A stretch of 64,000 nt of DNA from Halobellus captivus. GTDB lineage: Archaea; Halobacteriota; Halobacteria; Halobacteriales; Haloferacaceae. Of the stretch, positions 1 through 64,000 are shown piece after piece (position 1 is the stretch's first letter; every line of letters starts with the position of its first letter). Location: positions 62,001 through 126,000 of the forward strand of contig NZ_RDQE01000004.1 of the NCBI RefSeq assembly GCF_003697845.1, written 5' to 3'. A model generated the notes under the pieces. The model worked only from the letters and a program-made list of their open reading frames with translations, did no database searches and was not told the origin of the DNA. Made by a program: the position numbers and the translations under genes.

Positions 1-834
1 GTCCTCGTGGACGAGCGGGTACGGCCCCCACTCCATGTCGACGAGACCGCCCGTGTCCGCCCGGATCCAGCGTTTGGTGGTGTCGGCGGCCGTCGACTCG
101 TACCACCCCGGCCAGTGGACCGGCTCGTTCGGGAGCACGCCGTACTCGGCGAGCACGCTCTCGACGCCCTCCAGCGCCTTCTCGATCAGGACCGGCTGGA
201 ACCGGTGGGCGCGTCCCATCTCGACGGTGACGGTCGGGATGCCGTCCGCGGTCGCGACCGACCGGAGCGACCCCGCGTCGCCCGTGCCGTAGAGGACCAC
301 GTTGGTCGCGAACGCGCGGGCGAGTCGCTCGACGCCCGGGTCCTCGAGGTCGGCGCGGGCGTGATAGATCGTCGTTCGATTCCGGGTCGACGTGTGGAAA
401 TCGAGCCCGAGGTCACACGGGGCGACGAACCGGCGGTAGATCTCGTTGGCCATCCGTTCCGTCGTGTTCGATCCCGCCCGGCCGGGGAACGACCGGTTCA
501 TGTCCTGGTCGTAGATCGGCGTGTATCGCTGTTGGGCCTCGAACGCGGGGACGTTACACGCGTGGAGACAGACCAGCGTTCCGTGAAGCTCGCTCGGGTC
601 GTACCGGTCGGCGACCTCCTGAACGACCTTGACGCCGTTGAGCTCGTCGCCGTGGATCCCGGCGCTGAAGAAGACGTTCGGGCCGCCCCCTTCCCCGTTG
701 ATCACGGTGATCGGCACCCGGATCGGGTCGCCGAGGTAGCTCTCGCCGACCTCGTAGCGAACGTGTCGTTTCTCCCCGGGCGCGACCTCGGCGTCGTAGC
801 GGAACGGCTCCGGTTCGCGAGACGGTTCGCTCAT
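1..834 (-). CDS. Succinylglutamate desuccinylase/aspartoacylase-family protein (3' end outside window)
   Basis: Zinc-dependent M14-type deacylase. The first 278 codons are present; the C-terminus lies beyond base 1. Seen in the translation: GIHGDELNG (residues 59-67, with the HxxE metal pair H61/E64), DMNRSFPG (111-118), a third metal ligand in LDFHTST (H147), and VTVEMG with the probable catalytic Glu at 205. The family removes acyl groups from N-acyl amino acids such as succinylglutamate or N-acetylaspartate; the substrate cannot be told from sequence. The ATG (832-834) is chosen because homologous sequence starts shortly after an acidic N-terminus. It is divergent from the next gene. Confidence 0.85.
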   Translation of the reverse strand, partial: MSEPSREPEPFRYDAEVAPGEKRHVRYEVGESYLGDPIRVPITVINGEGGGPNVFFSAGIHGDELNGVKVVQEVADRYDPSELHGTLVCLHACNVPAFEAQQRYTPIYDQDMNRSFPGRAGSNTTERMANEIYRRFVAPCDLGLDFHTSTRNRTTIYHARADLEDPGVERLARAFATNVVLYGTGDAGSLRSVATADGIPTVTVEMGRAHRFQPVLIEKALEGVESVLAEYGVLPNEPVHWPGWYESTAADTTKRWIRADTGGLVDMEWGPYPLVHED

Positions 835-935
835 GCGGGCCCGTCACGCGACGGCGGTAAAACCCCTCGGCCGATGACTGCTCGGGCGAGCGATCGGCGG
901 TACCCTTACGGTACCCCTTCGAGAACGGATGCCGT

Positions 936-1964
936 ATGACCGAGGGAGACGGGAAATCCGGGGGTTCCGGGGTCGACCGCGATCCCGTGACCGAGGACGA
1001 CCCCGTGGCCGATCCCGCGGTCGCTCCCGACCCCGCAGCGGGTCCCGAGACTGATGACGTTCCCGAGACCGATGGCGATCCCGCGGCAGACATCGACCCC
1101 GCAGTCGCCGCCACCGCCCGCGAGGAGCTGCGGACGACGTTCACCTACCAGGTCGAGCGGCTCCGCGAGATCGACACCAAGGCCATCGAGATCCTCAAGG
1201 CCAACCTCGTGCTCATCGGGATCGTCGTCACCGGCGGCTCGATCGTCGTCCAGACCGAGTTCGACCTCGGCGGGTTCCTCAACCCATTCACGCTGGCCGG
1301 CGGGGTCCTCCTCCTCGTCTCCACGGGACTGGCGGCAGTCACGTACACCGCCTCGGACCTCCGCGGCGGGTTGGACATCGCCGACGTCGACGCCGTGATC
1401 GCGGCCGAAGGGGCGGGTCCCGGTGGCGACACGAGCGACCGCGACCCCGGATTCGACGAGCGACTGCTCCGCAGCTACGCCGAGTGGATCGACTACAACG
1501 CCCGAGTGACCGCGGTCAACGACCTGCTCGCGACGGTGACCGTCCTCCTGGTCTTCCTCGCTTTCGTCTACGTCGTCGCCGGCGTCGCGGTCGGGGCGGC
1601 CGGGCTCTCGGCGGCGGCATCGTGGCTCTCGTTCGCCGCCCTGACGGTCGTCGGCGGCTGGTTCACCTGGCTAGCCGCGCACATGGGCCACCTCGGTCCG
1701 GAGACGAGACATTCGGCGGCGTCCTTCGAGGGCGTCCAGCTCTCGAAGGGAGCCGACCGGACGGAGGCGTGGACGTCGCTCCGGGCGATGCTCGGAAGCG
1801 CACCGTCGGCGGAATCGTCGCCGGTGGAGACATCCGTGGTGGAGTCACCTGGATCGAGCGACGAAAACGAAGGTGAGGAGGGCGGAGGCGGGGAGAACGG
1901 AGGAGAGAGCGGAGGCGGGAAGGACGGCGCGGAGAGCGGAGACGCGGAACGCCGCGAGAGGTAG
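936..1964 (+). CDS. Haloarchaeal four-helix membrane protein with disordered ends
   Basis: 342 residues. Residues 1-60 are an acidic, Pro-rich tract of irregular D-P repeats. A helix containing EIDTKAIEILKAN (78-90) runs into membrane segments at about 89-106, 117-138, 197-219 and 228-248. The last 45 residues are Gly/Glu low complexity. No enzymatic motif is visible. The pattern of a helix with ID-KA-IL-N just before two membrane helices, then two more, loosely recalls the PycTM-type membrane module of Pycsar effectors, but this is only a pattern-level resemblance. Its stop codon abuts that of the convergent 40-residue gene. Function unknown. Confidence 0.7.
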   Translation: MTEGDGKSGGSGVDRDPVTEDDPVADPAVAPDPAAGPETDDVPETDGDPAADIDPAVAATAREELRTTFTYQVERLREIDTKAIEILKANLVLIGIVVTGGSIVVQTEFDLGGFLNPFTLAGGVLLLVSTGLAAVTYTASDLRGGLDIADVDAVIAAEGAGPGGDTSDRDPGFDERLLRSYAEWIDYNARVTAVNDLLATVTVLLVFLAFVYVVAGVAVGAAGLSAAASWLSFAALTVVGGWFTWLAAHMGHLGPETRHSAASFEGVQLSKGADRTEAWTSLRAMLGSAPSAESSPVETSVVESPGSSDENEGEEGGGGENGGESGGGKDGAESGDAERRER

Positions 1965-2087
1965 CTACTCCTCCTCTTCCTCCGCTTCGACCGGTCCTCG
2001 ACCTCGCTCCCAGACGGCCCTCGCCGAGGTGTCGTTCGGGGCGGTGTGTGAGACGTCCTTCATCGTGTCGCGGTCGGCGTCAGTCAT
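1965..2087 (-). CDS. Small acidic haloarchaeal protein (40 aa)
   Basis: ATG at 2085-2087; TAG at 1965-1967 immediately beside the stop of the convergent membrane-protein gene. The product begins MTDADRDTMKDVSHTAPN, continues with AVWERGRGPVEA and ends in five Glu. The core (TMKDVSHTAPN then a VWERG motif) matches a small conserved haloarchaeal protein type that I recall but cannot name. No cysteines or membrane segment. Function unknown. Confidence 0.6.
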   Translation of the reverse strand: MTDADRDTMKDVSHTAPNDTSARAVWERGRGPVEAEEEEE

Positions 2088-2176
2088 CGTGGGACCGGAT
2101 AGCGCGAATCCACGTATTAACGCTTCGGCGGGGTAGATAACGAGACCTAATATTGTATAAGGTTCCGTGCGGTGGC

Positions 2177-2659
2177 TCAGTTTCCGTAGCCTCGTTCGAA
2201 GGGGTCGATCTCCTCGGAGCCGGGTTCCTCCTCGTCTCGGGTGAACCCGGGGCCGCCGGTCGCGAGTTCGAAGACGAGTCCGTCGGGGTCGCTGAAGTAG
2301 ATGCTCTTGAAGTAGGTCCGGTCCTTCACCTCGCTCACGTTGACGTCCTGCTCGCGGAGGTGTGACTGCCACTCGCGGAGGGTCTCCTCGTCTTCGACGC
2401 CGAACGCGAAGTGGTGACTCGCGCCGGGACCGGGATTGCCCCTGGAGTCGGGATACTCGAAGTACGTGACGTTCGTGCCGGGTTCTCCCTCCGGCGTCGG
2501 CGAGAAGTAGTAGTGGGGCGTCCCCGGATCGTCGTAGTTCTGGGTCCGCTTGACCGTGTGCCAGCCGAGGACGTCCTCGTAGAACGCGACGGTCTCGTCC
2601 ATGTCGGTACAGATGTTCGTCACGTGGTGTAGTCCGGTGGTCGGTGGCGCGTCTCCCAT
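2177..2659 (-). CDS. VOC-family (glyoxalase/dioxygenase fold) protein
   Basis: 160 residues from the ATG at 2657-2659. A vicinal-oxygen-chelate fold is shown by LHHVTNICTDMDETVAFYEDVLGW near the N-terminus, the mid-protein histidines in PGASHHFAFGV, and the C-terminal FSDPDGLVFELAT motif with a metal-ligand Glu. Two beta-alpha-beta-beta-beta units fit one VOC domain pair. Likely a ring-cleaving dioxygenase or glyoxalase-like metalloenzyme; the substrate is unknown. It runs in the same direction as the doxX gene upstream, 118 bases away, so co-transcription is possible. Confidence 0.8.
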   Translation of the reverse strand: MGDAPPTTGLHHVTNICTDMDETVAFYEDVLGWHTVKRTQNYDDPGTPHYYFSPTPEGEPGTNVTYFEYPDSRGNPGPGASHHFAFGVEDEETLREWQSHLREQDVNVSEVKDRTYFKSIYFSDPDGLVFELATGGPGFTRDEEEPGSEEIDPFERGYGN

Positions 2660-2777
2660 AGCCGAACGTGAACGTCCACGGTGAAAGGCGTTGGCAGGAA
2701 GGTATCGGATCCGCGAACCAAGGGACGATCGATCGGATCGAAGCGAACTGACCTGGAACGGTTCGAGTCGAGCGGAC

Positions 2778-3227
2778 CTAGAAGAAGCCGATCTCGAGCG
2801 CGTACGGCCACGCGGTCCCGCCGACGGCGAGCAGCGCGAGCGACGCGCCGGCACCGTAGAGGTTCTTCAGGAAACCCGTCATCTCGTTCTGGCGTTCCTC
2901 GGGGTCGTCCACCGACCAGAAGTCGTGCATCGTCACGGCGGAAACGAGGAGGAAGACGGCGAGGCCGCCGGCGGCGACGACGGGATACACCCCGGTCGCG
3001 ATGCCGAGCCCGCCGAGCACTAACAGGAGCCCGGAGGCGATCACCGAGAAGCGCGGGGCCGGCAGGCCCTTGAACTCGGCGTAGCCGGCCATCGCGTCGA
3101 CGTCCATGAAGTGGTTGAGGCCCATGAACGCGAGGGTCGCGCCGAACAGCAGACGACCGAGCAGGAACAGTTCGCCGGCGAACGGCGTGTCGATCTGGAG
3201 CGGTAGCGTCGTGATTTCAGCTATCAT
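2778..3227 (-). CDS. DoxX-family membrane protein
   Basis: 149 residues with four hydrophobic helices and the DoxX signature near the N-terminus (GRLLFGATLAFMGLNHF). DoxX proteins are linked to quinone/thiosulfate redox chemistry and oxidative-stress complexes in the membrane. The ATG at 3225-3227 is chosen over an in-frame start 16 codons upstream because a TATA-like box at 3255-3261 lies 28-34 bases before it, the leaderless layout; the longer version would read through that promoter. It is divergent from an HxlR-type regulator, the usual arrangement for a redox-sensing regulator and its target. Confidence 0.8.
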   Translation of the reverse strand: MIAEITTLPLQIDTPFAGELFLLGRLLFGATLAFMGLNHFMDVDAMAGYAEFKGLPAPRFSVIASGLLLVLGGLGIATGVYPVVAAGGLAVFLLVSAVTMHDFWSVDDPEERQNEMTGFLKNLYGAGASLALLAVGGTAWPYALEIGFF

Positions 3228-3235
3228 CGTGTAAC

Positions 3236-3261
3236 TACGTGTACGAACGTAACCTATATAT
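3236..3261. promoter_or_regulatory. Shared doxX/HxlR control region with inverted repeat
   Basis: A TATA-like box (TATATAT, 3255-3261) lies in the 69-base divergent spacer. Between it and the doxX ATG is TACGT-N6-ACGTA (3236-3251), a perfect 5-base inverted repeat where the leaderless doxX transcript would start, a natural repressor site. Assignment to the HxlR-type protein encoded next door is inferred from position only. Confidence 0.5.
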
Positions 3262-3296
3262 CGCTTCCCGGACAATTGGGTTAGTAGGTAACACCG

Positions 3297-3671
3297 ATGT
3301 CATCACAGGACCTCGCGGGGGCTGACCCCACGTCGGCGGCGGAGCACGAGGACGAGACGATCGACACGCCCTGCCCGATCGTCGACTCGATCGAGCAGAT
3401 CGGCTCGCAGTGGCGGCTCGTCGTCCTCTACGAGCTAGGGAACGGCGAGCGGCGGTTCAACGAACTCAAACGCGAGACCGACGCGAACGCCCGTACCCTC
3501 TCGCGAGTGCTCGACGACCTCCAGGAGTCCGGGTTCGTCGACCGCCGGATGGAGGAGGACGCGCCCGTCGCGACCTACTACAGTCTCACCGACAAGGGCG
3601 AGTCGCTCGCGCCCGTCTTCGAGGAGATCGACGAGTGGGCCCACGAGTGGCTCGCCGAGTGTAACGCGTAG
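3297..3671 (+). CDS. HxlR-family winged-helix transcriptional regulator
   Basis: 124 residues. The core from residue 26 (CPIVDSIEQIGSQWRLVVLYEL) through FNELKRETDANARTLSRVLDDL and the winged YYSLTDKGESL segment is the HxlR/MarR-like HTH. C26 is at the position of the conserved N-terminal cysteine found in redox- or electrophile-sensing HxlR proteins such as HypR and YodB. Divergent from doxX with a 69-base spacer, so the likely role is control of doxX in response to oxidants or quinones (inference). Confidence 0.85.
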   Translation: MSSQDLAGADPTSAAEHEDETIDTPCPIVDSIEQIGSQWRLVVLYELGNGERRFNELKRETDANARTLSRVLDDLQESGFVDRRMEEDAPVATYYSLTDKGESLAPVFEEIDEWAHEWLAECNA

Positions 3672-3817
3672 TCCCTCCCCGATCCACCGCGTCCCCACCC
3701 TGTCCCCATCGCGTCTCCACCCAGTCCGATCCCCTTATATTCCTATTAACACCTCTCGCATCATCCGAGTGACTATACGAAGTCTTGAAGTAGGGTTTCC
3801 ATTTATACAGAGATAAG

Positions 3818-4084
3818 ATGGCGAAGTCCAACAAGTTCACCGTCGTTTCCGAGCAGAACGATCACGATCACGCCGCAGTACGTGCACATCCACGCAACGA
3901 GACGTACCACATCGTCGACTACGCCGACGGGACCGCCCGCGACCGCGTCGCCGACCTCCCGGCCGGCTCCGTCGTCCGGATGGAACTCTCGCGTGCGGGC
4001 CGCCGGAGCAACGTCTGGTGTGCCGAGTCGGTTCACGTCGCGGAGACCGACGGCGGCGTCGACGCCGAGAAACTCGAGAGCTGA
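3818..4084 (+). CDS. Conserved haloarchaeal protein (88 aa)
   Basis: A compact, probably beta-rich protein with the segments NKFTVVSEQNDHDHAAVRAHPRNETYHIVDYADG, PAGSVVRMELSRAGRR and VWCAESVHV. It resembles uncharacterised small soluble haloarchaeal proteins. No catalytic motif, signal or membrane segment. A TATA-like stretch (TTATATT) lies near 3732 and an A/T-rich stretch (ATTTATAC) at 3801-3808. It is convergent with ilvD; hairpins lie between the two stops. Function unknown. Confidence 0.65.
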   Translation: MAKSNKFTVVSEQNDHDHAAVRAHPRNETYHIVDYADGTARDRVADLPAGSVVRMELSRAGRRSNVWCAESVHVAETDGGVDAEKLES

Positions 4085-4110
4085 ACGGTCGAGAACGGGC
4101 CGACATCGGT

Positions 4111-4162
4111 CGGTCAGATCCGGTCACTGACCGCCGACGTTCCTCCTTTCCGGCTTCGCCGG
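4111..4162. terminator. Two hairpins between convergent genes
   Basis: CGGTCAG (4111-4117) pairs with CTGACCG (4127-4133), and CCGGC-TTC-GCCGG forms a second short hairpin (4150-4162). Both lie between the stops of the 88-residue gene and ilvD and could act on either strand. No clear T-tract follows, so a termination role is only suggested. Confidence 0.35.
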
Positions 4163-4208
4163 ACCCGCGGTCGAGATCCGTTTCTCGACGCGTTTCCGCG
4201 GCGAGTCC

Positions 4209-6002
4209 CTATTCGTCGGGTGTGAGTCGGGGATTCGTCACGGCGCCGATCGACGCCGAGGAGAAATCGCGGCCGTACTTCGCGAGCACCCCGCCCTCGT
4301 AGGGAGGCTCCGGGGCCTCCCAGCCCTCCGCGCGCGCTTCGAGCTCCTCCTCGGAGAGGTCGACCGTCAGGTCGCGGTTCGGGATGTCGACCGTGACCCG
4401 GTCGCCGTCCTCGAGGAAACCGATCGGGCCGCCGACCGCCGCCTCCGGGGCGACGTGGCCGATCATCGGGCCGCGCGTCGCGCCCGAGAATCGACCGTCG
4501 GTGAGCAGCGCCACGTCCTCCTCGTGGCCCGCGCCGACGACGGCGGCGGTCACGCCGAGCATCTCGCGCATGCCGGGGCCGCCCGTCGGCCCCTCGTTCC
4601 GGATGACGATGACGTCGCCGGACTCGATCTCGCCGGACTGGACGTACTCCATGGCGTCCTCCTCGTTCTCGAAGATCCGCGCCGGTCCCTCGTGGTAGAA
4701 GGCGTCGTCGCCGGTCACCTTGAGGACTGCGCCGTCGGGCGCGAGGTTCCCGTCCAGGATCTTGATCGCGCCCTCCGCCTCCTTGGGGTCGTCGACGGAG
4801 TAGAGGAAGTCGGCCTCGATCTCGTCGTCGTCGGGGAGTTCGCCGTCCTCCTCGAGCGCTTCGAGTTCCTCCTCGACCGTGCGGCCGGTCACGGTCATCG
4901 CGTCGCCGTGGATCAGGTCGGCCTCCAGCAGGCGACGGATCACGACCGGGACGCCGCCGATCTCGTGGAGGTCGTTCATCACGCGCGAGCCGCCGGGCTG
5001 GAGGTCCGCGATCTTCGGCGTCCGCTTCGAGATCTCGTCGAAGTCCTCGATCGAGAGGTCGACGTCGGCCTCCGCGGCGAGCGCGAGCAGGTGGAGGACC
5101 GCGTTCGTCGACCCGCCCATCGCGGTCTGGATCGCGATGGCGTTCTCGAAGGACTTCCGCGAGAGGATATCGGAGGGGCGGCGGTCGTTCTCGATGCAGT
5201 CCATGACGAGCTCGCCGGCCTCCGCGGCCACCTCGTAGCGCTCCTCGTCCTCGGCGGGCGGGGAGGCGGACCCGAGCGGCGCGAGCCCGAGCGCCTCCGA
5301 GATCGACGCCATCGTGTTGGCGGTGAACATCCCGCCGCACGAGCCCGCGCCGGGGCAGGCGTGTCGCTCGAGGTCGTCGAGCTCCTCGCCGCTCATGTCG
5401 CCCTCGGCGTACGCGCCGACGCCCTCGAACACCTGGACGATCGTCACGTCGCGACCGTCGTGCTGGCCGGGCATGATCGAGCCGCCGTAGAGGAAGACGC
5501 TGGGGAGGTCCGTCCGGATCGCCGCCATCATCATCCCCGGCAGGTTCTTGTCACAGCCCGCGACCGTCACGAGCGCGTCCATCCGCTCGCCGAAGGAGAC
5601 GAGCTCGACGGAGTCGGCTATCACCTCCCGGGAGATCAGGCTCGCCTTCATTCCCTCCGTCCCCATCGAGATGGCGTCCGAGATGGTGACCGTCCCGAAC
5701 TCGATGGGCATCCCGCCGGCGGCGTCGATCCCGTCGAGGGCGGCGTCGGCCACGTCGTCGAGGTGGACGTTACACGGCGTGATGTCGGCCGCGGGGTTCG
5801 GCACCCCCACGATCGGCGAGGAGAGGTCCTCGTCGTCGAACCCCATCGCGCGGAACATCGACCGATGGGGGGCCCGGTCGGCACCCTCCGTCACGTCCCG
5901 GCTCCGGAGGTCCTCGTCCTTCTCGCCCGCGAATCGGTCCGAATCGCCCTCGCGCCCGCGGGAGCGTTCCTCCTCGTCGGGCCGCGGCTGCTGTTCGCTC
6001 AT
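4209..6002 (-). CDS. ilvD: Dihydroxy-acid dehydratase
   Basis: Dehydrates 2,3-dihydroxy-isovalerate and 2,3-dihydroxy-3-methylvalerate in valine/isoleucine synthesis. 597 residues, normal length plus an acidic N-terminal extension of about 40 residues. The three iron-sulfur cysteines are visible: C77 (TPCNVH), C150 (GCDKNLPG) and C222 ([15 protein letters not shown]). The C-terminal [12 protein letters not shown] motif is intact. No other ilv or leu genes are in the window, so this copy stands alone. ATG at 6000-6002. Confidence 0.97.
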
Positions 6003-6068
6003 GGTTGACCGTGTCGCTCGGGGGTCTTAAACGAACTCACCCGAACAAGTCCGTCCGGAAACGAGTCG

Positions 6069-6386
6069 TCAGGACCCGCGCCACTTGTGGCCGCACTCGA
6101 CGCAGGTGAACAGCCGGACCTCGTAGGAGCCGCCCGGCTTCGGCATCATCGCGTAGTAGGCCTGACCGCTGTCGCAGTCGTCCGCCGGACAGGGCTCCTG
6201 CATCGTCTCCGTGGAGCCTTGGGTCGCGTCGGCCACGGCGGGTGCCCCGTCGTCCCGCTGTCCGTCCCGGGTCGCCATCGCCGCTTCCGCTTGCGGGTCC
6301 CGCGGCTCCTCGTTCTCACAGGAGCGGCACACCCACGTCTCGCCCTCCGTGTGCATCATCGAACCACACTCGTCGCAGAATTGCAT
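6069..6386 (-). CDS. TFS/RPB9-like zinc-ribbon protein lacking the acidic cleavage loop
   Basis: 105 residues with two zinc ribbons joined by a disordered linker (about 28-62): N-terminal C4/C7/C20/C23 as in RPB9/TFS domain I, and C-terminal C66/C71/C95/C98 as in TFIIS domain III. True TFS stimulates transcript cleavage by RNA polymerase through an Asp-Glu pair in the C-terminal hairpin. Here that hairpin reads MPKPGGSYEVRLF (81-93) with no DE pair. It is therefore either an RPB9-like subunit or a TFS paralogue that binds without cleaving. Confidence 0.8.
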   Translation of the reverse strand: MQFCDECGSMMHTEGETWVCRSCENEEPRDPQAEAAMATRDGQRDDGAPAVADATQGSTETMQEPCPADDCDSGQAYYAMMPKPGGSYEVRLFTCVECGHKWRGS

Positions 6387-6482
6387 GCTACGTGGGAGTA
6401 CACGGGTGCCGGATAAATGTGTTAACCTCCGACCCGTCGTGGGTCTCGGAACCGGAAAAACATCGAAGACTCGAAGAACCCT

Positions 6483-7328
6483 TCACGAGTCGCTCCCGTC
6501 CGTCTCCGAGCCGCCGGTCTCCAACTCGCCGCCCTCCCGCTCCCATTCGGTCAGGCTCCCCTCGTAAAAGGCGATCTCCGGGTAGTCGAGCGCGCGGAGG
6601 ACGGTGTAGGTGTGGCTGATCCGGCGCGCGGTGTTACAGTAGAGGACCACGCGATCGTCGGGGTCGATCCCGCGTGCTCCCAACAGCTCCCGCAGCTCCG
6701 CCTCCGGCCGAACCGTTCGGGCGTCGGTGTCGACGAGCTCGCGCCAGTCCAGCCGGACCGCGCCGGGGATGTGGCCCTCCTCGTACTCCCACTCCTCGCG
6801 GGTGTCGACGATCGTCGCGTCGGGGTCGTCGACCGCGGCAGCCATCGTCTCGCGGTCGATGAGGGGACCGTCGGTCCGGAACTCGGCGGGACACGGGTCG
6901 TCGGGGGCGTCGTCGGGCTCCTCGTCGGCTCCGTCCGGCGCGTCGGTCGTCGTCGGTTGCGAGCGGTTCCAGACCGAGTAGTCGCCGTCGAGCAGGTGGA
7001 GCCTCGCGGGGTCGTGGCCGTACAGCTCGGCGGTGACGAGGAAGCGCGCCGCGAAGACGCCGTGGGTGTCGTCGTACGCGACGACCTCGTCGTCGGGGGC
7101 GATCCCGGCCGACTCGGCGATACCGGCGAAGACGTCCGCGCCGGGTAACATGCCGGCCTCGGCCGCCCCGTGTTCCTCGGCGCGGAACGTGTCGAACGGG
7201 ACGTTCACTGCCCCGGGGACGTGGCCGATACCCTCGTACTCCCAGGCGTCGCGGACGTCGACCACGGCGACGTTCGGGGCGTCGAGCCGCTCGGCGAGCC
7301 AGTCGACGTCAACGATCCGGTCGTTCAT
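6483..7328 (-). CDS. Tandem-rhodanese sulfurtransferase (thiosulfate/3-mercaptopyruvate type)
   Basis: 281 residues with two rhodanese domains (about 5-125 and 155-265) separated by an acidic linker. The C-terminal domain has the active-site loop YCNTARRISH with C231; the N-terminal domain has DDTHGVF where the cysteine would be, so it is structural, as usual in this family. It transfers sulfane sulfur from thiosulfate or 3-mercaptopyruvate to a thiophilic acceptor. Divergent from a second tandem rhodanese across 157 bases. Confidence 0.88.
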   Translation of the reverse strand: MNDRIVDVDWLAERLDAPNVAVVDVRDAWEYEGIGHVPGAVNVPFDTFRAEEHGAAEAGMLPGADVFAGIAESAGIAPDDEVVAYDDTHGVFAARFLVTAELYGHDPARLHLLDGDYSVWNRSQPTTTDAPDGADEEPDDAPDDPCPAEFRTDGPLIDRETMAAAVDDPDATIVDTREEWEYEEGHIPGAVRLDWRELVDTDARTVRPEAELRELLGARGIDPDDRVVLYCNTARRISHTYTVLRALDYPEIAFYEGSLTEWEREGGELETGGSETDGSDS

Positions 7329-7485
7329 GTCTCGTCGTTCGGAGCCGTCGGTTTAACCCCTCCCTTCCGGGCGATCGCTTCCGCGCTCGGGTCCAACGGG
7401 AAGATGTTGCCGCGATCGGCGAGGAGCGGCCGAGTGTGCCGTGAGGGTGGGGGATATAGGGGGTCGACCCGTACGGGAAGTCGTA

Positions 7486-8355
7486 ATGAGCGATTCCGAT
7501 TACGCGAACGACGTGCTCGTCTCGGCCGACTGGGTCGAGGAGCGACTCGACGAGTTCGAGAGCGACGACTCCGACCTCCGACTGGTGGAGGTCGACGTCG
7601 ACACCGAGGCGTACGACGAGAGCCACGCACCCGGAGCGATCGGCTTCAACTGGGAGACCGACCTCCAGGACCAGACCACTCGTGACATCCTCGAGAAGGA
7701 GGACTTCGAGGCGCTGCTCGGCGATCACGGCGTCACCGAGGACTCGACGGTCGTGCTGTACGGCGACAACGCCAACTGGTTCGCGGCGTACACCTATTGG
7801 CAGTTCAAGTACTACGGTCACGACGACGTGAAGCTGCTCGACGGCGGCCGCGAGTACTGGCTCGAGAACGACTACCCGACGACCGACGAGGTCCCCGAGT
7901 ACTCCGCGGTGGAGTACGAGGCGTCCGGTCCGCGCGAGTCCATCCGCGCGTACCGCGAGGACGTGGAGAACGCGATCGACCGCGGGCTTCCGCTCGTGGA
8001 CGTTCGCTCGCCCGAGGAGTTCAGCGGCGAGGTCCTCGCCCCGCCCGGACTCAACGAGACCGCCCAGCGCGGCGGCCACATCCCCGGCGCGCGGAACGTC
8101 TCCTGGTCCGTCGTCACGAACGACGACGGGACGTTCAAGACGGCCGACGAGCTGCAGGAGATCTACGCGGAGTACGACATCGACGGCGACGAGACGACCG
8201 TCGCCTACTGCCGGATCGGCGAGCGCTCCTCGGTCGCGTGGTTCGCGCTCCACGAACTGCTCGGGTACGAGGACACCGTCAACTACGACGGCTCCTGGAC
8301 CGAGTGGGGTAATCTGGTCGGCGCACCGATAGAGAAGGGCGAAGTCGACGACTGA
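7486..8355 (+). CDS. tssA: Tandem-rhodanese thiosulfate sulfurtransferase
   Basis: 289 residues from the ATG at 7486, chosen because GGATATAGGG (7451-7460) lies about 26-35 bases upstream and the homologous sequence begins at VSADWVEERL. The N-terminal rhodanese domain is inactive (LYGDNANW, D at the catalytic position). The C-terminal domain carries C242 in the loop YCRIGERSS, typical of thiosulfate sulfurtransferases. Together with the divergent tandem rhodanese it forms a sulfur-transfer pair. The symbol follows the usual haloarchaeal name for this type. Confidence 0.85.
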   Translation: MSDSDYANDVLVSADWVEERLDEFESDDSDLRLVEVDVDTEAYDESHAPGAIGFNWETDLQDQTTRDILEKEDFEALLGDHGVTEDSTVVLYGDNANWFAAYTYWQFKYYGHDDVKLLDGGREYWLENDYPTTDEVPEYSAVEYEASGPRESIRAYREDVENAIDRGLPLVDVRSPEEFSGEVLAPPGLNETAQRGGHIPGARNVSWSVVTNDDGTFKTADELQEIYAEYDIDGDETTVAYCRIGERSSVAWFALHELLGYEDTVNYDGSWTEWGNLVGAPIEKGEVDD

Positions 8356-8461
8356 ACGAAGTGAAGGAGTCGGTCTCGAAACGTCGAACGGGGAGCGAAG
8401 CGACCGCGAATCCGTTCTTTCGACGCCGACCGTCGCATACAACTACCCGGGGACGGTACCG

Positions 8462-9094
8462 ATGTGCATGACTCCAGAGGAGTTCATCGAGGCCGTCCGC
8501 GACGACAACGAGACCGCCCTCTCGCGGCTCGGCTCGTCGAAGTCGCTGTTCGCGGACACGGCGGGCGAGATGGAGCCGGAGGCGGTGCTCGCCGCCGCGG
8601 CGACCGCCGAACACCACGCGGCCGAGACGTACGAGTCGTGGGCGGAAACGGAGACGGGCGAGGTCGCCGAGGCGTTCGCGGAGACGGCCCGGGAGGAGCG
8701 AGGACACTACGAGATCGTCGCCGGCGAACTCGACGACCACGATCCCGGCGAGACGCCGGCGATCCAGTCGTACCTCCGCGGGCTCGACGACGCCGTCGAG
8801 CGGCTCGGCGGCTTCGTCGGGCGGACGCTCGCCGCCGAGAAGTCGAAGACGCAGGTGACGGGCTTCTTCGTCGGCAACGCGGACCCGCAGACCGCGGGCC
8901 TGTTCCGGTCGATGGGCGACGATCTGGACGCGCAACTGGAGCGGGCGACCGACCTGCTCACGGCCGAGTGTGGCGACGACGAGGCGGCGTGGGAACGCGC
9001 CCGAGAAGCCGCAAGCGGCGCGATCGAGGCGGCCTACGAGGAGTACACCGAGCGGCTCGAGTCGATGGGCGTCAACCCGAAGCCGGTCTGCTAG
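8462..9094 (+). CDS. Rubrerythrin/ferritin-like four-helix protein
   Basis: 210 residues, all helical. Glu/His residues are spaced as in a di-iron four-helix bundle: TAEHHAAETYESW in helix 1-2, and EERGHYEIVAGEL in the next helix. The C-terminus ends NPKPVC. It resembles haloarchaeal proteins annotated as rubrerythrin family, lacking the rubredoxin domain. Possible role in peroxide or iron handling. Two starts are possible (8462 or the second Met at 8468); GCATACAACTA at 8435-8445 is a candidate promoter element. Confidence 0.75.
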   Translation: MCMTPEEFIEAVRDDNETALSRLGSSKSLFADTAGEMEPEAVLAAAATAEHHAAETYESWAETETGEVAEAFAETAREERGHYEIVAGELDDHDPGETPAIQSYLRGLDDAVERLGGFVGRTLAAEKSKTQVTGFFVGNADPQTAGLFRSMGDDLDAQLERATDLLTAECGDDEAAWERAREAASGAIEAAYEEYTERLESMGVNPKPVC

Positions 9095-9179
9095 GTTCGG
9101 AACGGCGGGAGTCGCACGGTGCGGAGAACGGCTGGCGCGGATCAGCACGCCTTTTTCCGGCGGCCACCGAGGACGTCGC

Positions 9180-9755
9180 ATGGAGACCAGCAGTCGGGGC
9201 GACGCGGAACGCGGCGGCTCGGAGCGGGCCGGCGTCGCGCTCTTCGTCGACGGCCCGAACGTGTTGCGCGCGGAGTTCGACGTCGACCTCGACGACGTTC
9301 GCGAGGCGGCGGAGGCCGAAGGACGGCTCGTGACGACGCGGCTCTACCTGGACGAACACGCCACGCCCGGGCTGATCCAGGCGGCGGAGGCGCGCGGGTT
9401 CGAGGTCGTCGTGACGAGCGGGGACGTGGACGTGAAACTCGCCGTCGACGCCGCCCGGTTCGCCGCGGAGGAGCGGATGGCGACGCTCGCGATCGCCTCG
9501 CGCGACACCGACTTCAAGCCGGTGCTCGAGACGGCAAACGGGTACGGCATCCGGACGTTGGCGATCGCACCCGGAGAGTTCGGCCGCTCTGACGCCCTCC
9601 GCAACGCCGCCAGCGACTCGGTGACGCTCGACGGGGACGTCCGAGACGAGGTCGACGGTGGGGAAAGCACCGGGTCGAACGGCACGGACGGAGGCGACGA
9701 GGGAAACGGGACCCGTGGTGGCGCTGACGACGGAAGCGACCGCCACGAGGACTGA
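9180..9755 (+). CDS. NYN-domain (PIN-like) RNA-processing protein
   Basis: 191 residues. The NYN/LabA-like fold is shown by LFVDGPNVLR (D24), the central GDVDVKLAVDA (82-91), and ASRDTDFKPVL (D109, D111), acidic residues placed as in a metal-dependent PIN-like nuclease. The last 40 residues are a Gly/Asp-rich disordered tail. Homologues are annotated TIGR00288 NYN proteins, possible RNases. The ATG at 9180 is chosen because a T-rich promoter-like element lies near 9149-9158 and the upstream in-frame sequence is non-homologous. Confidence 0.8.
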   Translation: METSSRGDAERGGSERAGVALFVDGPNVLRAEFDVDLDDVREAAEAEGRLVTTRLYLDEHATPGLIQAAEARGFEVVVTSGDVDVKLAVDAARFAAEERMATLAIASRDTDFKPVLETANGYGIRTLAIAPGEFGRSDALRNAASDSVTLDGDVRDEVDGGESTGSNGTDGGDEGNGTRGGADDGSDRHED

Positions 9756-9832
9756 CCCGTCGCGCCTCTCTTCGAGCACTGATCCGTCGCGTTCTCCTCA
9801 AAGACTCCCCGTTTCCGCCTCCTCGGCGTCGG

Positions 9833-10516
9833 CTATCGATCGTTTCGGGACCGGCGGTCCGCCCGAGCCCGCCAGCCGTCCCGCACGCGGCCGACGAGGA
9901 TCGCGCCGGTCCCGCTGACGAGCGAGACGGCGGCGACGATCCCGACGCCGGCCGGCACGACCCCGAACCGGGCGACCGCCGTGTCGACTCCGAGTTGGAG
10001 ATAACCGAGATACGGCACCGCGAACAGCGCCTTGGCGTGGATGAACTCCTCGTGGACGATCGGCGCGATCCCGGCGCTCTGGTCGTACTCGCCGTTGGCG
10101 TCGCCGTACGTCACGTACCCGTCGTAGGGAGCCGGACAGGCCGCGATGTCGGCGCAGTCGGCGCCCGCGAGCAGATCGGGGTCGGCCCGGTCCGTCCAGT
10201 CCTCCCCCGCAGTCACGCGGAACGCGACCCGATGGAGTATCGGCTGGCGCGGGTCGACCGGGGAGGTGTAGACGACGACGTCCCCCGCGCCGCCCAGGCG
10301 CGTCGGCGGGTCCGGGGAGTCGCTGCCGGCGATATCGTCCCAGGGGAACCGGTCCGTCGCGGTGACGACGACGAGGTCGCCCCGCTCGACGGACGGCTCC
10401 ATGCTCCCGCTCTCGACGGCGACGAGCGGGGGCCACACGCCGCCGACCGTCACGAGGAGGAGGGCGACGACGAGGACGGCGGCGGGCCCGAACCGCTCTC
10501 TCGGACGGCGGATCAC
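9833..10516 (-). CDS. Signal peptidase I (archaeal/ER S26B type)
   Basis: Membrane protease that removes signal peptides outside the membrane. 227 residues with a GTG start (10514-10516). N-terminal membrane helix about 11-33, then the catalytic Ser38 in ESGSMEP, His95 in PILHRV (His replaces the bacterial Lys, the mark of the S26B/Sec11 class), and conserved Asp in YGDANGEYD (139, 145). A second membrane helix lies at about 185-208. A single-domain haloarchaeal Sec11-like enzyme. Confidence 0.88.
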   Translation of the reverse strand: MIRRPRERFGPAAVLVVALLLVTVGGVWPPLVAVESGSMEPSVERGDLVVVTATDRFPWDDIAGSDSPDPPTRLGGAGDVVVYTSPVDPRQPILHRVAFRVTAGEDWTDRADPDLLAGADCADIAACPAPYDGYVTYGDANGEYDQSAGIAPIVHEEFIHAKALFAVPYLGYLQLGVDTAVARFGVVPAGVGIVAAVSLVSGTGAILVGRVRDGWRARADRRSRNDR

Positions 10517-10606
10517 GTGTCGTCGGGGGGCTGGATCGGACTTGAGGTTGTCGGCGGGGACCCCTTCGATGACAAGACATTAGGTTCGCCCCGGAGTGGT
10601 GCCGGT

Positions 10607-11782
10607 ATGAGCGAACGGACCCCTCCGCTCCACGGCGTTCACGAGACGCGCGGCGCGACGTTCACCGACTTCGGCGGGTGGCAGATGCCCGTCGAGTTCG
10701 ACTCGATCCGCGAGGAGCACGCCGCCGTTCGCGAGGCGGTCGGCGCGTTCGACGTCTCCCACATGGGCGAGATCGAGGTGTCGGGTCCGGACGCGACGAC
10801 GCTGATGAACCGACTGACGACGAACGACGTGACGGCCCTGGAGCCGGGCGACTCCCAGTACGCCGCGATCACCAACGAGGAAGGGGTCATGCTCGACGAC
10901 ACGGTCGTCTACCGGCTCCCCGACGGCGTCGAGGCCGGAAGCGCGACCGAGTCGCTGTCGGGGCTCGACGACGCCACCGACGGCGACCTGGACGCGACGA
11001 GCGGCGAGCCGGCGTACCTCCTCGTCCCGAACGCCGGTCACGACGGGGAGGCGATGGACCGATGGGTCGACTACCGCGACGGGAACGACCTCGACGCCGC
11101 GGTCTCGAACACGACCGCCGACTGGGCGATGTTCGCGATCCAGGGGCCGGAGGCGGTCGACGCGATGGACGACGCGGCCGCGTCCCCGGAAGCGGTCACT
11201 GGACTGTCGAAGTTCCAGGCAACGCTTGCGACGATCGGCGGCGTCGCGAGCTGGGTCGCCCGTACCGGCTACACCGGCGAGGACGGCTTCGAGGTGATGT
11301 GCCCCGCGGCGGACGCCGAGACGGTCTGGTCGGCGTTCGACGTCCAGCCGTGTGGGCTCGGCGCGCGCGACACTCTCCGGATGGAAATGGGATTCCTGCT
11401 GTCGGGGCAGGACTTCGACCCCGACGAGGAGCCGCGGACCCCGTACGAGGCGGGGATCGGGTTCGTCGTCGACCTCGACACCGAGTTCGTCGGCCGCGAC
11501 GCGCTGGCGACCCAGCGGGCCGACGGGGGACCGGCCGAGGAGTTCACCGGCGTCAAACTGCTCGAGCGCGGGGTTCCACGAAGCGGCTACGCCGTCACCG
11601 ACGGCGACCTGGCTCGGATCGGCCACCTCACCTCCGGGACGATGAGCCCGACGCTCGGCGAGCCGATCGGCCTGGGCTACCTCGACGAGGAGTACGCGGA
11701 GCCGGGGACCGAGGTGAGCGTCGTCGTTCGCGGCGACGAGAAGCGTGCGGAGGTCGTCACCCCGCCCTTCCTCGACCGGTAG
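10607..11782 (+). CDS. gcvT: Glycine cleavage system T protein (aminomethyltransferase)
   Basis: Transfers the aminomethyl carbon from lipoyl-GcvH to tetrahydrofolate, releasing ammonia. 391 residues. Conserved N-terminal THETRGATFTDFGGWQMPVE-like region, DVSHMGEIEV, MLDDTVVYR, and the C-terminal GHLTSGTMSPTL barrel. An acidic insertion of about 30 residues (roughly 108-138) interrupts the folate domain between the MLDDTVVYR strand and the YLLVPNAG strand, as seen in other haloarchaeal copies. gcvH and gcvP do not follow here; elp3 lies downstream instead. Confidence 0.92.
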   Translation: MSERTPPLHGVHETRGATFTDFGGWQMPVEFDSIREEHAAVREAVGAFDVSHMGEIEVSGPDATTLMNRLTTNDVTALEPGDSQYAAITNEEGVMLDDTVVYRLPDGVEAGSATESLSGLDDATDGDLDATSGEPAYLLVPNAGHDGEAMDRWVDYRDGNDLDAAVSNTTADWAMFAIQGPEAVDAMDDAAASPEAVTGLSKFQATLATIGGVASWVARTGYTGEDGFEVMCPAADAETVWSAFDVQPCGLGARDTLRMEMGFLLSGQDFDPDEEPRTPYEAGIGFVVDLDTEFVGRDALATQRADGGPAEEFTGVKLLERGVPRSGYAVTDGDLARIGHLTSGTMSPTLGEPIGLGYLDEEYAEPGTEVSVVVRGDEKRAEVVTPPFLDR

Positions 11783-11879
11783 AGCCGAACGCGGGCCTCG
11801 TCGCGGACCCGAAGTCGGGAGGCGACGACGCCGTCACGCCCCGACACGCTTAACTCCGAAACCCGTCGAACGTGGAGTA

Positions 11880-13601
11880 ATGAGTACCGACGCGCCGAGC
11901 GACGCGGAGTCCGGGTCCGACGCCGACGCAGGGTCCGAGGCGTTCGCGGACGCCTGCGAGCACCTCGTCGACCGGATCCTCGCGGGCGACGTCGACCGCG
12001 AGAACCTCGAGTCCGCGAAGCTCGACGCCTGCTCGGAGTTCTCCTCGCCGAAGGTGCCGAAGAACACCGAGATACTCGACCACGCCCCGGCCGAGGCGCG
12101 CGACGACGTGATCGAGGTGGTGCGCCGCAAGCCCGTCCGGACCGCTTCGGGCGTCTCGCCCGTGGCGATCATGACCTCGCCGAAGCTGTGTCCCCACGGG
12201 AAGTGCCTCTACTGTCCGGGCGGGCCGGCCTCCGAGTTCTCCTCGGCGCAGTCGTACACGGGCCACGAGCCCGCCGCGGCCCGCGGCGAGCAGAACGACT
12301 ACGACCCGTACGGACAGGTCACCCTACGGCTCGAGCAGCTCCGCAAGATCGGCCACCCGGTCGACAAGGTGGAACTCATCCTGATGGGCGGGACGATGAC
12401 GGCGCGCTCACACGACTACCAGGAGTGGTTCGTGAAGCGGGCGCTTCAGGCGATGAACGACTACGACCTCGAGAAGGAGCCCGAACCGGCCGAAGGCGAG
12501 TCGTTCGCGCCCGATCCGGAGGAGACCGAGTTCGAATACCTCGAGGACGTGATCGCCGAGAACGAGACGAACGAGATCCGTAACATCGGGACGACCTTCG
12601 AGACCAAGCCCGACTGGTGTGACCCCGAACAGATCGACCGCATGCTCGATCTGGGCGGGACGAAGGTCGAGGTCGGCGTCCAGACCACCTACGAGCGGAT
12701 CAACCGCGAGATGCACCGCGGGCACGGCAACGAGGCGTCGCGGAACGCCAACCGTCGTCTGCGGGACGCCGCGTTCAAGGTCGGTTTCCACATGATGCCC
12801 GGCCAGCCCGGGATGACGAGGGAGATGTGTATCGAGGACTTCCGCCAGCTGTTCGAGAACCCGGAGTGGCGGCCGGATTACCTGAAAATATACCCGACCC
12901 TCGTCGTCGGCGGGACGCGGGTGTACGACCGCTGGCGCCGCGACGAGTACGAGCCGCTCTCGAACGAGGAGGCGGCCGACGTCGTCGCCGAGGTCATGGA
13001 CCTCATTCCGAAGTACACGCGGCTCCAGCGGGTGCAACGCGACATCCCGGCCGACTTCATCGAGGGGGGCGTCTGGAAGTCGAACCTCCGCCAGCTCGCG
13101 GACCAGCGCGCCGAGGAGAGGGGGATCGTCCAGCGCGACATCCGCGCCCGGGAGGTCGGCCACAACGACGCCGACCCGGATCCGGACGACATCGAGCTCT
13201 CGGTCACGACCTACGGGGCGGGCGGCGGGATGGAACACTTCATCGCCTTCGAGGACCCCGTCCGAGACCTGCTGGTCGGGTTCTGTCGTCTGCGGTTCCC
13301 CTCCTTCGCGCCCGAGCAACCCGGCGCGCCCGGCACCGAGGACGACGCGGTCCGGCGGGAGCTCGAGGACGCCGCCCTGATCCGCGAGCTCCACGTGTAC
13401 GGCAGCGAGGTCGCCCTCGGCGGCGACGGGGACTGGCAGCATCAGGGGTACGGCCGGAAGCTCATCGAACGCGCCGAGGAACTCGCCCGCGAGGCCGGCT
13501 ACCGGAAGGCGGCCGTCATCTCGGGGATCGGCGCGCGCGAGTACTACCGGAAGGAGCTGGGGTACCACCAGGACGGGCCGTACGTTTCGAAGCGGCTGTG
13601 A
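11880..13601 (+). CDS. elp3: Elp3-type tRNA uridine-34 carboxymethyl-forming acetyltransferase
   Basis: 573 residues. Radical-SAM domain with the unusual cysteine spacing C104-x4-C109-x2-C112 (CPHGKCLYC), followed by a C-terminal GNAT acetyltransferase domain (about 440-573; GYGRKLIERAEELA). It makes cm5U at tRNA wobble uridine from acetyl-CoA and SAM; archaeal Elp3 works without other Elongator subunits. The ATG at 11880 is supported by a TATA-like GCTTAACTCC at 11846-11855. An acidic 60-residue N-terminus precedes the conserved region. Confidence 0.93.
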   Translation: MSTDAPSDAESGSDADAGSEAFADACEHLVDRILAGDVDRENLESAKLDACSEFSSPKVPKNTEILDHAPAEARDDVIEVVRRKPVRTASGVSPVAIMTSPKLCPHGKCLYCPGGPASEFSSAQSYTGHEPAAARGEQNDYDPYGQVTLRLEQLRKIGHPVDKVELILMGGTMTARSHDYQEWFVKRALQAMNDYDLEKEPEPAEGESFAPDPEETEFEYLEDVIAENETNEIRNIGTTFETKPDWCDPEQIDRMLDLGGTKVEVGVQTTYERINREMHRGHGNEASRNANRRLRDAAFKVGFHMMPGQPGMTREMCIEDFRQLFENPEWRPDYLKIYPTLVVGGTRVYDRWRRDEYEPLSNEEAADVVAEVMDLIPKYTRLQRVQRDIPADFIEGGVWKSNLRQLADQRAEERGIVQRDIRAREVGHNDADPDPDDIELSVTTYGAGGGMEHFIAFEDPVRDLLVGFCRLRFPSFAPEQPGAPGTEDDAVRRELEDAALIRELHVYGSEVALGGDGDWQHQGYGRKLIERAEELAREAGYRKAAVISGIGAREYYRKELGYHQDGPYVSKRL

Positions 13602-13792
13602 CGTCCTCCTCGCGGCGAACGCGAGGCCTTCTCCTCGATCCTCCGTAACAAACCGTGGGACTCCCCCCCTCGAAGAGAGCCGTGTTCGATCGAGCGCGGG
13701 ATCCACTGGGGGAGCGGAGCAGAAACGTATCGAACGTTACAATTCCGGACGAGTGACCGATCTCTACGGTTGGAAATCGACGAAAATCGAGT

Positions 13793-13835
13793 TTTAGGCC
13801 GTACGAAAAGTGTTTGTATATTGATAAAATATAAG
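13793..13835 (+). promoter_or_regulatory. dpsA promoter with degenerate DtxR-like site
   Basis: A TATA-like box AAATATAAG (13827-13835) lies 28-36 bases before the dpsA ATG, giving a near-leaderless transcript. Just upstream is TTTAGG-CCGT-ACGAAA (13793-13808), which shares one full arm with the TTTAGG-N4-CCTAAA palindromes near the DtxR-type gene. Its position before the TATA box suits activation rather than blocking; this is an inference. Confidence 0.5.
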
Positions 13836-13862
13836 TGGATGCGGCTCGTAGCTACGGTCGTC

Positions 13863-14408
13863 ATGAGCACGCAAAAGGAGACGCGACAGCGCGCCGGCAC
13901 CGTCGAGGAGAACGCACTCAGGCTCGAGACCGAGAAGGCCGAACAGATCATCGAGGCGCTGAACTCGGACCTCGCGGACGCGTACGTCCTCTATCATCAG
14001 CTCCACAAGCACCACTGGAACGTCGAGGGGGCGGAGTTCCTCGACATCCACGTCTTCCTCCAGGAGGTGTACGAGGACGTCGAGGCGGCGGCCGACGAGC
14101 TGGCCGAGCGGCTCCAGGCCCTCGGCGGGGTACCGCATGCCAGCATGACCACGCTCGCGGAGCACGCGACCGTCGAACCTGAGGACGAGGACGTCTACGA
14201 CGTCCGGACCTCACTCGCGAACGACCTCGAGATGATGGGCGACATCATCGAGAGCTACCGCCAGCACGTCGAACTCGCGGAGGGGCTCGGCGACTACGCC
14301 ACCGGCGAGATGCTTCGCGAACAGCTCGAGGACATCGAGGAGCACGCCCACCACGTCGAACACTACCTCGAGGACGACAGCCTGGTCGTCGAGTCCGCGA
14401 CGAACTGA
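13863..14408 (+). CDS. dpsA: DNA-protecting ferritin-like protein DpsA
   Basis: 181 residues, the normal Dps size. Helix 1 carries DAYVLYHQLHKHHWNVEG and helix 2 begins FLDIHVFLQEVYEDVEAAADELAERL; these hold the intersubunit ferroxidase His, Asp and Glu residues. Dodecamers store iron, consume H2O2 and protect DNA. The ATG at 13863 is chosen from promoter spacing and because the upstream in-frame extension is A/T-rich promoter DNA. The DtxR-type repressor lies 676 bases downstream of its stop, consistent with an iron-handling neighbourhood. Confidence 0.93.
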   Translation: MSTQKETRQRAGTVEENALRLETEKAEQIIEALNSDLADAYVLYHQLHKHHWNVEGAEFLDIHVFLQEVYEDVEAAADELAERLQALGGVPHASMTTLAEHATVEPEDEDVYDVRTSLANDLEMMGDIIESYRQHVELAEGLGDYATGEMLREQLEDIEEHAHHVEHYLEDDSLVVESATN

Positions 14409-14443
14409 CGTCGACCCTCGGATCCGACTCGCCGCGTCGAACC

Positions 14444-14818
14444 TCACCGAACGTCGGGCGCGGTGTCGTCGGTTCGCCCGGGCAGCTCCACTTCTATCTC
14501 CAGTTTCGGTTCCCCCGTTCCCTCGAAGTCGATCTCGAGCTCGACGGGTTCCCCGAACGCGAAGGGCAGCTCCCATTCGTCCGTCGCGAGCCGGAGCTCG
14601 GCACCCTCTCCGAGTTTCTCGCCCAACTCCACCAGGAACGTTCCGGCCTCGCTCGCGTCGAGCCGGTACTCGCGTTCGAAGTTTCGACCCGAACGGACGA
14701 GCGTCGGGGCCGACTCCGCGTCCGGCGACGGGTCGTCCGGGTCTTCGGACGCCGCCGCGGACGGGTCGTCGACCGCGGTCGACTCGTCGACTTCGGAAGC
14801 GTCGTCGAGGTCGGTCAT
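14444..14818 (-). CDS. amphi-Trp domain-containing protein
   Basis: 124 residues. The first 45 residues are acidic and disordered. The rest (FEREYRLDASEAGTFLVELGEKLGEG, ATDEWELPFAF, then alternating strands ending KLEIEVELP) matches the amphi-Trp domain, a small haloarchaeal domain of unknown function. Its ATG overlaps the stop of the preceding 59-residue gene by four bases (TCAT on the plus strand, 14815-14818), so the two are translationally coupled and probably controlled by the palindrome at 15003. Confidence 0.75.
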   Translation of the reverse strand: MTDLDDASEVDESTAVDDPSAAASEDPDDPSPDAESAPTLVRSGRNFEREYRLDASEAGTFLVELGEKLGEGAELRLATDEWELPFAFGEPVELEIDFEGTGEPKLEIEVELPGRTDDTAPDVR

Positions 14819-14994
14819 CGGGATACCTCGACGGGGTCGTCGACGGCGATCCAGCCGTCCGTGTTCCCGGATTCGATGAACACCGATCGGCCGGGGCTGC
14901 CCTCACAGACCGTTAGATCGGGCTTTCGGTCCGGTTCGGGTTCACGCTCGGATCCGGGTCGGGGCTCGTTGCGGGACTGAGCTCCTGTCTGCAT
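14815..14994 (-). CDS. Small haloarchaeal protein (59 aa), coupled to the amphi-Trp gene
   Basis: Starts at the ATG 14992-14994. An Arg/Glu/Pro-rich first half is followed by a conserved-looking C-terminal half: TVCEGSPGRSVFIESGNTDG, then WIAVDDPVEVSR. The VFIES...WIAVDDPVEV pattern recalls the C-terminal segment of small haloarchaeal proteins grouped as DUF7331, from memory. ATGA-type overlap with the amphi-Trp gene and the DtxR-like palindrome 9-24 bases before the ATG support a real, metal-regulated gene. Function unknown. Confidence 0.6.
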   Translation of the reverse strand: MQTGAQSRNEPRPGSEREPEPDRKPDLTVCEGSPGRSVFIESGNTDGWIAVDDPVEVSR

Positions 14995-15002
14995 CGACTC
15001 CG

Positions 15003-15018
15003 TTTAGGCATACCTAAA
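15003..15018. promoter_or_regulatory. DtxR/Idr-type operator (perfect palindrome)
   Basis: TTTAGG-CATA-CCTAAA is a perfect 6-base inverted repeat of the classical DtxR/IdeR type. It ends 9 bases before the start codon of the 59-residue gene, where it would cover the transcription start or the TATA region of a leaderless message, as expected for an iron- or manganese-dependent repressor. Confidence 0.75.
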
Positions 15019-15083
15019 ACAAAAAGGATCCGGTCGACGACGAACGGGAACCGTCGACGCCGACTGCCGTCCCGAGGGTCGTT

Positions 15084-15518
15084 TCACTCCCGCGACGTCG
15101 AGAGGGTCGGCAGGTCGAGGGGGCCGTCCGCGTCGAGGCGGGCGTCCACGTCGGGCCGGCCGTTCCCGTCGACGAGCAGGTGAACGAGCCGGTCGGCGAC
15201 CTCGGCGCTGAGCAGTCCGGCCATCTCCATGGCCTCGTGCTCGTGTGCGTCGAGGTCGAGGACGTCCCGGAAGAACCACGAGAGCGCGACGTACGTCCCG
15301 TGGAGGTCCGCCGCGCGCTCGAGACCGTCGTCCGTCAGGGTCGCGCCGCGGTACGCCTCGAGGTCGACGAGCCCGTCCGTCTCGAGCCGCTGAAGCATCT
15401 CCGTCGCCGCGGCCGGGGAGCGGTCGACCAACTCCGCGATCCGGCCCGAGGGGATCGGCGGCGACGATCGATGCTCCGCGATGTACAACGCGAGGAGGTA
15501 CCGCGCCGTCCGCGTCAC
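15084..15518 (-). CDS. DtxR-family metal-dependent transcriptional repressor
   Basis: 144 residues. An N-terminal winged helix (RTARYLLALYIAEH, then SGRIAELVDRSPAAATEMLQRLETDGLV and ATLTDDG) is followed by a dimerisation/metal-binding region with ALSWFFRDVLDLDAHEHEAMEMAG. There is no SH3-like third domain. The start is GTG (15516-15518): a TGA lies three codons upstream in frame. TTAGG/CCTAA boxes flank the gene, at 15003 downstream and at 15597 and 15633 upstream, so autoregulation and control of neighbours is likely. Resembles the short haloarchaeal Idr-type regulators. Confidence 0.85.
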   Translation of the reverse strand: MTRTARYLLALYIAEHRSSPPIPSGRIAELVDRSPAAATEMLQRLETDGLVDLEAYRGATLTDDGLERAADLHGTYVALSWFFRDVLDLDAHEHEAMEMAGLLSAEVADRLVHLLVDGNGRPDVDARLDADGPLDLPTLSTSRE

Positions 15519-15577
15519 GGCCGCTCACTCCCTCGTGAGCCTCGTATCGGGCAGCATGGGTCGACTTCGAGCGACAT
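15515..15577 (-). CDS. Possible 20-codon leader ORF overlapping the DtxR-type gene
   Basis: From the ATG 15575-15577 the frame reads MSLEVDPCCPIRGSRGSERP and ends in a TGA (15515-15517) that overlaps the GTG start of the repressor gene (GTGA). The DtxR-like box at 15597-15612 falls 20-35 bases before this ATG, the promoter position for a leaderless transcript. The Cys-Cys pair is suggestive of metal sensing, but so short an ORF may arise by chance. Confidence 0.3.
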   Translation of the reverse strand: MSLEVDPCCPIRGSRGSERP

Positions 15578-15596
15578 CGGATCCCCCGACACACGG

Positions 15597-15612
15597 ATTA
15601 GGCCAACCTAAA
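15597..15612. promoter_or_regulatory. DtxR/Idr-type operator upstream of the repressor gene
   Basis: ATTAGG-CCAA-CCTAAA: the inner TTAGG/CCTAA arms are perfect. It lies about 80 bases upstream of the repressor GTG and at the promoter distance from the small leader ORF, consistent with autorepression. Confidence 0.65.
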
Positions 15613-15632
15613 CACACAAAACGGTTCCGATT

Positions 15633-15648
15633 TTTAGGCCCGCCGAAA
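15633..15648. promoter_or_regulatory. Second DtxR-like box in the same spacer
   Basis: TTTAGG-CCCG-CCGAAA pairs at 5 of 6 arm positions. It sits between the repressor and the divergent methyltransferase gene, 21 bases beyond the first box. The A/T-rich stretch inside it could also serve as TATA region for the repressor transcript. Confidence 0.45.
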
Positions 15649-15745
15649 CCCTTCTCGAGTCACCGGAGACCGCCCGGATCGTCGTTCGCACCGCGGTACC
15701 GACCCTCAACGGGGATTTTTGCCGGCTCGTGTCCTGGCACCGGAC

Positions 15746-16528
15746 ATGAGCGACGACGCCGGTTCGGATCCGAACGCCGACCCGTCTCCCGCCTCGGACG
15801 TCGATCGGTCCTCCGCCCCCGACGCCTTCGGCCGGGCGATCCGCGACCATCACCGCGGCGAACGGACCGAACCCCTCCTCCACTCGGACGGAGCGGAGAC
15901 GACGGAGCATCCGATCGAGTCGTTCTACTTCACGCCGTTCGACCCGTCCGTGGGGACGAACGCCTGGCTCGTCTCCCACCTCCAGGGGCCCCTCCTCGAC
16001 GTCGGAGCCGGCACGGGTCGCCACGCGCTGTACTTCCAGGACCGGTTCGAGACTGTCGCGACCGAACCGAGTCCGGCGCTCGTGGAGACGATGCGCGAAC
16101 GCGGCGTCGCGGACGCCCGCGAGCGGGACATGTTCGACCTCCGGGACGACTTCGAGCGTGACCGGTTCGGCTCCGTGCTGTTGAACGGGACCCACCTCGG
16201 GCTCGTCGGGTCGATGCGGGGGCTCTCGGCGTTCCTCGACGACCTCGCGTTCGTGACCCGACCGGACGGGACCGCCGTCGTCGACTGTTACGACCCGGAG
16301 CATCCGGCCACGGCCGAGGTGATCGGGTATCGGGAGGACCCGACCCCCGGGCTCGCCCACCGCGTGATGTTCTTCGAGTACGAGGGGGAGCGCGATCCCG
16401 TCCTCCAGCTCCGGCTGTTCAGCCCGGACCGGCTGCGGGAGGCCGCGGTCGGAACCGGGTGGACGGTCGTCGACGTCGCCCGCGGCGACGACGGCTACCA
16501 CTACCGGGCGGCGCTCTCGAAACGGTAG
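15746..16528 (+). CDS. Class I SAM-dependent methyltransferase
   Basis: 260 residues. Motif I PLLDVGAGTGRHALYFQ (82-98), an acidic motif II (VATEPSPALVETM), and FGSVLLNGTHLGLVGS as motif IV region define a Rossmann methyltransferase. Substrate unknown; the C-terminal part resembles small-molecule rather than RNA methyltransferases. The ATG at 15746 is preferred over an upstream TTG; a T-rich element at 15713-15722 is at leaderless promoter distance. Two DtxR-like boxes lie about 100-150 bases upstream, so iron control is possible. Confidence 0.75.
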   Translation: MSDDAGSDPNADPSPASDVDRSSAPDAFGRAIRDHHRGERTEPLLHSDGAETTEHPIESFYFTPFDPSVGTNAWLVSHLQGPLLDVGAGTGRHALYFQDRFETVATEPSPALVETMRERGVADARERDMFDLRDDFERDRFGSVLLNGTHLGLVGSMRGLSAFLDDLAFVTRPDGTAVVDCYDPEHPATAEVIGYREDPTPGLAHRVMFFEYEGERDPVLQLRLFSPDRLREAAVGTGWTVVDVARGDDGYHYRAALSKR

Positions 16529-16541
16529 TAGTCTCGAGGAG

Positions 16542-17789
16542 TCAGTAGTCGACGTACACGAGGACGAACGCCACGACGAGGGCGCTCACCGCCGCGATCC
16601 CGAGGAATCCCTCGTCGAAGTAGCCGCGGTCGGCGATCCCGCCGAAGGCCACCGGGCTCAACGCCCCGAGCATGACGTAGACCGTGCGCAACGCGCCGAG
16701 CTTCGTCCCCCGCGAGCCGTCCGGGAGCCGGTCGGTCAGGTTGGAGATGACGACGGTCTCGTAGCCGAGGATGGCGCTCGCGAGCACCGTGAGCATGACG
16801 AACGACGGGAGTCCGCTCGCGAACGGGAGCGCGGCGAGCGTCAGGGCGGTCACGCCCATCATGACCGCCAGGGGATACCGAACGCCGACGCGGTCGTACG
16901 CCCGCCCCGCGACCGGCTTGACGAGGCTGCCGAGCGCGAAGAAGAACCCGAACAGGACGGTCGCCGTCGTCGACGGCAGCCCCTTCACGTCGATCAGGTA
17001 CGTCGGGTAGAAGCCGATGAACGCCTGGACGACCGTCGCCCACAGGACGAGCAGGACGATCGAGTGACGGACGACCGGTCGCCGGAACAGCGGCGCGAGA
17101 TCGCCGACCGAGAACGCCTCGCGGATCGGGACGGTGTCGACGGAGCCGGACGGGATCGTGAGCCACAACGCGACCGCCGCGACGACGAAGAACGGTATCA
17201 CGAACCCGAACCCGTACTGCCAGGCGACCGAGCCCGCGAGGAACCCCGCCGCCGGCGGCATCACCGCGTTTCCCACGTCGCCCGCTGCCATCGTCACCCC
17301 GGTCGCCGTGCCGAGCCGGTCCGGATAGATGTCCTTGAGGACGGTGAACCGGGAGACGCCGTACGTCGCCGTAGCGAGGCCGAAGAGCGCGGTTCCGACG
17401 AAGAGCACCGGCGGCGACTCGGCGATCACGACGAGCGCGAGCATCGCGGCAGCGAGGAGCGAGCTCGCGACCAACACCGGTCGCTCGCCCGCCCAGTCGG
17501 CGAGCATCCCGCCCGGGAGCTGTCCGACCCCGTAGGCGAGCCACAACACGGTCAACAGGAGGCCGGCAGTCGTGAGCGTGAGCCCGTAGGTCGACCGGAT
17601 CGACGGGAGAAGCGCCGGGTAGATCATCCGAGTACTGATCGAGAGGAACCACCCGAACGCGACGGCCGCAAGCGCCCTTCCGCGACCGTCGCCCAGGAGA
17701 TCCACGATCGTCCGTTTCGGAGCGGAGACGTAGCGCACGAGGCGAGCCATCCACTCGATCCACCGGCTTCCGGGGCTTGAACCTTCCAT
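16542..17789 (-). CDS. MFS transporter
   Basis: 415 residues, twelve predicted membrane helices. The first-loop motif (GVGQLPGGMLADWAGERPVLV) and the repeated second-half loop (VKPVAGRAYDRVGVRYPLAV) are typical major-facilitator signatures. No substrate residues are recognisable. An alternative start at the internal Met of MARLVRYV would shorten the N-terminus by 13 residues. It is followed on the same strand by a second MFS gene upstream of it, separated by 88 bases; the two are from different MFS subgroups. Confidence 0.85.
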   Translation of the reverse strand: MEGSSPGSRWIEWMARLVRYVSAPKRTIVDLLGDGRGRALAAVAFGWFLSISTRMIYPALLPSIRSTYGLTLTTAGLLLTVLWLAYGVGQLPGGMLADWAGERPVLVASSLLAAAMLALVVIAESPPVLFVGTALFGLATATYGVSRFTVLKDIYPDRLGTATGVTMAAGDVGNAVMPPAAGFLAGSVAWQYGFGFVIPFFVVAAVALWLTIPSGSVDTVPIREAFSVGDLAPLFRRPVVRHSIVLLVLWATVVQAFIGFYPTYLIDVKGLPSTTATVLFGFFFALGSLVKPVAGRAYDRVGVRYPLAVMMGVTALTLAALPFASGLPSFVMLTVLASAILGYETVVISNLTDRLPDGSRGTKLGALRTVYVMLGALSPVAFGGIADRGYFDEGFLGIAAVSALVVAFVLVYVDY

Positions 17790-17877
17790 TCCCTGAAAGG
17801 ATCGCCGGAGAGCGTGATCGCACGTCGGACCGCGAAGGGAAGGGTGAACGCGCTCCAGTCGCCGGCGCGTCTCGACC

Positions 17878-19161
17878 TCACCACGTCGTCAGCGCGTCGC
17901 GACCGTGGTCGTGGACGAGGATCCCGAGGAACGCGAGGACGCCCGTGACCGCGAACGCGCCGCCGACGTGGAACACCGAGGCCATGCTCACCTCGACCAT
18001 CAGCCAGCCGGCGATGAGCGGCCCCGCGACCGAGCCGGGCCGCCAGACGAGTTCGCGGATGCCGAAACTGGACGCGACGCCGCCCTCGTCCGTCCCCTCG
18101 TCCGCGAAGAGCGCCATGCTCGCCGGCTCGCGGAAGGAGTCCGCGACGCCGAGCAGTCCCGAGAACGCGACGAGCGGGAGGTACGCCGGCGGCAACTCGC
18201 CGAGGAACGGAAGCGTCACGTCGGTCCCGAGCGTCGTCCCGAGCCCCGGTGCGAAGGGAATGGAGATCGCGACCAGCCCGTAGGCCCCGCCGCCGGCGAA
18301 GACGAAGAGCGATCGACCGTACCCGTCCGAGAGTCGACCGGTGAAGAGTTGGCCCACCATGTTCGTCGCCTTCTCGATCGTGACGGTGACCGCGACCGCG
18401 GTCGCGCCCACGGCGAGCCCGCCGGAGGCCATCGCGGTCCCGGCGTAGATCGGGACCCACGTCCGGACCATCGTCACGGCGAAGGCGTACTGTGCGCGAA
18501 AGGCCGTGATAGAGACGATCTTCCGGTTGACCGCGAGGTCGGTGAAGGGGAACCCCTCGACGCGGGTGGGATCGGCGTCGAGGACGCCCCAGACGACCGC
18601 CCACGCGAGGACCATGAGTACGGTGATCACGGTGAAGATGGGACCGAAGCCGACGGCGTCGTAGATCGCGCCCGCCGACAGCGATCCGACGATGGACGCC
18701 GCGAACGAGGCCGCGTTCGCCTTCCCGATCTTGTCGGCGCGGGTTCCCACGTCGGCGATCTGGCCGACGATCGAGAGCGACATCAGCGACGCACCCGTGA
18801 CCGCGACCCCCTGGAGCGCGCGGATCAGGACGAACGATCCCGAGGAGTCGACGATCGGGAACAGCGCGTACACCGCCGCGCCGACCGCGAGGACGACGAG
18901 GAGGACGCGCCGCTTGTCGAAGCGGTCGCCGGCCCACGCGAGCGGCACCACGGCGACGGTCTGCGCCAGGGTGAAGCCGGTCGTGTACATCCCGATGATG
19001 AACCCGGCCGAGACCGTCACTCCGAGCACGGTCGTCGCCTGCGGGTCGAGCGTGTTGATGTACGTCGGCAGGAGCGTCAACAGCGTGATGAAGCCGAACC
19101 CCTCCGCGAACCGCGTGAGGTACAGCGCCCAGAACTGCGACCGGTGGTCGGCGTTGCTCAC
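17878..19161 (-). CDS. MFS transporter
   Basis: 427 residues with twelve predicted helices, starting SQFWALYLTRFAEGFGFITLLTLLPTYI. The loop motif LAWAGDRFDKRRVLL and the symmetric GRLSDGYGRSLFV between helices 8 and 9 mark the major facilitator fold. REPASMALFADEG and a charged linker precede helix 10. Substrate unknown. Its sequence is clearly distinct from the neighbouring MFS protein downstream, so this is not a recent duplication. Confidence 0.85.
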   Translation of the reverse strand: MSNADHRSQFWALYLTRFAEGFGFITLLTLLPTYINTLDPQATTVLGVTVSAGFIIGMYTTGFTLAQTVAVVPLAWAGDRFDKRRVLLVVLAVGAAVYALFPIVDSSGSFVLIRALQGVAVTGASLMSLSIVGQIADVGTRADKIGKANAASFAASIVGSLSAGAIYDAVGFGPIFTVITVLMVLAWAVVWGVLDADPTRVEGFPFTDLAVNRKIVSITAFRAQYAFAVTMVRTWVPIYAGTAMASGGLAVGATAVAVTVTIEKATNMVGQLFTGRLSDGYGRSLFVFAGGGAYGLVAISIPFAPGLGTTLGTDVTLPFLGELPPAYLPLVAFSGLLGVADSFREPASMALFADEGTDEGGVASSFGIRELVWRPGSVAGPLIAGWLMVEVSMASVFHVGGAFAVTGVLAFLGILVHDHGRDALTTW

Positions 19162-19250
19162 ACCTCTACGCCGATCACGGGTTCAAAAGGGGTTACGGTT
19201 CGCGGCGGAACGCGCCGGGGTTTTTGCCGCTGGACCGCCTCGGGTCGGAC

Positions 19251-19364
19251 ATGGGAGATCCCGCCTGTGACCGTCGGTTCTGTCCGGAGTGTGACCTCCC
19301 GGTCTCGCGTGCCGACGACGTCTGTCCGGGCTGTGGCGCGCCGATCGGTTCCGAGGGAGAGTGA
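19251..19364 (+). CDS. Micro zinc-ribbon protein (37 aa)
   Basis: MGDPACDRRFCPECDLPVSR continues to DDVCPGCGAPIG and ends acidic. Two CPxC knuckles (FCPEC and VCPGC), 17 residues apart by first Cys, form a complete rubredoxin-like or ribbon zinc site. GGTTTTTGCC at 19218-19227 lies about 26-32 bases before the ATG, the leaderless promoter layout. Such one-ribbon proteins are common in haloarchaea. Partner and function unknown. Confidence 0.65.
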   Translation: MGDPACDRRFCPECDLPVSRADDVCPGCGAPIGSEGE

Positions 19365-19396
19365 GCGTCGGCGGAGGCGTGAGGGACCGTCGGGAG

Positions 19397-21154
19397 CTAC
19401 TCGGGCATCGGCTCGTAGACGACCGCCTCGTACGGACGGAGGTCGATGGCGTCGGCACCGGTCGCGAGCGTGGCCGGCGGGTCCGGGTAGTTCCCGTACA
19501 GGAGCTCCGGGTCCCGATTCGTCGCCGCCGACCCCGTATCTCCGCCGGTCCACGGCGGTTCGAACGTCGCGCCCTCGTCGGACCAGGCGAGCGCGACGAC
19601 GACGCGCCGGTCGCCGAGCGTCCGCTCGTAGGCGAAGAGCCGCCCGTCGTCCGGCGAGAGGGGTTCGTAGTCGCCGTACATCAGGACGTCGCGTTCGTGT
19701 CGGAGGTCGATCAGCTCCCGGTAGTGTGCCCACACGGAATCGGGGTCCGCCCGCGCGGACGCGACGTCGACTTCGGCACCGCGCGAGCTCGGATCGATCC
19801 ACGGGTCACCCTCGGTGAACCCGCCGTTCGGGCCGTCCGTCCACGGCATCGGCACGCGACCGTGGTCGCGGCTCCGGTAGTTCACGACGCCGCGCACCTC
19901 GTCGAACGAGTCGATCGCCCCCTCCGCGAGGAGCGCGTCGACCTTCCCGCGGATCCAGGGGTCGTCGACCTCGGAGAGGTCGTCGAACGCGGCGTTGGTC
20001 GCGCCGAGCTCCGCCCCTTGGTAGACGAACGGGGTTCCCCGCATCGTCAACAGGAACGTCGCGATCAGCGTCGCCGACGCGTGCCGGTACGCCTCGTCGC
20101 CGAACCGCGAGACCGCCCGCGGGAGGTCGTGGTTCGACAGCGTGAGCGGGTCCCAGCCCACGTCCGCGAGCCGCTCCTGTCGCCGATCGATCATGGCCTT
20201 CAGCTCGCGGAGGTCCCACTCGCCCCAGTCGTCGGCGTCGAGCCGACCGCTCGCGGCGTCGCCGAGCTCGAGGTGGTCGAACTGGAAGATCATGTCGACG
20301 CCGACGGCGTCGTCGGCGAGGTACGAGGTCGCCTGCTCCAGCGACGTGGCCCCCATCTCCGCGGCGGTGACGGCGTCGCGATCCGCGATCGTTTCCGCAC
20401 ACAGCTCGCCGAGGTACGCGGAGAGCCGCGGGCCGTGCGTGAACCGCTCGATGCCCGTGACCGCGTTCGCGGGGTCGCCGTCGGGGTAGCCGTCCGCCTT
20501 CGAGAGGTGGCTGGCCGCGTCGAGTCGGAAACCGTCGACCCCGCGGTCGAGCCAGAACTCCGCGACCGACGTCATCGCCTCGCGCACGGCCGGGTTCCGC
20601 CAGTTGAGGTCGGGCTGTGCGGGGTCGAAGATGCTCAGGTACCACGCCTCCCGCCGGTCGTCGTACGTCCACGCCGACCCGCCGAACAGCGACTCCCAGT
20701 TGTTCGGCGGCTCGTCGGGTGCGCCCTCCACCCAGTGGTAGAACTCCTCGTAGCCGTCCTCCTCCCGGCGCGACCGCTGAAACCACTCGTGTTCCTTCGA
20801 GGTGTGGTTCACGACCAGGTCCATGATCAGCCGGACGTCGTGGCGGTGGAGCGCCTCCAGCAGCTCCTCCCAGTCGGCCATCGTCCCGAACTGCGGGTCT
20901 ATCGCCCGGTAGTCGCTGATATCGTACCCGTTGTCGGCCATCGGCGACTCGTAGACGGGACACAGCCAGACGCCGTCGACGCCGAGGTCGTCGAGGTAGT
21001 CGACGCGCTCCGTGATCCCGGGCAGGTCGCCGACGCCGTCGCCGTCGCTGTCGTCGAAGCTCTTCGGATAGATCTGATAGATCACCGCCTCCTTCCACCA
21101 CTCGCGGTCGGCCACTCCGGCGTCGCTCGTCCCGTGTTCCTCGGTGTCGCTCAT
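19397..21154 (-). CDS. GH13 alpha-glucosidase (oligo-1,6-glucosidase/sucrose-isomerase type)
   Basis: 585 residues. An (alpha/beta)8 barrel with the calcium loop DGDGVGDL (37-44), DLVVNHTS, GFRLDAASHL with nucleophile D212, AAEMG with acid/base E266, and LSNHDLPR with H342/D343, so all catalytic residues are present. It opens WWKEAVIYQIYPKSF, typical of GH13 exo-glucosidases. No signal peptide, so it is intracellular and probably hydrolyses alpha-glucosides such as isomaltose, maltose or trehalose-type sugars. A transporter is not obviously linked, though two MFS genes lie downstream. Confidence 0.88.
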   Translation of the reverse strand: MSDTEEHGTSDAGVADREWWKEAVIYQIYPKSFDDSDGDGVGDLPGITERVDYLDDLGVDGVWLCPVYESPMADNGYDISDYRAIDPQFGTMADWEELLEALHRHDVRLIMDLVVNHTSKEHEWFQRSRREEDGYEEFYHWVEGAPDEPPNNWESLFGGSAWTYDDRREAWYLSIFDPAQPDLNWRNPAVREAMTSVAEFWLDRGVDGFRLDAASHLSKADGYPDGDPANAVTGIERFTHGPRLSAYLGELCAETIADRDAVTAAEMGATSLEQATSYLADDAVGVDMIFQFDHLELGDAASGRLDADDWGEWDLRELKAMIDRRQERLADVGWDPLTLSNHDLPRAVSRFGDEAYRHASATLIATFLLTMRGTPFVYQGAELGATNAAFDDLSEVDDPWIRGKVDALLAEGAIDSFDEVRGVVNYRSRDHGRVPMPWTDGPNGGFTEGDPWIDPSSRGAEVDVASARADPDSVWAHYRELIDLRHERDVLMYGDYEPLSPDDGRLFAYERTLGDRRVVVALAWSDEGATFEPPWTGGDTGSAATNRDPELLYGNYPDPPATLATGADAIDLRPYEAVVYEPMPE

Positions 21155-21233
21155 CTCGTGTACACGTCACGAAGGGGTCACCTAACGGTAGCGGAAGACG
21201 AAACCCCGAGCCGTGGGCCCGCCACCGGGAACC

Positions 21234-22028
21234 CTAGAACGTGTCCGTGAACTTGTCGCGCCGGAAGAGGTCGATCTCCTGGGCCGTCGATCCGGGGCGC
21301 GTCGCCGCGAACGCGACCGCCTCCGCGACCTCCTCGGGCTCGGTGACGCTGCCGGGTTCGAATCGCTCCTCGAAGGGCTCGCCCTCCTCGCTGCCGAACT
21401 CGGTGCGGACCTCGGAGGGGTTGACCACGGAGACGGCCACGTCGTCGTCGCCGACCTGCGCGGCGACGCTGTGGGCGAACCCCCGAACCCACCACTTGCT
21501 CGCGGCGTAGACGGGATTGAACGAACGCGGGAACCTCCCGGCGAAGCTCCCGACGACGACGAGCGTCCCCGCGGCCTCCCGCAGGTGCGGCAGCGCCTCG
21601 CGGGTGAGGAAGAACGTCCCGTCCACGTTGGTCTCCTGCATCGTGAAGTACTCCTCGTCGGTCATCGTCTCCACGTCGTCGCCGCGGCCCACTCCGGCGT
21701 TGGCGACGACGACGTCGAGTCCGCCGAACCGGTCGACCGCCGCCTCGACCGCCGCCGCCGAGGTCTCCCGCTCGCGGACGTCGCCGTCGACGACGACCGC
21801 CTCGACGCCGTACTCCGCCTCGACGGCCTCGGCGATCCCCTCGAGTCGCTTTCGTCGCCGCGCCAGCAACGCGAGGTCCGCGCCGCGGGACGCGAGGGCG
21901 TGGGCGGTCGCCTCGCCGATCCCGGAGCTCGCGCCCGTGATCAGGGCGGCTTCGTCGTCGAGTGCGGTGTCCGGTGTCGAAGCGTCCGGCGTCAAATCTC
22001 CCGCCGTCGATGTGTCGTCCGCAGTCAT
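21234..22028 (-). CDS. Short-chain dehydrogenase/reductase
   Basis: 264 residues. TGASSGIG cofactor motif (31-38), NAG (110-112), catalytic Ser161, Tyr174 and Lys178 in YAASK; a complete classical SDR. The residue after the second strand (ARRRKRL) suggests NADP(H) preference. The ATG at 22026-22028 begins with a 25-residue acidic leader typical of haloarchaea; an upstream in-frame start is less likely. Substrate unknown. Divergent from the Lrp gene across a spacer containing three short repeats. Confidence 0.87.
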   Translation of the reverse strand: MTADDTSTAGDLTPDASTPDTALDDEAALITGASSGIGEATAHALASRGADLALLARRRKRLEGIAEAVEAEYGVEAVVVDGDVRERETSAAAVEAAVDRFGGLDVVVANAGVGRGDDVETMTDEEYFTMQETNVDGTFFLTREALPHLREAAGTLVVVGSFAGRFPRSFNPVYAASKWWVRGFAHSVAAQVGDDDVAVSVVNPSEVRTEFGSEEGEPFEERFEPGSVTEPEEVAEAVAFAATRPGSTAQEIDLFRRDKFTDTF

Positions 22029-22094
22029 GGGTACGGACGACACGTCGCACGGCGGGGACATAACGGTCGGGTGTGGTAACCGACCTCGTCAGGT

Positions 22095-22158
22095 GGCTTC
22101 GGATTCCTTCGGTCCGTACCGGGTCGGCTTCGGATTCCGTTCGGTGGCTTCGAGTTCC
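22095..22158. repeat. Three short direct repeats upstream of the Lrp gene
   Basis: The core GGCTTCGGATTCC occurs at 22095-22107 and 22126-22138, and as GGCTTCGAGTTCC at 22146-22158, each followed by TTCGG-like bases. Spacing is 31 then 20 bases. They fill the divergent spacer before the Lrp-type regulator and might be binding sites for it. Confidence 0.5.
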
Positions 22159-22227
22159 TTCGAGACCCCTCCCGGGGAGGCTTGCGCGGGTCGCCATATT
22201 CAAACCGTCACCCCGCGACGTGTCGGT

Positions 22228-22716
22228 ATGGACGCCGAGCGCGAGGTACTCGACGTGTTGGCGCGGAACGCTCGCGAGGACATCGAGGACATCGCGGCCC
22301 AGACGGGCCTCGACGCGGACGCGGTGGAGGACGCCATCGCGTCGCTGGAGGCGGACGGCGTGGTTCACGGCTACCAGGCCGTCGTCGACTGGGACCGCAC
22401 GGAGGTCGGGAAGATCCGTGCGATCGTCGAGATCAACGTGGAGCTCGACCGCGAGACCGGCTACGAGCAGGTCGCCGACCGGATCGCGAAGTTCCCCGCG
22501 GTCGACGCGTTACATCTCGTCTCGGGCGACTACGACTTCGCCGTCGAGGTGCTCGGCGGGTCGATGCAGGACGTCTCGCGGTTCATCTCCGAGCAGGTCG
22601 CGCCGATGCCGGAGGTCACCCAGACGGTCACCCACTACATCATGGAGACGTACAAGGACGGCGGGGTCCGCTTCGCCGACGGCGACGACGACGACCGGCT
22701 CTCCGTCTCGCCATGA
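22228..22716 (+). CDS. Lrp/AsnC-family transcriptional regulator
   Basis: 162 residues. N-terminal HTH (REVLDVLARNAREDIEDIAAQTGLDADAVEDAIASLEADGVV) and C-terminal RAM ligand domain (IRAIVEINVEL, LHLVSGDYDFAVEVLGGSMQDVSRFI). The ATG at 22228 is supported by CATATTCAAA at about 22193-22202. Its stop overlaps the aminotransferase start by the ATGA tetranucleotide, so the pair is one operon; the regulator probably senses an amino acid handled by that enzyme. Confidence 0.92.
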   Translation: MDAEREVLDVLARNAREDIEDIAAQTGLDADAVEDAIASLEADGVVHGYQAVVDWDRTEVGKIRAIVEINVELDRETGYEQVADRIAKFPAVDALHLVSGDYDFAVEVLGGSMQDVSRFISEQVAPMPEVTQTVTHYIMETYKDGGVRFADGDDDDRLSVSP

Positions 22717-23855
22717 GGACGGCCGACCGCGCTCGCGACCTTCCCGAGTCCGGCATCCGGAAGTTCTTCGAACTGGCGGAGGCGCGCGACGACGTCATCT
22801 CGCTCGGCGTCGGCGAGCCCGACTTCTCCGCGCCGTGGGCCGCCCGCAACGCCGCGATCGACGGGCTCGAACGCGGTCGGACCTCCTACACCGCCAACCG
22901 CGGAACGGCGGAGCTCCGGGAGGCGATCGCGACCCACCACGAGGGGTACGACCAGTCGTACGACCCCGGCGACGAGGTCCTCGTGACGACGGGCGCGAGC
23001 GAGGCGGTCGACCTGGCGTTCCGGACGCTCGTCGACCCCGGCGACGTCGTGGCGATCCACGAGCCGACCTACATCTCCTACGCTCCGGGCGTCGAACTCG
23101 CGGGCGGGGAGCCACTGTCGGTGCCGACGCGCGCCGCGGACGACTTCGCGCTCACCCGCGAGCGACTGGCGGCGGCCGGCGCCGAGGAGGCCGACCTGCT
23201 CGTCCTCTGTTACCCGAACAACCCGACCGGCGCGACCATGACGGACGCGGGGCTCGCCGAGGTGGCGGCGTTCTGCCGCGAGCACGACCTCCGGGTCGTC
23301 GCCGACGAGATATACTCGGCGCTCACCTACGGAGCCGACCACGCGTCGATCGCGACCCAGCCGGGGATGCGCGAGCGCACGGTCGTCGTCAACGGCTTCT
23401 CGAAGGCGTACGCGATGACGGGACTCCGGCTCGGCTACGCGCTCGGACCGGCGGACGCCATCGACGCGATGAACCGGATCCACCAGTACACCATGCTCTC
23501 GGCGCCGACGACGGCCCAGATAGCCGCCCTAGAGGCGCTCCGGAGCTGCGACGACGAGGTCCGCGAGATGGTCGACGAGTACAACCGTCGCCGCCGGCTC
23601 GTCGTCTCGCGGTTCAACGGGATGGGTCTCGACACGTTCGAGCCCGGCGGGGCGTTCTACGCGTTCCCCGAGTGCGGCGGCGACGACGAGGCCTTCGCCG
23701 AGGAGCTGTTGGAGGCACAGGGCGTCGCGGTCGTGCCCGGATCGGTCTTCGGCGCGGGCGGCGAGGGGCACCTTCGGGTGTCGTACGCGACCTCGATGCG
23801 CGAGTTGAAGGAGGCCACCGACCGGATCGCGACGTTCGTCGAGGGGCGGGACTGA
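22713..23855 (+). CDS. Class I/II PLP-dependent aminotransferase
   Basis: 380 residues. SLGVGEPDF at the N-terminus, CYPNNPTGATM, and the PLP lysine K231 in NGFSKAYAMTGLRLGY; C-terminal LRVSYA substrate arginine. Belongs to the aspartate/aromatic aminotransferase (fold type I) group usually paired with an Lrp regulator in haloarchaea. Starts inside the Lrp stop codon (ATGA). Substrate (aromatic, branched-chain or aspartate) not resolvable here. A second, related enzyme is encoded at 56457-57578. Confidence 0.9.
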   Translation: MRTADRARDLPESGIRKFFELAEARDDVISLGVGEPDFSAPWAARNAAIDGLERGRTSYTANRGTAELREAIATHHEGYDQSYDPGDEVLVTTGASEAVDLAFRTLVDPGDVVAIHEPTYISYAPGVELAGGEPLSVPTRAADDFALTRERLAAAGAEEADLLVLCYPNNPTGATMTDAGLAEVAAFCREHDLRVVADEIYSALTYGADHASIATQPGMRERTVVVNGFSKAYAMTGLRLGYALGPADAIDAMNRIHQYTMLSAPTTAQIAALEALRSCDDEVREMVDEYNRRRRLVVSRFNGMGLDTFEPGGAFYAFPECGGDDEAFAEELLEAQGVAVVPGSVFGAGGEGHLRVSYATSMRELKEATDRIATFVEGRD

Positions 23856-23937
23856 CGGCGACGTTCATCGATCCTCATTGGTACTCACCCACAAGATTGA
23901 ATAGTTGACACGATAATCGGACAGCAGGTGTTCGCTC

Positions 23938-24675
23938 GTGTCCACCGTGATCGGTCCGATAACCGAGGAAGCGCTCGGATTGGCTCTCGCCGGGGTCGGA
24001 GGAGTTCTCGGCGTCTACCTCGTGATCTGGGGAGTCAACGGATTGAGGCGGACGGTCGCGGTGTGGGCGAGCGATCCGATCCCGGTCGGCGAGGCGGGTC
24101 TCGCCGACGGGACGATCGAGGTCGAGGGAACCGCCGAGCCGCTGTCCGGAACCCTCCGGTCGCCGTACGACGACGCCGAGTGTCTGGCGTACAGCTACTC
24201 GAAGAAACGGAAGGAACGCGAGAAGAACGAGGACGGCGAGTACGAGACGGAGTGGCGGACGCTCGACTCGGGAGGCGACTCGATCCCGTTTCTGGTCTCC
24301 GACGACACCGGCTCGATCCCGGTCGATCCCGCCGCCGCGACCCTCGGGTTGGACACCGAGTACAACAGCCGAAGGGGGGACATCAAAAGGACCGAAAGCC
24401 GCATCGACCCCGGTGACGGCGTCCACGTGATCGGACAGAAGGTCCCCGCCGTCGAGGCCGACGCCGACCTCGGCGACGCGCGGGCGTACATCGGCGACGG
24501 CGAGGAGACCCCGACGTTCCGGGTCACGAACGGGGGCGAACTGGAGACCGTCGCGCGGATGTTCGGTCGGTCCGCGGGGAGCATCGCGCTCGGCGCGGTC
24601 CTCATCGGCGTGTTCGGATACGCGTTCCTCACGGAGTTCCCCGGGATCGCCGCCGCGATCGGCGTGACCGTCTGA
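23938..24675 (+). CDS. GIDE-domain membrane protein without RING finger
   Basis: 245 residues from a GTG start. Membrane helix about 11-33, an extended domain (about 70-205) with EGTAEPLSGTLRSPYDDAECLAYSY and FLVSDDTGSIPVDP motifs, and a second helix about 213-231. The order helix-GIDE-helix and the sequence pattern match the GIDE domain of mitochondrial MULAN/MAPL E3 ligases, but the C-terminal RING is absent. In archaea the role is unknown; an envelope stress function is often assumed. Convergent with nosY. Confidence 0.75.
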   Translation: MSTVIGPITEEALGLALAGVGGVLGVYLVIWGVNGLRRTVAVWASDPIPVGEAGLADGTIEVEGTAEPLSGTLRSPYDDAECLAYSYSKKRKEREKNEDGEYETEWRTLDSGGDSIPFLVSDDTGSIPVDPAAATLGLDTEYNSRRGDIKRTESRIDPGDGVHVIGQKVPAVEADADLGDARAYIGDGEETPTFRVTNGGELETVARMFGRSAGSIALGAVLIGVFGYAFLTEFPGIAAAIGVTV

Positions 24676-24704
24676 CCCCGAGTTCAGACCCCGACGACGG
24701 CGAC

Positions 24705-25688
24705 TCAGACCTGCTTTCGACGGAGCGCGACCGCGGAGACCACGCCGGCGAGCGCGACCCACGCGAGCAGCGACGCGGGGAGGACCGCGGTCGAGAGCCC
24801 GCTCCCCTCGAGCGCGGCCGCGAGGCCGGCGCTCGCCGCGTCGGTGGGCGCGAGCGCGAGCAGGCGATACGTCGCCACCGGGTTCGAGACGACCATGGCG
24901 GCGACGAGATCGCCGGCTCCCTCGAACGCCGAAAGCACGCCGAGCGCGAGCAGGTCGTGGACCAGCGCGGTCCACACCCAGACGAGCAGCGCGCCGGCGA
25001 GCGCGAACGTCGAGGTGGGCGCGAGCGCGGAGATCGCCACGCCGACCCCGAGGAGCGCGACCGCGACCGCGACCGTCGCGGCCAGGAACCACGCGAACGT
25101 CGGCCACCCCGCCGCCCCGAACTCCCGTAACAGGAGCAGTCCCGGGACGCCGAACCCGAGGACGACGGCGCTCGCGAGGACGGCCGCGCGCCCGGCGAGG
25201 ATCCCGAGCGCGGTCTCCGCGCGCGAGACGGGCAGCGTCAGGAGCACGCCCAGTCGCCCGCGCTCGGCCGCGCCGACGATCGCGCCGTGGCCGAACGCCA
25301 GCGCCGCGAGCGGCACGAGGAACGTCGCCAGCTCGACGTAGCTCGCGACCACGGGGTCGTATCCGCTCGGCGCGACGCTCGACCCGCTGAACGTCGCCAG
25401 CAGGACGGCGAAGACCGCGAGCAGGACCGTCAGTCCGAGTGCCCAGCCGCGCCGGACCGTCAGCCGTGCCTCGCGGCGCGCGAGCCGGAGGACGACCCCC
25501 GGACGGGGCAGGCCGCCGAGGAGACGGGCGAGGACCGATGCGTCCGCGGCGGTCTCGCCCGTCGCCGTCGAGTCGGCCACGGACTCGGCCGTGCTCGTGC
25601 CCGCCTTCGCGTCGTCGACGGCGACCCCGCCGTCCGGGATCCCCCCGTCCGGCCCGTCGCGGGCGTCCCCCCCGCGGCGCTCAGGCAT
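24705..25688 (-). CDS. nosY: NosY-like ABC transporter permease
   Basis: 327 residues. A disordered N-terminus of about 55 residues precedes six hydrophobic helices; the conserved EARLTVRRGWALGLTVLLAVFAVLLATFSGS and HGAIVGAAERGRLGVLLTLPVSR segments match ABC-2 permeases of nos clusters. With NosF and NosD it helps assemble the copper centres of N2O reductase. The ATG (25686-25688) overlaps the end of nosF by eight bases. Last gene of the operon; convergent with the GIDE gene. Confidence 0.87.
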   Translation of the reverse strand: MPERRGGDARDGPDGGIPDGGVAVDDAKAGTSTAESVADSTATGETAADASVLARLLGGLPRPGVVLRLARREARLTVRRGWALGLTVLLAVFAVLLATFSGSSVAPSGYDPVVASYVELATFLVPLAALAFGHGAIVGAAERGRLGVLLTLPVSRAETALGILAGRAAVLASAVVLGFGVPGLLLLREFGAAGWPTFAWFLAATVAVAVALLGVGVAISALAPTSTFALAGALLVWVWTALVHDLLALGVLSAFEGAGDLVAAMVVSNPVATYRLLALAPTDAASAGLAAALEGSGLSTAVLPASLLAWVALAGVVSAVALRRKQV

Positions 25689-26418
25689 CGCGACCACCTC
25701 GGGTGAGCGAGACGAACGCCCCCTCGAGTCCGTCCTCGTGGCCCTCGGCGAGCTCGTCGGGCGTTCCCTCCGCGAGGAGCCGGCCGTCGTCGACGACCCC
25801 GACCCGGTCACAGACCCGTTCGACCTCCCGGAGCGCGTGCGACGCCAGGAGGACGGTGGCGTTCGTCCCGTCGCGGACGCGGGTCAGGACCTCCCGGAGC
25901 GCGGCCACGCCGTTCGGGTCGAGCCCCGCGGTCGGCTCGTCGAGGAGGAGCACCGACGGGTTCGCCAACAGGGCGGCAGCCAGTCCGAGCCGGCGGCGCA
26001 TTCCCTTCGAGTATCCCCCGATCGGGCGGTCGATCGCGTCGGCGAGCCCGACGGTCGCGGCCGCGCCCTCGATGCGCTCGACCACGTCCGCGGGTCCGGA
26101 CCCGACCCCGCGGACGTCGGCGTGGAACGCGAGCGTCTCCCGGCCCGTCTCGCCGGGCGGGAAGCCGGGTCGCTCCGGGAGGAAGCCGATCTCCTCGCGG
26201 ACCCGCCAGCCCGCCGCCGCGGCGTCGCGGCCGCCGACGACGACGCGGCCCGCGTCGGGCCGCTCGTGGCCGGCGACCAGCCGGAACAGGGTGGACTTTC
26301 CCGCGCCGTTGGTGCCGACGAGGCCGTACGCGTCGCCGGGCTCGACCGTGAAGTCGACCCCGGCGAGGGCCTCGAGGTCGCCGTACCGTCTATGGACGTC
26401 GTGGATGTCGATTCGCAT
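25681..26418 (-). CDS. nosF: NosF-like ABC transporter ATP-binding protein
   Basis: 245 residues. Walker A GTNGAGKST (35-43), signature GGYSKGMRRRLGLA (134-147), Walker B VLLLDEPTAGLDP (156-168), switch His in LLASHALREVE. Couples ATP hydrolysis to NosY for maturation of the NosZ Cu sites. Starts two bases after the nosD stop and overlaps nosY, so translation is coupled across the three genes. Confidence 0.9.
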   Translation of the reverse strand: MRIDIHDVHRRYGDLEALAGVDFTVEPGDAYGLVGTNGAGKSTLFRLVAGHERPDAGRVVVGGRDAAAAGWRVREEIGFLPERPGFPPGETGRETLAFHADVRGVGSGPADVVERIEGAAATVGLADAIDRPIGGYSKGMRRRLGLAAALLANPSVLLLDEPTAGLDPNGVAALREVLTRVRDGTNATVLLASHALREVERVCDRVGVVDDGRLLAEGTPDELAEGHEDGLEGAFVSLTRGGRDA

Positions 26419-26420
26419 GG

Positions 26421-27971
26421 TCAGTGGTGTTCGTCTCCGGGGTCGTCGTCGTACTCCACGGTCGGGTCGACGGCCGCGGCGTACGGGCGATACGGCTCGA
26501 CGTCGTGGGAGGGGGACGCGAGCGGCCGGTGGTCGACGATCCCCGCGGTCTCGACGACCGGGAACCGGCTCTCGACCAGCCGGATCGCGTCGAAGGCGGG
26601 GCCGTTCGCGAAGACGGCGGCGGTCGGGTGCTCCTGGACGAGCCGCTCCGCCGCGCCCGCCGGCCGGTGTCTGGCGTCGCCGACGCCGTCGCCGTCGCTG
26701 TCGGCCACGCGGGCGTCCGACCAGTAGTTCCCGCCGTCCGTTTCGTTCCACGCCAGCAGCTCTCGGGTCGTCGTCAGGACCTGCTCGTCGTTGCCGACGA
26801 AGTCGTTGCCGACGACCGCGGTCCCCTGGGTGTCGGCGCTGTGGTGGACGCCGACCCCGTTCGCGTACACGAGGTTGTCCCGCAGCTCGTTGTTCTGGGC
26901 GTTGTAGAGGAAGACGCCGTTCCCGTTGGCGACGAGGTCGTTCCCGCGGACGACGCTGTCCTCTATCTCCTTGAGCAGGATCCCGTGGCCGCTCTTCCCG
27001 CGGTTCGCGACTGCGGTGTTGTTCACGGCCTCGACGCCCTCGCTCACCATGAGCGCGTAGCCCACGTCGTTGTCGGCGGCGACGTTGTCCGCGAGGCGGT
27101 TGTCGTCGGAGTACATGTAGTGGACGCCGTACCGCAGGTCCCACAGGGTGTTCCCGGTCGTCTCGACCTCCGAGGCCCACGAGAAGTAGATCCCGTCGCG
27201 GACGCCCGTGATCTCGTTGTTCCGGATCTCGCTGCCGGTCGTCTCCCAGAGGTTGATCCCGTTGCCGCGATCGACGAACCGCGCGTCCGCGGTGCCCTCG
27301 ATCCGCGAGTCGCGGACGGTCACCTCGTCCGCACCGTTCACCCAGACGCCGAACGCGACGTCGGAGAGGTACAGGTCCGCCAGCGTCGCTCCGTCGGCGC
27401 GCTCCGCCAGGAAGACGCCCGCGTCCTCCGACTCGAGGTCCCCGCCGGAGTCGTGGAGCCGGATCCCCTCGACGGTGACGTTCTCCGCGCGGACCGCGAT
27501 CACGGTGTCCTCGCCGCCGCCGTCGACCATCGCGACGTCAGGCCCCGCGCCGCGGAGGGTCACGTCCCGCGTGTCGACGACGACGGTCTCCTCGGGCTCG
27601 AAGACGCCCGCGACCTCGACGACGTCGCCCGGCTCCGTGGCGTCGACGGCGGCAGCCAGGTCGTCGTAGGTTCCGACCGCCTCGCCCGAGCCGTCGCCCG
27701 CGGACCCGTCGCTCACGACCGTCGCGGCCCCCGGCTCCGTCGGCGGGTCGGGGTCATACGTCGGGTTCTCGACGGCGGGATCGTCCGCCGCGTTCGGCGC
27801 GTCCGCCGCGCCCAGTGCGTCCGTCGCGCCCGCCGATCCGCCGTCGGTCGTCCCCCCGCCGACGGTCGCGGTCGCGACCACGCCGCCGATGACGAGCGCG
27901 GAGACGACCGCGGCCGCGAGCAACACCGCACGGGCCGGGACGAGCCGACCGAGCGGGGGAAGGCGGGACAT
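26421..27971 (-). CDS. nosD: NosD copper-maturation protein (parallel beta-helix)
   Basis: 516 residues. N-terminal membrane anchor (ARAVLLAAAVVSALVIGG, about 13-30), a Thr/Asp-rich linker, then repeated right-handed beta-helix rungs such as NNEITGVRDGIYF, GNTLWDLRYGVHYMYSDDNRLADN and GNDLVANGNGVFLYNAQNNEL, the periplasmic NosD/CASH pattern. The GVHYMYS element is typical of nos copper chaperone subunits. Acts outside the membrane with NosF/NosY. Immediately upstream of nosF and four bases after the small membrane-protein gene. Confidence 0.92.
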   Translation of the reverse strand: MSRLPPLGRLVPARAVLLAAAVVSALVIGGVVATATVGGGTTDGGSAGATDALGAADAPNAADDPAVENPTYDPDPPTEPGAATVVSDGSAGDGSGEAVGTYDDLAAAVDATEPGDVVEVAGVFEPEETVVVDTRDVTLRGAGPDVAMVDGGGEDTVIAVRAENVTVEGIRLHDSGGDLESEDAGVFLAERADGATLADLYLSDVAFGVWVNGADEVTVRDSRIEGTADARFVDRGNGINLWETTGSEIRNNEITGVRDGIYFSWASEVETTGNTLWDLRYGVHYMYSDDNRLADNVAADNDVGYALMVSEGVEAVNNTAVANRGKSGHGILLKEIEDSVVRGNDLVANGNGVFLYNAQNNELRDNLVYANGVGVHHSADTQGTAVVGNDFVGNDEQVLTTTRELLAWNETDGGNYWSDARVADSDGDGVGDARHRPAGAAERLVQEHPTAAVFANGPAFDAIRLVESRFPVVETAGIVDHRPLASPSHDVEPYRPYAAAVDPTVEYDDDPGDEHH

Positions 27972-27975
27972 GGAC

Positions 27976-28752
27976 TCACACCTCCGTTCCGGACCGATCG
28001 GCGGTCGGGGTCGGTTCGTCGTCCTCCGCTGGTCGATCGCGAGCGGGGTCGTCCCCGTCGTCGACGTCGGGGGCGTCCCCCGATATCCGTTCGCGGATCG
28101 CCCCGAACGCCTCGCCGATCGTGACTTTCGAGTCGCGCAACAGGAACGCGACCACGAGCAGGAGGAACCCGAATCCCGCCAGGTAGCCGCCGGGACCGAA
28201 CCACGCGACGCCGCTGATGTTGGCGATCTGGTAGCCCCCCAGGAGCGGCGGCGTGAACTCGGCGACGCCGACGACCGGCGCGTCCTCTCCGAGCGCGTGG
28301 CCGGCCTGGTGGAGCCGGTACTGGACGATCGCGAACGTGCCGACGAAGGCGACCGTGGCCCCGATCAGCTGTCCGAACAATCCGAGCCGGAGCTTCCGCT
28401 CGGTCGGCGCGACCGCGACGAACACCCCCGCGGCCGCCACCGCGAGGAACACCACCGGCCCCAGGATCCACTCCGGCGCGGCGATCGCCTCGGGGTGGAC
28501 CGCGTAGTTCGGCTCGACGAACACCGGATCGGGGTAGTAGAACCCGACGTAGTGGTTGAGCGCCTGGACCTCGGCGTAGTCGCCGCCGAGCCGCGGGTAC
28601 GCGTACATCGTGACCAGCAGGCCCTCCGGGTACTGGGGCGCTTCGAAGGCGATCCGCCAGACGGGCACCGCGAGCGCGACGACGAACATGGCCGCCGCCG
28701 TCACGGGCAGGGCCCGTCTGAGCTCTCTCAGTCGGTCGAGTGGGGGTGTCAT
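27976..28752 (-). CDS. nos-operon four-helix membrane protein
   Basis: 258 residues. Helices at about 15-36, 96-116, 121-144 and 188-205. The large loop after helix 1 contains LLVTMYAYPRLGGDYAEVQALNHYVGF with conserved-looking His67 and Tyr, and helix 3 is followed by YRLHQAGHAL. Proteins with this MYAYP...LNHYVG pattern recur in nos clusters of haloarchaea and Gram-positives next to nosZ/nosD; a role in copper or electron delivery is assumed, not shown. Acidic cytoplasmic tail. Between nosZ (70-base gap) and nosD. Confidence 0.7.
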   Translation of the reverse strand: MTPPLDRLRELRRALPVTAAAMFVVALAVPVWRIAFEAPQYPEGLLVTMYAYPRLGGDYAEVQALNHYVGFYYPDPVFVEPNYAVHPEAIAAPEWILGPVVFLAVAAAGVFVAVAPTERKLRLGLFGQLIGATVAFVGTFAIVQYRLHQAGHALGEDAPVVGVAEFTPPLLGGYQIANISGVAWFGPGGYLAGFGFLLLVVAFLLRDSKVTIGEAFGAIRERISGDAPDVDDGDDPARDRPAEDDEPTPTADRSGTEV

Positions 28753-28822
28753 GGCGTGTGTTCCGGGGTGGTAGGGTGGGATCGGCCGCGTTCAGCGGCC
28801 CGGCGGTTCGTCGCTCGGTGCC

Positions 28823-30907
28823 TCAGTCCCGCGGTTCCACGAGGATCCGCGAGCGCATCTCGAGGTGGAGCGCGCTACAGAAGTACGCGCAGTACGCCCA
28901 GTACACGCCGGGTTCGTCCGCCGTGAACGTCACCTCGCGGGTGTCCTGGGGCGCCAACGCGAGGTTGACGTCGTACTCCGGGATCGCCAGCGAGTGGATC
29001 ACGTCGCTCGTGGTCTCGACGTTGGAGATCCGGATCGTCACCTCGTCGCCCTCGCGGACGGTGACCTCGGGGAACGCGTACTCGTTGCGGCGCGCCCACA
29101 TCTCGATCTCGACGGTGCTCTCGTCGATCCGCTCGAAGGACTCCTCCCCCTCGGGAACGAAGTCGAGGTCGTAGTCGTCGGGGCCCCACGTCTTCGCGGG
29201 CTCGATCTTGTCCTTGTGGACGATGCTGGCGTCGTGCGGCTCGGGGTACGAGGGCTTGTCCTTGACCAGTTCCATCCCGGCGTCGTCGTCGCCGATGTGG
29301 AACAGCTGGTCGTTCTCGGGGTGGATCGGCCCGACCGGGAGGAACCGGTCCTTCGACAGCTTGTTCAGCGAGACGAGGTAGTCGCCCTGCGGCGACGCCG
29401 TGTACGACTCGCTCGCGATGAGGTGGCCGGGGTTGTAGTGGACGTCGTGTTTCTCGACTATCGGCTCCTCGGAGCCGGCCTCGGCCTCGACGGCCGCCTC
29501 GTAGTCCCACTTGACGACCTGCGAGTCGATGAACAGCGTCGTGTACGCGTGGCCGCGGTCGTCGTAGGCGGTGTGGAGCGGTCCCATCCCGACGCGGGGC
29601 TGGCCGAGGATCGCGTCCGCCGGGTCGTCGACCTCCGCGATCTCCTCGACGCCGATGACCGTACAGGTCGGGTCGAGCTTGCCGGAGGCGATCGCGTAGC
29701 TCCCGTCCGGCGTCACGCTGACCCCGTGCGGGCTCTTCGGCGTCGGGACGTACCGGACGATCGGACGGTCGCCCTCGTTGAGCGAGCTGTCCATGGTGCC
29801 GTCGACGACCGGCACGCCGCTTATCTCCTCGTACTCGCCGGCCTCGACGGCGTCCCAGATCGCGGGGATGTCGAACGCCTTCACGTAGTCGCGGTCCGCG
29901 CGGGTCATCTCCCCCTGGGTGACGCCCTCCTCGCTGTTGTAGCCGGTCGCGAAGAACCAGCGGCCCTCCTTGCCGCCGTCGCCGTTGTCCATGTTGCCGT
30001 CGACCTCGACCTGCCACTCGACGTCCATCGTCTCGGGGTCGATGGCGGTGAGGACGGAGCCGTAGGCGTCGGGGTCGTCGACGTCGCGGCCGTCGTTCGG
30101 CATCGGCACGCGGAACTCCCCGACGCCGAAGACGAGCTGGGTGTCCGGCAGCTGCATACACGCCCCGTGGACGGCCTGCGAGTTCGGGACGTTCGTGATC
30201 GCGTCCGTCTCGAAGTACTCCAGGTCGACGCGGGCCATCCGCCCGTTCGCCTTGTCGTTGACGAACAGCCAGCGGCCGTCGTAGTCGTTGTCGGTCTGAG
30301 AGACGCGGGGGTGGTGGGTGTCGCCCCACGTGTAGCCGCCGCCCTCCTCCTCGAGCAGCTCGGTCGTCCTCGCGTCGTGGCCGAACCCCCGCGCGCTCTC
30401 GGCCTGGAACACGGGGATCCGCATGAGTTCGCGCATCGACGGGAGCCCGACGACGCGGATCTCGCCGGTGTGACCGCCGCTGAGGAAGCCGTAGTACTCG
30501 TCGTGTTCGCCCGGCGGGACGCTGTGCTCGCCGCTGGCGCCGGACGAGCCGTCCCCGCCGTTCCCCTCGTCCGAGAGGACGCTCGTACAGCCCGCGAGAC
30601 CGGTCATCGCGCCCACCGCGGCCCCGGCCTTCATGAAGTCGCGGCGGCCGAGCTCCAGCCGCGGAAGGTCGAGACTGGGGCGGCGGGCGGCGGCGGCGTC
30701 GGTCCCCTCCGCGGTCGCGGCGATGTCGCGCTCGTGGTCGGTGATCAGGTGCTCGACGGTGCGGCCGTCGACGATCTCGGGGCCGTCGTCGACCGCCTCG
30801 TCGTCGGCGGGTCCCTCCTCGGTTGCGGAGGCGGTCCCCGCCGCGTCGTCGCGGTGTTCGTCGGCCCGTGCCTCCCGGTCGTCGGTCGGATTCGGATCAG
30901 TAGTCAT
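28823..30907 (-). CDS. nosZ: Nitrous-oxide reductase
   Basis: Reduces N2O to N2 outside the membrane. 694 residues. Seven-bladed propeller with CuZ histidines: DTHHP (198-199), VHGAC (247), SPHGVS, GPLHTAYD, NPGHL, EPHDAS. Cupredoxin CuA site at the C-terminus: C673, C677, H681, M684 in YCAYFCSALHLEM. The Tat signal GRRDFMKAG (R88-R89) with a lipobox-like LAGC (C107) is preceded by an unusually long acidic 87-residue stretch. The ATG lies 11 bases inside the upstream regulator gene, and no later Met fits before the Tat motif. Confidence 0.97.
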   Translation of the reverse strand: MTTDPNPTDDREARADEHRDDAAGTASATEEGPADDEAVDDGPEIVDGRTVEHLITDHERDIAATAEGTDAAAARRPSLDLPRLELGRRDFMKAGAAVGAMTGLAGCTSVLSDEGNGGDGSSGASGEHSVPPGEHDEYYGFLSGGHTGEIRVVGLPSMRELMRIPVFQAESARGFGHDARTTELLEEEGGGYTWGDTHHPRVSQTDNDYDGRWLFVNDKANGRMARVDLEYFETDAITNVPNSQAVHGACMQLPDTQLVFGVGEFRVPMPNDGRDVDDPDAYGSVLTAIDPETMDVEWQVEVDGNMDNGDGGKEGRWFFATGYNSEEGVTQGEMTRADRDYVKAFDIPAIWDAVEAGEYEEISGVPVVDGTMDSSLNEGDRPIVRYVPTPKSPHGVSVTPDGSYAIASGKLDPTCTVIGVEEIAEVDDPADAILGQPRVGMGPLHTAYDDRGHAYTTLFIDSQVVKWDYEAAVEAEAGSEEPIVEKHDVHYNPGHLIASESYTASPQGDYLVSLNKLSKDRFLPVGPIHPENDQLFHIGDDDAGMELVKDKPSYPEPHDASIVHKDKIEPAKTWGPDDYDLDFVPEGEESFERIDESTVEIEMWARRNEYAFPEVTVREGDEVTIRISNVETTSDVIHSLAIPEYDVNLALAPQDTREVTFTADEPGVYWAYCAYFCSALHLEMRSRILVEPRD

Positions 30908-31298
30908 CGTGTCGTGGTCGGGCGTCGGGGGCGTCGGCGTCTCCGCCGTCGCCGCCGCCGCGTTCCGTTCGGACCGCGCGGGCGAGTCGCTCCGCCGCCG
31001 GCTCGCCGAGGACGGCCCGTAACTCCTCGGCGAACGCCGGGACGAGCCGGTCGCGAGCCGCCTCGACGTCGAAGCGGTACCGGTGGCGCGTCCTCCCGCG
31101 GTGCGTCTCGGCGTCGCGCTCGACGAGCCCCTTCTCTACCAGGCGATCGACCGTCCGCTTGACGGTCGTGTACGCGACCTCGTCGCCGCGGCTCCGCACC
31201 GCGTCGAGCAGGTCGCGGGCCGTGAGGGGCGCGTCGGCGCGCCGCAGGACCGAGAGGACCTCGCGTTCCCGCGGTCCGAGCTGTGTCCACTGGGTCAT
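30897..31298 (-). CDS. BlaI/MecI-type winged-helix regulator heading the nos operon
   Basis: 133 residues from the ATG 31296-31298. Winged helix with LGPREREVLSVLRRADAPLTARDLLDAV, VAYTTVKRTVDRLVEKGLVERD and a wing strand RHRYRF: the BlaI/PenR pattern. C-terminal half helical, as in BlaI dimers. No bacterial-type sensor is nearby. Its end overlaps nosZ by 11 bases, so it is cotranscribed with the operon it probably regulates. Palindromes in the region upstream of its ATG are candidate operators. Could also be a general PadR/MarR-like protein. Confidence 0.75.
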   Translation of the reverse strand: MTQWTQLGPREREVLSVLRRADAPLTARDLLDAVRSRGDEVAYTTVKRTVDRLVEKGLVERDAETHRGRTRHRYRFDVEAARDRLVPAFAEELRAVLGEPAAERLARAVRTERGGGDGGDADAPDARPRHDDY

Positions 31299-31310
31299 GG
31301 TTGCCGGAGC

Positions 31311-31397
31311 CGAACGGCGTCGTTCGACCCCGCTAGTGATCACTACGGTCGAATCTCCCCCAAGTCTCCCGCCGAACTGTTCGGAGGTTTAAGTACC
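31311..31397. promoter_or_regulatory. nos operon promoter region with three palindromes
   Basis: Upstream of the regulator-nosZ operon: a TATA-like GGTACTTAAACC (minus strand, 31386-31397); CCGAAC-T-GTTCGG (31372-31384); a perfect 12-base palindrome TAGTGATCACTA (31334-31345); and CGAAC-N6-GTTCG (31311-31326). The CGAAC/GTTCG arms recall an inverted repeat I remember being described for haloarchaeal denitrification promoters. Which protein binds which site is unknown. Confidence 0.55.
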
Positions 31398-32231
31398 CTA
31401 CCCGTCCGCGAACAACTGCGAGAAGAGCGACGCCGTCACGAGCCGGAGGTGTTCGGAAACGGTCGACTTCGCGACGTCGAGCTCGTCGGCGAGGTCCGCG
31501 GCCGACGCGCCGCCCGGCTCGAAGTAGCCGCGTTCGGCCGCGAGAGCCGCGACCTCGGCCTGGCGGTCGGTCACGCCGGTGAGGTCGACGGGAACGACGT
31601 CACACCGCTCGTCGTCGGGACGGCGGTCGACGAGGAGCCGGCGAAGCTCGACGTCGAGGCCGGCGTCCTCGAAGCCGTCGACGACAGCCTCGAGCTCCTC
31701 GTGTCCGCTCAGGACGAACGAGACCAGCAGGTCGCCGTCCGCCATCCGCGTTTCGCGCGGCGAGACCGGAAAGTCCGCGAACGCCGCGGTGAGACCGCCA
31801 CACGAGCAGCCGGCGCAGGTCCCGTCGGCGACGGCGTCCGCGTCGATCCCGTCACCACCGATCCCGCCGCCCGCGTTCGGACCGCTTCCGTCGTTGCCGG
31901 GCGCGATCGTTCCGTCGACGGCGGTAGCCCCGTCGGCGGACGACGTCGTTCCGCCGGTCGACGCGTCCACGGCGATTCCCCCGTCGGTTGCCGGGCGCGC
32001 GTGCTCGACCCCGTCGTGATCGATCGCGTATCGACCGTGTGCACGCCCGCCGAACTCGACGAACTCCAGGACGGACGGCGGGTCGTCGGGCGGATCGGAC
32101 GCGACGAACTCGACCGTGTCGTCGACGGGGTCGACCCGGACGTCCTCCACCTCGGTCGACGCCGAGAGCGTCGCCACGGGACAGCTGTCGCAGGCCGACA
32201 CCGCGAGTTGAACGTGGATCCCGTCGGTCAT
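31398..32231 (-). CDS. Cysteine-rich bat-type HTH regulator (NarO/DmsR-like)
   Basis: 277 residues. The C-terminal HTH_10 (bacterio-opsin activator) domain spans about 221-273 (TDRQAEVAALAAERGYFEPGG, then ADELDVAKSTVSEHLR). Cysteines occur at 14 and 17 (CDSC) and at 139, 142 and 144 (CAGCSC), separated by a low-complexity insert at about 82-136. NarO and DmsR, haloarchaeal regulators of anaerobic respiration, have this combination of N-terminal cysteines and a bat HTH. Location just upstream of the nos promoter supports a role in anaerobic induction. Confidence 0.72.
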   Translation of the reverse strand: MTDGIHVQLAVSACDSCPVATLSASTEVEDVRVDPVDDTVEFVASDPPDDPPSVLEFVEFGGRAHGRYAIDHDGVEHARPATDGGIAVDASTGGTTSSADGATAVDGTIAPGNDGSGPNAGGGIGGDGIDADAVADGTCAGCSCGGLTAAFADFPVSPRETRMADGDLLVSFVLSGHEELEAVVDGFEDAGLDVELRRLLVDRRPDDERCDVVPVDLTGVTDRQAEVAALAAERGYFEPGGASAADLADELDVAKSTVSEHLRLVTASLFSQLFADG

Positions 32232-32400
32232 GGTGGTCGAGGGTACGCTCCCCGCACTCAAATAACGAGGACGGGGTTCCTACGCGGTGAAAACCCGCTC
32301 GTTCCAGTCGCTCGCTCGTGAGGGCCAACTTTCGATCGCGAGGGCCGACGATCGTTTCCGGCTGGCGTGGGCTTTTGACCCGGCGGCGAGACGTGTCGGT

Positions 32401-33201
32401 ATGCCACCGATCGACCTCGGACTCGGGCTCGGAACCTCCGGTCTCGACGACCCCGCGGAGTGTACGGAAAGCGTCGTGACCGCGCTCGAGGCCGGCTACC
32501 GCCACGTCGACACCGCACAGATGTACGACAACGAGGCCGCGGTCGGCGAGGGGATCGCGGCTGCCGACGTCGACCGCGACGAGGTCGTCGTCGCCACCAA
32601 GATACACCCGACGAACCTCGCGCCCGACGACGTCCGCGAGACGGCCCGCGAGAGCCTCGACCGGCTCGGGCTCGACCGCGTCGACCTGTTGTACGTCCAC
32701 TGGCCCACGAAGGCGTACGACGCGGAGGCGACCCTGCCGGTCTTCGACGAGCTCCGCGCCGAGGGCGTGACCGACCACGTCGCGGTCTCCAACTTCACGC
32801 CCGACCTCCTCCGGGAGGCTCGAGCGATCCTCGACTCGCCGATCGCGGCCCACCAGGTGGAGTGTCACCCGCGGTTCCAGCAGCCCGAACTCCGCGAGTT
32901 GGCCACCGAGTTCGACCACCACCTCGTCGGCTACTCGCCGCTCGCCCAGGGTGAGTTGCTCGACGACCCGACCCTCGGGGCGGTCGCCGACCGCAACGAC
33001 GCCTCGCCGGCGGTCGTCGCGCTGGCGTGGGCGCTCGCACGCGACGTGGTCCCGATCCCGAAGGCGACGGGCGACCACGTCACGGAGAACCTCGCCGCGC
33101 TCGACCTCGAACTGTCCGAGGAGGACCTCGACGCGATCGACGGACTGGCGGGCGGCGATCGGACGATCGATCCGGACGACGCCGCCTGGAACCGGAACTG
33201 A
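32401..33201 (+). CDS. Aldo/keto reductase
   Basis: 266 residues, a (beta/alpha)8 NADPH oxidoreductase. The complete catalytic tetrad is D37, Y42 (HVDTAQMYDNE), K67 (VVVATKIHP) and H100 (LLYVHWPT). Cofactor segment PIPKATGDHVTEN near 220. Similar to DkgA-type reductases (2,5-diketo-gluconate, methylglyoxal); substrate unknown. ATG at 32401 preceded by a TTTT element at promoter distance. An in-frame upstream extension is not homologous. Confidence 0.88.
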   Translation: MPPIDLGLGLGTSGLDDPAECTESVVTALEAGYRHVDTAQMYDNEAAVGEGIAAADVDRDEVVVATKIHPTNLAPDDVRETARESLDRLGLDRVDLLYVHWPTKAYDAEATLPVFDELRAEGVTDHVAVSNFTPDLLREARAILDSPIAAHQVECHPRFQQPELRELATEFDHHLVGYSPLAQGELLDDPTLGAVADRNDASPAVVALAWALARDVVPIPKATGDHVTENLAALDLELSEEDLDAIDGLAGGDRTIDPDDAAWNRN

Positions 33202-33224
33202 CCGGGGGACCTCGGGAACGTCAT

Positions 33225-34301
33225 TCAGACCGCCGTGAGCCGCGTTTCGAGCTCCGCGTCGATCCGCTCGACGAGGTCCGCCATCGGCTCGTCGAGATAC
33301 GTCACCCACTGGTCGAGAAAGCCCGACCGCCCGAGAACGCGAACCACCCGATAGATCGGTCGTCGGTCCGCGAATCCCTCGGGGAGCCCGCCGGCGCGGT
33401 CGCGGTAGCCCGCGTACACCGCCTCGCCGAACCGTTCGGGGCCCTCGTAGTCGAAGCCGTTACAGAGCTGGTCGCGCGCGCGGACCAGATCGCGGGCGGG
33501 GTCGCCCACGTGGGACAGCTCCCAGTCGAGGAGCCCCACGCCGGGGTCGTCGCCAGCCCCGTCGTCCGTTCCGTCGCCCGCAACGCCGCCCGCCCGTCCC
33601 TCCTCCGCGAGGAACGCGTTTGGGGGCGCGACGTCGCCGTGGAGCAGCGCCGCGGGCGCGCCGTCGAGCCGCTCCCGGTTCGACTCGACGCAGTCGATGG
33701 CGGCGTCGAAGTGGCGGGCGAGCCGGTCGGTCGTGCCGATCTCGCGGGTGCGCTCGATCGTCGCGAGCAGCGTGTCGGTCCACGAGGCCGTCTCGACCTC
33801 GAGGCCAGGATCGATATCGTCCGGACCGCCGTCGTCGGGGGCGCCATCGACGGCTTCCCCGACGCCGACCCGTTCGCCGCGGCCGACGATCTCGCCGTGG
33901 CCCTCGAACCGCTCGGCGTGGAGGGTCGCGAGCGTCGCGCCGACCCGCCGGAGCAGCGTCTCCCGCCGCTCGTCGTCGGCCGCTTCGAGAACCTCGTGGA
34001 GATCGCGTCCCGGGGCGGGCGCGGTCGCGAGATAGGGGACGGCCGCGTCCGGGTCGGCGGCGAGGACCGCGGGAACCGGGATCTGCCGCCGAGCCGAGAC
34101 GTACTCCAGGACCGCCCGTTCGCGGGCGATCCGGCTCCCGTCGCCCGCGATCGCGACCTTGAGGTACGCGCGGTCGCCGTCGACGAGGTCCACGCCGACG
34201 GTCTCGTTGCCGCCGTTCCAGGAGGGACCGACGCCGACGAGTCCCTCGACCCGACGGTCCGGAAAGGCAACGGCGAGAGCCGTCTCGACGGGGTCGTCCA
34301 T
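33225..34301 (-). CDS. Phosphotransferase (APH/choline-kinase fold)
   Basis: 358 residues. Protein-kinase-like fold: nucleotide-binding lobe with NGGNETVGVDL and YLKVA (K48), catalytic loop LLHGDVAPPNAF (H221, D223, N228), metal Asp in GLLDWE (D259). Two acidic Gly/Asp-rich inserts (about 142-168 and 234-253) are haloarchaeal embellishments. Phosphorylates a small molecule (sugar, choline-like or aminoglycoside-like); no evidence for antibiotic resistance. Monocistronic. Confidence 0.82.
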   Translation of the reverse strand: MDDPVETALAVAFPDRRVEGLVGVGPSWNGGNETVGVDLVDGDRAYLKVAIAGDGSRIARERAVLEYVSARRQIPVPAVLAADPDAAVPYLATAPAPGRDLHEVLEAADDERRETLLRRVGATLATLHAERFEGHGEIVGRGERVGVGEAVDGAPDDGGPDDIDPGLEVETASWTDTLLATIERTREIGTTDRLARHFDAAIDCVESNRERLDGAPAALLHGDVAPPNAFLAEEGRAGGVAGDGTDDGAGDDPGVGLLDWELSHVGDPARDLVRARDQLCNGFDYEGPERFGEAVYAGYRDRAGGLPEGFADRRPIYRVVRVLGRSGFLDQWVTYLDEPMADLVERIDAELETRLTAV

Positions 34302-34426
34302 GCCTCCGGTGGCCGGGCGACGAGAAAAAACGTTCCGCCCGTCGTTCGATCCGCGAAGTGGCGTCGGTTTCCCGGACCCTCGCAGCGACCGACAAGGTCA
34401 TACGCCCTCCGCGACTTCCTCGTCCG

Positions 34427-36601
34427 ATGACCGGATCGAACGGTGATCGCCCGGGCGACGATCACCCGAACGACGATCGACGGGTGACCTTCGAGACCGA
34501 GGGCGAGACGCTCCACGTCCGCGACGCGATCGAGGGGCAGCGGCTCTCGCTTCGGTTCGACCGGGAGCCGGAGCCGCGGCCCGCGATCACCGACCTGTTC
34601 GCGCTCCCCGTCGACCGGGCGGTGAGCTTCGACGCCGAGTCGTTCTCGATCCCGAAGTACTCGACGGTGAGCGTCCGCGAGTCCGGCGGCGAGTTCGTCG
34701 CCGAACTCAGCGAGGACCTCGCGCTGCCGCGCGGCGCCTACTGTTTCGACGTCGTCGGCGCCACGAAGGCGTTCGTCCGCGCGGTCGACGTCGAGGTATC
34801 GGCGACCGGAATGGCCGACGGCGGGGCCGTCGAGATCGAGTTCGATCGATCGACGACCGTGACCGTCGGCGGGCGGTCGCTTCACACCCGTCCGGAGGCG
34901 ACGATGGTCGTTCCAGACGACCCGGAGGCGCTCATGACGGCGGTGTCGGCGCTCGGCTCGTCGATCGCCGAGGCGTCGCCGGAGCGGTCCTGGCCCACCC
35001 TCCGTGGATACCCACCCCGGATCAGCCGCGGGGGGGCACTCGAGATCCCGGACCACCTCGAGTCCCCGGACGCCGGCGTCGAGATCGCGGTGCCGCCGAC
35101 GTACGCCGACGTCTATCGGATCGCGCCGCTGGCGTACTACCTCGGCGCGACCGTCGTGTCCGGTACGGATCCGGAGCTTCGGCTCGAGAGCGGGTACGTC
35201 GAGCCGCTGCCGAGCGAGGGTCCCGCGCTCGAACGCCGGGTCTCGGAGCTCCTCGGAACGACGCTGTTCTTGGACTCGCTGGCCCGAACCGAGGGGTACG
35301 TCCCCTCGGACCGATACGCGTACGAGCGGATCGGCGGAAAGCTGCCGTTTTACCCGCCGAACCTGGCCGACCGGCCGATGTCCGATCGCCTGATGGAGTA
35401 CCTCGAGGTCGATCCGGAGACCGTCGAGCCGTGCCTCCCCGAGTGGCCGACGACCGCGGTCCTCCGGCCCGGACCGTCGGGGATGGAACTGCTCGGCCAC
35501 CTCGCGCACCTGCTCGCGCCGATCCGGGTTCGCGGGTCGCCTGCGAAGACGAGCGTCGACGGCCGCGAGAATTTCCATGACGGAGGGGAGTCCGTCGGTT
35601 CCGGTTCACCGCCCGCGGCCGCGGTCTCGCCGGCGCTCACGGTCGCGGGCGGAACGCCGAGCCCGGACGACGCGCCGCTGCCGTCCGGCACCGCCGCGGC
35701 GAGCGTCGCCGCGTACGAGAACGAACTGGACCGATCCCGGCCGACGAAAGGCGACCTGTGCGTGTCGTTGATCGCGGACTCGGACGGGCGGGCCCGGGCG
35801 TTCGAGCGAGCCATGACGGAGCCGGGACCGCCCGACGGCGTCGATTCGTGGGAGATTCTCGTCCGGCCGACTCGCGAGGAGTTTCGCGATCGGCTCGCCG
35901 ATCCGGACGTCGGTCTGTCGGCGTGTTCGCTTCCGATCGACGGAACCCGCGTCGCCTGTGCCGACGGCGTCGTGGACGTCGCGGCCCTCGAGCGCGTGCC
36001 GACCACGACCGTGTTCGAGCGCGCCGGGCGCGTCGCGCCGGCCCTGGCGTCGGTGGAGGCCGGATCGCTCGCGTCGCTCGCCGTCGACGGCACGCTCGAC
36101 GCGGAACGGGTCCGCACGCTCGTCGGACTGCTGGCGACCGCGACGCCGCTCGCGGCGAGCGTCGCGATCGCGCGGGTTCGAGAGCACGCCGGGGTCCGTC
36201 TCGCCGGCGATCCGTCGGCGATCGCGGTCACGCCGGAGCGTGCGGGCGCTCAGGGGTTGGTTCGGGTTCGTTCGCGCTCGGAGACGGAACACGCGGTCAC
36301 GTGGCGGTCGCTCCCGTCGGTCGAGGCGCGAGTCGGCACGGAGTACCATCCGCTCTTCGAGTGGGCGGACACCGTTCCGGAACTCATCGGCACGGAACGC
36401 GAGGCTCCACGACCGCTCTCGACCGCGGAGGTGCTCGACCTCGTCCCCGAGGCCGACAGCGTCGTCGACCTCAACGGCACGGTCGTCTTCGAGCGGGACG
36501 GACTCACCGCTGACGACGTCCGGCTGTCGGCCCGGCGGGCGCTCGCCGACCGGTCGGCGTCGTCCGGGGACGGGATCTCCGTCCGGTTCGACGGGGAGTG
36601 A
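34427..36601 (+). CDS. Large haloarchaeal protein with a degenerate CHAT-like domain
   Basis: 724 residues; no signal peptide or membrane helix. N-terminal half (about 20-365) is an uncharacterised haloarchaeal domain with VPPTYADVYRIAPLAYYLGATVV (222-244). A disordered linker (370-435) leads to a region (441-600) whose order and spacing follow haloarchaeal CHAT (caspase-like) domains: DLCVSLIAD, then CADGVVDVAALE, ASVEAGSLASLAVDG, and LVGLLATATPLAASVAIARVREHAGVRLAGDP. Where active homologues have a GH histidine and an NAC cysteine, this protein has LSACSLPID (498-506) and FERAGR (530-535), so protease activity is probably lost. Start at 34427 supported by GTCATACG near 34397. Confidence 0.6.
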   Translation: MTGSNGDRPGDDHPNDDRRVTFETEGETLHVRDAIEGQRLSLRFDREPEPRPAITDLFALPVDRAVSFDAESFSIPKYSTVSVRESGGEFVAELSEDLALPRGAYCFDVVGATKAFVRAVDVEVSATGMADGGAVEIEFDRSTTVTVGGRSLHTRPEATMVVPDDPEALMTAVSALGSSIAEASPERSWPTLRGYPPRISRGGALEIPDHLESPDAGVEIAVPPTYADVYRIAPLAYYLGATVVSGTDPELRLESGYVEPLPSEGPALERRVSELLGTTLFLDSLARTEGYVPSDRYAYERIGGKLPFYPPNLADRPMSDRLMEYLEVDPETVEPCLPEWPTTAVLRPGPSGMELLGHLAHLLAPIRVRGSPAKTSVDGRENFHDGGESVGSGSPPAAAVSPALTVAGGTPSPDDAPLPSGTAAASVAAYENELDRSRPTKGDLCVSLIADSDGRARAFERAMTEPGPPDGVDSWEILVRPTREEFRDRLADPDVGLSACSLPIDGTRVACADGVVDVAALERVPTTTVFERAGRVAPALASVEAGSLASLAVDGTLDAERVRTLVGLLATATPLAASVAIARVREHAGVRLAGDPSAIAVTPERAGAQGLVRVRSRSETEHAVTWRSLPSVEARVGTEYHPLFEWADTVPELIGTEREAPRPLSTAEVLDLVPEADSVVDLNGTVVFERDGLTADDVRLSARRALADRSASSGDGISVRFDGE

Positions 36602-36688
36602 GTCGAGGACGGCCGGGTCCGTGGACGTCCTCTCGAGGTCCGCGAACCCGACCGGGTGTTTTTGAATCCCGGCGACCAACCGTCATCC

Positions 36689-36838
36689 ATGCCACAGATA
36701 CACCTCGACGAGTCGACCGTCGAGCGGCTCGACGCGCTCCGGATCGACGACGAGGAATACGACGAGATCGTGAACGAACTCATCAACATCTACGAGGCCG
36801 AGGAACTGGCGCTGTTCCGCGGCAGCGACGTGGAGTGA
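36689..36838 (+). CDS. DUF7557-type small protein (49 aa)
   Basis: MPQIHLDESTVERLDALRID continues EEYDEIVNELINIYEAEEL and ends acidic. The strand followed by two helices is reminiscent of ribbon-helix-helix/antitoxin-like folds, and the sequence matches the haloarchaeal DUF7557 group as I remember it. No toxin gene is adjacent. A T-rich element (36657-36665) is at leaderless promoter distance from the ATG at 36689. Function unknown. Confidence 0.7.
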   Translation: MPQIHLDESTVERLDALRIDDEEYDEIVNELINIYEAEELALFRGSDVE

Positions 36839-36896
36839 TCTCGACTCCGACCGTCGAACGCGCGGTTTAACCGTCCAGACCCACGATCGGATCGAC

Positions 36897-37937
36897 ATGA
36901 GCGGGTCCACGGAGGGCGACCTCACCAAGACGGGGATGTCGCTGAAACACGACCGAGAGTGGGACTACGAACTCGACCGGATCGTCGAGGCCATCGAGGA
37001 GCGGAACGCGAGCAAGGTCGGCCTTCAGTTCCCGGAGGGGCTCAAACGCCGCGGCCCGCAGGTCGCCGACGACCTCCGCGAGGTCGCCCCCGACGACGTG
37101 ACGTTCATGCTGTCGGGCCAGCCGTGTTACGGCGCGTGCGACCTCGACACCTACCTGATGCGCCGGACGGACGTGTTCGTCCACTTCGGCCATACGCCGA
37201 TGAAGGAGTCCGACAGCATCGTCTACGTGCCGCTGTTCTCCAACGTCGACCCCTTCCCGATCATGGAGGAGTCTCTCGCGGAGCTTCCGGACCCCGAGGA
37301 GGACCCCGACGTCGGGCTGGTGACGACCGCCCAGCACATGAACCGCTTCGAGGAGATGACCGACTGGCTCGAGGCGCGCGGCTACGAGGTCCACACCCGC
37401 CGAGGCGACGACCGGCTCACCAAGGAGGGGCAGGTGCTCGGCTGTAACTACGCCTCCGCGGACATCCCGGCCGACCGGGTACTGTACGTCGGCGGCGGGA
37501 AGTTCCACCCGGTCGGGCTCGCGATGGAACACCCCGAGAAGACCGTCGTCATCGCCGACCCCGTCAACAACGCCGTGTCGATCGCGGAACACGACCAGTT
37601 CCTGAAACAGCGGTACGCCTCGGTCCACAAGGCGATGGACGCCGAGAAGTGGGGCGTCATCTTCTGTACGAAGATCGGCCAGGGACGGTGGGAGACGGCA
37701 CAGGAGATCGTCGAGAACAACGAGAACGCCTACCTCATCACGATGGACGAGGTCACCCCCGACCGCCTGCGGAACTTCGACATGGACGCGTTCGTCAACA
37801 CCGGGTGTCCCCGGATCACGACCGACGACGGCCCGCGGTTCCACAAGCCCATGCTGACCCCCGGCGAGTACGAGGCCGCGATCGGCGAGCGGCCCCTCGA
37901 CCAGATCGAGTTCGACACGTTCCACGACACCTGGTGA
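36897..37937 (+). CDS. dph2: Diphthamide biosynthesis enzyme Dph2
   Basis: 346 residues. Non-classical radical-SAM enzyme that transfers the 3-amino-3-carboxypropyl group of SAM to the His of elongation factor aEF2. The three cluster cysteines are in GQPCYGACD (C77; C81 is an additional one), LGCNYASA (C183) and NTGCPRI (C304), spaced as in archaeal Dph2. GTTTAAC at 36865-36871 lies 26-32 bases before the ATG, a leaderless promoter. Confidence 0.95.
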   Translation: MSGSTEGDLTKTGMSLKHDREWDYELDRIVEAIEERNASKVGLQFPEGLKRRGPQVADDLREVAPDDVTFMLSGQPCYGACDLDTYLMRRTDVFVHFGHTPMKESDSIVYVPLFSNVDPFPIMEESLAELPDPEEDPDVGLVTTAQHMNRFEEMTDWLEARGYEVHTRRGDDRLTKEGQVLGCNYASADIPADRVLYVGGGKFHPVGLAMEHPEKTVVIADPVNNAVSIAEHDQFLKQRYASVHKAMDAEKWGVIFCTKIGQGRWETAQEIVENNENAYLITMDEVTPDRLRNFDMDAFVNTGCPRITTDDGPRFHKPMLTPGEYEAAIGERPLDQIEFDTFHDTW

Positions 37938-37960
37938 GCCGCTGGCGGTCGACCGACCCC

Positions 37961-38119
37961 CTACCGGAAGGACGGCGGGTCGTGGTCGTCGTCGAGGAAG
38001 TAGCTGTCCGAGTCGGGATCGAAGTACACTTGGAGTGCCCGTATCGACCCGACGAACGCGGCGAACGCCACGACACCGAACCCGACGAGGCCGTAGAGGA
38101 GGACGATAGCGAGGGACAT
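37961..38119 (-). CDS. Small single-span membrane protein (52 aa)
   Basis: One membrane helix (LAIVLLYGLVGFGVVAFAAFVGS, about 3-25) followed by IRALQVYFDPDSDSYFLDDD and a short acidic end. ATG at 38117-38119, TAG at 37961-37963, filling the gap between dph2 (convergent) and the LOG-like gene upstream on the same strand, 22 bases from its stop, so probably cotranscribed with it. The VYFDPDSDSYFLDDD tail looks evolutionarily constrained. Function unknown. Confidence 0.65.
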   Translation of the reverse strand: MSLAIVLLYGLVGFGVVAFAAFVGSIRALQVYFDPDSDSYFLDDDHDPPSFR

Positions 38120-38141
38120 CGGTGGGCGCTACGCGACGCTT

Positions 38142-38645
38142 TCACATACCGTTTCCGGCATATTTCTCGTCCCCGACGGCCCCCTCCACGTAGTCGACCG
38201 CCTTGCTCGGCGACCCGGCCGCTTCGACGCCCTCCACGTCGTGCGTGTCGATCCCCGCGACCGCCCGACCGTGTGCGAGCGCGAGCCCGATCTCCGAGAG
38301 AGTTCCGGGACCGCCGTTCACCGCGACCGCGGCGTCGCCGTTCATCACGACGAGCGCGTTGCGGGCGTGACCCAATCCGGTCGCGATGGGGATCGTGACG
38401 TACGGGTTCGCGTCCTCGCGGCGGTCGGTCGGCAGGATCCCGATCGTCTCGATGCTCGAGTCCTCGTCGCCGTCCTCGTCGTCCTCGTCCGCCTCGCGGG
38501 CTCCTCGACAGACCGCCTCCATCACACCGCCGAGGCCGCCGCAGACGACCGTGTGGCCGCGATCGGCGAGTTCAGCTCCCAACTCCTCCGCGACCGCCGC
38601 CGTCTCGGGCGGGATCGAACTCCCGCCGATGACGCTGACTCGCAT
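38142..38645 (-). CDS. TIGR00725/LOG-like nucleotide-binding protein
   Basis: 167 residues from the ATG 38643-38645 (an upstream in-frame start would add seven unlikely residues). Rossmann-like fold beginning MRVSVIGGSSIPPE, with GGLGGVMEAVCRGA and the NGGPGTLSEIGLAL motif, a variant of the PGGxGTxxE motif of cytokinin-activating LOG and lysine-decarboxylase-like proteins. The family may hydrolyse nucleoside monophosphates; the role in archaea is unknown. Confidence 0.82.
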   Translation of the reverse strand: MRVSVIGGSSIPPETAAVAEELGAELADRGHTVVCGGLGGVMEAVCRGAREADEDDEDGDEDSSIETIGILPTDRREDANPYVTIPIATGLGHARNALVVMNGDAAVAVNGGPGTLSEIGLALAHGRAVAGIDTHDVEGVEAAGSPSKAVDYVEGAVGDEKYAGNGM

Positions 38646-38740
38646 ACCTAGGAGTCTCCCACGGGGGCACAAAAACCGGAGGTTCCCCCGAGGCGACCGC
38701 CTCCGATATCACTTAGGGGTGTCGCGCCGATCGGCCGACG

Positions 38741-39622
38741 ATGACCTCGATCGGCCTGATCGGCGTCGGCTACATCGGCAAGGGGTTCGTCGACCGCTTG
38801 CGTGACGCGGGATATCCCGTGACGGCGTTCGACGTCGACGACGACCAGGTGGCGTACGCGACCGATCGCGGCGCTCGCGCCGCGGGAAGTCCCGCCGAGG
38901 TCGCCCGGGAAACCGACGTGGTGGTCCTCGCACTGCCCGGCTCGCCCGAGGTCGAGGCGACGATGGAGGGCGCGGACGGGTTACTCGCGGAGTTCTCCCG
39001 GGGACAGCTCCTCGTCGACGCGTCGACGACCCACCCGGACACGTCGGTCGTCTGTGAGGAACTGTGTGCCGAGGCGGGAGCCGACTTCGTCGAGGCGACG
39101 ATCACGGGCGGCTCGCCGCGGGAGGGATACCACGTCATGGCCGGAGGATCCCAACGGGCCTACGATCGAGCCGAGGAGGTTTTGGACGTGATCGCGGACG
39201 ACCACGTCCGTATCGGGCGAGTCCCCGACGCGACGGTGTTCAAGCTCGGACTCCAGATGCGCTACGCCGGCCACCACGCGGTCGACGCCGAGGTCGTCGA
39301 GTTCGTCCGTGACAACGGGGTCGACCCGACGCCGTTCACTGATTTCCTCGAGTTCGACATGTACGAGGGGTACTTCACCGGCGAGTTCGGCCAGGCGATG
39401 GAAGGCCTCGGAACGCTGGCCATCTGGAACAAGGACCTCGGCTACGTCCGGGAGTTCGCCGACGAACGGGGCACCGCGCTCCCGTTGACCGGCGTGGTCC
39501 ACGAGGCGTACAAGGCGACGTCGCGCCGGATCAGAGACGGGGAGGGCCACGCCTCGGCGCTCGTCACGTACTGGATGCTGCTCAACGACAGGGAGGGCGA
39601 GTTCGACCCGACGACGGAATGA
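38741..39622 (+). CDS. 3-hydroxyisobutyrate dehydrogenase-family oxidoreductase
   Basis: 293 residues. N-terminal Rossmann GLIGVGYIGKGF (5-16), DVVVLALPGSPEVEATM, VDASTTHPDT, TITGGSPREGYHVMAGG, and the catalytic Lys in VFKLGLQM. Acts on a beta-hydroxyacid (hydroxyisobutyrate, tartronate semialdehyde or similar) with NAD(P). The C-terminal all-helical domain is complete. The substrate loop reads TGGSPREGY rather than the usual SGG-x4-A, so substrate preference may differ. No pathway neighbours. Confidence 0.85.
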   Translation: MTSIGLIGVGYIGKGFVDRLRDAGYPVTAFDVDDDQVAYATDRGARAAGSPAEVARETDVVVLALPGSPEVEATMEGADGLLAEFSRGQLLVDASTTHPDTSVVCEELCAEAGADFVEATITGGSPREGYHVMAGGSQRAYDRAEEVLDVIADDHVRIGRVPDATVFKLGLQMRYAGHHAVDAEVVEFVRDNGVDPTPFTDFLEFDMYEGYFTGEFGQAMEGLGTLAIWNKDLGYVREFADERGTALPLTGVVHEAYKATSRRIRDGEGHASALVTYWMLLNDREGEFDPTTE

Positions 39623-39678
39623 CCCGGCGACGGAGTGACCCGCTGAGACGGCTCCATGCTCCGACGCTTTGATCGTCG

Positions 39679-40095
39679 CTACGGGTCGTCCTCCCGTATC
39701 TCCACGTCGTGGACGCCGTCGCGGAGCGTCGCCCGTTCGATCTCGCGAAGCTCCTCCGCGGTCGCGTCCACCGTCGCGAAGTGGTTGCCGGCGAGTTCCC
39801 CCGCGGGGCTCTTGAAACACGTCGGCCCGCAGGGGAGGAGGATCTCCTGTTCGTTCCGATACCCCGGGTACAACAGGAGGTCACCGCGCGACGGGTAGAC
39901 CGTGTGGTTCTCCCGGGGGATCTCCGGGAGGTCGATCTCGTCGATGTTTATCCAGGTGGCGATGCCGCTCCAGCGGACGTGCATGAGCTCCGACTCCAGC
40001 GGCAGGAACTCGCGGACCGCCGCGACCGATTCGGGCGCCCGGTCCTCGTGGAGCTCGGCCGTGAACGTCGTTCCGTCGATGTCAATCGTTATCAT
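39679..40095 (-). CDS. DUF3830-family cyclophilin-like protein
   Basis: 138 residues from the ATG 40093-40095. Starts ITIDIDGTTFTAELHEDRAPESVAAVREFLPLE, with HVRWSGIATWI and PSRGDLLLYPG: the cyclophilin-like beta barrel of DUF3830/TM1367-type proteins. The ILLPCGPTCFKSPAGELAGNHFA segment is typical of the DUF3830 branch. Isomerase activity is not established for this branch. An upstream in-frame extension is non-homologous and rejected. Confidence 0.75.
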   Translation of the reverse strand: MITIDIDGTTFTAELHEDRAPESVAAVREFLPLESELMHVRWSGIATWINIDEIDLPEIPRENHTVYPSRGDLLLYPGYRNEQEILLPCGPTCFKSPAGELAGNHFATVDATAEELREIERATLRDGVHDVEIREDDP

Positions 40096-40301
40096 GGGTT
40101 GACCTCGTGTCGTGTGTGTCGGCGGCGGGCGAAGTGTTAACGATGTCGTCGGTGCGGGTATCGGTCGGTTCATCCGATGACGCAGGTTCATATCCCATAT
40201 GGTTCGATTTTCCCGTCGAGAGAATGTGAATCAGGGATCTCTCGGAATCGAAATCGATACTGAGGTGAAACGTTTTTAAGCGTCGGGCGAGGACTGACGT
40301 T

Positions 40302-40961
40302 ATGAGATACGATACCGTCGTCTTCGACAACGACGGTGTTCTCGTCGGCCGCACGCGCTTCGACGTGCTCCGGGAGGCTACCCGGGACGCGTTCGAGGAG
40401 TGCGGCGTCGACGACCCCGACCCCGACGACGTAGAGCGGATGACGATCGGCGCGACCCCCGGCAGCGTGGGGACCGTCTGTCAGACGTACGACCTCGATC
40501 CGGGGTCGTTCTGGCGGACGCGCGACGACGTGGTCTCGAGAGCCCAACAGCAGGAGGCCCGCGCGGGCCGGAAGACCCCCTACGACGACCTCGACACCCT
40601 CGAGGAGCTCGACGTGAAGATGGGGATCGTCTCCTCGAACCAGCAGGCGACCGTCGACTTCCTCGTCGACCACTTCGACGGCTTCGAGGAGTTCGGCGCG
40701 GCCTACGGCCGCGAGCCAACGATCCACAGCCTCCAGCTCCGGAAGCCGAACCCGCACTACCTCGAGCGGGCGCTCGGCGATCTGGACGCCGGCTCGGCGC
40801 TCTTCGTCGGCGACAACGAGTCCGACGTGAAGGCCGCGGAGAACGCCGGCGTCGACTCCGCGTTCATCCGCCGCCCGCACCGCCGCGACTGGGAACTCAA
40901 CGTCTGGCCCACCTGGGAGATCGAGACGCTGGACGACCTCTTCGACGTCTGTGGCGTGTGA
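40302..40961 (+). CDS. HAD-superfamily hydrolase
   Basis: 219 residues. Motif I VVFDNDGVLV (nucleophile D9, acid/base D11; Asn replaces the usual middle Leu/Met), motif II MGIVSSNQQ, motif III Lys in LRKPNPHYL, motif IV FVGDNESDVKAAENAG. A phosphoglycolate-phosphatase-like small-molecule phosphatase; substrate unknown. TTTTTAAG at 40273-40280 is 22-29 bases upstream of the ATG, so leaderless. Divergent from the DUF3830 gene. Confidence 0.88.
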   Translation: MRYDTVVFDNDGVLVGRTRFDVLREATRDAFEECGVDDPDPDDVERMTIGATPGSVGTVCQTYDLDPGSFWRTRDDVVSRAQQQEARAGRKTPYDDLDTLEELDVKMGIVSSNQQATVDFLVDHFDGFEEFGAAYGREPTIHSLQLRKPNPHYLERALGDLDAGSALFVGDNESDVKAAENAGVDSAFIRRPHRRDWELNVWPTWEIETLDDLFDVCGV

Positions 40962-41030
40962 CGGCCGGGAGGTCGTTACACCGACTCCGACCGGCCCGAT
41001 AGACGCCGAGGACTGCCGGTCTCGACCCGC

Positions 41031-42206
41031 ATGACCCGACGAACCTTCGGGACGCTCTGCGGGCTCGTCTTCCTGATCAACCTCGGACGCGTCGCGTTCG
41101 CGCCGCTCGTCCCGACGATCGGCTCGGAGTTCGGCGCGAGCCCCGCGGTCGTCGGCTCCGTCACGACGCTGGTGTGGCTGGGGTCGGCGCTCCCGCGGAT
41201 CCCGGTCGGTTACCTCCTCACGCGAGTTCCGAGACACTACGTCGTGTTGGGATCCGGGCTCGTGCTCGCCGCCGCCGCGACCTTCACCGGCAGCGCCGAG
41301 TCCATCCGGGCGCTACGGATCGGCGCGCTCTCCATCGGGCTCGCCTCGGGGGCGTACTTCGTCGCGGCGGTTCCGCTCGTCGCCGAGCTCTTCCCGAGCG
41401 GACGCGGCCGGGCCATCGGGATCCACGGAGCCGCGAGCCAGCTCGCGGCCGTGATCGCTCCCGGCGTGGTGGTCGGAGTCCTTCTCGTCTCGGGCTGGGG
41501 CGACGTCTTCCGGCTGCTCGCGGTCGGGGCGCTCGCCGTCACCGCCGTCCTGTTCGTCGTGCTCCGACGGGACCCGCTTCCCGCGAGCGCGGGCGCCGAC
41601 CGCGACTTCCGGTCTGCGCTCTCCCACTGGCGGGTCATCCTCCTCGTGATCGTCGTCGTGGCCGCCCCCGGATTCGTCTGGCAGGGCGTGTTCAACTTCT
41701 ACGTCACGTACCTGACCGGGACCAAGGGACTCTCGACCCCGTTCGCGAACTCGCTTCTCACCGTCGTCTTCGCGGCCGGGCTGCCCGCGTTCTGGTTCGG
41801 CGGCCAGCTCGCCGACCGGCTCCCGCAGATCCCGTACCTCCTCGGGATCCTCGTCTCCTTCGCCGGATCGCTCCTCGGGCTCGTCGTAGCCGAATCCGCC
41901 GTGACGATCGTCGCCGCCACCGTCGCGATCGGCTTCGTGGCCCACGCGATGTTTCCCGCTGCCGATACGTTCCTGCTCGACTCGCTTCCCGCGGACAACC
42001 GTGCCAGCGCGTACGCCGTCTTCAGCGGGATCGCCCTGCTCTTCGAATCGACCGGCAGCGGCGCGCTCGGCGTCGCGGCCGAGCGAGCCGGGTTCGACGC
42101 CGCGTTCGTCGCCGGCGGGCTCGGCGTCCTCACGGTCGCGGTCGTGCTCGGGACCCTCCACGCCGGCAGGGGACTCCCCGGCGGACGCGGGACCGTCGGT
42201 CAGTAA
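41031..42206 (+). CDS. MFS transporter
   Basis: 391 residues, twelve helices. Starts TFGTLCGLVFLINLGRVAFAPLVPTIGSEFG; the loop motif GYLLTRVPRHYVVLG, AELFPSGRGRAIGIHGAASQLAAVIAP in helices 4-5 and GGQLADRLPQIPYLLG between helices 6-8 are major facilitator features. Closest in feel to NarK/NreB-like or drug-efflux groups, but the nitrate-transporter signature is absent. Substrate unknown. Confidence 0.83.
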   Translation: MTRRTFGTLCGLVFLINLGRVAFAPLVPTIGSEFGASPAVVGSVTTLVWLGSALPRIPVGYLLTRVPRHYVVLGSGLVLAAAATFTGSAESIRALRIGALSIGLASGAYFVAAVPLVAELFPSGRGRAIGIHGAASQLAAVIAPGVVVGVLLVSGWGDVFRLLAVGALAVTAVLFVVLRRDPLPASAGADRDFRSALSHWRVILLVIVVVAAPGFVWQGVFNFYVTYLTGTKGLSTPFANSLLTVVFAAGLPAFWFGGQLADRLPQIPYLLGILVSFAGSLLGLVVAESAVTIVAATVAIGFVAHAMFPAADTFLLDSLPADNRASAYAVFSGIALLFESTGSGALGVAAERAGFDAAFVAGGLGVLTVAVVLGTLHAGRGLPGGRGTVGQ

Positions 42207-42322
42207 CTCACGACTGATCCCGTTGACCCCCTCCGTGGACTCCCGTAAACGGGAACGATCCGACGGCGATCCCCCGTGCTCGCTCTGAAGGTTTAACCGG
42301 GGTCGGGCGTAACCCGGGCGTA

Positions 42323-44704
42323 GTGACGAACGATCCGCCGTGGGCCGACGTCTTCGGCCACGAGGAACCGTACCCCGAGCAGGCGGACGGCATCGACGCC
42401 GCGATCGACGCCGCCGAGGACGGGGGGTTCCTCGCGCTCGAGGGCGCGTGTGGAACCGGCAAGACGATGCTGGCGCTGACCGCCGGGATCGACCGCGTCC
42501 GCGACCCCGACTCCGACTTCGAGCGCGTGTTCGTGCTCACCAGCGTCAAACAGCAGCTCCGCCAGTTCGAGACCGACCTCGACGCCGTCAACGCGAACCT
42601 CCCGGACGACTACGATCCCGTCTCCGGACTGACCCTCGTCGGCAAGGCGGACGTCTGTCCGTACGCTCGCGAGAACCGCGGCGGGATCGACCGCGGGAAC
42701 GTCTACGAGCGTTGCGAGGGCCTCCGCGAACGCACCCGCAACCTCGTCGGCGAGGGCGGCGAGACGACGGCCGGAGCACTCGTGAGCGAGGCGCGGAGCC
42801 AGCAGGTCGGCCTGTTGGATTCGGGAGCCGGGTCCGTGAGCGGGGGAGCGACAGACGGCAGTGGGGAAGTCGACGACGGCGGAGCCGCCGACTACCTGAC
42901 CGTCGACGGCGAGCCGACGCCGTATCCGCCGGACACCGAGACGTTCGGCGAGACGGAGTTCTGCCCGTTCTATGCGGGCTTTCTCGACGACATCCCCGAA
43001 GACGGCGGCGACCCGGCCGAGGCGGTCCCGTTCGACGTCACCGAGCTCGGCCACGTCGACGCCGACGAACTCGTCCGCCTCTCGGCGAGTCACGGTTCGT
43101 GTCCCCACTCGGTGATGGGCGCGCTCGTGCCCGAGGTCGAGGTCGTGATCGGGAACTACTACCACGCGTTCGACCCGACGACGACCGCGACGTTCACGGG
43201 CGCGCTCCTCGACGACGCGACGTTCGTCGTCTGTGACGAGGCACACATGCTCGAACCACGCGTACGGGACCTCGTCAGCGACGCGGTCGCCGACGCGAGC
43301 CTCAGGGACGCCGTCTCGGAGATCACCCGCGTCGTTCAGCCGCTCTCGTTCGAAGCCGAGGGCGCGGAGTCGGACGACGCCGCGCTCGTTCGCGGGGAAC
43401 TCGAGGACGGCGACGTGACGCTCGAGGAGCTGGAGGCGGTGCGGGAGTTCTACGCGGACCTCCGGGCGGAGATCGACCGTCGGGTCACCGCCCACCTCGA
43501 CCGCGAACGCCCCGACTGGCGCGCGTCGATGCGCGAGCTCGCCGACGACGAGATCCCGCTTCGGGACCCCGAGGATCCCGGCGAGGACGTGATCACGACG
43601 TGGGCGAGGGAGGCCGGCTACGGCGACCGCGTCTGGTCGCGCGCGCCCGCGGTCGGCGCGACCGTCAAGCGCGTCCTCGACTCGCTCTCCGAGGAGGACA
43701 AACGGCGCGCCGCTCCCGGCGTCGGGCGGACGCTGAACGCGTGGTACCGCGAGGGACACACGGACTTCTTCCGGGCGATCGACCTCGAGCGCACCCACGA
43801 CGGGACCGCCCCGCCGGACTCCTGGCGGCGGGCGTACAACGGGAGCCTCGCGCTGTACAACTGCCTCCCGAGCGAACCGATCGGCGAGCGGCTCGGCGAG
43901 TTCGGCGGCGGGGTCGTGATGAGCGCGACGCTCGAGCCGATGGACGTGTTCCGGGAGGTGACGGGGCTCGACCACCTCGCGGAGCGGGGCCGGCCCGTCG
44001 TCGAACGGACGTACGGCCTCTCGTTCCCGCCGGAGAACCGCGCGAGCTTCGCCGTCGACGCGCCGAAGTTCACCCACGCCAACCGCGGCGCGCCCGGCGA
44101 GCGGACCGACGCTCGGCTCGCCCACCTCGACGCGGTCGAGACGGTCGCGCGCCGCGACGGCAACGTATTGGTCGGCGCGCCGAACTACGCCGAGGCGGCG
44201 TGGTTCGCCGACGAGCTCGACGCGCGCCTCGAGAAGCCGGTGCTCATCGACGAGTCCTCCGGCGACCGTGAGACCGAGTCGCTCAAGGACGCGTTCTTCG
44301 CGGGCGAGGGGAAGGTGCTCGTCACCAGCCTCCGCGGAACGCTCACCGAGGGAGTCGACTACCGCGGCGACCGGCTCTCCGCGGCGGTCGTCTGCGGCGT
44401 CCCCATCATCAACACCGCTCGACCCCGAACGCGAGCGGTGATCACGGCGTACGACCGTCGCTTCGAGTCGGGCTTCGAGACCGCGCTCACCGTTCCCGCC
44501 GTCCGGAAGGCTCGACAAGCGATCGGTAGGGTCATCCGAGGCCCAGACGAGCGCGGCGTTCGCGTCCTCCTCGACGCCCGATACGCTCGGGAGTCCTGGA
44601 ACGCCGTCCGCGAGTACCTCCCGGAACACGAACGAGAGGAGTTCCAGCCGGTCAGCACGGACATGCTCTCCGTCGCCCTGGACGGGTTCGAAACCGGAGA
44701 ATAA
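42323..44704 (+). CDS. XPD/DinG-family superfamily 2 DNA helicase
   Basis: 793 residues from a GTG start. Walker A EGACGTGKTML (40-50), four cysteines placed for a 4Fe-4S cluster (C112, C131, C214, C260), DEAH box (305-308), MSATLEP and the C-terminal TSLRGTLTEGVDYRG and QAIGRVIRG motifs. 5'-3' helicases of this family act in DNA repair. A 50-residue low-complexity insert interrupts the Fe-S domain (about 150-200). AGGTTTAACC (about 42287-42296) is a leaderless promoter. More than 500 residues of strand-coupled motifs make the call firm. Confidence 0.9.
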   Translation: MTNDPPWADVFGHEEPYPEQADGIDAAIDAAEDGGFLALEGACGTGKTMLALTAGIDRVRDPDSDFERVFVLTSVKQQLRQFETDLDAVNANLPDDYDPVSGLTLVGKADVCPYARENRGGIDRGNVYERCEGLRERTRNLVGEGGETTAGALVSEARSQQVGLLDSGAGSVSGGATDGSGEVDDGGAADYLTVDGEPTPYPPDTETFGETEFCPFYAGFLDDIPEDGGDPAEAVPFDVTELGHVDADELVRLSASHGSCPHSVMGALVPEVEVVIGNYYHAFDPTTTATFTGALLDDATFVVCDEAHMLEPRVRDLVSDAVADASLRDAVSEITRVVQPLSFEAEGAESDDAALVRGELEDGDVTLEELEAVREFYADLRAEIDRRVTAHLDRERPDWRASMRELADDEIPLRDPEDPGEDVITTWAREAGYGDRVWSRAPAVGATVKRVLDSLSEEDKRRAAPGVGRTLNAWYREGHTDFFRAIDLERTHDGTAPPDSWRRAYNGSLALYNCLPSEPIGERLGEFGGGVVMSATLEPMDVFREVTGLDHLAERGRPVVERTYGLSFPPENRASFAVDAPKFTHANRGAPGERTDARLAHLDAVETVARRDGNVLVGAPNYAEAAWFADELDARLEKPVLIDESSGDRETESLKDAFFAGEGKVLVTSLRGTLTEGVDYRGDRLSAAVVCGVPIINTARPRTRAVITAYDRRFESGFETALTVPAVRKARQAIGRVIRGPDERGVRVLLDARYARESWNAVREYLPEHEREEFQPVSTDMLSVALDGFETGE

Positions 44705-44764
44705 GGTGACGTTACCGGTCGACAATCGGCCCCTAACTACGTCGTCGGAGAACCGGGGAGACGT

Positions 44765-44917
44765 ATGGAATCCGCCAGTCGATCCCGACTGTACCACGTC
44801 GTCTGCCGTGACTGCCCGCTGGAGCGAATCTTCGAATCCGCGGACGAGGCCGACGGGTTCGTGTCTCGACACGTGGCCGAGACCGACCACTCGATGGCCG
44901 CCGAGCGCGTCGACTGA
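44765..44917 (+). CDS. C2H2-like zinc-finger micro-protein (50 aa)
   Basis: YHVVCRDCPLERIFESADEA, then FVSRHVAETDHSMAAERVD: a CxxC pair followed about 22 residues later by H-x5-H, the spacing of small haloarchaeal zinc-finger proteins. CCCTAACTACG at 44731-44741 lies about 28 bases before the ATG. Starts 60 bases after the helicase stop. Function unknown; likely a DNA/protein-binding regulator. Confidence 0.65.
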   Translation: MESASRSRLYHVVCRDCPLERIFESADEADGFVSRHVAETDHSMAAERVD

Positions 44918-44983
44918 CGGGATAGCGAATCGTCGGAACGTCGTGGTCGTCGAAGGGCTTCGAACTTCGGACGGGACCGCGGG

Positions 44984-45595
44984 TCAGTTCTCCCGGCGAG
45001 CGAACGCGAGGTTGCCCGAGACGTTCTTGATGTAGGCGCGGACCGTGTCGCCCTCCTGTGCGCCGGGAACGAAGACGGTGTACTCGCCGCGCTCGGCGAC
45101 GCCGTCGCCCTTGCGGCCGGTGCCGACGATCTCCAGCTCGTAGGTGTTGCCCTCCTCGATGGCCTCCTCCTGGCGCTGGGTGTTCGACGTCGTCTGCTTG
45201 GCGACCGGTCGGAACGCCCCGCAGGCCTCACACCGGAGCATCGGCGTCCGGTTCTCCGTCTCCAGTCGCGTGTCGGGCAGGCCGCACTCCGAGCAGGTGA
45301 CGAACGACTCGATGTACGAGTCGATCGCCGCCTGGAAGTCACGCTCGCGGAAGTTCCCGCTGTAGCGTGCGCGGCCGTCCTCGTACTGGCCGGCCGTCCC
45401 GAGCTCCTGTTGGATCTTCGAGTGGACGTGCTCGGGGTCGCGGCTCAACGCGTCGGCGATCGCCGAGAGGTTCGTCAGTCGGGTGAACGCGCCGTCCTTC
45501 TGTGCTTCGGGGTCGGGAACCGACAGCCGCTCGTCGGATCCGTCGAAGTCCGGGACCGCGTCCATCGCGCGGTCGAGGCTCGATTCGTATTCCAT
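44984..45595 (-). CDS. Translation initiation factor aIF2 subunit beta with C-terminal TRAM domain
   Basis: 203 residues. The N-terminal helical region and central alpha-beta domain (TRLTNLSAIADALSRDPEHVHSKIQQELG, GNFRERDFQAAIDSYI) match aIF2-beta; the zinc ribbon has C101/C104 and C122/C125. Residues 141-200 (EEGNTYELEIVGTGRKGDGVA ... GDTVRAYIKNVSGNLAFAR) form a TRAM RNA-binding domain, a fusion found in haloarchaea. With alpha and gamma it carries initiator tRNA-Met to the ribosome; the initiator tRNA gene is 550 bases away. Confidence 0.93.
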   Translation of the reverse strand: MEYESSLDRAMDAVPDFDGSDERLSVPDPEAQKDGAFTRLTNLSAIADALSRDPEHVHSKIQQELGTAGQYEDGRARYSGNFRERDFQAAIDSYIESFVTCSECGLPDTRLETENRTPMLRCEACGAFRPVAKQTTSNTQRQEEAIEEGNTYELEIVGTGRKGDGVAERGEYTVFVPGAQEGDTVRAYIKNVSGNLAFARREN

Positions 45596-45676
45596 ACGGA
45601 TACGAACGGCTGGCCGACGGAAATCGCTTCCGGGTTTCGAACGGGGCTCGCCGGTCCGCTCGCTCTCGATCCGCGT

Positions 45677-45862
45677 TCAAAGGACCGTCCGGAGCAGTCC
45701 GGCGACGAGGACACACACGAAGAGGTAGGCGAGGAGGACGAGGGCGTTCCGTTTGGGGGCGTTCGGCACCGCTCCCGGGAGGAGTTTCGGGATCGGGCGG
45801 AAGGGGACCGAACGGCTCTCGGAGCGGTGGTCCGGGTCCTCGTTCCTGTTCTCGTCGATCAC
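45677..45862 (-). CDS. Small C-terminal-anchored membrane protein (61 aa)
   Basis: GTG start at 45860-45862. A charged N-terminal half is followed by PNAPKRNALVLLAYLFVCVLVAGLLRTVL, one membrane helix at the very C-terminus (about 39-60). CTATACAC at 45892-45899 lies 30-37 bases before the start, giving leaderless promoter geometry. It follows none of its neighbours closely. Function unknown. Confidence 0.6.
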   Translation of the reverse strand: MIDENRNEDPDHRSESRSVPFRPIPKLLPGAVPNAPKRNALVLLAYLFVCVLVAGLLRTVL

Positions 45863-46145
45863 GAGCGGATCGTCTCGCCTTCGGTTCTTAGCTATACACG
45901 GGTGTAACCGGCTTAAGAACCCGTTAACGTCTTATACACGCCGGATCGTGTCCGTGAGCTGTTCTGTCCGCTGTGCCACGCGGGATGAGTGCGTCGACAG
46001 GTACGTCCCGTAGGCGGTTACCCTCGGCTTTCGCGGAGTCTCCCGTTCCCACGGACGGCTCCCGCCGCGTCGGTCGTCTCGAAAGCCCGAACTCCAGGGG
46101 AGAGATCCACGAAAGTCGGTCGGCGTCGAAGCGTCGAGGAGAAGT

Positions 46146-46219
46146 AGCGGGAGGTAGATTTGAACTACCGATCTCCGGGTTATGAGCCCGGCGGAATCTC
46201 CTGGCTATCCCATCCCGCT
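46146..46219 (-). tRNA. Initiator tRNA-Met (CAU)
   Basis: 74 bases, no encoded CCA. Acceptor stem AGCGGGA/TCCCGCT gives the A1-U72 pair of archaeal initiators; anticodon loop CTCATAA is flanked by the GGG/CCC stem pairs of initiator tRNAs; the T arm contains GGTAGTTCAAATCTACC. No intron. Lies between the small membrane-protein gene and ftsY. Confidence 0.95.
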
Positions 46220-46290
46220 ATCGTGAACAAGCCGGGGTAAACTGTTAAGGGTTCTGATCCCGCCGCCCGTGTGCGGTTCGCTCCCGCACG

Positions 46291-46300
46291 ATTTATAAAC
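46291..46300 (-). promoter_or_regulatory. TATA box for the initiator tRNA
   Basis: GTTTATAAAT on the minus strand, about 72-81 bases upstream of the mature tRNA 5' end. Initiation about 25 bases downstream would give a 45-50 base leader to be removed by RNase P. The best TATA match in the 113-base spacer downstream of ftsY. Confidence 0.6.
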
Positions 46301-46332
46301 GAATGCGGGCCCTCGACGGCGCGGACGGGACC

Positions 46333-47490
46333 CTACTCCTCGCCGAGCAGACTGTCGACGAGCGCCTCGGGATCGAACCGCGTCAGATCGTCGTACCCCT
46401 GTCCGGTCCCCAGGAAGAGGATCGGCTTGCCGGTGACGTACGCGACGGAGATGGCCGCGCCGCCGGAGGAGTCGGCGTCCGCCTTCGTCAACACCGCCCC
46501 GTCGATCTCGGCGGCCTCGTTGAACTCCTTCGCACGGTTGACGGCGTCCTGTCCCGCGACCGCCTCGTCGACGAAGAGCGTCATGTCCGGGTCGACGACG
46601 CGGTCGATCTTCTCCAGTTGCGCCATCAGGTCGTCGCTCGTGTGGAGTCGACCGGCGGTGTCGCCGAGGACGACGTCGATGTCGTTCGCCTCGGCGTACT
46701 CGACGCCGTCGTAGATCACGGCTGCAGGATCGCCGCCCTGGTCGTGGGCGATCAGCTCGCGGTCCAGCCGCTCCGCGTGCTCCGCTATCTGCTCGTTCGC
46801 GCCCGCGCGGTAGGTGTCGCCGTTCGCCAGCACCGACGAGTAACCGCGCGCCTCGAGCCACTCCGAGAGCTTGGCGATGGTCGTCGTCTTGCCGACGCCG
46901 TTGACGCCGGTGAAGACGATCGTCAGCGGCTTTTCGGCCTCGGCGACGCGTTCCTCGAAGTCGAACTGTCCGACCGCGATCACGTCGAGGAGCGCGTCGT
47001 GGAGCGCCCGCTCGACGAGCTCGCCCGTCGTCTCGACCTGCTTGCGCGACTCGCCGAGCATCGTCTCGCGGACCGTCTCGAGGATCCGCTCGGCGACGCT
47101 CATCTCCACGTCGCTCTCCAGGAGAGCCATCTCGAGGTCCCAGAGCGGCTGTTCTAGGTCCTCCTCCTCGATGATGATCCGGCCCGTCGCGAACGCCTTC
47201 GCACGCTGGAAGGTGCTCGGCTCCGTCGATCCGTCACCCCCGTCGTCGGGCGACCCGGCCTCCGAGGCGTCGGCTGCATCGCCCGCCGAGGTGGCGTCGG
47301 CCGCCTGCGCGGGTCCGGTTTCGGCGTCGGCGGCCGTCGAGGATTCGGTCGGGTTGGCGGCGGAGTCGGACGCGGACTGCTCGCTGCCGTCGGCCGTCGT
47401 GTCCTCGCTTTCGGGGACTTCTTCATCCTCCGTGGACTCCTCTACGTCCTCACGGAAGCTGCTCAGCTTGTCCTTCAGTCCGTCGAACAC
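46333..47490 (-). CDS. ftsY: Signal recognition particle receptor FtsY
   Basis: 385 residues. An acidic Ala/Asp/Glu-rich A domain (about 15-92, low complexity) precedes the N domain and the GTPase G domain: G1 GVNGVGKTTT (195-204), DTYRAGANEQ, DTAGRL, TKADADSSGG, and GTGQGYDDL at the C-terminus. Docks SRP-ribosome complexes at the membrane. Starts 11 bases after the prefoldin gene, in the order rpl18a-pfdA-ftsY found in many archaea. Confidence 0.97.
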   Translation of the reverse strand: MFDGLKDKLSSFREDVEESTEDEEVPESEDTTADGSEQSASDSAANPTESSTAADAETGPAQAADATSAGDAADASEAGSPDDGGDGSTEPSTFQRAKAFATGRIIIEEEDLEQPLWDLEMALLESDVEMSVAERILETVRETMLGESRKQVETTGELVERALHDALLDVIAVGQFDFEERVAEAEKPLTIVFTGVNGVGKTTTIAKLSEWLEARGYSSVLANGDTYRAGANEQIAEHAERLDRELIAHDQGGDPAAVIYDGVEYAEANDIDVVLGDTAGRLHTSDDLMAQLEKIDRVVDPDMTLFVDEAVAGQDAVNRAKEFNEAAEIDGAVLTKADADSSGGAAISVAYVTGKPILFLGTGQGYDDLTRFDPEALVDSLLGEE

Positions 47491-47501
47491 GGTCCGTTAC
47501 C

Positions 47502-47957
47502 TCACTCGTCGTCGGCCTGCCCTTGCATCTGCTGCATCTGCTGTTGTTGCATCTGCTGTTGCATCTGCTGGGCCTGCTGTTCGAGTTCCTGGCTCTCGTC
47601 TTCCAGATCGTCTATCTCCTCTTCGGTCTCCGCGATCCGGTCGTCGAGCGCGTCCTGTTTGCGCCGGAGGACGTCGACGGCGTCGTTCTGTGCCTGCTCG
47701 GCCGAGTAGTTGCCGCCGAGCGAGACGACGATCTCGTCGATGTCCTGGACCTCCGCGCGAACGTACGCGCCGCCGCCGAGCGGCACCTGGACCGTCGCGC
47801 CGGTCTCGAGGGTCTCGATGGCCTCGACGGCCTCGTCGATGTCGGCCTTCTCCTGGCGGTACTCCTCGACTTCCGTTTCGAGCGCTTCGAGCTCCTCGTC
47901 GAGGGCCTGAAGCTCCTGGGAGAGCTGCTGGAGCTGCTGTTGTCCGCCGCCCATCAT
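47502..47957 (-). CDS. pfdA: Prefoldin subunit alpha
   Basis: 151 residues. Two coiled-coil arms (about 8-50 and 90-135) flank a beta hairpin region (TGATVQVPLGGGAYVRAEVQDIDEIVVSLGGNYSAE); the C-terminus is a Gln/Met-rich extension. Chaperone that hands unfolded proteins to the thermosome. The start overlaps the rpl18a stop (TCAT, 47954-47957); the second Met would serve equally. Confidence 0.95.
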   Translation of the reverse strand: MMGGGQQQLQQLSQELQALDEELEALETEVEEYRQEKADIDEAVEAIETLETGATVQVPLGGGAYVRAEVQDIDEIVVSLGGNYSAEQAQNDAVDVLRRKQDALDDRIAETEEEIDDLEDESQELEQQAQQMQQQMQQQQMQQMQGQADDE

Positions 47958-48130
47958 GCCGCGGACACCTCCTCGATCTCGATCTGGGTGCGCTTTCGCC
48001 CGTGCTGGCTACCCACCTGCGTGTAGATGCGCTCGCGCGCGAGGTCCTCGTTCTCCGCCTCTACGTCCTTGCTGAACGGCTGGAATCCGTCCCTGCTCTG
48101 GAACCGTCCGCTCACGGTGTAAGTACTCAT
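47954..48130 (-). CDS. rpl18a: 50S ribosomal protein L18Ae (LX)
   Basis: 58 residues, ATG at 48128-48130. STYTVSGRFQSRDGFQPFSK, then VEAENEDLARERIYTQVGSQHGRKRTQIEI is the LX/L18Ae/L20a fold. Its last codons overlap the prefoldin start. A 105-base gap to eif6 with candidate TATA elements (GATACTT near 48155, GCTTTTAGG near 48166) suggests its own promoter in addition to readthrough. Confidence 0.95.
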   Translation of the reverse strand: MSTYTVSGRFQSRDGFQPFSKDVEAENEDLARERIYTQVGSQHGRKRTQIEIEEVSAA

Positions 48131-48235
48131 GTCCAGGCATCCGGCAGGGACAGGGAAGTATCTTCCTAAAAGCGGACGGCGGGACGGTATCGGAGGAAGG
48201 GACGAAAACGGGAGCGTGAGCGAATCTCTCGGCTA

Positions 48236-48901
48236 TCAGTCGATGAATCCGAGCGTCTCCTCGATGCGTCCGAGTTCGGGACCTGTCGTGTCCTCGCCGA
48301 CGACGTAGCCGTCGTCGCTCGCGATGAGTCCGGAGCCGACGAGCGGCGCGCCGTAGTTGACCGTCCCGAGGTCCGCTCGAACGTCGAGCGCCTCCTCGAC
48401 GGCCTGTAGCTCAGATTCGCGGGATTTCGGGTGACAGAGGACGCCCGTGTCGTTCGCGACCGCGGCGGTGCCGACCGTCCGAACGTCCGCCAGATCGCCA
48501 CGATCCACGGGCACGTCTAGCGTCCGTTTTATCGTCGTGATCGCCTCGCGCGGCAGGTCCGGGTGGACGTACGCGCCGTAGTCGTTGGCCAACACGACGT
48601 TGCCGGCGGCGTTGATCCGGCCGGGAAGCTCGGCTACCTCCCGGTCGGCGGCCTCAGCGATCCGGTCCTTCTCGCGGTCGGTGGCGCGTTCGGAGACGAG
48701 CACGCCGTTCTCGTTGCCGGCCGCGAGCGATCCGACGGTGTTGGAGCCGCCGACGGTGGTCGCGAGCACGTCGGCGTCGAGTTCCGCGCCGAGGTCGTCG
48801 GCGAGGTCGGCGTCGACGTCCGGCCTGACCAGGAGGAGGTCGTCGACGACGCGGGCGAAGACCCCCACGTACGACGAGCCGGTGAAGGTCGCCCGTAACA
48901 C
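48236..48901 (-). CDS. eif6: Translation initiation factor aIF6
   Basis: 221 residues from a GTG start. Five quasi-repeats of the pentein fold are visible: [74 protein letters not shown] and [18 protein letters not shown]. Binds the 50S subunit and prevents premature joining. Begins one base after the rpl31e stop. Confidence 0.97.
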
Positions 48902-48902
48902 G

Positions 48903-49181
48903 TTACTCGGCGTGCTCGGCTTCGACGACCGGCTCGCCGTCCTCGACGAACCGGGCGGCGCGGACGCGGAGCTTGCTCGGCGGGTTCTGCCGGCCGTTCG
49001 CCCAGACGGCCTCGTTGACGGAGGCGTCGAGGATCACGTCGTCGCCGTCGACCGAGAAGTGCTTCGCGAGGTGTTCCCTGACGATCTTCACGGCGTAGTC
49101 GGCGCGCTGCTGGACGGGCTTCTCCTTGGCGTCGCGGAGCGGGACGGTGACGACGCGCTCCTCGAAATCACTCGTGCTCAT
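48903..49181 (-). CDS. rpl31e: 50S ribosomal protein L31e
   Basis: 92 residues: [62 protein letters not shown]; matches archaeal/eukaryotic L31e. Adjacent to rpl39e on one side (stop and start contiguous) and eif6 on the other, the conserved archaeal order rpl39e-rpl31e-eif6. Confidence 0.97.
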
Positions 49182-49334
49182 TTACTCGTCGAGGTCGTTC
49201 CGGCGCCAGTTGCGCCGCTTGGGGTTGCGCGTGACGTTCATGTCGGTCTTCATCATGACCCACGCGGGGACGCGGGTGTTCTGGCGCTCCGCCTTCGCCA
49301 GACGCTTCTTTTTGGCCTTCGATTTGTCTCCCAT
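49182..49334 (-). CDS. rpl39e: 50S ribosomal protein L39e
   Basis: 50 residues, very basic: [20 protein letters not shown], then [23 protein letters not shown], the L39e exit-tunnel protein. The ATG 49332-49334 lies 27-34 bases from a TATA-like ATAAAA (49361-49366), so this is the leaderless head of the rpl39e-rpl31e-eif6 operon. Confidence 0.96.
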
Positions 49335-49447
49335 AGTGGTCCACACTTCCGCCGGACCGCATAAAACCCCTTCCATACGGTCGCGTCGGCTCCGGCCTCG
49401 AACCGACTTTCGGCCGCCGATCCGTCGGCGATCGACCGTCGATCCGG

Positions 49448-50587
49448 TCACCAGTCGCGTTCCGCGAGCCCCGCGTAGAGGTCGCGACAGCGACCGAGCA
49501 CGTCGATCGAGACGCTTTCCGTCTCCGTGTGTGCCTCCCCGGGTTCGGAGGGGCCACACACGAGACACTCCGTCCCGGCCTCCGAGAGCCACCCCGCGTC
49601 GGTCGCGTGCGGTTTGGTGACGTGTTCCGGCCGGTCGAGCCCGCGTTCCTCGTGAACCTCGCGTGCGACCGAGAGCGCCGCGTCCGCGAACGCGTCGTCG
49701 CCACAGCCCATCGGCGGGAGGTCCTGGTCGACGGTCCACTCGACGCCCGGGACGCTCTCGGCGCGAGCGAGGTCCGCCCGCTCGCCGGGAACGGTTCGCT
49801 CGTCGATCGTCACCTCACACCGGTCGGGGATAACGTTCCAGGTGTCGCCGCCGTGGAACATCGTGACGACGACCGATCCCGTCACGTCCTCGCCGAACAC
49901 CGTCGTCTCGGGTGCGTCGAGGTCGCGGACGACGTCGACGGCGTCACAGGCTCGATAGATGGCGTTCTCGCCCGCGGCGGGCTCGGAGGCGTGCGCCGAC
50001 GATCCCTCCGCAACGAGCGTCGAGGCCCGGCGGCCCTTATGCGCGACGGCGACGTCGGTCACGCCCGGCTTCGAGTAGTTCGTCGATCCCTCGGCGACGA
50101 GCGCGTGATCGGGGCGGAAGCCCTCGTCGATCGCGTGTCGTGCTCCCTCGCCGCCGGTTTCCTCGCCGACGAAGGAGGCGACCGCGAGCTCGCGGCCCGC
50201 GGGCGGGGTCGCGTCGCGGAACGCGAGCAGACAGGCCGCGACCGCGCCCTTCATGTCCGCCGTCCCGCGGCCGTGGATCCGACCGTCCCGGCGCTCGACC
50301 ACGTACTCCCCGTCCGTCCCCTCGCCCGTCGTCTGTCGCTCCGCCGGCGGGACCACGTCGTGGTGACCGACGAGCGCGAACGTCTCCGAGTCCGGATCCG
50401 TTCCGGTTCCACGGTCGTGACCTCCTCCCGCCCGCTTGTACGCGATGACGTTGCCGGCGGCGTCGCGCTCGACGTCGGCGTCGGTCTCCGTTCGGAGCCA
50501 CTCCTCGATGGCGTCGCCGGCGGCGGTCTCGTCCTCGTGGGAGGGGATCGAGACCAGCCGTTCGGTCAGGTCCGCGAGTTCGTCCAT
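49448..50587 (-). CDS. M20-family peptidase/deacylase (ArgE/DapE type)
   Basis: 379 residues from the ATG 50585-50587. Metal and catalytic residues: GHHDVVP (H76, D78), GTADMKG (D111), GEETGGEG (E142, E143), a mid-protein dimerisation domain with KGRRAS and SSAHAS, and a late His in KPHATDAGW. Likely a succinyl-diaminopimelate desuccinylase, acetylornithine deacetylase or carboxypeptidase-like enzyme. An in-frame 138-codon upstream extension is low-complexity read-through and rejected. Confidence 0.9.
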
Positions 50588-50690
50588 ACTCGCCCGTCGG
50601 GAGTCGGGCACATAAATACGGCCGGGAGAGCCCGAGCCGACGCTCGACGGGTCTCGTGGCGGGCGGCGGGTCACGTGGTGAACGCCCGGG

Positions 50691-50975
50691 TCACGTGGTG
50701 AACAGTTCGGTGTCGTCGGGGACCGCGAACAGCCCCATCCTGACCCCGGCGTCGAGCCAGCCGTACCCGTACGAGTAGGACGCGAGCGCGTTGACGGGGT
50801 CCCCGTTCGCCCGGAAGTGGCGGCCGTCCTCGAGGTACGACTCCGCCATCTCGACGACGTCGGCGGCGGCGTCCCCGAGCGGCGTGTCCGCCGGCGGGCG
50901 AGGGTCCGCGGCGTCGAGCGCGTCGGCGAGCATCCGCTCGTATCGGTCCGTCTTCTCCTCGAGATCGGCGGCCAT
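50691..50975 (-). CDS. DUF357-family protein
   Basis: 94 residues from the ATG 50973-50975: LEEKTDRYERMLADALDAA, then AADVVEMAESYLEDGRHFRANGDPVNALASYSYGYGWLDAGVRMGLF, the all-helical DUF357 pattern of archaea. The last codons and stop are duplicated in a 20-base tandem repeat just downstream. Upstream in-frame residues lack similarity and are excluded. Function unknown. Confidence 0.8.
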   Translation of the reverse strand: MAADLEEKTDRYERMLADALDAADPRPPADTPLGDAAADVVEMAESYLEDGRHFRANGDPVNALASYSYGYGWLDAGVRMGLFAVPDDTELFTT

Positions 50976-51081
50976 ACCGTCCGATCGCCGGCGGCGGACA
51001 AAAGTCACCCACACTCCTCCGACGAGGACCGATCGTACGGGTGTGTTCCACGGGCGCTCGGCCGGTCGACCCACGACACGG

Positions 51082-51090
51082 AACTATACG
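51082..51090 (+). promoter_or_regulatory. TATA box for the 36-codon ORF and its membrane partner
   Basis: AACTATACG (51082-51090) lies 25-33 bases before the ATG at 51115, the leaderless spacing. It is the only clear TATA match between the divergent DUF357 gene and the membrane-protein gene. Confidence 0.55.
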
Positions 51091-51114
51091 GGTCTCCGAC
51101 GCGTAGTCGGCGTC

Positions 51115-51225
51115 ATGTCGACTGTCGACGTCGCAAGCTGGGAGTACGAGACGCTTCCGCCGCCGCGGGACGGGAGCGAATCTCCCGTGTGTAAGCGGCC
51201 ACTACGGTCGGGGGAACCACCGTGA
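51115..51225 (+). CDS. 36-codon ORF coupled to a membrane-protein gene
   Basis: MSTVDVASWEYETLPPPRDG then ESPVCKRPLRSGEPP. ATG at leaderless distance from the TATA box; TGA (51223-51225) overlaps the GTG start of the next gene (GTGA), which suggests translational coupling. One cysteine, no membrane helix. Could be a leader peptide or a real micro-protein; no family recognised. Confidence 0.45.
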   Translation: MSTVDVASWEYETLPPPRDGSESPVCKRPLRSGEPP

Positions 51226-52190
51226 CGGACGGAAGCGTCGGCGTGAAACGCTGGATCCTGTTGTACGGGAACCGAGTCCTCGTCGCCGCCGCGGCGACCG
51301 TCGTGGTGTTCGTCTCGTTCGTGGCGATCGTGTCCCGGCTCTCGCCGCCCTTCGTCGAAGGACTCGGAACGGGGGACCCCATCGATACGCTGTTCGGGAC
51401 GATGATCACGGTCGTCGTGACCGGCACGACGCTCGTCGTCACCATCGGCCAGCTCGTGCTCACCCAGGAGAACGGTCCACTTGGCGACCAACGAGACCGA
51501 ATGAGCAACTCGATGGACGTCCGGAAGTCCATGACCGATCTCGGCGGTTCCCCGCCGTCGACCGATCCCGCGACCTTCCTCGACGACCTCGTCGGGGTCG
51601 CGGCCGATCGAGCCGAGACGCTCGACGAGTCGATCGTCGGATCCGGGAACGATCCGCTCGGGGACGCGGTCGGGGAGCTCGCTGAGGCGGTTCTCCGGAA
51701 CGCAGGGTCCGTGAGAGCGGACCTCTCCGGTGCGCGGTTCGGGTCGTTCGACGTCGTCTCCACCGTGCTCCGGTTCGATTACGGACGACTGCTCGCCCGG
51801 GTCGAGCGGGTCCGGGACGCACATGGAGGACGGCTCTCCGACCGGGAGCGCGAACTCCTCCGGGAGCTGGAGGACGCGCTGTCGCTCTTCGGTTCGGCGC
51901 GAGAACATATCAAAACGTTGTACTTCCAGTGGGCACTCATCGACCTCTCCCGGCAGATCCTCTACGCGGCCGTCCCCGCCCTGATCGTCGCGGGCGTCAC
52001 CCTCTCCGTCGTCGAACCGGCGACGTTTCCGGGGCGGACGCTCGGGATCGGGAACGTCACTCTCGTCGTCGGAGCCGCGTTCGCGGTGACGCTCTCCCCC
52101 TTCATGCTGTTCGTCTCGTACGTCCTCCGGGTTCTCACGGTCGCGAAGCGGACGCTCGCCATCGAACCGCTGGTGTTGTCCCGGGAGTGA
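51222..52190 (+). CDS. Four-helix haloarchaeal membrane protein
   Basis: 322 residues from a GTG start. Helices at about 17-40, 57-80, 247-265 and 275-303. The segment after helix 2 (TLVVTIGQLVLTQENGPLGDQRDRMSNSMDVRKSM) is characteristic of a conserved haloarchaeal membrane family that I recognise but that has no known function. A long cytoplasmic helical region (about 100-235) lies between the two pairs. Coupled to the 36-codon ORF upstream. Confidence 0.72.
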   Translation: MTDGSVGVKRWILLYGNRVLVAAAATVVVFVSFVAIVSRLSPPFVEGLGTGDPIDTLFGTMITVVVTGTTLVVTIGQLVLTQENGPLGDQRDRMSNSMDVRKSMTDLGGSPPSTDPATFLDDLVGVAADRAETLDESIVGSGNDPLGDAVGELAEAVLRNAGSVRADLSGARFGSFDVVSTVLRFDYGRLLARVERVRDAHGGRLSDRERELLRELEDALSLFGSAREHIKTLYFQWALIDLSRQILYAAVPALIVAGVTLSVVEPATFPGRTLGIGNVTLVVGAAFAVTLSPFMLFVSYVLRVLTVAKRTLAIEPLVLSRE

Positions 52191-52274
52191 TCCCGGTCGG
52201 CTCCGCGCGATCCGCTCCTCGGGGAGTGGCCCGAATGCCGACGTTTTATATCCTGGCTGATCGTGACCTCGGAT

Positions 52275-52406
52275 ATGAGCATCGGGAAGATCCTCAGCGG
52301 GGAAGAACTCACTATGCGGCGTGCGGGGATCATCATGGTCGCCTGGATCGCGTTCGTCTGCATCGTTTCGATCCTCCTCCTCCTCTTTACGGCCTTCAGA
52401 GTCTGA
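52275..52406 (+). CDS. Small single-span membrane protein (43 aa)
   Basis: SIGKILSGEELTMRRAGIIM then VAWIAFVCIVSILLLLFTAF: one helix (about 17-40) behind a short amphipathic start. A TATA-like TTTATAT (52245-52251) precedes the ATG by 24-30 bases. Unconnected to the neighbours. Function unknown. Confidence 0.65.
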   Translation: MSIGKILSGEELTMRRAGIIMVAWIAFVCIVSILLLLFTAFRV

Positions 52407-52499
52407 AACGTCGGACCGCTCCCTCCACGTTCTCATCCGACTCCGTGCCGGCGATCGCCGGGACGCGGTCTATTTGTGTCTCGCGCCCGTAACATTCCC

Positions 52500-53255
52500 A
52501 TGAGCACCGGATCGGCGGCGTCGCTTCACACCGCCCCGCGATCGACCGTTTTTCAGGACCAGGGAGCGTTCAGAACCCGATTCAACTTCCCCGGCCGGCT
52601 CCGTCCCGACCACGAGGACCACGGGTACGGTCCGCTCTCGACCGTCGTCGAATCGTTCATGGACCCCGGCACGCTGATCCCGATGCACCAGCACCGGAAC
52701 GAGGAGATCGTCTCGTGGGTGCCCGCGGGCGTGATGCGTCACGACGACCGCGGGGGAAACGAGCTCGTCACCGACGCCGACCACCTCATGGTCATGAACG
52801 CCGGCGAGGGGTTCTGGCACGAGGAGCGCACCCTCGCGGACGACCCGCCCCTGCGCATGCTTCAGATCTTCGTCCGGCCGCGAGAACTCGACCTCGCCTC
52901 GGGGATCCAGCACGAACCGCTCCCGGAGCCGGTCGCGGGCGAGTGGCGACACCTGTTCGGTCCCGAGGGCTCCGACGCCCCGCTGTCGGTTCGAAACCGG
53001 GTCCACCTCCACGACGTCCGACTCGAGGCGGGTCAACGCATCGAGCTCCCCGCAGAGGACGGCTGGGACACGTACTTCTACGTGTTCGACGGGACCGTCT
53101 CCGGCGGCGGCGAGACCCTCGAAGCGACCGAGAGCGGACTGCTCGTCGGCGACGGAGCCGAGCTCACGCTGGCGGCCGACGACGACGCGACCCTGGTCGC
53201 GTTCCGCATCGACCCTGACGCGCCGGTCACCCGGCAGGGCACGATCGGGCGGTAA
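52500..53255 (+). CDS. Pirin-family cupin protein
   Basis: 251 residues. N-terminal cupin with DPGTLIPMHQHRNEEIVSWVPAGVMRHDD (metal-ligand His) and AGEGFWHEERT, then a C-terminal cupin half lacking ligands, as in pirins. Some members are quercetin 2,3-dioxygenases, others redox-sensing cofactors. ATG at 52500; CTATTTG near 52471 fits a leaderless promoter. An eight-codon upstream start is possible. Confidence 0.85.
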   Translation: MSTGSAASLHTAPRSTVFQDQGAFRTRFNFPGRLRPDHEDHGYGPLSTVVESFMDPGTLIPMHQHRNEEIVSWVPAGVMRHDDRGGNELVTDADHLMVMNAGEGFWHEERTLADDPPLRMLQIFVRPRELDLASGIQHEPLPEPVAGEWRHLFGPEGSDAPLSVRNRVHLHDVRLEAGQRIELPAEDGWDTYFYVFDGTVSGGGETLEATESGLLVGDGAELTLAADDDATLVAFRIDPDAPVTRQGTIGR

Positions 53256-53289
53256 GCGCCGGAGGAGTGTGGGCTCGTCGCTGCGGGAT

Positions 53290-53490
53290 TTATCTCTCGG
53301 CGCGCCCGTTGAACAGGATCATCGCGACGCCGAAGGCGACTCCGCCGAACGCCCCAGTGACGATCGCGTCCGCCAACCGCCCGCCGGCGACGGCGAACTC
53401 GACGACGCTGGCGACGCCGACCCAGACGACGACGTTCGTGAGGAGGTAGCGTAGCGGTTCGGTCGGTTCGAGGCTGAGGAGTCGGCTCAT
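53290..53490 (-). CDS. Small two-helix membrane protein (66 aa)
   Basis: TEPLRYLLTNVVVWVGVASVVEFA and ADAIVTGAFGGVAFGVAMILF form two membrane helices joined by a short basic loop. The ATG (53488-53490) overlaps the TGA of the DUF5804 gene (ATGA), so the pair is translationally coupled. Function unknown, perhaps paired with the DUF5804 protein. Confidence 0.7.
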   Translation of the reverse strand: MSRLLSLEPTEPLRYLLTNVVVWVGVASVVEFAVAGGRLADAIVTGAFGGVAFGVAMILFNGRAER

Positions 53491-53939
53491 CCGGAGAACT
53501 CCGTGTCGCTCACCCGGACCACGAGCGTCTCCTCGACGTCGCGGAGGTCGTACTCGGGGACCTCTCCCTGCGTCCGTCGCACGAAGAGCGGCTCGACCGG
53601 CTCGCCGTCGACGAGCCCGAACACCTTCAGCCGCTGGTCGGTCTCCTCGGGCGGCACCTCGCCGTCACGGACCTCGCGTGCGAGGTCGCGCGAGAGCCAC
53701 TCGGTTCGGGAGACGGACGGCTCGAGGACGATCGCCTCGGCGACGAACCGGACGAGGTACCAGTCGAGGTCGTTGAGCAGCGACACCGCCGCACCGAGAC
53801 TCACGGTGTCGACGGCGACGCTGTTCGTGAACGGCTCGACGATCTCGTAGGTCGCGAGCGCCTCCCGCGCCGTCTCGCGGGACAACAGCTCGTAACTCAG
53901 GCTCACGTCGGATTCCCCGAGGAGACACACCCGCGTCAC
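53487..53939 (-). CDS. DUF5804-family protein
   Basis: 150 residues from a GTG at 53937-53939: TRVCLLGESDVSLSYELLSRETAREALATYE, DTVSLGAAVSLLNDLDWYLVRFVAEA, SVSRTEWLSRDLA, and PEYDLRDVEETLVVRV. This matches the haloarchaeal DUF5804 group as I remember it. Soluble alpha/beta protein of unknown function. An in-frame ATG 17 codons upstream exists, but the residues it would add do not look like the family. Confidence 0.75.
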   Translation of the reverse strand: MTRVCLLGESDVSLSYELLSRETAREALATYEIVEPFTNSVAVDTVSLGAAVSLLNDLDWYLVRFVAEAIVLEPSVSRTEWLSRDLAREVRDGEVPPEETDQRLKVFGLVDGEPVEPLFVRRTQGEVPEYDLRDVEETLVVRVSDTEFSG

Positions 53940-54022
53940 GTTCGATGGCTCGCGGGGGCGTCCCAAATCGGTTGCGGTCGCCCGGCACAAGCGATTTATA
54001 GCTCTCCTCGAATTCTGGAGCC

Positions 54023-55099
54023 GTGTCGTCCCCGTTAGCGCGGATCCGACCGCAACACGCCGTCTACGGGCTGGGGCTGTTCTGCTTCGGACTCGGGACC
54101 GTTCACGCGCTCACGGAGGGCGAGGGGTTCGGGTCGGTCCTCGAGGGGTTCGTGATCAACTCGATCTCCGCCGTCGTTCTCGTCACCGGGTACGAGTTCC
54201 CGGACCGCCCGATATCCGGTGCCGGGAAGTGGCGGGCGGTGCGGCTGGGGTTCGGGGTGGCGGGAGCGTTCGCGCTGTTGGCGCTCGCCGTCTGGACCAT
54301 CTGGGCGGTGGAGGGCGACCCGACCGAGTTCTCCTTTCTCCTCTCGTTCGCGACCGCCCTCGGTGCGATGGTCGGCGTCCGGGGCGGGATCCACGCGGTC
54401 GAGGCCGACGAGCGGCTCGAGGAGGCCGAGGACCTGAACAAACTGTTGACGATCAACCAGCGCGTCCTCCGACACAACCTCCGAAACGAGCTCTCGATCG
54501 CGCTCGGACACCTGGACAACGTCAAGGCCGCTGAACCCGGAGCGGACACGAGGGAGGACGTTCGAGTCATCCGGAAACACCTCGAGAGGCTGCTCGAGAC
54601 GACCGATCGAACGCGGGAGATCGTGACGATATGGAACGCGGACCGGACCGCCGACCATCGGCTCACGGCGATGGTCGACGAACGGATCGCACGGGTTCGA
54701 CGGAGGCATCCGGGCGTCGAGATCTCGACGCGGTTCGAGGCCGATCCCCGCGTCCGGTCACACCCCGGCCTTCCGGCGGCGGTCGAGGAGGCGCTGACGA
54801 ACGCGATAGAGCACACGCCCCCCGACACGTCGGTCACGGTCACCGTCCGGACGGACCCGAACGGCTCGGCGGTCCTGGAGATCGCCGACACGGGAGAGGG
54901 GATCCCGCGATACGACGTCGACGCGATCGAGAGTCCGGTCGAGACGCCGCTCGTTCACACGCAGGGACTCGGCCTCTGGATACTCTACTGGACGCTCGAG
55001 ACGTCCGACGGAACCCTTGAACTGGTCGAAAACGAGCCCACCGGAACGATCGTCAGGATGACGTTTCCGGCGGTCAGGGAGCACGCGTCAGGGATGTGA
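54023..55099 (+). CDS. Membrane sensor histidine kinase
   Basis: 358 residues from a GTG. Three to four N-terminal helices (about 11-29, 40-57, 76-96 and 104-123), H-box VLRHNLRNELSIALGHLDN with H151, N-box EALTNAIEHTPPDT, G1 DTGEGIPR and G2 HTQGLGLWI. No PAS or GAF domain, so the membrane region is the sensor. No response regulator is adjacent, as is common for haloarchaeal orphan kinases. TTTATA at 53995-54000 gives a leaderless promoter. Confidence 0.88.
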   Translation: MSSPLARIRPQHAVYGLGLFCFGLGTVHALTEGEGFGSVLEGFVINSISAVVLVTGYEFPDRPISGAGKWRAVRLGFGVAGAFALLALAVWTIWAVEGDPTEFSFLLSFATALGAMVGVRGGIHAVEADERLEEAEDLNKLLTINQRVLRHNLRNELSIALGHLDNVKAAEPGADTREDVRVIRKHLERLLETTDRTREIVTIWNADRTADHRLTAMVDERIARVRRRHPGVEISTRFEADPRVRSHPGLPAAVEEALTNAIEHTPPDTSVTVTVRTDPNGSAVLEIADTGEGIPRYDVDAIESPVETPLVHTQGLGLWILYWTLETSDGTLELVENEPTGTIVRMTFPAVREHASGM

Positions 55100-55154
55100 C
55101 GGAGCGAGGATCGGGTCACGGGAGATCGCGAGGGAGCGAGGATCGAACCGGAAC

Positions 55155-56357
55155 TCAGAACGTCGAGACGTCGCCGTCGATGACCCGGCGAGTTACGCCC
55201 GTCACGTCGGCGAGTTCGTCGTCGACGATGGCGACGACCTCGTCTTCGATCGCCGACAGCTCGACGTCGTCCTCGGTGACGATCTGCGCGTCGGCGACGT
55301 GGGGCTCGTCGATCGGCCGACCGATCTGCGAGAGAAGCCGGACCTGGAGGTCGCGGATCCCGTCGACTTCGTCGGTCACCGTCTCGGCGACGTGCGTCGA
55401 CAGCAGGTTGTAGATCTTCCCGATGTGGTTGACGGGGTTCTTTCCGGAGGTTGCCTCCATCGACATCGGGCGGTTGGGTGTGATGAGCCCGTTCGCGCGG
55501 TTTCCTCGCCCGACCGAGCCGTCGTCGCCCTGCTCGGCGGAGGTACCGGTGACGGTGAGGTAGATCGACCCCTCCTCGTAGTCGTCGGCCGTGTTGACGT
55601 CGACGTTGATGTCGCGGTCGGTGTGACTCTCGGCGAGGTCGGTCACGAACTCGCGGACGTTCCCCACGGCGTCGTCGTACTCCTCGAGGTCGGCGATGTA
55701 GGCGTCCACCATCGCGGCCGCGACCGTGATGTCGATGCGATCGCCCTCGCGTTTGCCCATCACCTTCACGTCGGGGCCGAGTTCGGGGTGGTCGGCGTAG
55801 TAGGTCGTGTTGAGCTCGCGTTCGGTCTCGCGGACGATCGTCTCCGTCTCGGTCAACGGCGCGTGGCCGACGCCGAAGGAGGTGTCGTTGGCCATCGGGA
55901 CCTCCTGGGTCTCCTCGCCGAAGACGTCCTGGAGGTCGCCGGAGCCCTCGCCGAGCCTGACGTCGACGACGATGTCCGTGCCGTACTCGAGCTCGGGAAG
56001 CGCCTCGCCGAGGTACTCGCGGGCGGCCGCGAGCGCGGTGGAGTCGACCGGGAGCTGTCGGCCCTCGTACTCCTTCGTGGCGCGGCCGACGATCAGGACG
56101 TAGATCGGCTCGACGACCTCGCCGCCGCCGAAGGCGGGGGCGGCTCGTCCCGCGACGAGCTGCGTCTCGTCGGTGTTGTAGTGGAGGACCTTCCCGACGC
56201 GGTCGAGGTAGAGCTGCGAGAGCGCTCGCGAGACCGACTCCGCGAGACCGTCACAGATCGAGTCCGGGTGTCCGATACCCTTCCGCTCGACGATCTCGAC
56301 CTCCTGGTCCTCGACCGCCCGTCGGTCGAGGCGGCTGACTTGGATGTTCCGGCTCAT
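55155..56357 (-). CDS. mat: Archaeal-type S-adenosylmethionine synthetase
   Basis: 400 residues from the ATG 56355-56357. [17 protein letters not shown] with the catalytic His, [60 protein letters not shown] and [14 protein letters not shown] motifs: the archaeal MAT class (distinct from bacterial MetK). Makes SAM from methionine and ATP. GTATAAC (56384-56390, minus strand reads GTTATAC) gives a leaderless start at this ATG; the in-frame GTG two codons upstream is less favoured. Confidence 0.96.
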
Positions 56358-56456
56358 GCCCACACCGTCGTTTCCCGGCAGCAGTATAACTTGCGGAAAC
56401 CACTCGAACTCGAATAATGTTCTATAGTAATCCGAACGTCGCCCTTCGAAACCCGG

Positions 56457-57578
56457 CTATCGGACGGCCTCGTACGCGTCCGCCATCACCGAGATCGCCT
56501 CGCGGAGGTCCTCCTCGTCGGTCGCGTAGGAGATCCGCGCATGCCCCCGCCCGCCCTCCCCGAACGCCTCGCCGGGGACGACGATCACGTCGCGGTCGAG
56601 ACACTCCTCGACGAACCCCTCCGGGACCCGCGGCATCGCGTAGAACGCCCCCTGCGGAACCGGACACTCGATGCCGGCGTCGGCGAACCCCTCGAGCAGG
56701 ACATCCCGGCGACGCTCGAAGGAGTCCGTCATCTCCTCGACCACGTCGCGGTCGCCGCGTAGCGCGGCCTCCGCCGCGTACTGGGCGGGTGCCGAGGCGC
56801 ACGCCTGCGCGTACTGGTGGACCCGAACCATCCGGTCGATCCGCTCCTCGGAGCCGTACACCCATCCCAGCCGCCAGCCGGTCATCGAGAACAGCTTCGA
56901 GGCGGAGTTGACGACGACGACGCTGTCGGTCTCGGCGAACTCCATCGGCGAGTAGTGCTCCCCGTCGAAGACGGTGTACTCGTACACCTCGTCGGAGAGA
57001 CAGAGCACGTCGTGCTCGTCGGCGATCCGCGCGAACTCCCGAACGTCGGCCTCGGAGGAGACGGCCCCGGTCGGGTTGCCGGGCGAGTTGACGACGAACG
57101 CGGCGGTGTCGTCGGTGATCGCAGCCTCGACCGCGGCGGGGTCGAGCGTGAGGTCCTCCCGGAGGGACACCGGGACCGGCTCCCCGCCCGCCAGCTTCGT
57201 CAGCGCGTCGTACGAGACGAACCCCGGATCCGGGATGATCACCTCGTCACCGGCGCTCACGTGCGCTTCGAGGGCGATATGGAGCGCCTCGCTGCCGCCC
57301 GCGGTGGCGATCACGTTCGCGGGGTCGAGGTCGATCCCCTGGTCCGCGCGGTGTTTCTCGGCTATCGCCTCGCGGAGCGGGGCGATCCCCTTGTTCCCGG
57401 TGTAGGCGTCCGCCTTCCCCGCCTCGATGGCGTCGACCGCCGCCCGCCGGGCGTGCTCGGGCGTCGGGAAGTCCGGCTGGCCGATCCCCAGGTTGATCGC
57501 GTCGTCGCCGGCCGCCTCGAACACCTCGCGGATCCCGCTTATCGAGACCCGCTCGACCCTGTCGGAGAACTTCGGCAT
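56457..57578 (-). CDS. Class I/II PLP-dependent aminotransferase (aspartate-type)
   Basis: 373 residues from the ATG 57576-57578. NLGIGQPDFPTP, NSPGNPTGAV, SDEVYEYTVF, and PLP lysine K228 in NSASKLFSMTGWRLGWV. Resembles aspartate or methionine-utilising aminotransferases; a role in converting ketomethylthiobutyrate to methionine would fit the SAM neighbours but is unproven. Related to but clearly different from the enzyme at 22713. Upstream in-frame extension with AAHVTRT is rejected. Confidence 0.9.
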   Translation of the reverse strand: MPKFSDRVERVSISGIREVFEAAGDDAINLGIGQPDFPTPEHARRAAVDAIEAGKADAYTGNKGIAPLREAIAEKHRADQGIDLDPANVIATAGGSEALHIALEAHVSAGDEVIIPDPGFVSYDALTKLAGGEPVPVSLREDLTLDPAAVEAAITDDTAAFVVNSPGNPTGAVSSEADVREFARIADEHDVLCLSDEVYEYTVFDGEHYSPMEFAETDSVVVVNSASKLFSMTGWRLGWVYGSEERIDRMVRVHQYAQACASAPAQYAAEAALRGDRDVVEEMTDSFERRRDVLLEGFADAGIECPVPQGAFYAMPRVPEGFVEECLDRDVIVVPGEAFGEGGRGHARISYATDEEDLREAISVMADAYEAVR

Positions 57579-57727
57579 GGCGGACCGAGGGTCCCGCCCG
57601 GAGTTAGTTCTTGTCACGTGGGCCGCGGCTGCCGGGTTCGTCGACCGCCGCCACCACCGGTTCTCGACCGCCGCCACCGGTCCTCGACCACCGACAGTTC
57701 CTTGCCTTCCGCTCGTGATCGGCTCCC

Positions 57728-59173
57728 ATGGACACGCTCGTCACCGACACGCTCCTGGTCACGATGGACCCGGACGCACCGGGCGCGACAGGCGACTTGG
57801 GGATCGTCAACGACGGCGCGGTCGGCTGGACCGACGGGGAGATCACCTACGTCGGCCCCGCGGACGGTGTCGATACCGGGGACGCGGAACGGAGCGTCGA
57901 CGGCGGCGGCTGCCTCACGCTCCCGGGGCTCGTGAACGCCCACGTCCACGGCCACCACACCGTGCTCCGGGGGGCCGCACAGGACGTCCCCGAGATAGAG
58001 TGGATGACCCGCTCGCTGGGGCCGATATCCGCACACGCGACGTCCGAGGACGGGGTCGTCGGCGCGGAGCTCACCGCCATCGAGGCGCTCGCGTCCGGCA
58101 CGACGACGATCGGCGAGTACGCCGCCGGCGTCGGCGAACTCGTGAGGGAGGTGTACCGCCCGCTGGGGCTCCGGGTCGTCGCCACCGAGACGATAAACGA
58201 GGTCCCCGAGGACCGCTCGGACGTCGGCCCCGACGAGCCCTATCCGTTCGACCGCGACGGGGGCGAAGCCGGGATGGCGCGCGCGGACGACCTCGTCTCC
58301 GAGTTCGACGACGATCCGCTCGTCGAGCCGGCGTACGGTCCGCAGGCGCTCGACATGGTCTCCCTCGACCTGCTCGAGACGATCACGGAACGAGCCCGGA
58401 CGGAGGACCGAACCGTCCACATGCACGTCGCACAGGGCGACCGGGAGCGGAGACAGATCGCCGCCCGGTACGGCGAGGGTGAGACGACGGTCGGTGTCCT
58501 CGACCGCGAGGGCCTCCTCGGCGACCACCTGCTCGCGGCCCACCTCCACGGCGCGACCCCCGAGGAGCGCGGGCGGCTCGCCGACGCCGGCGTCCGGATG
58601 GTCGGCTGTCCCTCCTCGATCACCGCCATCGACGGGATCGTTCCGCCAGTCGTCGAGTACCTCGAACACGGGGGGTGCGTGGGGATCGGCACCGACCAGG
58701 CGCCCGGCCCCGGCGGCCACGACGCGCTCCGCGAGGCGCGCACGACGGCGATGCTCGCGAAGGCCGACCGGACCGATCCGACCGCACTCGACGCCAGCGG
58801 CGTCCTCGAACTGCTGACCGTCGGCGGCGCCCGAGCGCTCGGGATCGAGGATCGGGTGGGGTCGCTCTCGCCCGGAAAGCGGGCGGACGTGGTCGTCTGC
58901 GACCTGGATCGGCCGGGGATCGCTCCGACCGTCACGCAGCCGTTCCACACCGCGATCCCCAACCTCGTGTACGGCGGCGGCAGCGACGCCGTCAGGGACG
59001 TGTTCGTCGACGGCGTCCAGCTCGTCTCCGCGGGCGGGATCGTCGGCGTCGACGTCGACGCGGTCGTCGCGGAGGCGGTCGAGCGTGCCGAGCGAGTCTT
59101 CTCCGAGGCCGAGGCGGACTGGCGCGCCGCGGGGTCCGCGCTCGTCGACGCCGTCGACGAGGGGCGGCTCTGA
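57728..59173 (+). CDS. Amidohydrolase, SAH/MTA/5'-deoxyadenosine deaminase-like
   Basis: 481 residues. Metal ligands NAHVHGHH (H72, H74), VHMHVAQGD, AAHLHGAT and GTDQAPGPGG Asp; N- and C-terminal composite beta-sandwich with LPGLVN and SPGKRADVVV. The family (MtaD/DadD) deaminates S-adenosylhomocysteine, methylthioadenosine or 5'-deoxyadenosine, the by-products of SAM use. Located 1.4 kb from the SAM synthetase, so a salvage role is attractive. Could also act on other amidines such as guanine. Confidence 0.85.
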   Translation: MDTLVTDTLLVTMDPDAPGATGDLGIVNDGAVGWTDGEITYVGPADGVDTGDAERSVDGGGCLTLPGLVNAHVHGHHTVLRGAAQDVPEIEWMTRSLGPISAHATSEDGVVGAELTAIEALASGTTTIGEYAAGVGELVREVYRPLGLRVVATETINEVPEDRSDVGPDEPYPFDRDGGEAGMARADDLVSEFDDDPLVEPAYGPQALDMVSLDLLETITERARTEDRTVHMHVAQGDRERRQIAARYGEGETTVGVLDREGLLGDHLLAAHLHGATPEERGRLADAGVRMVGCPSSITAIDGIVPPVVEYLEHGGCVGIGTDQAPGPGGHDALREARTTAMLAKADRTDPTALDASGVLELLTVGGARALGIEDRVGSLSPGKRADVVVCDLDRPGIAPTVTQPFHTAIPNLVYGGGSDAVRDVFVDGVQLVSAGGIVGVDVDAVVAEAVERAERVFSEAEADWRAAGSALVDAVDEGRL

Positions 59174-59208
59174 AGGAGGGCCGATGTCGCGTTCGGGACG
59201 CTCCCGCC

Positions 59209-60084
59209 TCAGGGACGCCTGTCCCACACCGGCCGGTCGTCGACCCGCGCTCCACCGGCACCGGGTCCGCTCCCGGCGTCAGCCGCCTCGAACACCTCGC
59301 GTAGCGCCGGCAGGAACGCCTCGGCGTCGACGCGGTAGAGCGTCTCGTCGACGGCGCGGAGGCGGTAGTTCGGCCTACCGATCCCCATCGGAACCTTGAT
59401 CGACTCGATCAGCCCACGCTCCTCGAGCGCGCGCCGCGCCGCCGAGAACGTCTGTTTCGGCGCGATCCCCAGGTCGTCCGCCCACTCGCGCACGTCCGAG
59501 AAGAGATGGTCGTGACGGGCCGCCAGCGCGACGAGCAGTGTCCGGTCGTCGAGTGCCTCGGATCGGGCGAGCGCCGTCGGGTCCGCGCCGAGCGTCGAGA
59601 GGACGACGCCCAGGTCGTCGGCGAACCGGTCGTCGAGCGCCTCACGGGCGGCGGAAAGCAGGCGGCTCCGTGGCGGCATTCCGATCGATGCCGGCTCGCT
59701 CGCCTCGAAACGTGCCTCGACGGCCTCCGAGGCGGCGGCCGCGCGGTCCGGATCGACCTCGGTCAGGAGCGCTCGGTCGGTCTCGGGCCCCGCGACGGCG
59801 TCGATTCGTCCGGAGCTCGCGAACAGCGTCCGGTCCGGTCGCGCGCCAGTTCCGGTTCGAAACGCGATCGCTCCCCGCGCGCAGGCCTCGGCCGCGGCGG
59901 TTCCGAGCACGAACGCGCGACCGAGCTCGTCGACGACCCCCGGCGAACACGCCACCCGCCAGCGGCCCTCCCCGTCCTCGTGGCGAGCCGAGAGCACCGC
60001 GGAGAGTAACTCGACGTCGACGCCGACGGCGACCACGTCCGCTCGTCCCTCGAGGGCGGCCTCGGCGTCGGCGACGATCGACAT
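59209..60084 (-). CDS. TbsP/DUF5821-like haloarchaeal transcriptional regulator
   Basis: 291 residues. An N-terminal alpha/beta region (about 1-125) of the sort that precedes the HTH in TbsP, then LLVALAARHDHLFSDVREWADDLGIAPKQTFSAARRALEERGLIE and KVPMGIGRPNYRLRAV, which match the C-terminal winged helix of TbsP (described with TrmB as a regulator of sugar metabolism in Haloferax). It is a paralogue or orthologue; the target is unknown. No sugar gene nearby. Confidence 0.75.
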   Translation of the reverse strand: MSIVADAEAALEGRADVVAVGVDVELLSAVLSARHEDGEGRWRVACSPGVVDELGRAFVLGTAAAEACARGAIAFRTGTGARPDRTLFASSGRIDAVAGPETDRALLTEVDPDRAAAASEAVEARFEASEPASIGMPPRSRLLSAAREALDDRFADDLGVVLSTLGADPTALARSEALDDRTLLVALAARHDHLFSDVREWADDLGIAPKQTFSAARRALEERGLIESIKVPMGIGRPNYRLRAVDETLYRVDAEAFLPALREVFEAADAGSGPGAGGARVDDRPVWDRRP

Positions 60085-60177
60085 ACCTCTCCTGGCGGTC
60101 GCGGCGGAAAGAAGGTTCCCCCGAGGATCGGCGACGAAGGGAAACGAGAGGACGAGGTCGGCAACGGCCGACGACGG

Positions 60178-60993
60178 TCAGGGCGCTCTGGCGATCACGA
60201 GGTAGCCGGTGTGACCGACGCCGCGAGTGGAGGGTCGAGAGCCGCGGTCGGAGAAGTCCATCTCGCGCTGGATGGTCTCCAGCGTCTCGATCTCCGCGAG
60301 TCCGGCCTCACGGGCGACCGTCACCGCCTCGCGGGTCCCCTCGACGAACGGCGAGTAGACGGCGACGAACCCGCCGGAGACGAGGAGGTCCGGTGCGTGA
60401 GCGACGACCGCGGGCGCGTCGCCGGTGTCGAGCGTGAGCACGTCGAAGGGAGGCTCCAGGACCGTCACGTCGTTCTCGTTTCCACCGTCGCTTCCGTCGT
60501 CTTCGTCGCTTCCGTCGTCCCCGTCGCTCCCGACGACGAGGGCATCGACTGCCTCGGCGAGGTCGCCGGTCCGGACCTCGACGCGGTCCTCAACGCCGGC
60601 GACGCGCATGTTCTCGCGTGCCACCTCCGCGAACTCGGGATCGATCTCGTAGGTGGTCACGTCCGCACCGATCCGACCCAGATGGGCCGCGAGGATCCCG
60701 GTCCCCGTGCCGGCGTCGAGGACGCGGTCGCCCGCGGAGACGCCGGTCAGCCCCAGCACGAGCCCGACGTCTCGCGGCATCATCGGCGCGCCGGTGCGCT
60801 CGAGGTGATCGAACAGGTCGGGGCCGCGAAGCTCGCGGACCTCGAACGGCGTCCCGAGGTGGCTCTCGACGGTGTCGCCGGCGGCGACGTCCTCCGGGAC
60901 CTCCAGTACGCCGAGGTCGGTGCCGAACTCCTCGCCGGGCTCCAGGAGGTACTCGCGGTCCTCGTGAACCAGGAGGTACGCGGCGTCGGTCAC
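60178..60993 (-). CDS. trmI: tRNA (adenine-N1)-methyltransferase TrmI
   Basis: 271 residues from a [54 protein letters not shown], Rossmann motif [32 protein letters not shown] and [13 protein letters not shown]-dependent m1A57/58 methyltransferase of tRNA, typical of archaea. A Glu/Asp-rich insert (about 154-178) interrupts the domain. The start overlaps the nac stop (GTGA), so the two form an operon. Confidence 0.93.
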
Positions 60994-61385
60994 TCGAGCT
61001 CGGCGATCGCGGCCGCGAGGTCGCCGTCGTGCGCTTCGAGCGTCTCGCGGGCCGTCGACTCGGGGACGCCCGCGCGCTCCGCGACGAGCGCCACGTCGTC
61101 ATCGGGGATCCCGCCGGCGGCTCCTCCCTCCTCGTCGGCGTCGGCGGATTCGACCGCGCTCGCGCCGCCCGCGCCCGCGTCGGCCACTTCGTCGGGATCG
61201 CCGACGATCTGGTAGGTCTGTTGGCCCTGCGCGTCCATGCGGGTGACCTGGGGGTTCTCGAAGACGAGGTCGCCGTCGGCCGTCTCGACGACGACCCGCT
61301 CGGCGTCGAGCTCCTCGACGTCGATCCCCATCTGTTTCATCATCTGTTTCATCTTCCGCGGGTTCATGCCGCCTCCTCCGAACAT
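60990..61385 (-). CDS. nac: Nascent polypeptide-associated complex protein
   Basis: 131 residues. NAC domain ([43 protein letters not shown], then QQTYQIVG), a low-complexity linker and a C-terminal UBA domain ([37 protein letters not shown]). Ribosome-bound chaperone. The ATG at 61383-61385 is chosen because a TATA-like T-tract lies 26-35 bases upstream; a TTG start nine codons upstream falls inside that region. Confidence 0.94.
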
Positions 61386-61589
61386 GTCCCGGAGTTCGGC
61401 CGCATGGGACAAAAAGGGTGACGAAGGGCCCCGATGCCGGTTCCGTCTCTCCGGCTTACCCTGGCGAAACCCTCCGTCGAGTTCCCTCGGTAGCGTCCTC
61501 CGCCGACTCCCCCGCCGGCTTCTTCCCGATTTCCCCCGCCGGACTGCCTCCTCACGGGGTTTGATACGGGCCGAGATTCAGGGATCGGT

Positions 61590-62372
61590 ATGTATCTCGC
61601 GGACCACACCTGGCCGGAACTCGGCGATCGACTCGAGGAGGCGTCCACCGCGATCGTGCCGCTCGGATCGACCGAACAACACGGACCGCACCTCCCGCTG
61701 GCGACCGACCACCTGATCGCGGAGGGCCTCGCGACCGCGGCCGCCGAGGAGACCGGGTTCGCACGGACGCCCACCGTCGACATCGGCGTCAGCCCGCACC
61801 ATCGGCAGTTCCCGGGCACGCTCTGGGTCGACCCGCCGGAGTTCCGCGACTACGTCGAGAGCTTCACGCGAAACCTCGCGTACCACGGGATCGACCGCGT
61901 CGTCTACGTCAACGCCCACGGCGGCAACGTCGACCACCTCCGGGAGGTCGGCCGGCGGCTCCACCAGGACGGGACGATGTACGCGATCGAGTGGATGTGG
62001 GACGAGTCCATCCCGGAACTCGTCGACGAGCTGTTCGCACGGAACGGCCCTCACGCGGGACCGAAGGAGACCGCCATGATCACCCACCTCGCGCCCGACC
62101 TCGTCCACCCGGAGGAGTTCGAGGCCGCCCGCGACGGCGGGCTCGTCGACATCGACGACTCCGAGACGATGGTCCACGGCGCGCGCACCTTCTACGACGC
62201 GGTCGACAACTCGGCGAACGGCGCGTTCGGCGATCCGACGGACGTCACGCCCGAGAAGGCCGAACGACTGTTCGAGGCTGCCGCGGACCAGCTCGTCCAG
62301 CTGTTGGAGTGGCTCGACGCCCGCGAGTTCGAGTCGCTGATGCCGGATCCTCGGGTGCGATCGGCGGAGTAG
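61590..62372 (+). CDS. Creatininase-family amidohydrolase
   Basis: 260 residues. STEQHGPHLPLATD (metal-ligand Glu/His/Asp), VSPHHRQFPGT, YVNAHGGNVDHL and the late Glu in GPKETAMITH are creatininase/ArfB features. In archaea the family includes the formamide hydrolase of riboflavin/F420 synthesis (ArfB) and related deformylases; most haloarchaeal copies are of this type, so that role is likely but not certain. TTTGATACGG near 61558 fits a leaderless promoter. Confidence 0.85.
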   Translation: MYLADHTWPELGDRLEEASTAIVPLGSTEQHGPHLPLATDHLIAEGLATAAAEETGFARTPTVDIGVSPHHRQFPGTLWVDPPEFRDYVESFTRNLAYHGIDRVVYVNAHGGNVDHLREVGRRLHQDGTMYAIEWMWDESIPELVDELFARNGPHAGPKETAMITHLAPDLVHPEEFEAARDGGLVDIDDSETMVHGARTFYDAVDNSANGAFGDPTDVTPEKAERLFEAAADQLVQLLEWLDAREFESLMPDPRVRSAE

Positions 62373-62393
62373 AGACGGGCGGTAGTCGAGCGC

Positions 62394-62933
62394 TCACCGA
62401 GAGAGCGGCATCGAGAGCCGGTAGGCGGTCCAGAGCTGGGCGATCGTCACGACCGCGAACGCCGCGAGCGCGCCGCTCGTCCACAGGAGGGGGTCGATCG
62501 CGCCGACGACCGGGGCGCCGAGTTGGGCCGCAAGCACGAGACACAGCGTCACGACGCCGAGCAGCTGGTACAGCTCCGTCCAGGTGAAGCCGTAGCCGGC
62601 GACGACGGTCATGTAGCGTTCCACGTCGCGCACCCCCCGACACGCGCGCACCTCCTTGCGCGTGCGGTCGTACTCGACGACGCCGAGGTCGTGAAGCCGC
62701 GGCAGGTGCGTCTGGTGGAGGGAGGCGTACACGCTCTCGCGTACGCAACGCGGCGCGGGGTACTGCCCGGTCTCGTCGGCCGCGATGGCCTCCGAGAGCT
62801 CCCGAACCGAGATCTCCCCGCCGCGCGTCCGCAGCTCGCGGAGGGCGTTCTTCCGGCGGCTGTTCGAGAGCACGTCGTGGATGACGGTCTCGGGAAGGGA
62901 GTCGGATCGGATCTGTAGGGGAATGGGAAACAC
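62394..62933 (-). CDS. Membrane-anchored winged-helix regulator (DUF7344-like)
   Basis: 179 residues from a GTG start (62931-62933), chosen because the upstream in-frame extension lacks similarity. Winged-helix part VIHDVLSNSRRKNALRELRTRGGEISVRELSEAIA and SVYASLHQTHLPRLHDLGVVEYD, the haloarchaeal DUF7344 pattern, followed by two membrane helices (about 121-141 and 148-168). A membrane-tethered DNA-binding protein. GGATATGTATGCG (62963-62975) is a candidate promoter. Target unknown; divergent from the exported-protein gene 365 bases away. Confidence 0.78.
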   Translation of the reverse strand: MFPIPLQIRSDSLPETVIHDVLSNSRRKNALRELRTRGGEISVRELSEAIAADETGQYPAPRCVRESVYASLHQTHLPRLHDLGVVEYDRTRKEVRACRGVRDVERYMTVVAGYGFTWTELYQLLGVVTLCLVLAAQLGAPVVGAIDPLLWTSGALAAFAVVTIAQLWTAYRLSMPLSR

Positions 62934-63298
62934 CTCGTCTGGACATCTGAACGACGACCGAGGGGATATGTATGCGTCGCGTACTGGTGTGACACGTGTT
63001 CGCAATATTTGCTCCGGTTCGAGCCCGACCCACGGTAGGCGGTCCCACGTGATCCGGTAGGGTCTCTCAATGGAAGCGGTAGGCACACCGATGCGGACGG
63101 TATGGCCCTCCATCCGACCCTTCTGGACGTACCTGTCGAACCCGCCAGATCGTCCGAATTCGGTCGAACGACCCGTTATGACCGTCGATGGTGGGGTTCG
63201 TGAGGGCGATGGTGGCGTTCGGATCCGACGTGTCGAGTCGTAACTATCCCCCCTTCCGCTAAGGGAGGGGTACTGGCCGAAGACGCCAGGGATAACCA
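62934..63298. other. 365-base divergent spacer
   Basis: No gene recognised. It contains promoters for both flanking genes: GGATATGTATGCG at 62963-62975 for the HTH gene and AACTATCC at about 63242-63249 for the exported-protein gene. A hairpin (CCCCCCTT paired with AAGGGAGGGG, 63248-63270, one mismatch, 5-base loop) overlaps the latter. Short open frames here show no gene-like features. Confidence 0.6.
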
Positions 63299-64000
63299 AT
63301 GGACGACAACAACGACTTCGGACTCTCGCGGCGGCAGATGCTCGGCGGCCTCGGCATGATCGGCGTGGCCTCCGCGGGTGCGGGACTCGGAACGACGGCG
63401 TACTTCAGCGACGAGGAGAGCTTCACGGACAACACGCTCACGGCGGGTTCGCTCGACCTCTTCGTCCACGTGGACTACTCGGAAGATCAGGGAAGCTTCG
63501 GGGGGTATCAGACCCCGGCTGGGACGTACATCCAAGGCGGCGTGATCGGCCAGACCGTCGATGAGGACGGGATCGAGCTGACCGAGGGCGAGGAACTCCA
63601 GATCGAAGTCGAGGACCTGAAGCCCGGCGATTCGGGCGAGGGCGAGTTCTGTTTCTCCATCGTCGACAATCCTGCGTATCTGTGGATGTGTGGCGAGTTG
63701 ACCGCGAACGACGAGAACACCGTCACGGAGCCGGAGGCCGACGCCGACGGAGAGACCGACTCCGAGACGGATACCGAAATCGACGGCAACGGCGAGCTCG
63801 CCGACGCGATGCAGGTGACGGTCTCCTACTGTGCGCCCGACGGCGAGACAGGCGACACGATCGTCTCCGGTTCGCTGGCCGAGGTCATGGACGCGCTTTC
63901 CAACGGCGTCCCTCTGTCCGGTGACGGCGACGCCGACGCCCCGATCGCCAACCGTCCGCACTTCGACGGCGTCGACGCTCCGTTCGACGACGATGTACCG
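63299..64000 (+). CDS. SipW/Tat-type exported protein (3' end outside window)
   Basis: 234 codons present. Begins DFGLSRRQMLGGLGMIGVAS with a twin-arginine motif (R11-R12), then AGAGLGTTAYFSDEESFTDNTLTAGSLDL, the SipW-dependent-type signal region of CalY/TasA-like proteins; such proteins form extracellular fibres or biofilm components in bacteria. The mature region is very acidic, with Asp/Glu-Thr rich stretches (for example EADADGETDSETDTE), and three widely spaced cysteines. Function in haloarchaea unknown. The C-terminus is cut by the window. Confidence 0.75.
   Translation, partial: MDDNNDFGLSRRQMLGGLGMIGVASAGAGLGTTAYFSDEESFTDNTLTAGSLDLFVHVDYSEDQGSFGGYQTPAGTYIQGGVIGQTVDEDGIELTEGEELQIEVEDLKPGDSGEGEFCFSIVDNPAYLWMCGELTANDENTVTEPEADADGETDSETDTEIDGNGELADAMQVTVSYCAPDGETGDTIVSGSLAEVMDALSNGVPLSGDGDADAPIANRPHFDGVDAPFDDDVP

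Follow-up and report, generated by a model that had tools for sequence, protein, structure and literature searches.

A putative CHAT-type pseudo-protease of Halobellus captivus and its haloarchaeal relatives

Background

A known regulator of this general kind is FLIP(L), a human pseudo-caspase that regulates caspase-8 (PMC7586951). When p20 caspase homologues were surveyed in 2019, the Archaea yielded no dead variants (PMC6426788). Measurements in Haloferax volcanii revealed caspase-like activity; the same paper noted that clear caspase homologues are missing from archaeal genomes (PMC3615174). A literature search on haloarchaeal CHAT proteins found no description among the papers searched, and the annotated plasmid-borne relatives of the protein discussed here are mostly recorded as 'hypothetical protein'. 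The window analyzed is a stretch of 64,000 nucleotides from the Halobellus captivus genome. One of its genes encodes a large protein that resembles the CHAT-domain proteases of haloarchaea and carries neither catalytic residue.

The gene and its product

The open reading frame lies exactly where the initial annotation had placed it, and its parts are as follows.

34427..36601, + strand: ORF of the putative pseudo-CHAT protein (724 aa, ATG start, intact)
34481..35551, + strand: conserved N-terminal region, residues 19-375, common to the active CHAT paralogues (59-sequence alignment)
34970..35017, + strand: residues 182-197, EASPERSWPTLRGYPP, core motif also found in active paralogues (E182 and W189 specific to the dead clade)
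35342..35359, + strand: LPFYPP motif, residues 306-311 (95-100% per position in 39 dead sequences, not in active paralogues)
35552..35698, + strand: variable linker, residues 376-424 (dN/dS 0.42-0.78)
35699..36226, + strand: CHAT-like domain lacking the catalytic dyad, residues 425-600 (hhalign, AlphaFold, Foldseek)
35933..35935, + strand: codon for P503, which occupies the catalytic-His column (family alignment)
35957..35992, + strand: CADGVVDVAALE, residues 511-522, what remains of the conserved hairpin that follows the catalytic His (alignments, profiles)
36023..36025, + strand: codon for A533, which occupies the catalytic-Cys column (family alignment)
36227..36598, + strand: C-terminal extension, residues 601-724, which aligns to active paralogues by hhalign (dN/dS 0.26-0.51)

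The MTGS start is shared with the intact orthologues of close Halorubrum relatives. The whole protein has no Pfam match up to an E-value of 10, and none that passes Pfam's own cut-off; NCBIfam likewise gives no match. Its N-terminal region has 13 invariant columns in the 59-sequence alignment and no relative in Pfam or the PDB by sequence or profile searches. A PDB search with the N-terminal and full-length profiles gave only gingipain beta-domain matches below the threshold (E-values of 0.05-0.14 for the N-terminal profile), which are at most a hint of a beta-sandwich. Elsewhere in the window, the gene at 28823-30907 (- strand) encodes a protein with a Tat-like signal and a cupredoxin-like C-terminus, which was recognized by eye as resembling nitrous-oxide reductase.

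A search of the whole genome (3.59 Mb, 37 contigs) finds a single relative, at G000:C1:348120-350255. This paralogue is 41% identical to the N-terminal half of the window protein (E-value: 9.4e-64), has an intact dyad in the motifs HYVGH and NACQS and shows a weak match to PF12770 (E-value: 0.051). The initial annotation had assigned the N-terminal half to the same family and had suspected an active paralogue elsewhere in the genome; both proposals hold, the second in the form of a protein that looks active from its motifs. The putatively active CHAT family is expanded in several genomes (G165, G136, G174, G143 and others of family f17), with up to 16 matches per genome.

Loss of the catalytic dyad

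Throughout this analysis, 'active' is used in the putative sense of a sequence in which the His-Cys dyad is present. The family alignment contains 108 sequences, 75 of them putatively active and 33 dead, including the window protein. The His column of the HY[IV]GH motif falls on P503, within SACSLPID, and the Cys column of the N[AG]C motif falls on A533, within FERAGR. These are precisely the stretches in which substitution of both residues had been read from the window protein alone. The His column holds His in 75/75 putatively active sequences and mostly Pro, otherwise Ala, Gly, Arg or Ser, in the 33 dead ones. The Cys column holds Cys in all 75 and Ala, Thr, Val, Pro, Gly, Leu, Asp, Asn or Ser in the dead set. 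Between the two sites, CADGVVDVAALE aligns with the CxDGxLDxxxL segment of the paralogues. An enlarged set of 114 sequences includes 39 without the dyad, and none of these 39 dead-clade members has an intact pair; the other 75 keep both residues. One of the 39, L156 (G157), has Ala at the His column, with one of its Cys residues aligning to the Cys column, either by chance or through partial retention. It weighs against the reading preferred below.

The order of CHAT elements that had been proposed for the C-terminal domain reflects homology to the CHAT domains of the paralogues. When the C-terminal 300 residues alone are compared by hhalign (27 dead against 29 active sequences), the profiles align over 271 columns with a probability of 99.5% and an E-value of 2.9e-23, so the N-terminal half is not what makes dead and active sequences align. 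PF12770 is matched by 12/34 active relatives (best E-value: 2.1e-5), and the CHAT label of the window protein follows from these matches of its paralogues together with the predicted fold. The AlphaFold model of residues 425-724 has a pLDDT of 84.5 and a pTM of 0.84, from an alignment of only 20 sequences. Foldseek against the PDB matches the C-terminal domain to SAVED-CHAT, Craspase, separase and caspase-7 (entries 8tl0, 7zoq, 5fc2 and 5v6z), with moderate TM-scores of about 0.38 to the query. The model thus supports a caspase/separase-type (CHAT) fold for residues 425-724 in the structural comparison called for by the initial annotation, and the predicted fold is not one unrelated to caspases. 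PLP enzymes such as methionine gamma-lyase, also in the Foldseek list, were discarded as generic alpha/beta matches (8-10 Å rmsd), and a Foldseek search of viral models gave no meaningful match.

A cryptic enzyme that relies on other residues would be the least probable of the explanations considered. C500 lies near the position once held by the catalytic His and does not vary within Halorubrum, which would make it a candidate for such a role. Across the whole dead clade, however, the C-terminal domain has no conserved His or Cys column. A displaced pair was sought there and none is conserved: the best columns, C500, C511 and H622, reach 62%, 59% and 64% of dead sequences, respectively, and Gly, Leu and Glu are the only residues with near-invariant columns in the domain. 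Sequence and predicted fold together give good support for classifying the window protein as a pseudo-protease.

A single dead clade

The dead sequences, first 33 and then 39, form one clade with a support of 1.0 in a tree built from N-terminal columns only, which excludes the catalytic sites. The clade is also recovered with an outgroup, for which four relatives were taken from another, more distant family of the phylum (IQ-TREE SH-aLRT: 100). As three of the four outgroup sequences keep the dyad, its loss is the derived state, with the long outgroup branches as a caveat; the fourth, L207 (G260), has lost it independently and reads QFIGRH at the His site and FFLCTDSS at the Cys site. The dead clade spans 14 genera, which belong to four families of the order. 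Since all of its sequences group together, the phylogeny shows that the dyad was lost a single time, in a common ancestor of several families of haloarchaea, and that the gene has been kept since. The initial annotation viewed a single window and so could not have seen this clade.

Conservation and selection

For the window gene against its relatives, Nei-Gojobori dN/dS values are 0.23-0.38 for the N-terminal region, compared with 0.33-0.51 for the CHAT-like part; those of the active paralogues are 0.13-0.28 in both parts alike. The gene is under purifying selection and is not a pseudogene. Its retention at full length, noted at the outset, is thus seen both in the intact ORF and in these ratios. 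Decay toward a pseudogene would account for the raised dN/dS of the CHAT-like part relative to active paralogues, and also for a few damaged copies: one split or frameshifted in a genome that has both genes (G013, L025/L123), one frameshifted in L019 (L019:3153-3330) and a remnant (L210/L167, G016:C1:331388-332059) that has lost most of the N-terminal region and covers profile positions 32-105 and then 532-744. This explanation is very improbable, as the ratios lie well below 1, almost all of the 43 Halorubrum genomes with the gene carry it uninterrupted, and the gene has a single, ancient origin across four families and invariant residues in its N-terminal region.

The two halves of the protein have exchanged their degrees of conservation. 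Mean identity within the dead clade is 48% in the N-terminal region and 25% in the CHAT-like part, the reverse of the putatively active paralogues (41% and 48%). Residues R187, R193, D283, R287, G290 and Y325 are common to both branches, whereas E182, W189, L253, Y291, Y299, the LPFYPP motif and E324 are 95-100% conserved in the dead branch and not conserved in the active one. Positions that are invariant around the active site of active paralogues (the columns of window-protein residues 502, 508, 528, 530, 531 and 535) are variable or lost in the dead clade.

A decoy role had been suggested for the window protein. As a decoy, its empty CHAT groove would bind, and thereby shield, what the active protease normally cuts. 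The shared predicted fold and the loss of both catalytic residues are compatible with such a role. It is nevertheless unlikely, because the CHAT-like part is the fastest-changing and least conserved part of the dead clade, the site-flanking positions have not been held and it is the N-terminal region that is strongly conserved with dead-specific residues.

Residues 277-425, which include the LPFYPP stretch, have an AlphaFold pLDDT below 50. The stretch fits a segment that may become ordered upon binding; a shallow alignment could also explain the low pLDDT.

Proposed function

The preferred reading, to which we assign a probability of roughly 0.55, is that the window protein is a pseudo-protease that regulates the pathway of its active paralogue and has been retained since the single loss of the dyad. 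The proposed model, which we infer from the conserved regions, is as follows. The N-terminal region, common to the active paralogue and carrying the dead-specific motifs (E182, W189 and LPFYPP at 306-311), would be the working part. It may bind whatever ligand or partner the active protease binds, or it may associate directly with that protease. Such binding would set the activity of the protease without any cutting by the pseudo-protease. The CHAT-like domain would be retained as a folded scaffold or a dimerization surface.

The main rival holds that the protein is an independent scaffold or sensor with no remaining tie to proteolysis, its N-terminal region having a task of its own (ligand or protein binding, through LPFYPP) and its CHAT part being a fold-stabilizing remnant. 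This is possible, and a conserved N-terminal region with dead-specific motifs beside a drifting CHAT part would be expected from it. The genomic context bears on both readings. Of 52 Halorubrum genomes, 42 have both genes, one has only the dead gene, four have only the active gene and five have neither (Fisher p = 2.7e-4, a value weakened by the fact that kinship and draft incompleteness are ignored). The dead-only genome (G234) is that of L019, whose copy is frameshifted. With that single exception, every Halorubrum genome that has the dead gene also has an active paralogue, which argues against an independent role, as does the sharing of N-terminal core residues with active paralogues. Across the order, 129 of 146 genomes have an active match, and the remaining 17 all lack a strong dead match; active paralogues are so common there that co-occurrence outside Halorubrum tells little.

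The positions of the genes point the other way. In H. captivus the window gene and its paralogue are on different contigs, the paralogue (contig C1) lying among genes that appear, judged from sequence, to be housekeeping genes. Dead and active genes are not neighbours in the dead-gene neighbourhoods, and no partner gene is conserved there between genera; an aldo/keto reductase and a phosphotransferase (both named by eye) are syntenic with the dead gene only within Halorubrum. Many other apparently conserved 'neighbours' were set aside, as they look like antisense shadow ORFs in GC-rich DNA. This lack of linkage and of a conserved partner counts against a regulator and agrees with an independent scaffold. 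So do three loci in which two dead paralogues lie side by side (L160, L163 and L164, in G188, G141 and G140), as tandem copies suggest a function that may do without the active protein. Moreover, unicellular cyanobacteria retain pseudo-orthocaspases although they have no active homologue (PMC6426788).

Comparison with known systems

The closest structural matches of residues 425-724 are the SAVED-CHAT protease filament (PDB 8tl0; Foldseek E-value: 2.6e-4) and the TPR-CHAT protein of Craspase (7zoq, 7y8t; E-value: 5.1e-4). Unlike these, the window protein has no dyad and no SAVED or TPR region, and the loci inspected contain no conserved CRISPR neighbour. Pfam finds no TPR or SAVED sensor domain in either the window protein or its paralogue, and the N-terminal profile finds no such structure. 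PADLOC returned one weak candidate match among 34 active relatives, so no defence assignment is made.

Haloarchaeal CHAT-domain proteases, represented by the own-genome paralogue (L002/L058, PF12770), have the same layout as the window protein: an N-terminal region of ~375 aa, a linker, a CHAT domain and a C-terminal extension. The window protein differs from that paralogue in the absence of His and Cys, the lack of a Pfam match and its dead-specific N-terminal motifs. The bacterial pseudo-orthocaspases are likewise proteins of prokaryotes that have the caspase fold, carry substitutions in the His-Cys dyad and persist in whole lineages (PMC6426788). They are p20/C14 proteins, often with Tyr-Ser at the two sites, whereas the haloarchaeal clade is of the CHAT type and has Pro/Ala or other residues. 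Dead caspase-fold proteins are thus already known in animals and bacteria, and what is new is an archaeal lineage of CHAT-type pseudo-proteases: a widespread and mostly 'hypothetical' haloarchaeal family has an ancient dead branch beside an active one.

By analogy, the window protein may be likened to FLIP(L), a dead paralogue of a caspase-fold protease kept beside the active one (PMC7586951), as an active-looking paralogue is present in the same genome. FLIP(L) belongs to the C14 caspase family and the window protein to the CHAT family. Rather speculatively, haloarchaea might possess a caspase-type regulatory pair, in which an active CHAT protease, a candidate source of the unassigned archaeal caspase-like activity, would be controlled by an ancient FLIP-like pseudo-protease through a shared N-terminal sensor region. 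The family supplies concrete genes with which regulation of a caspase-type protease by a pseudo-protease can be tested in Archaea.
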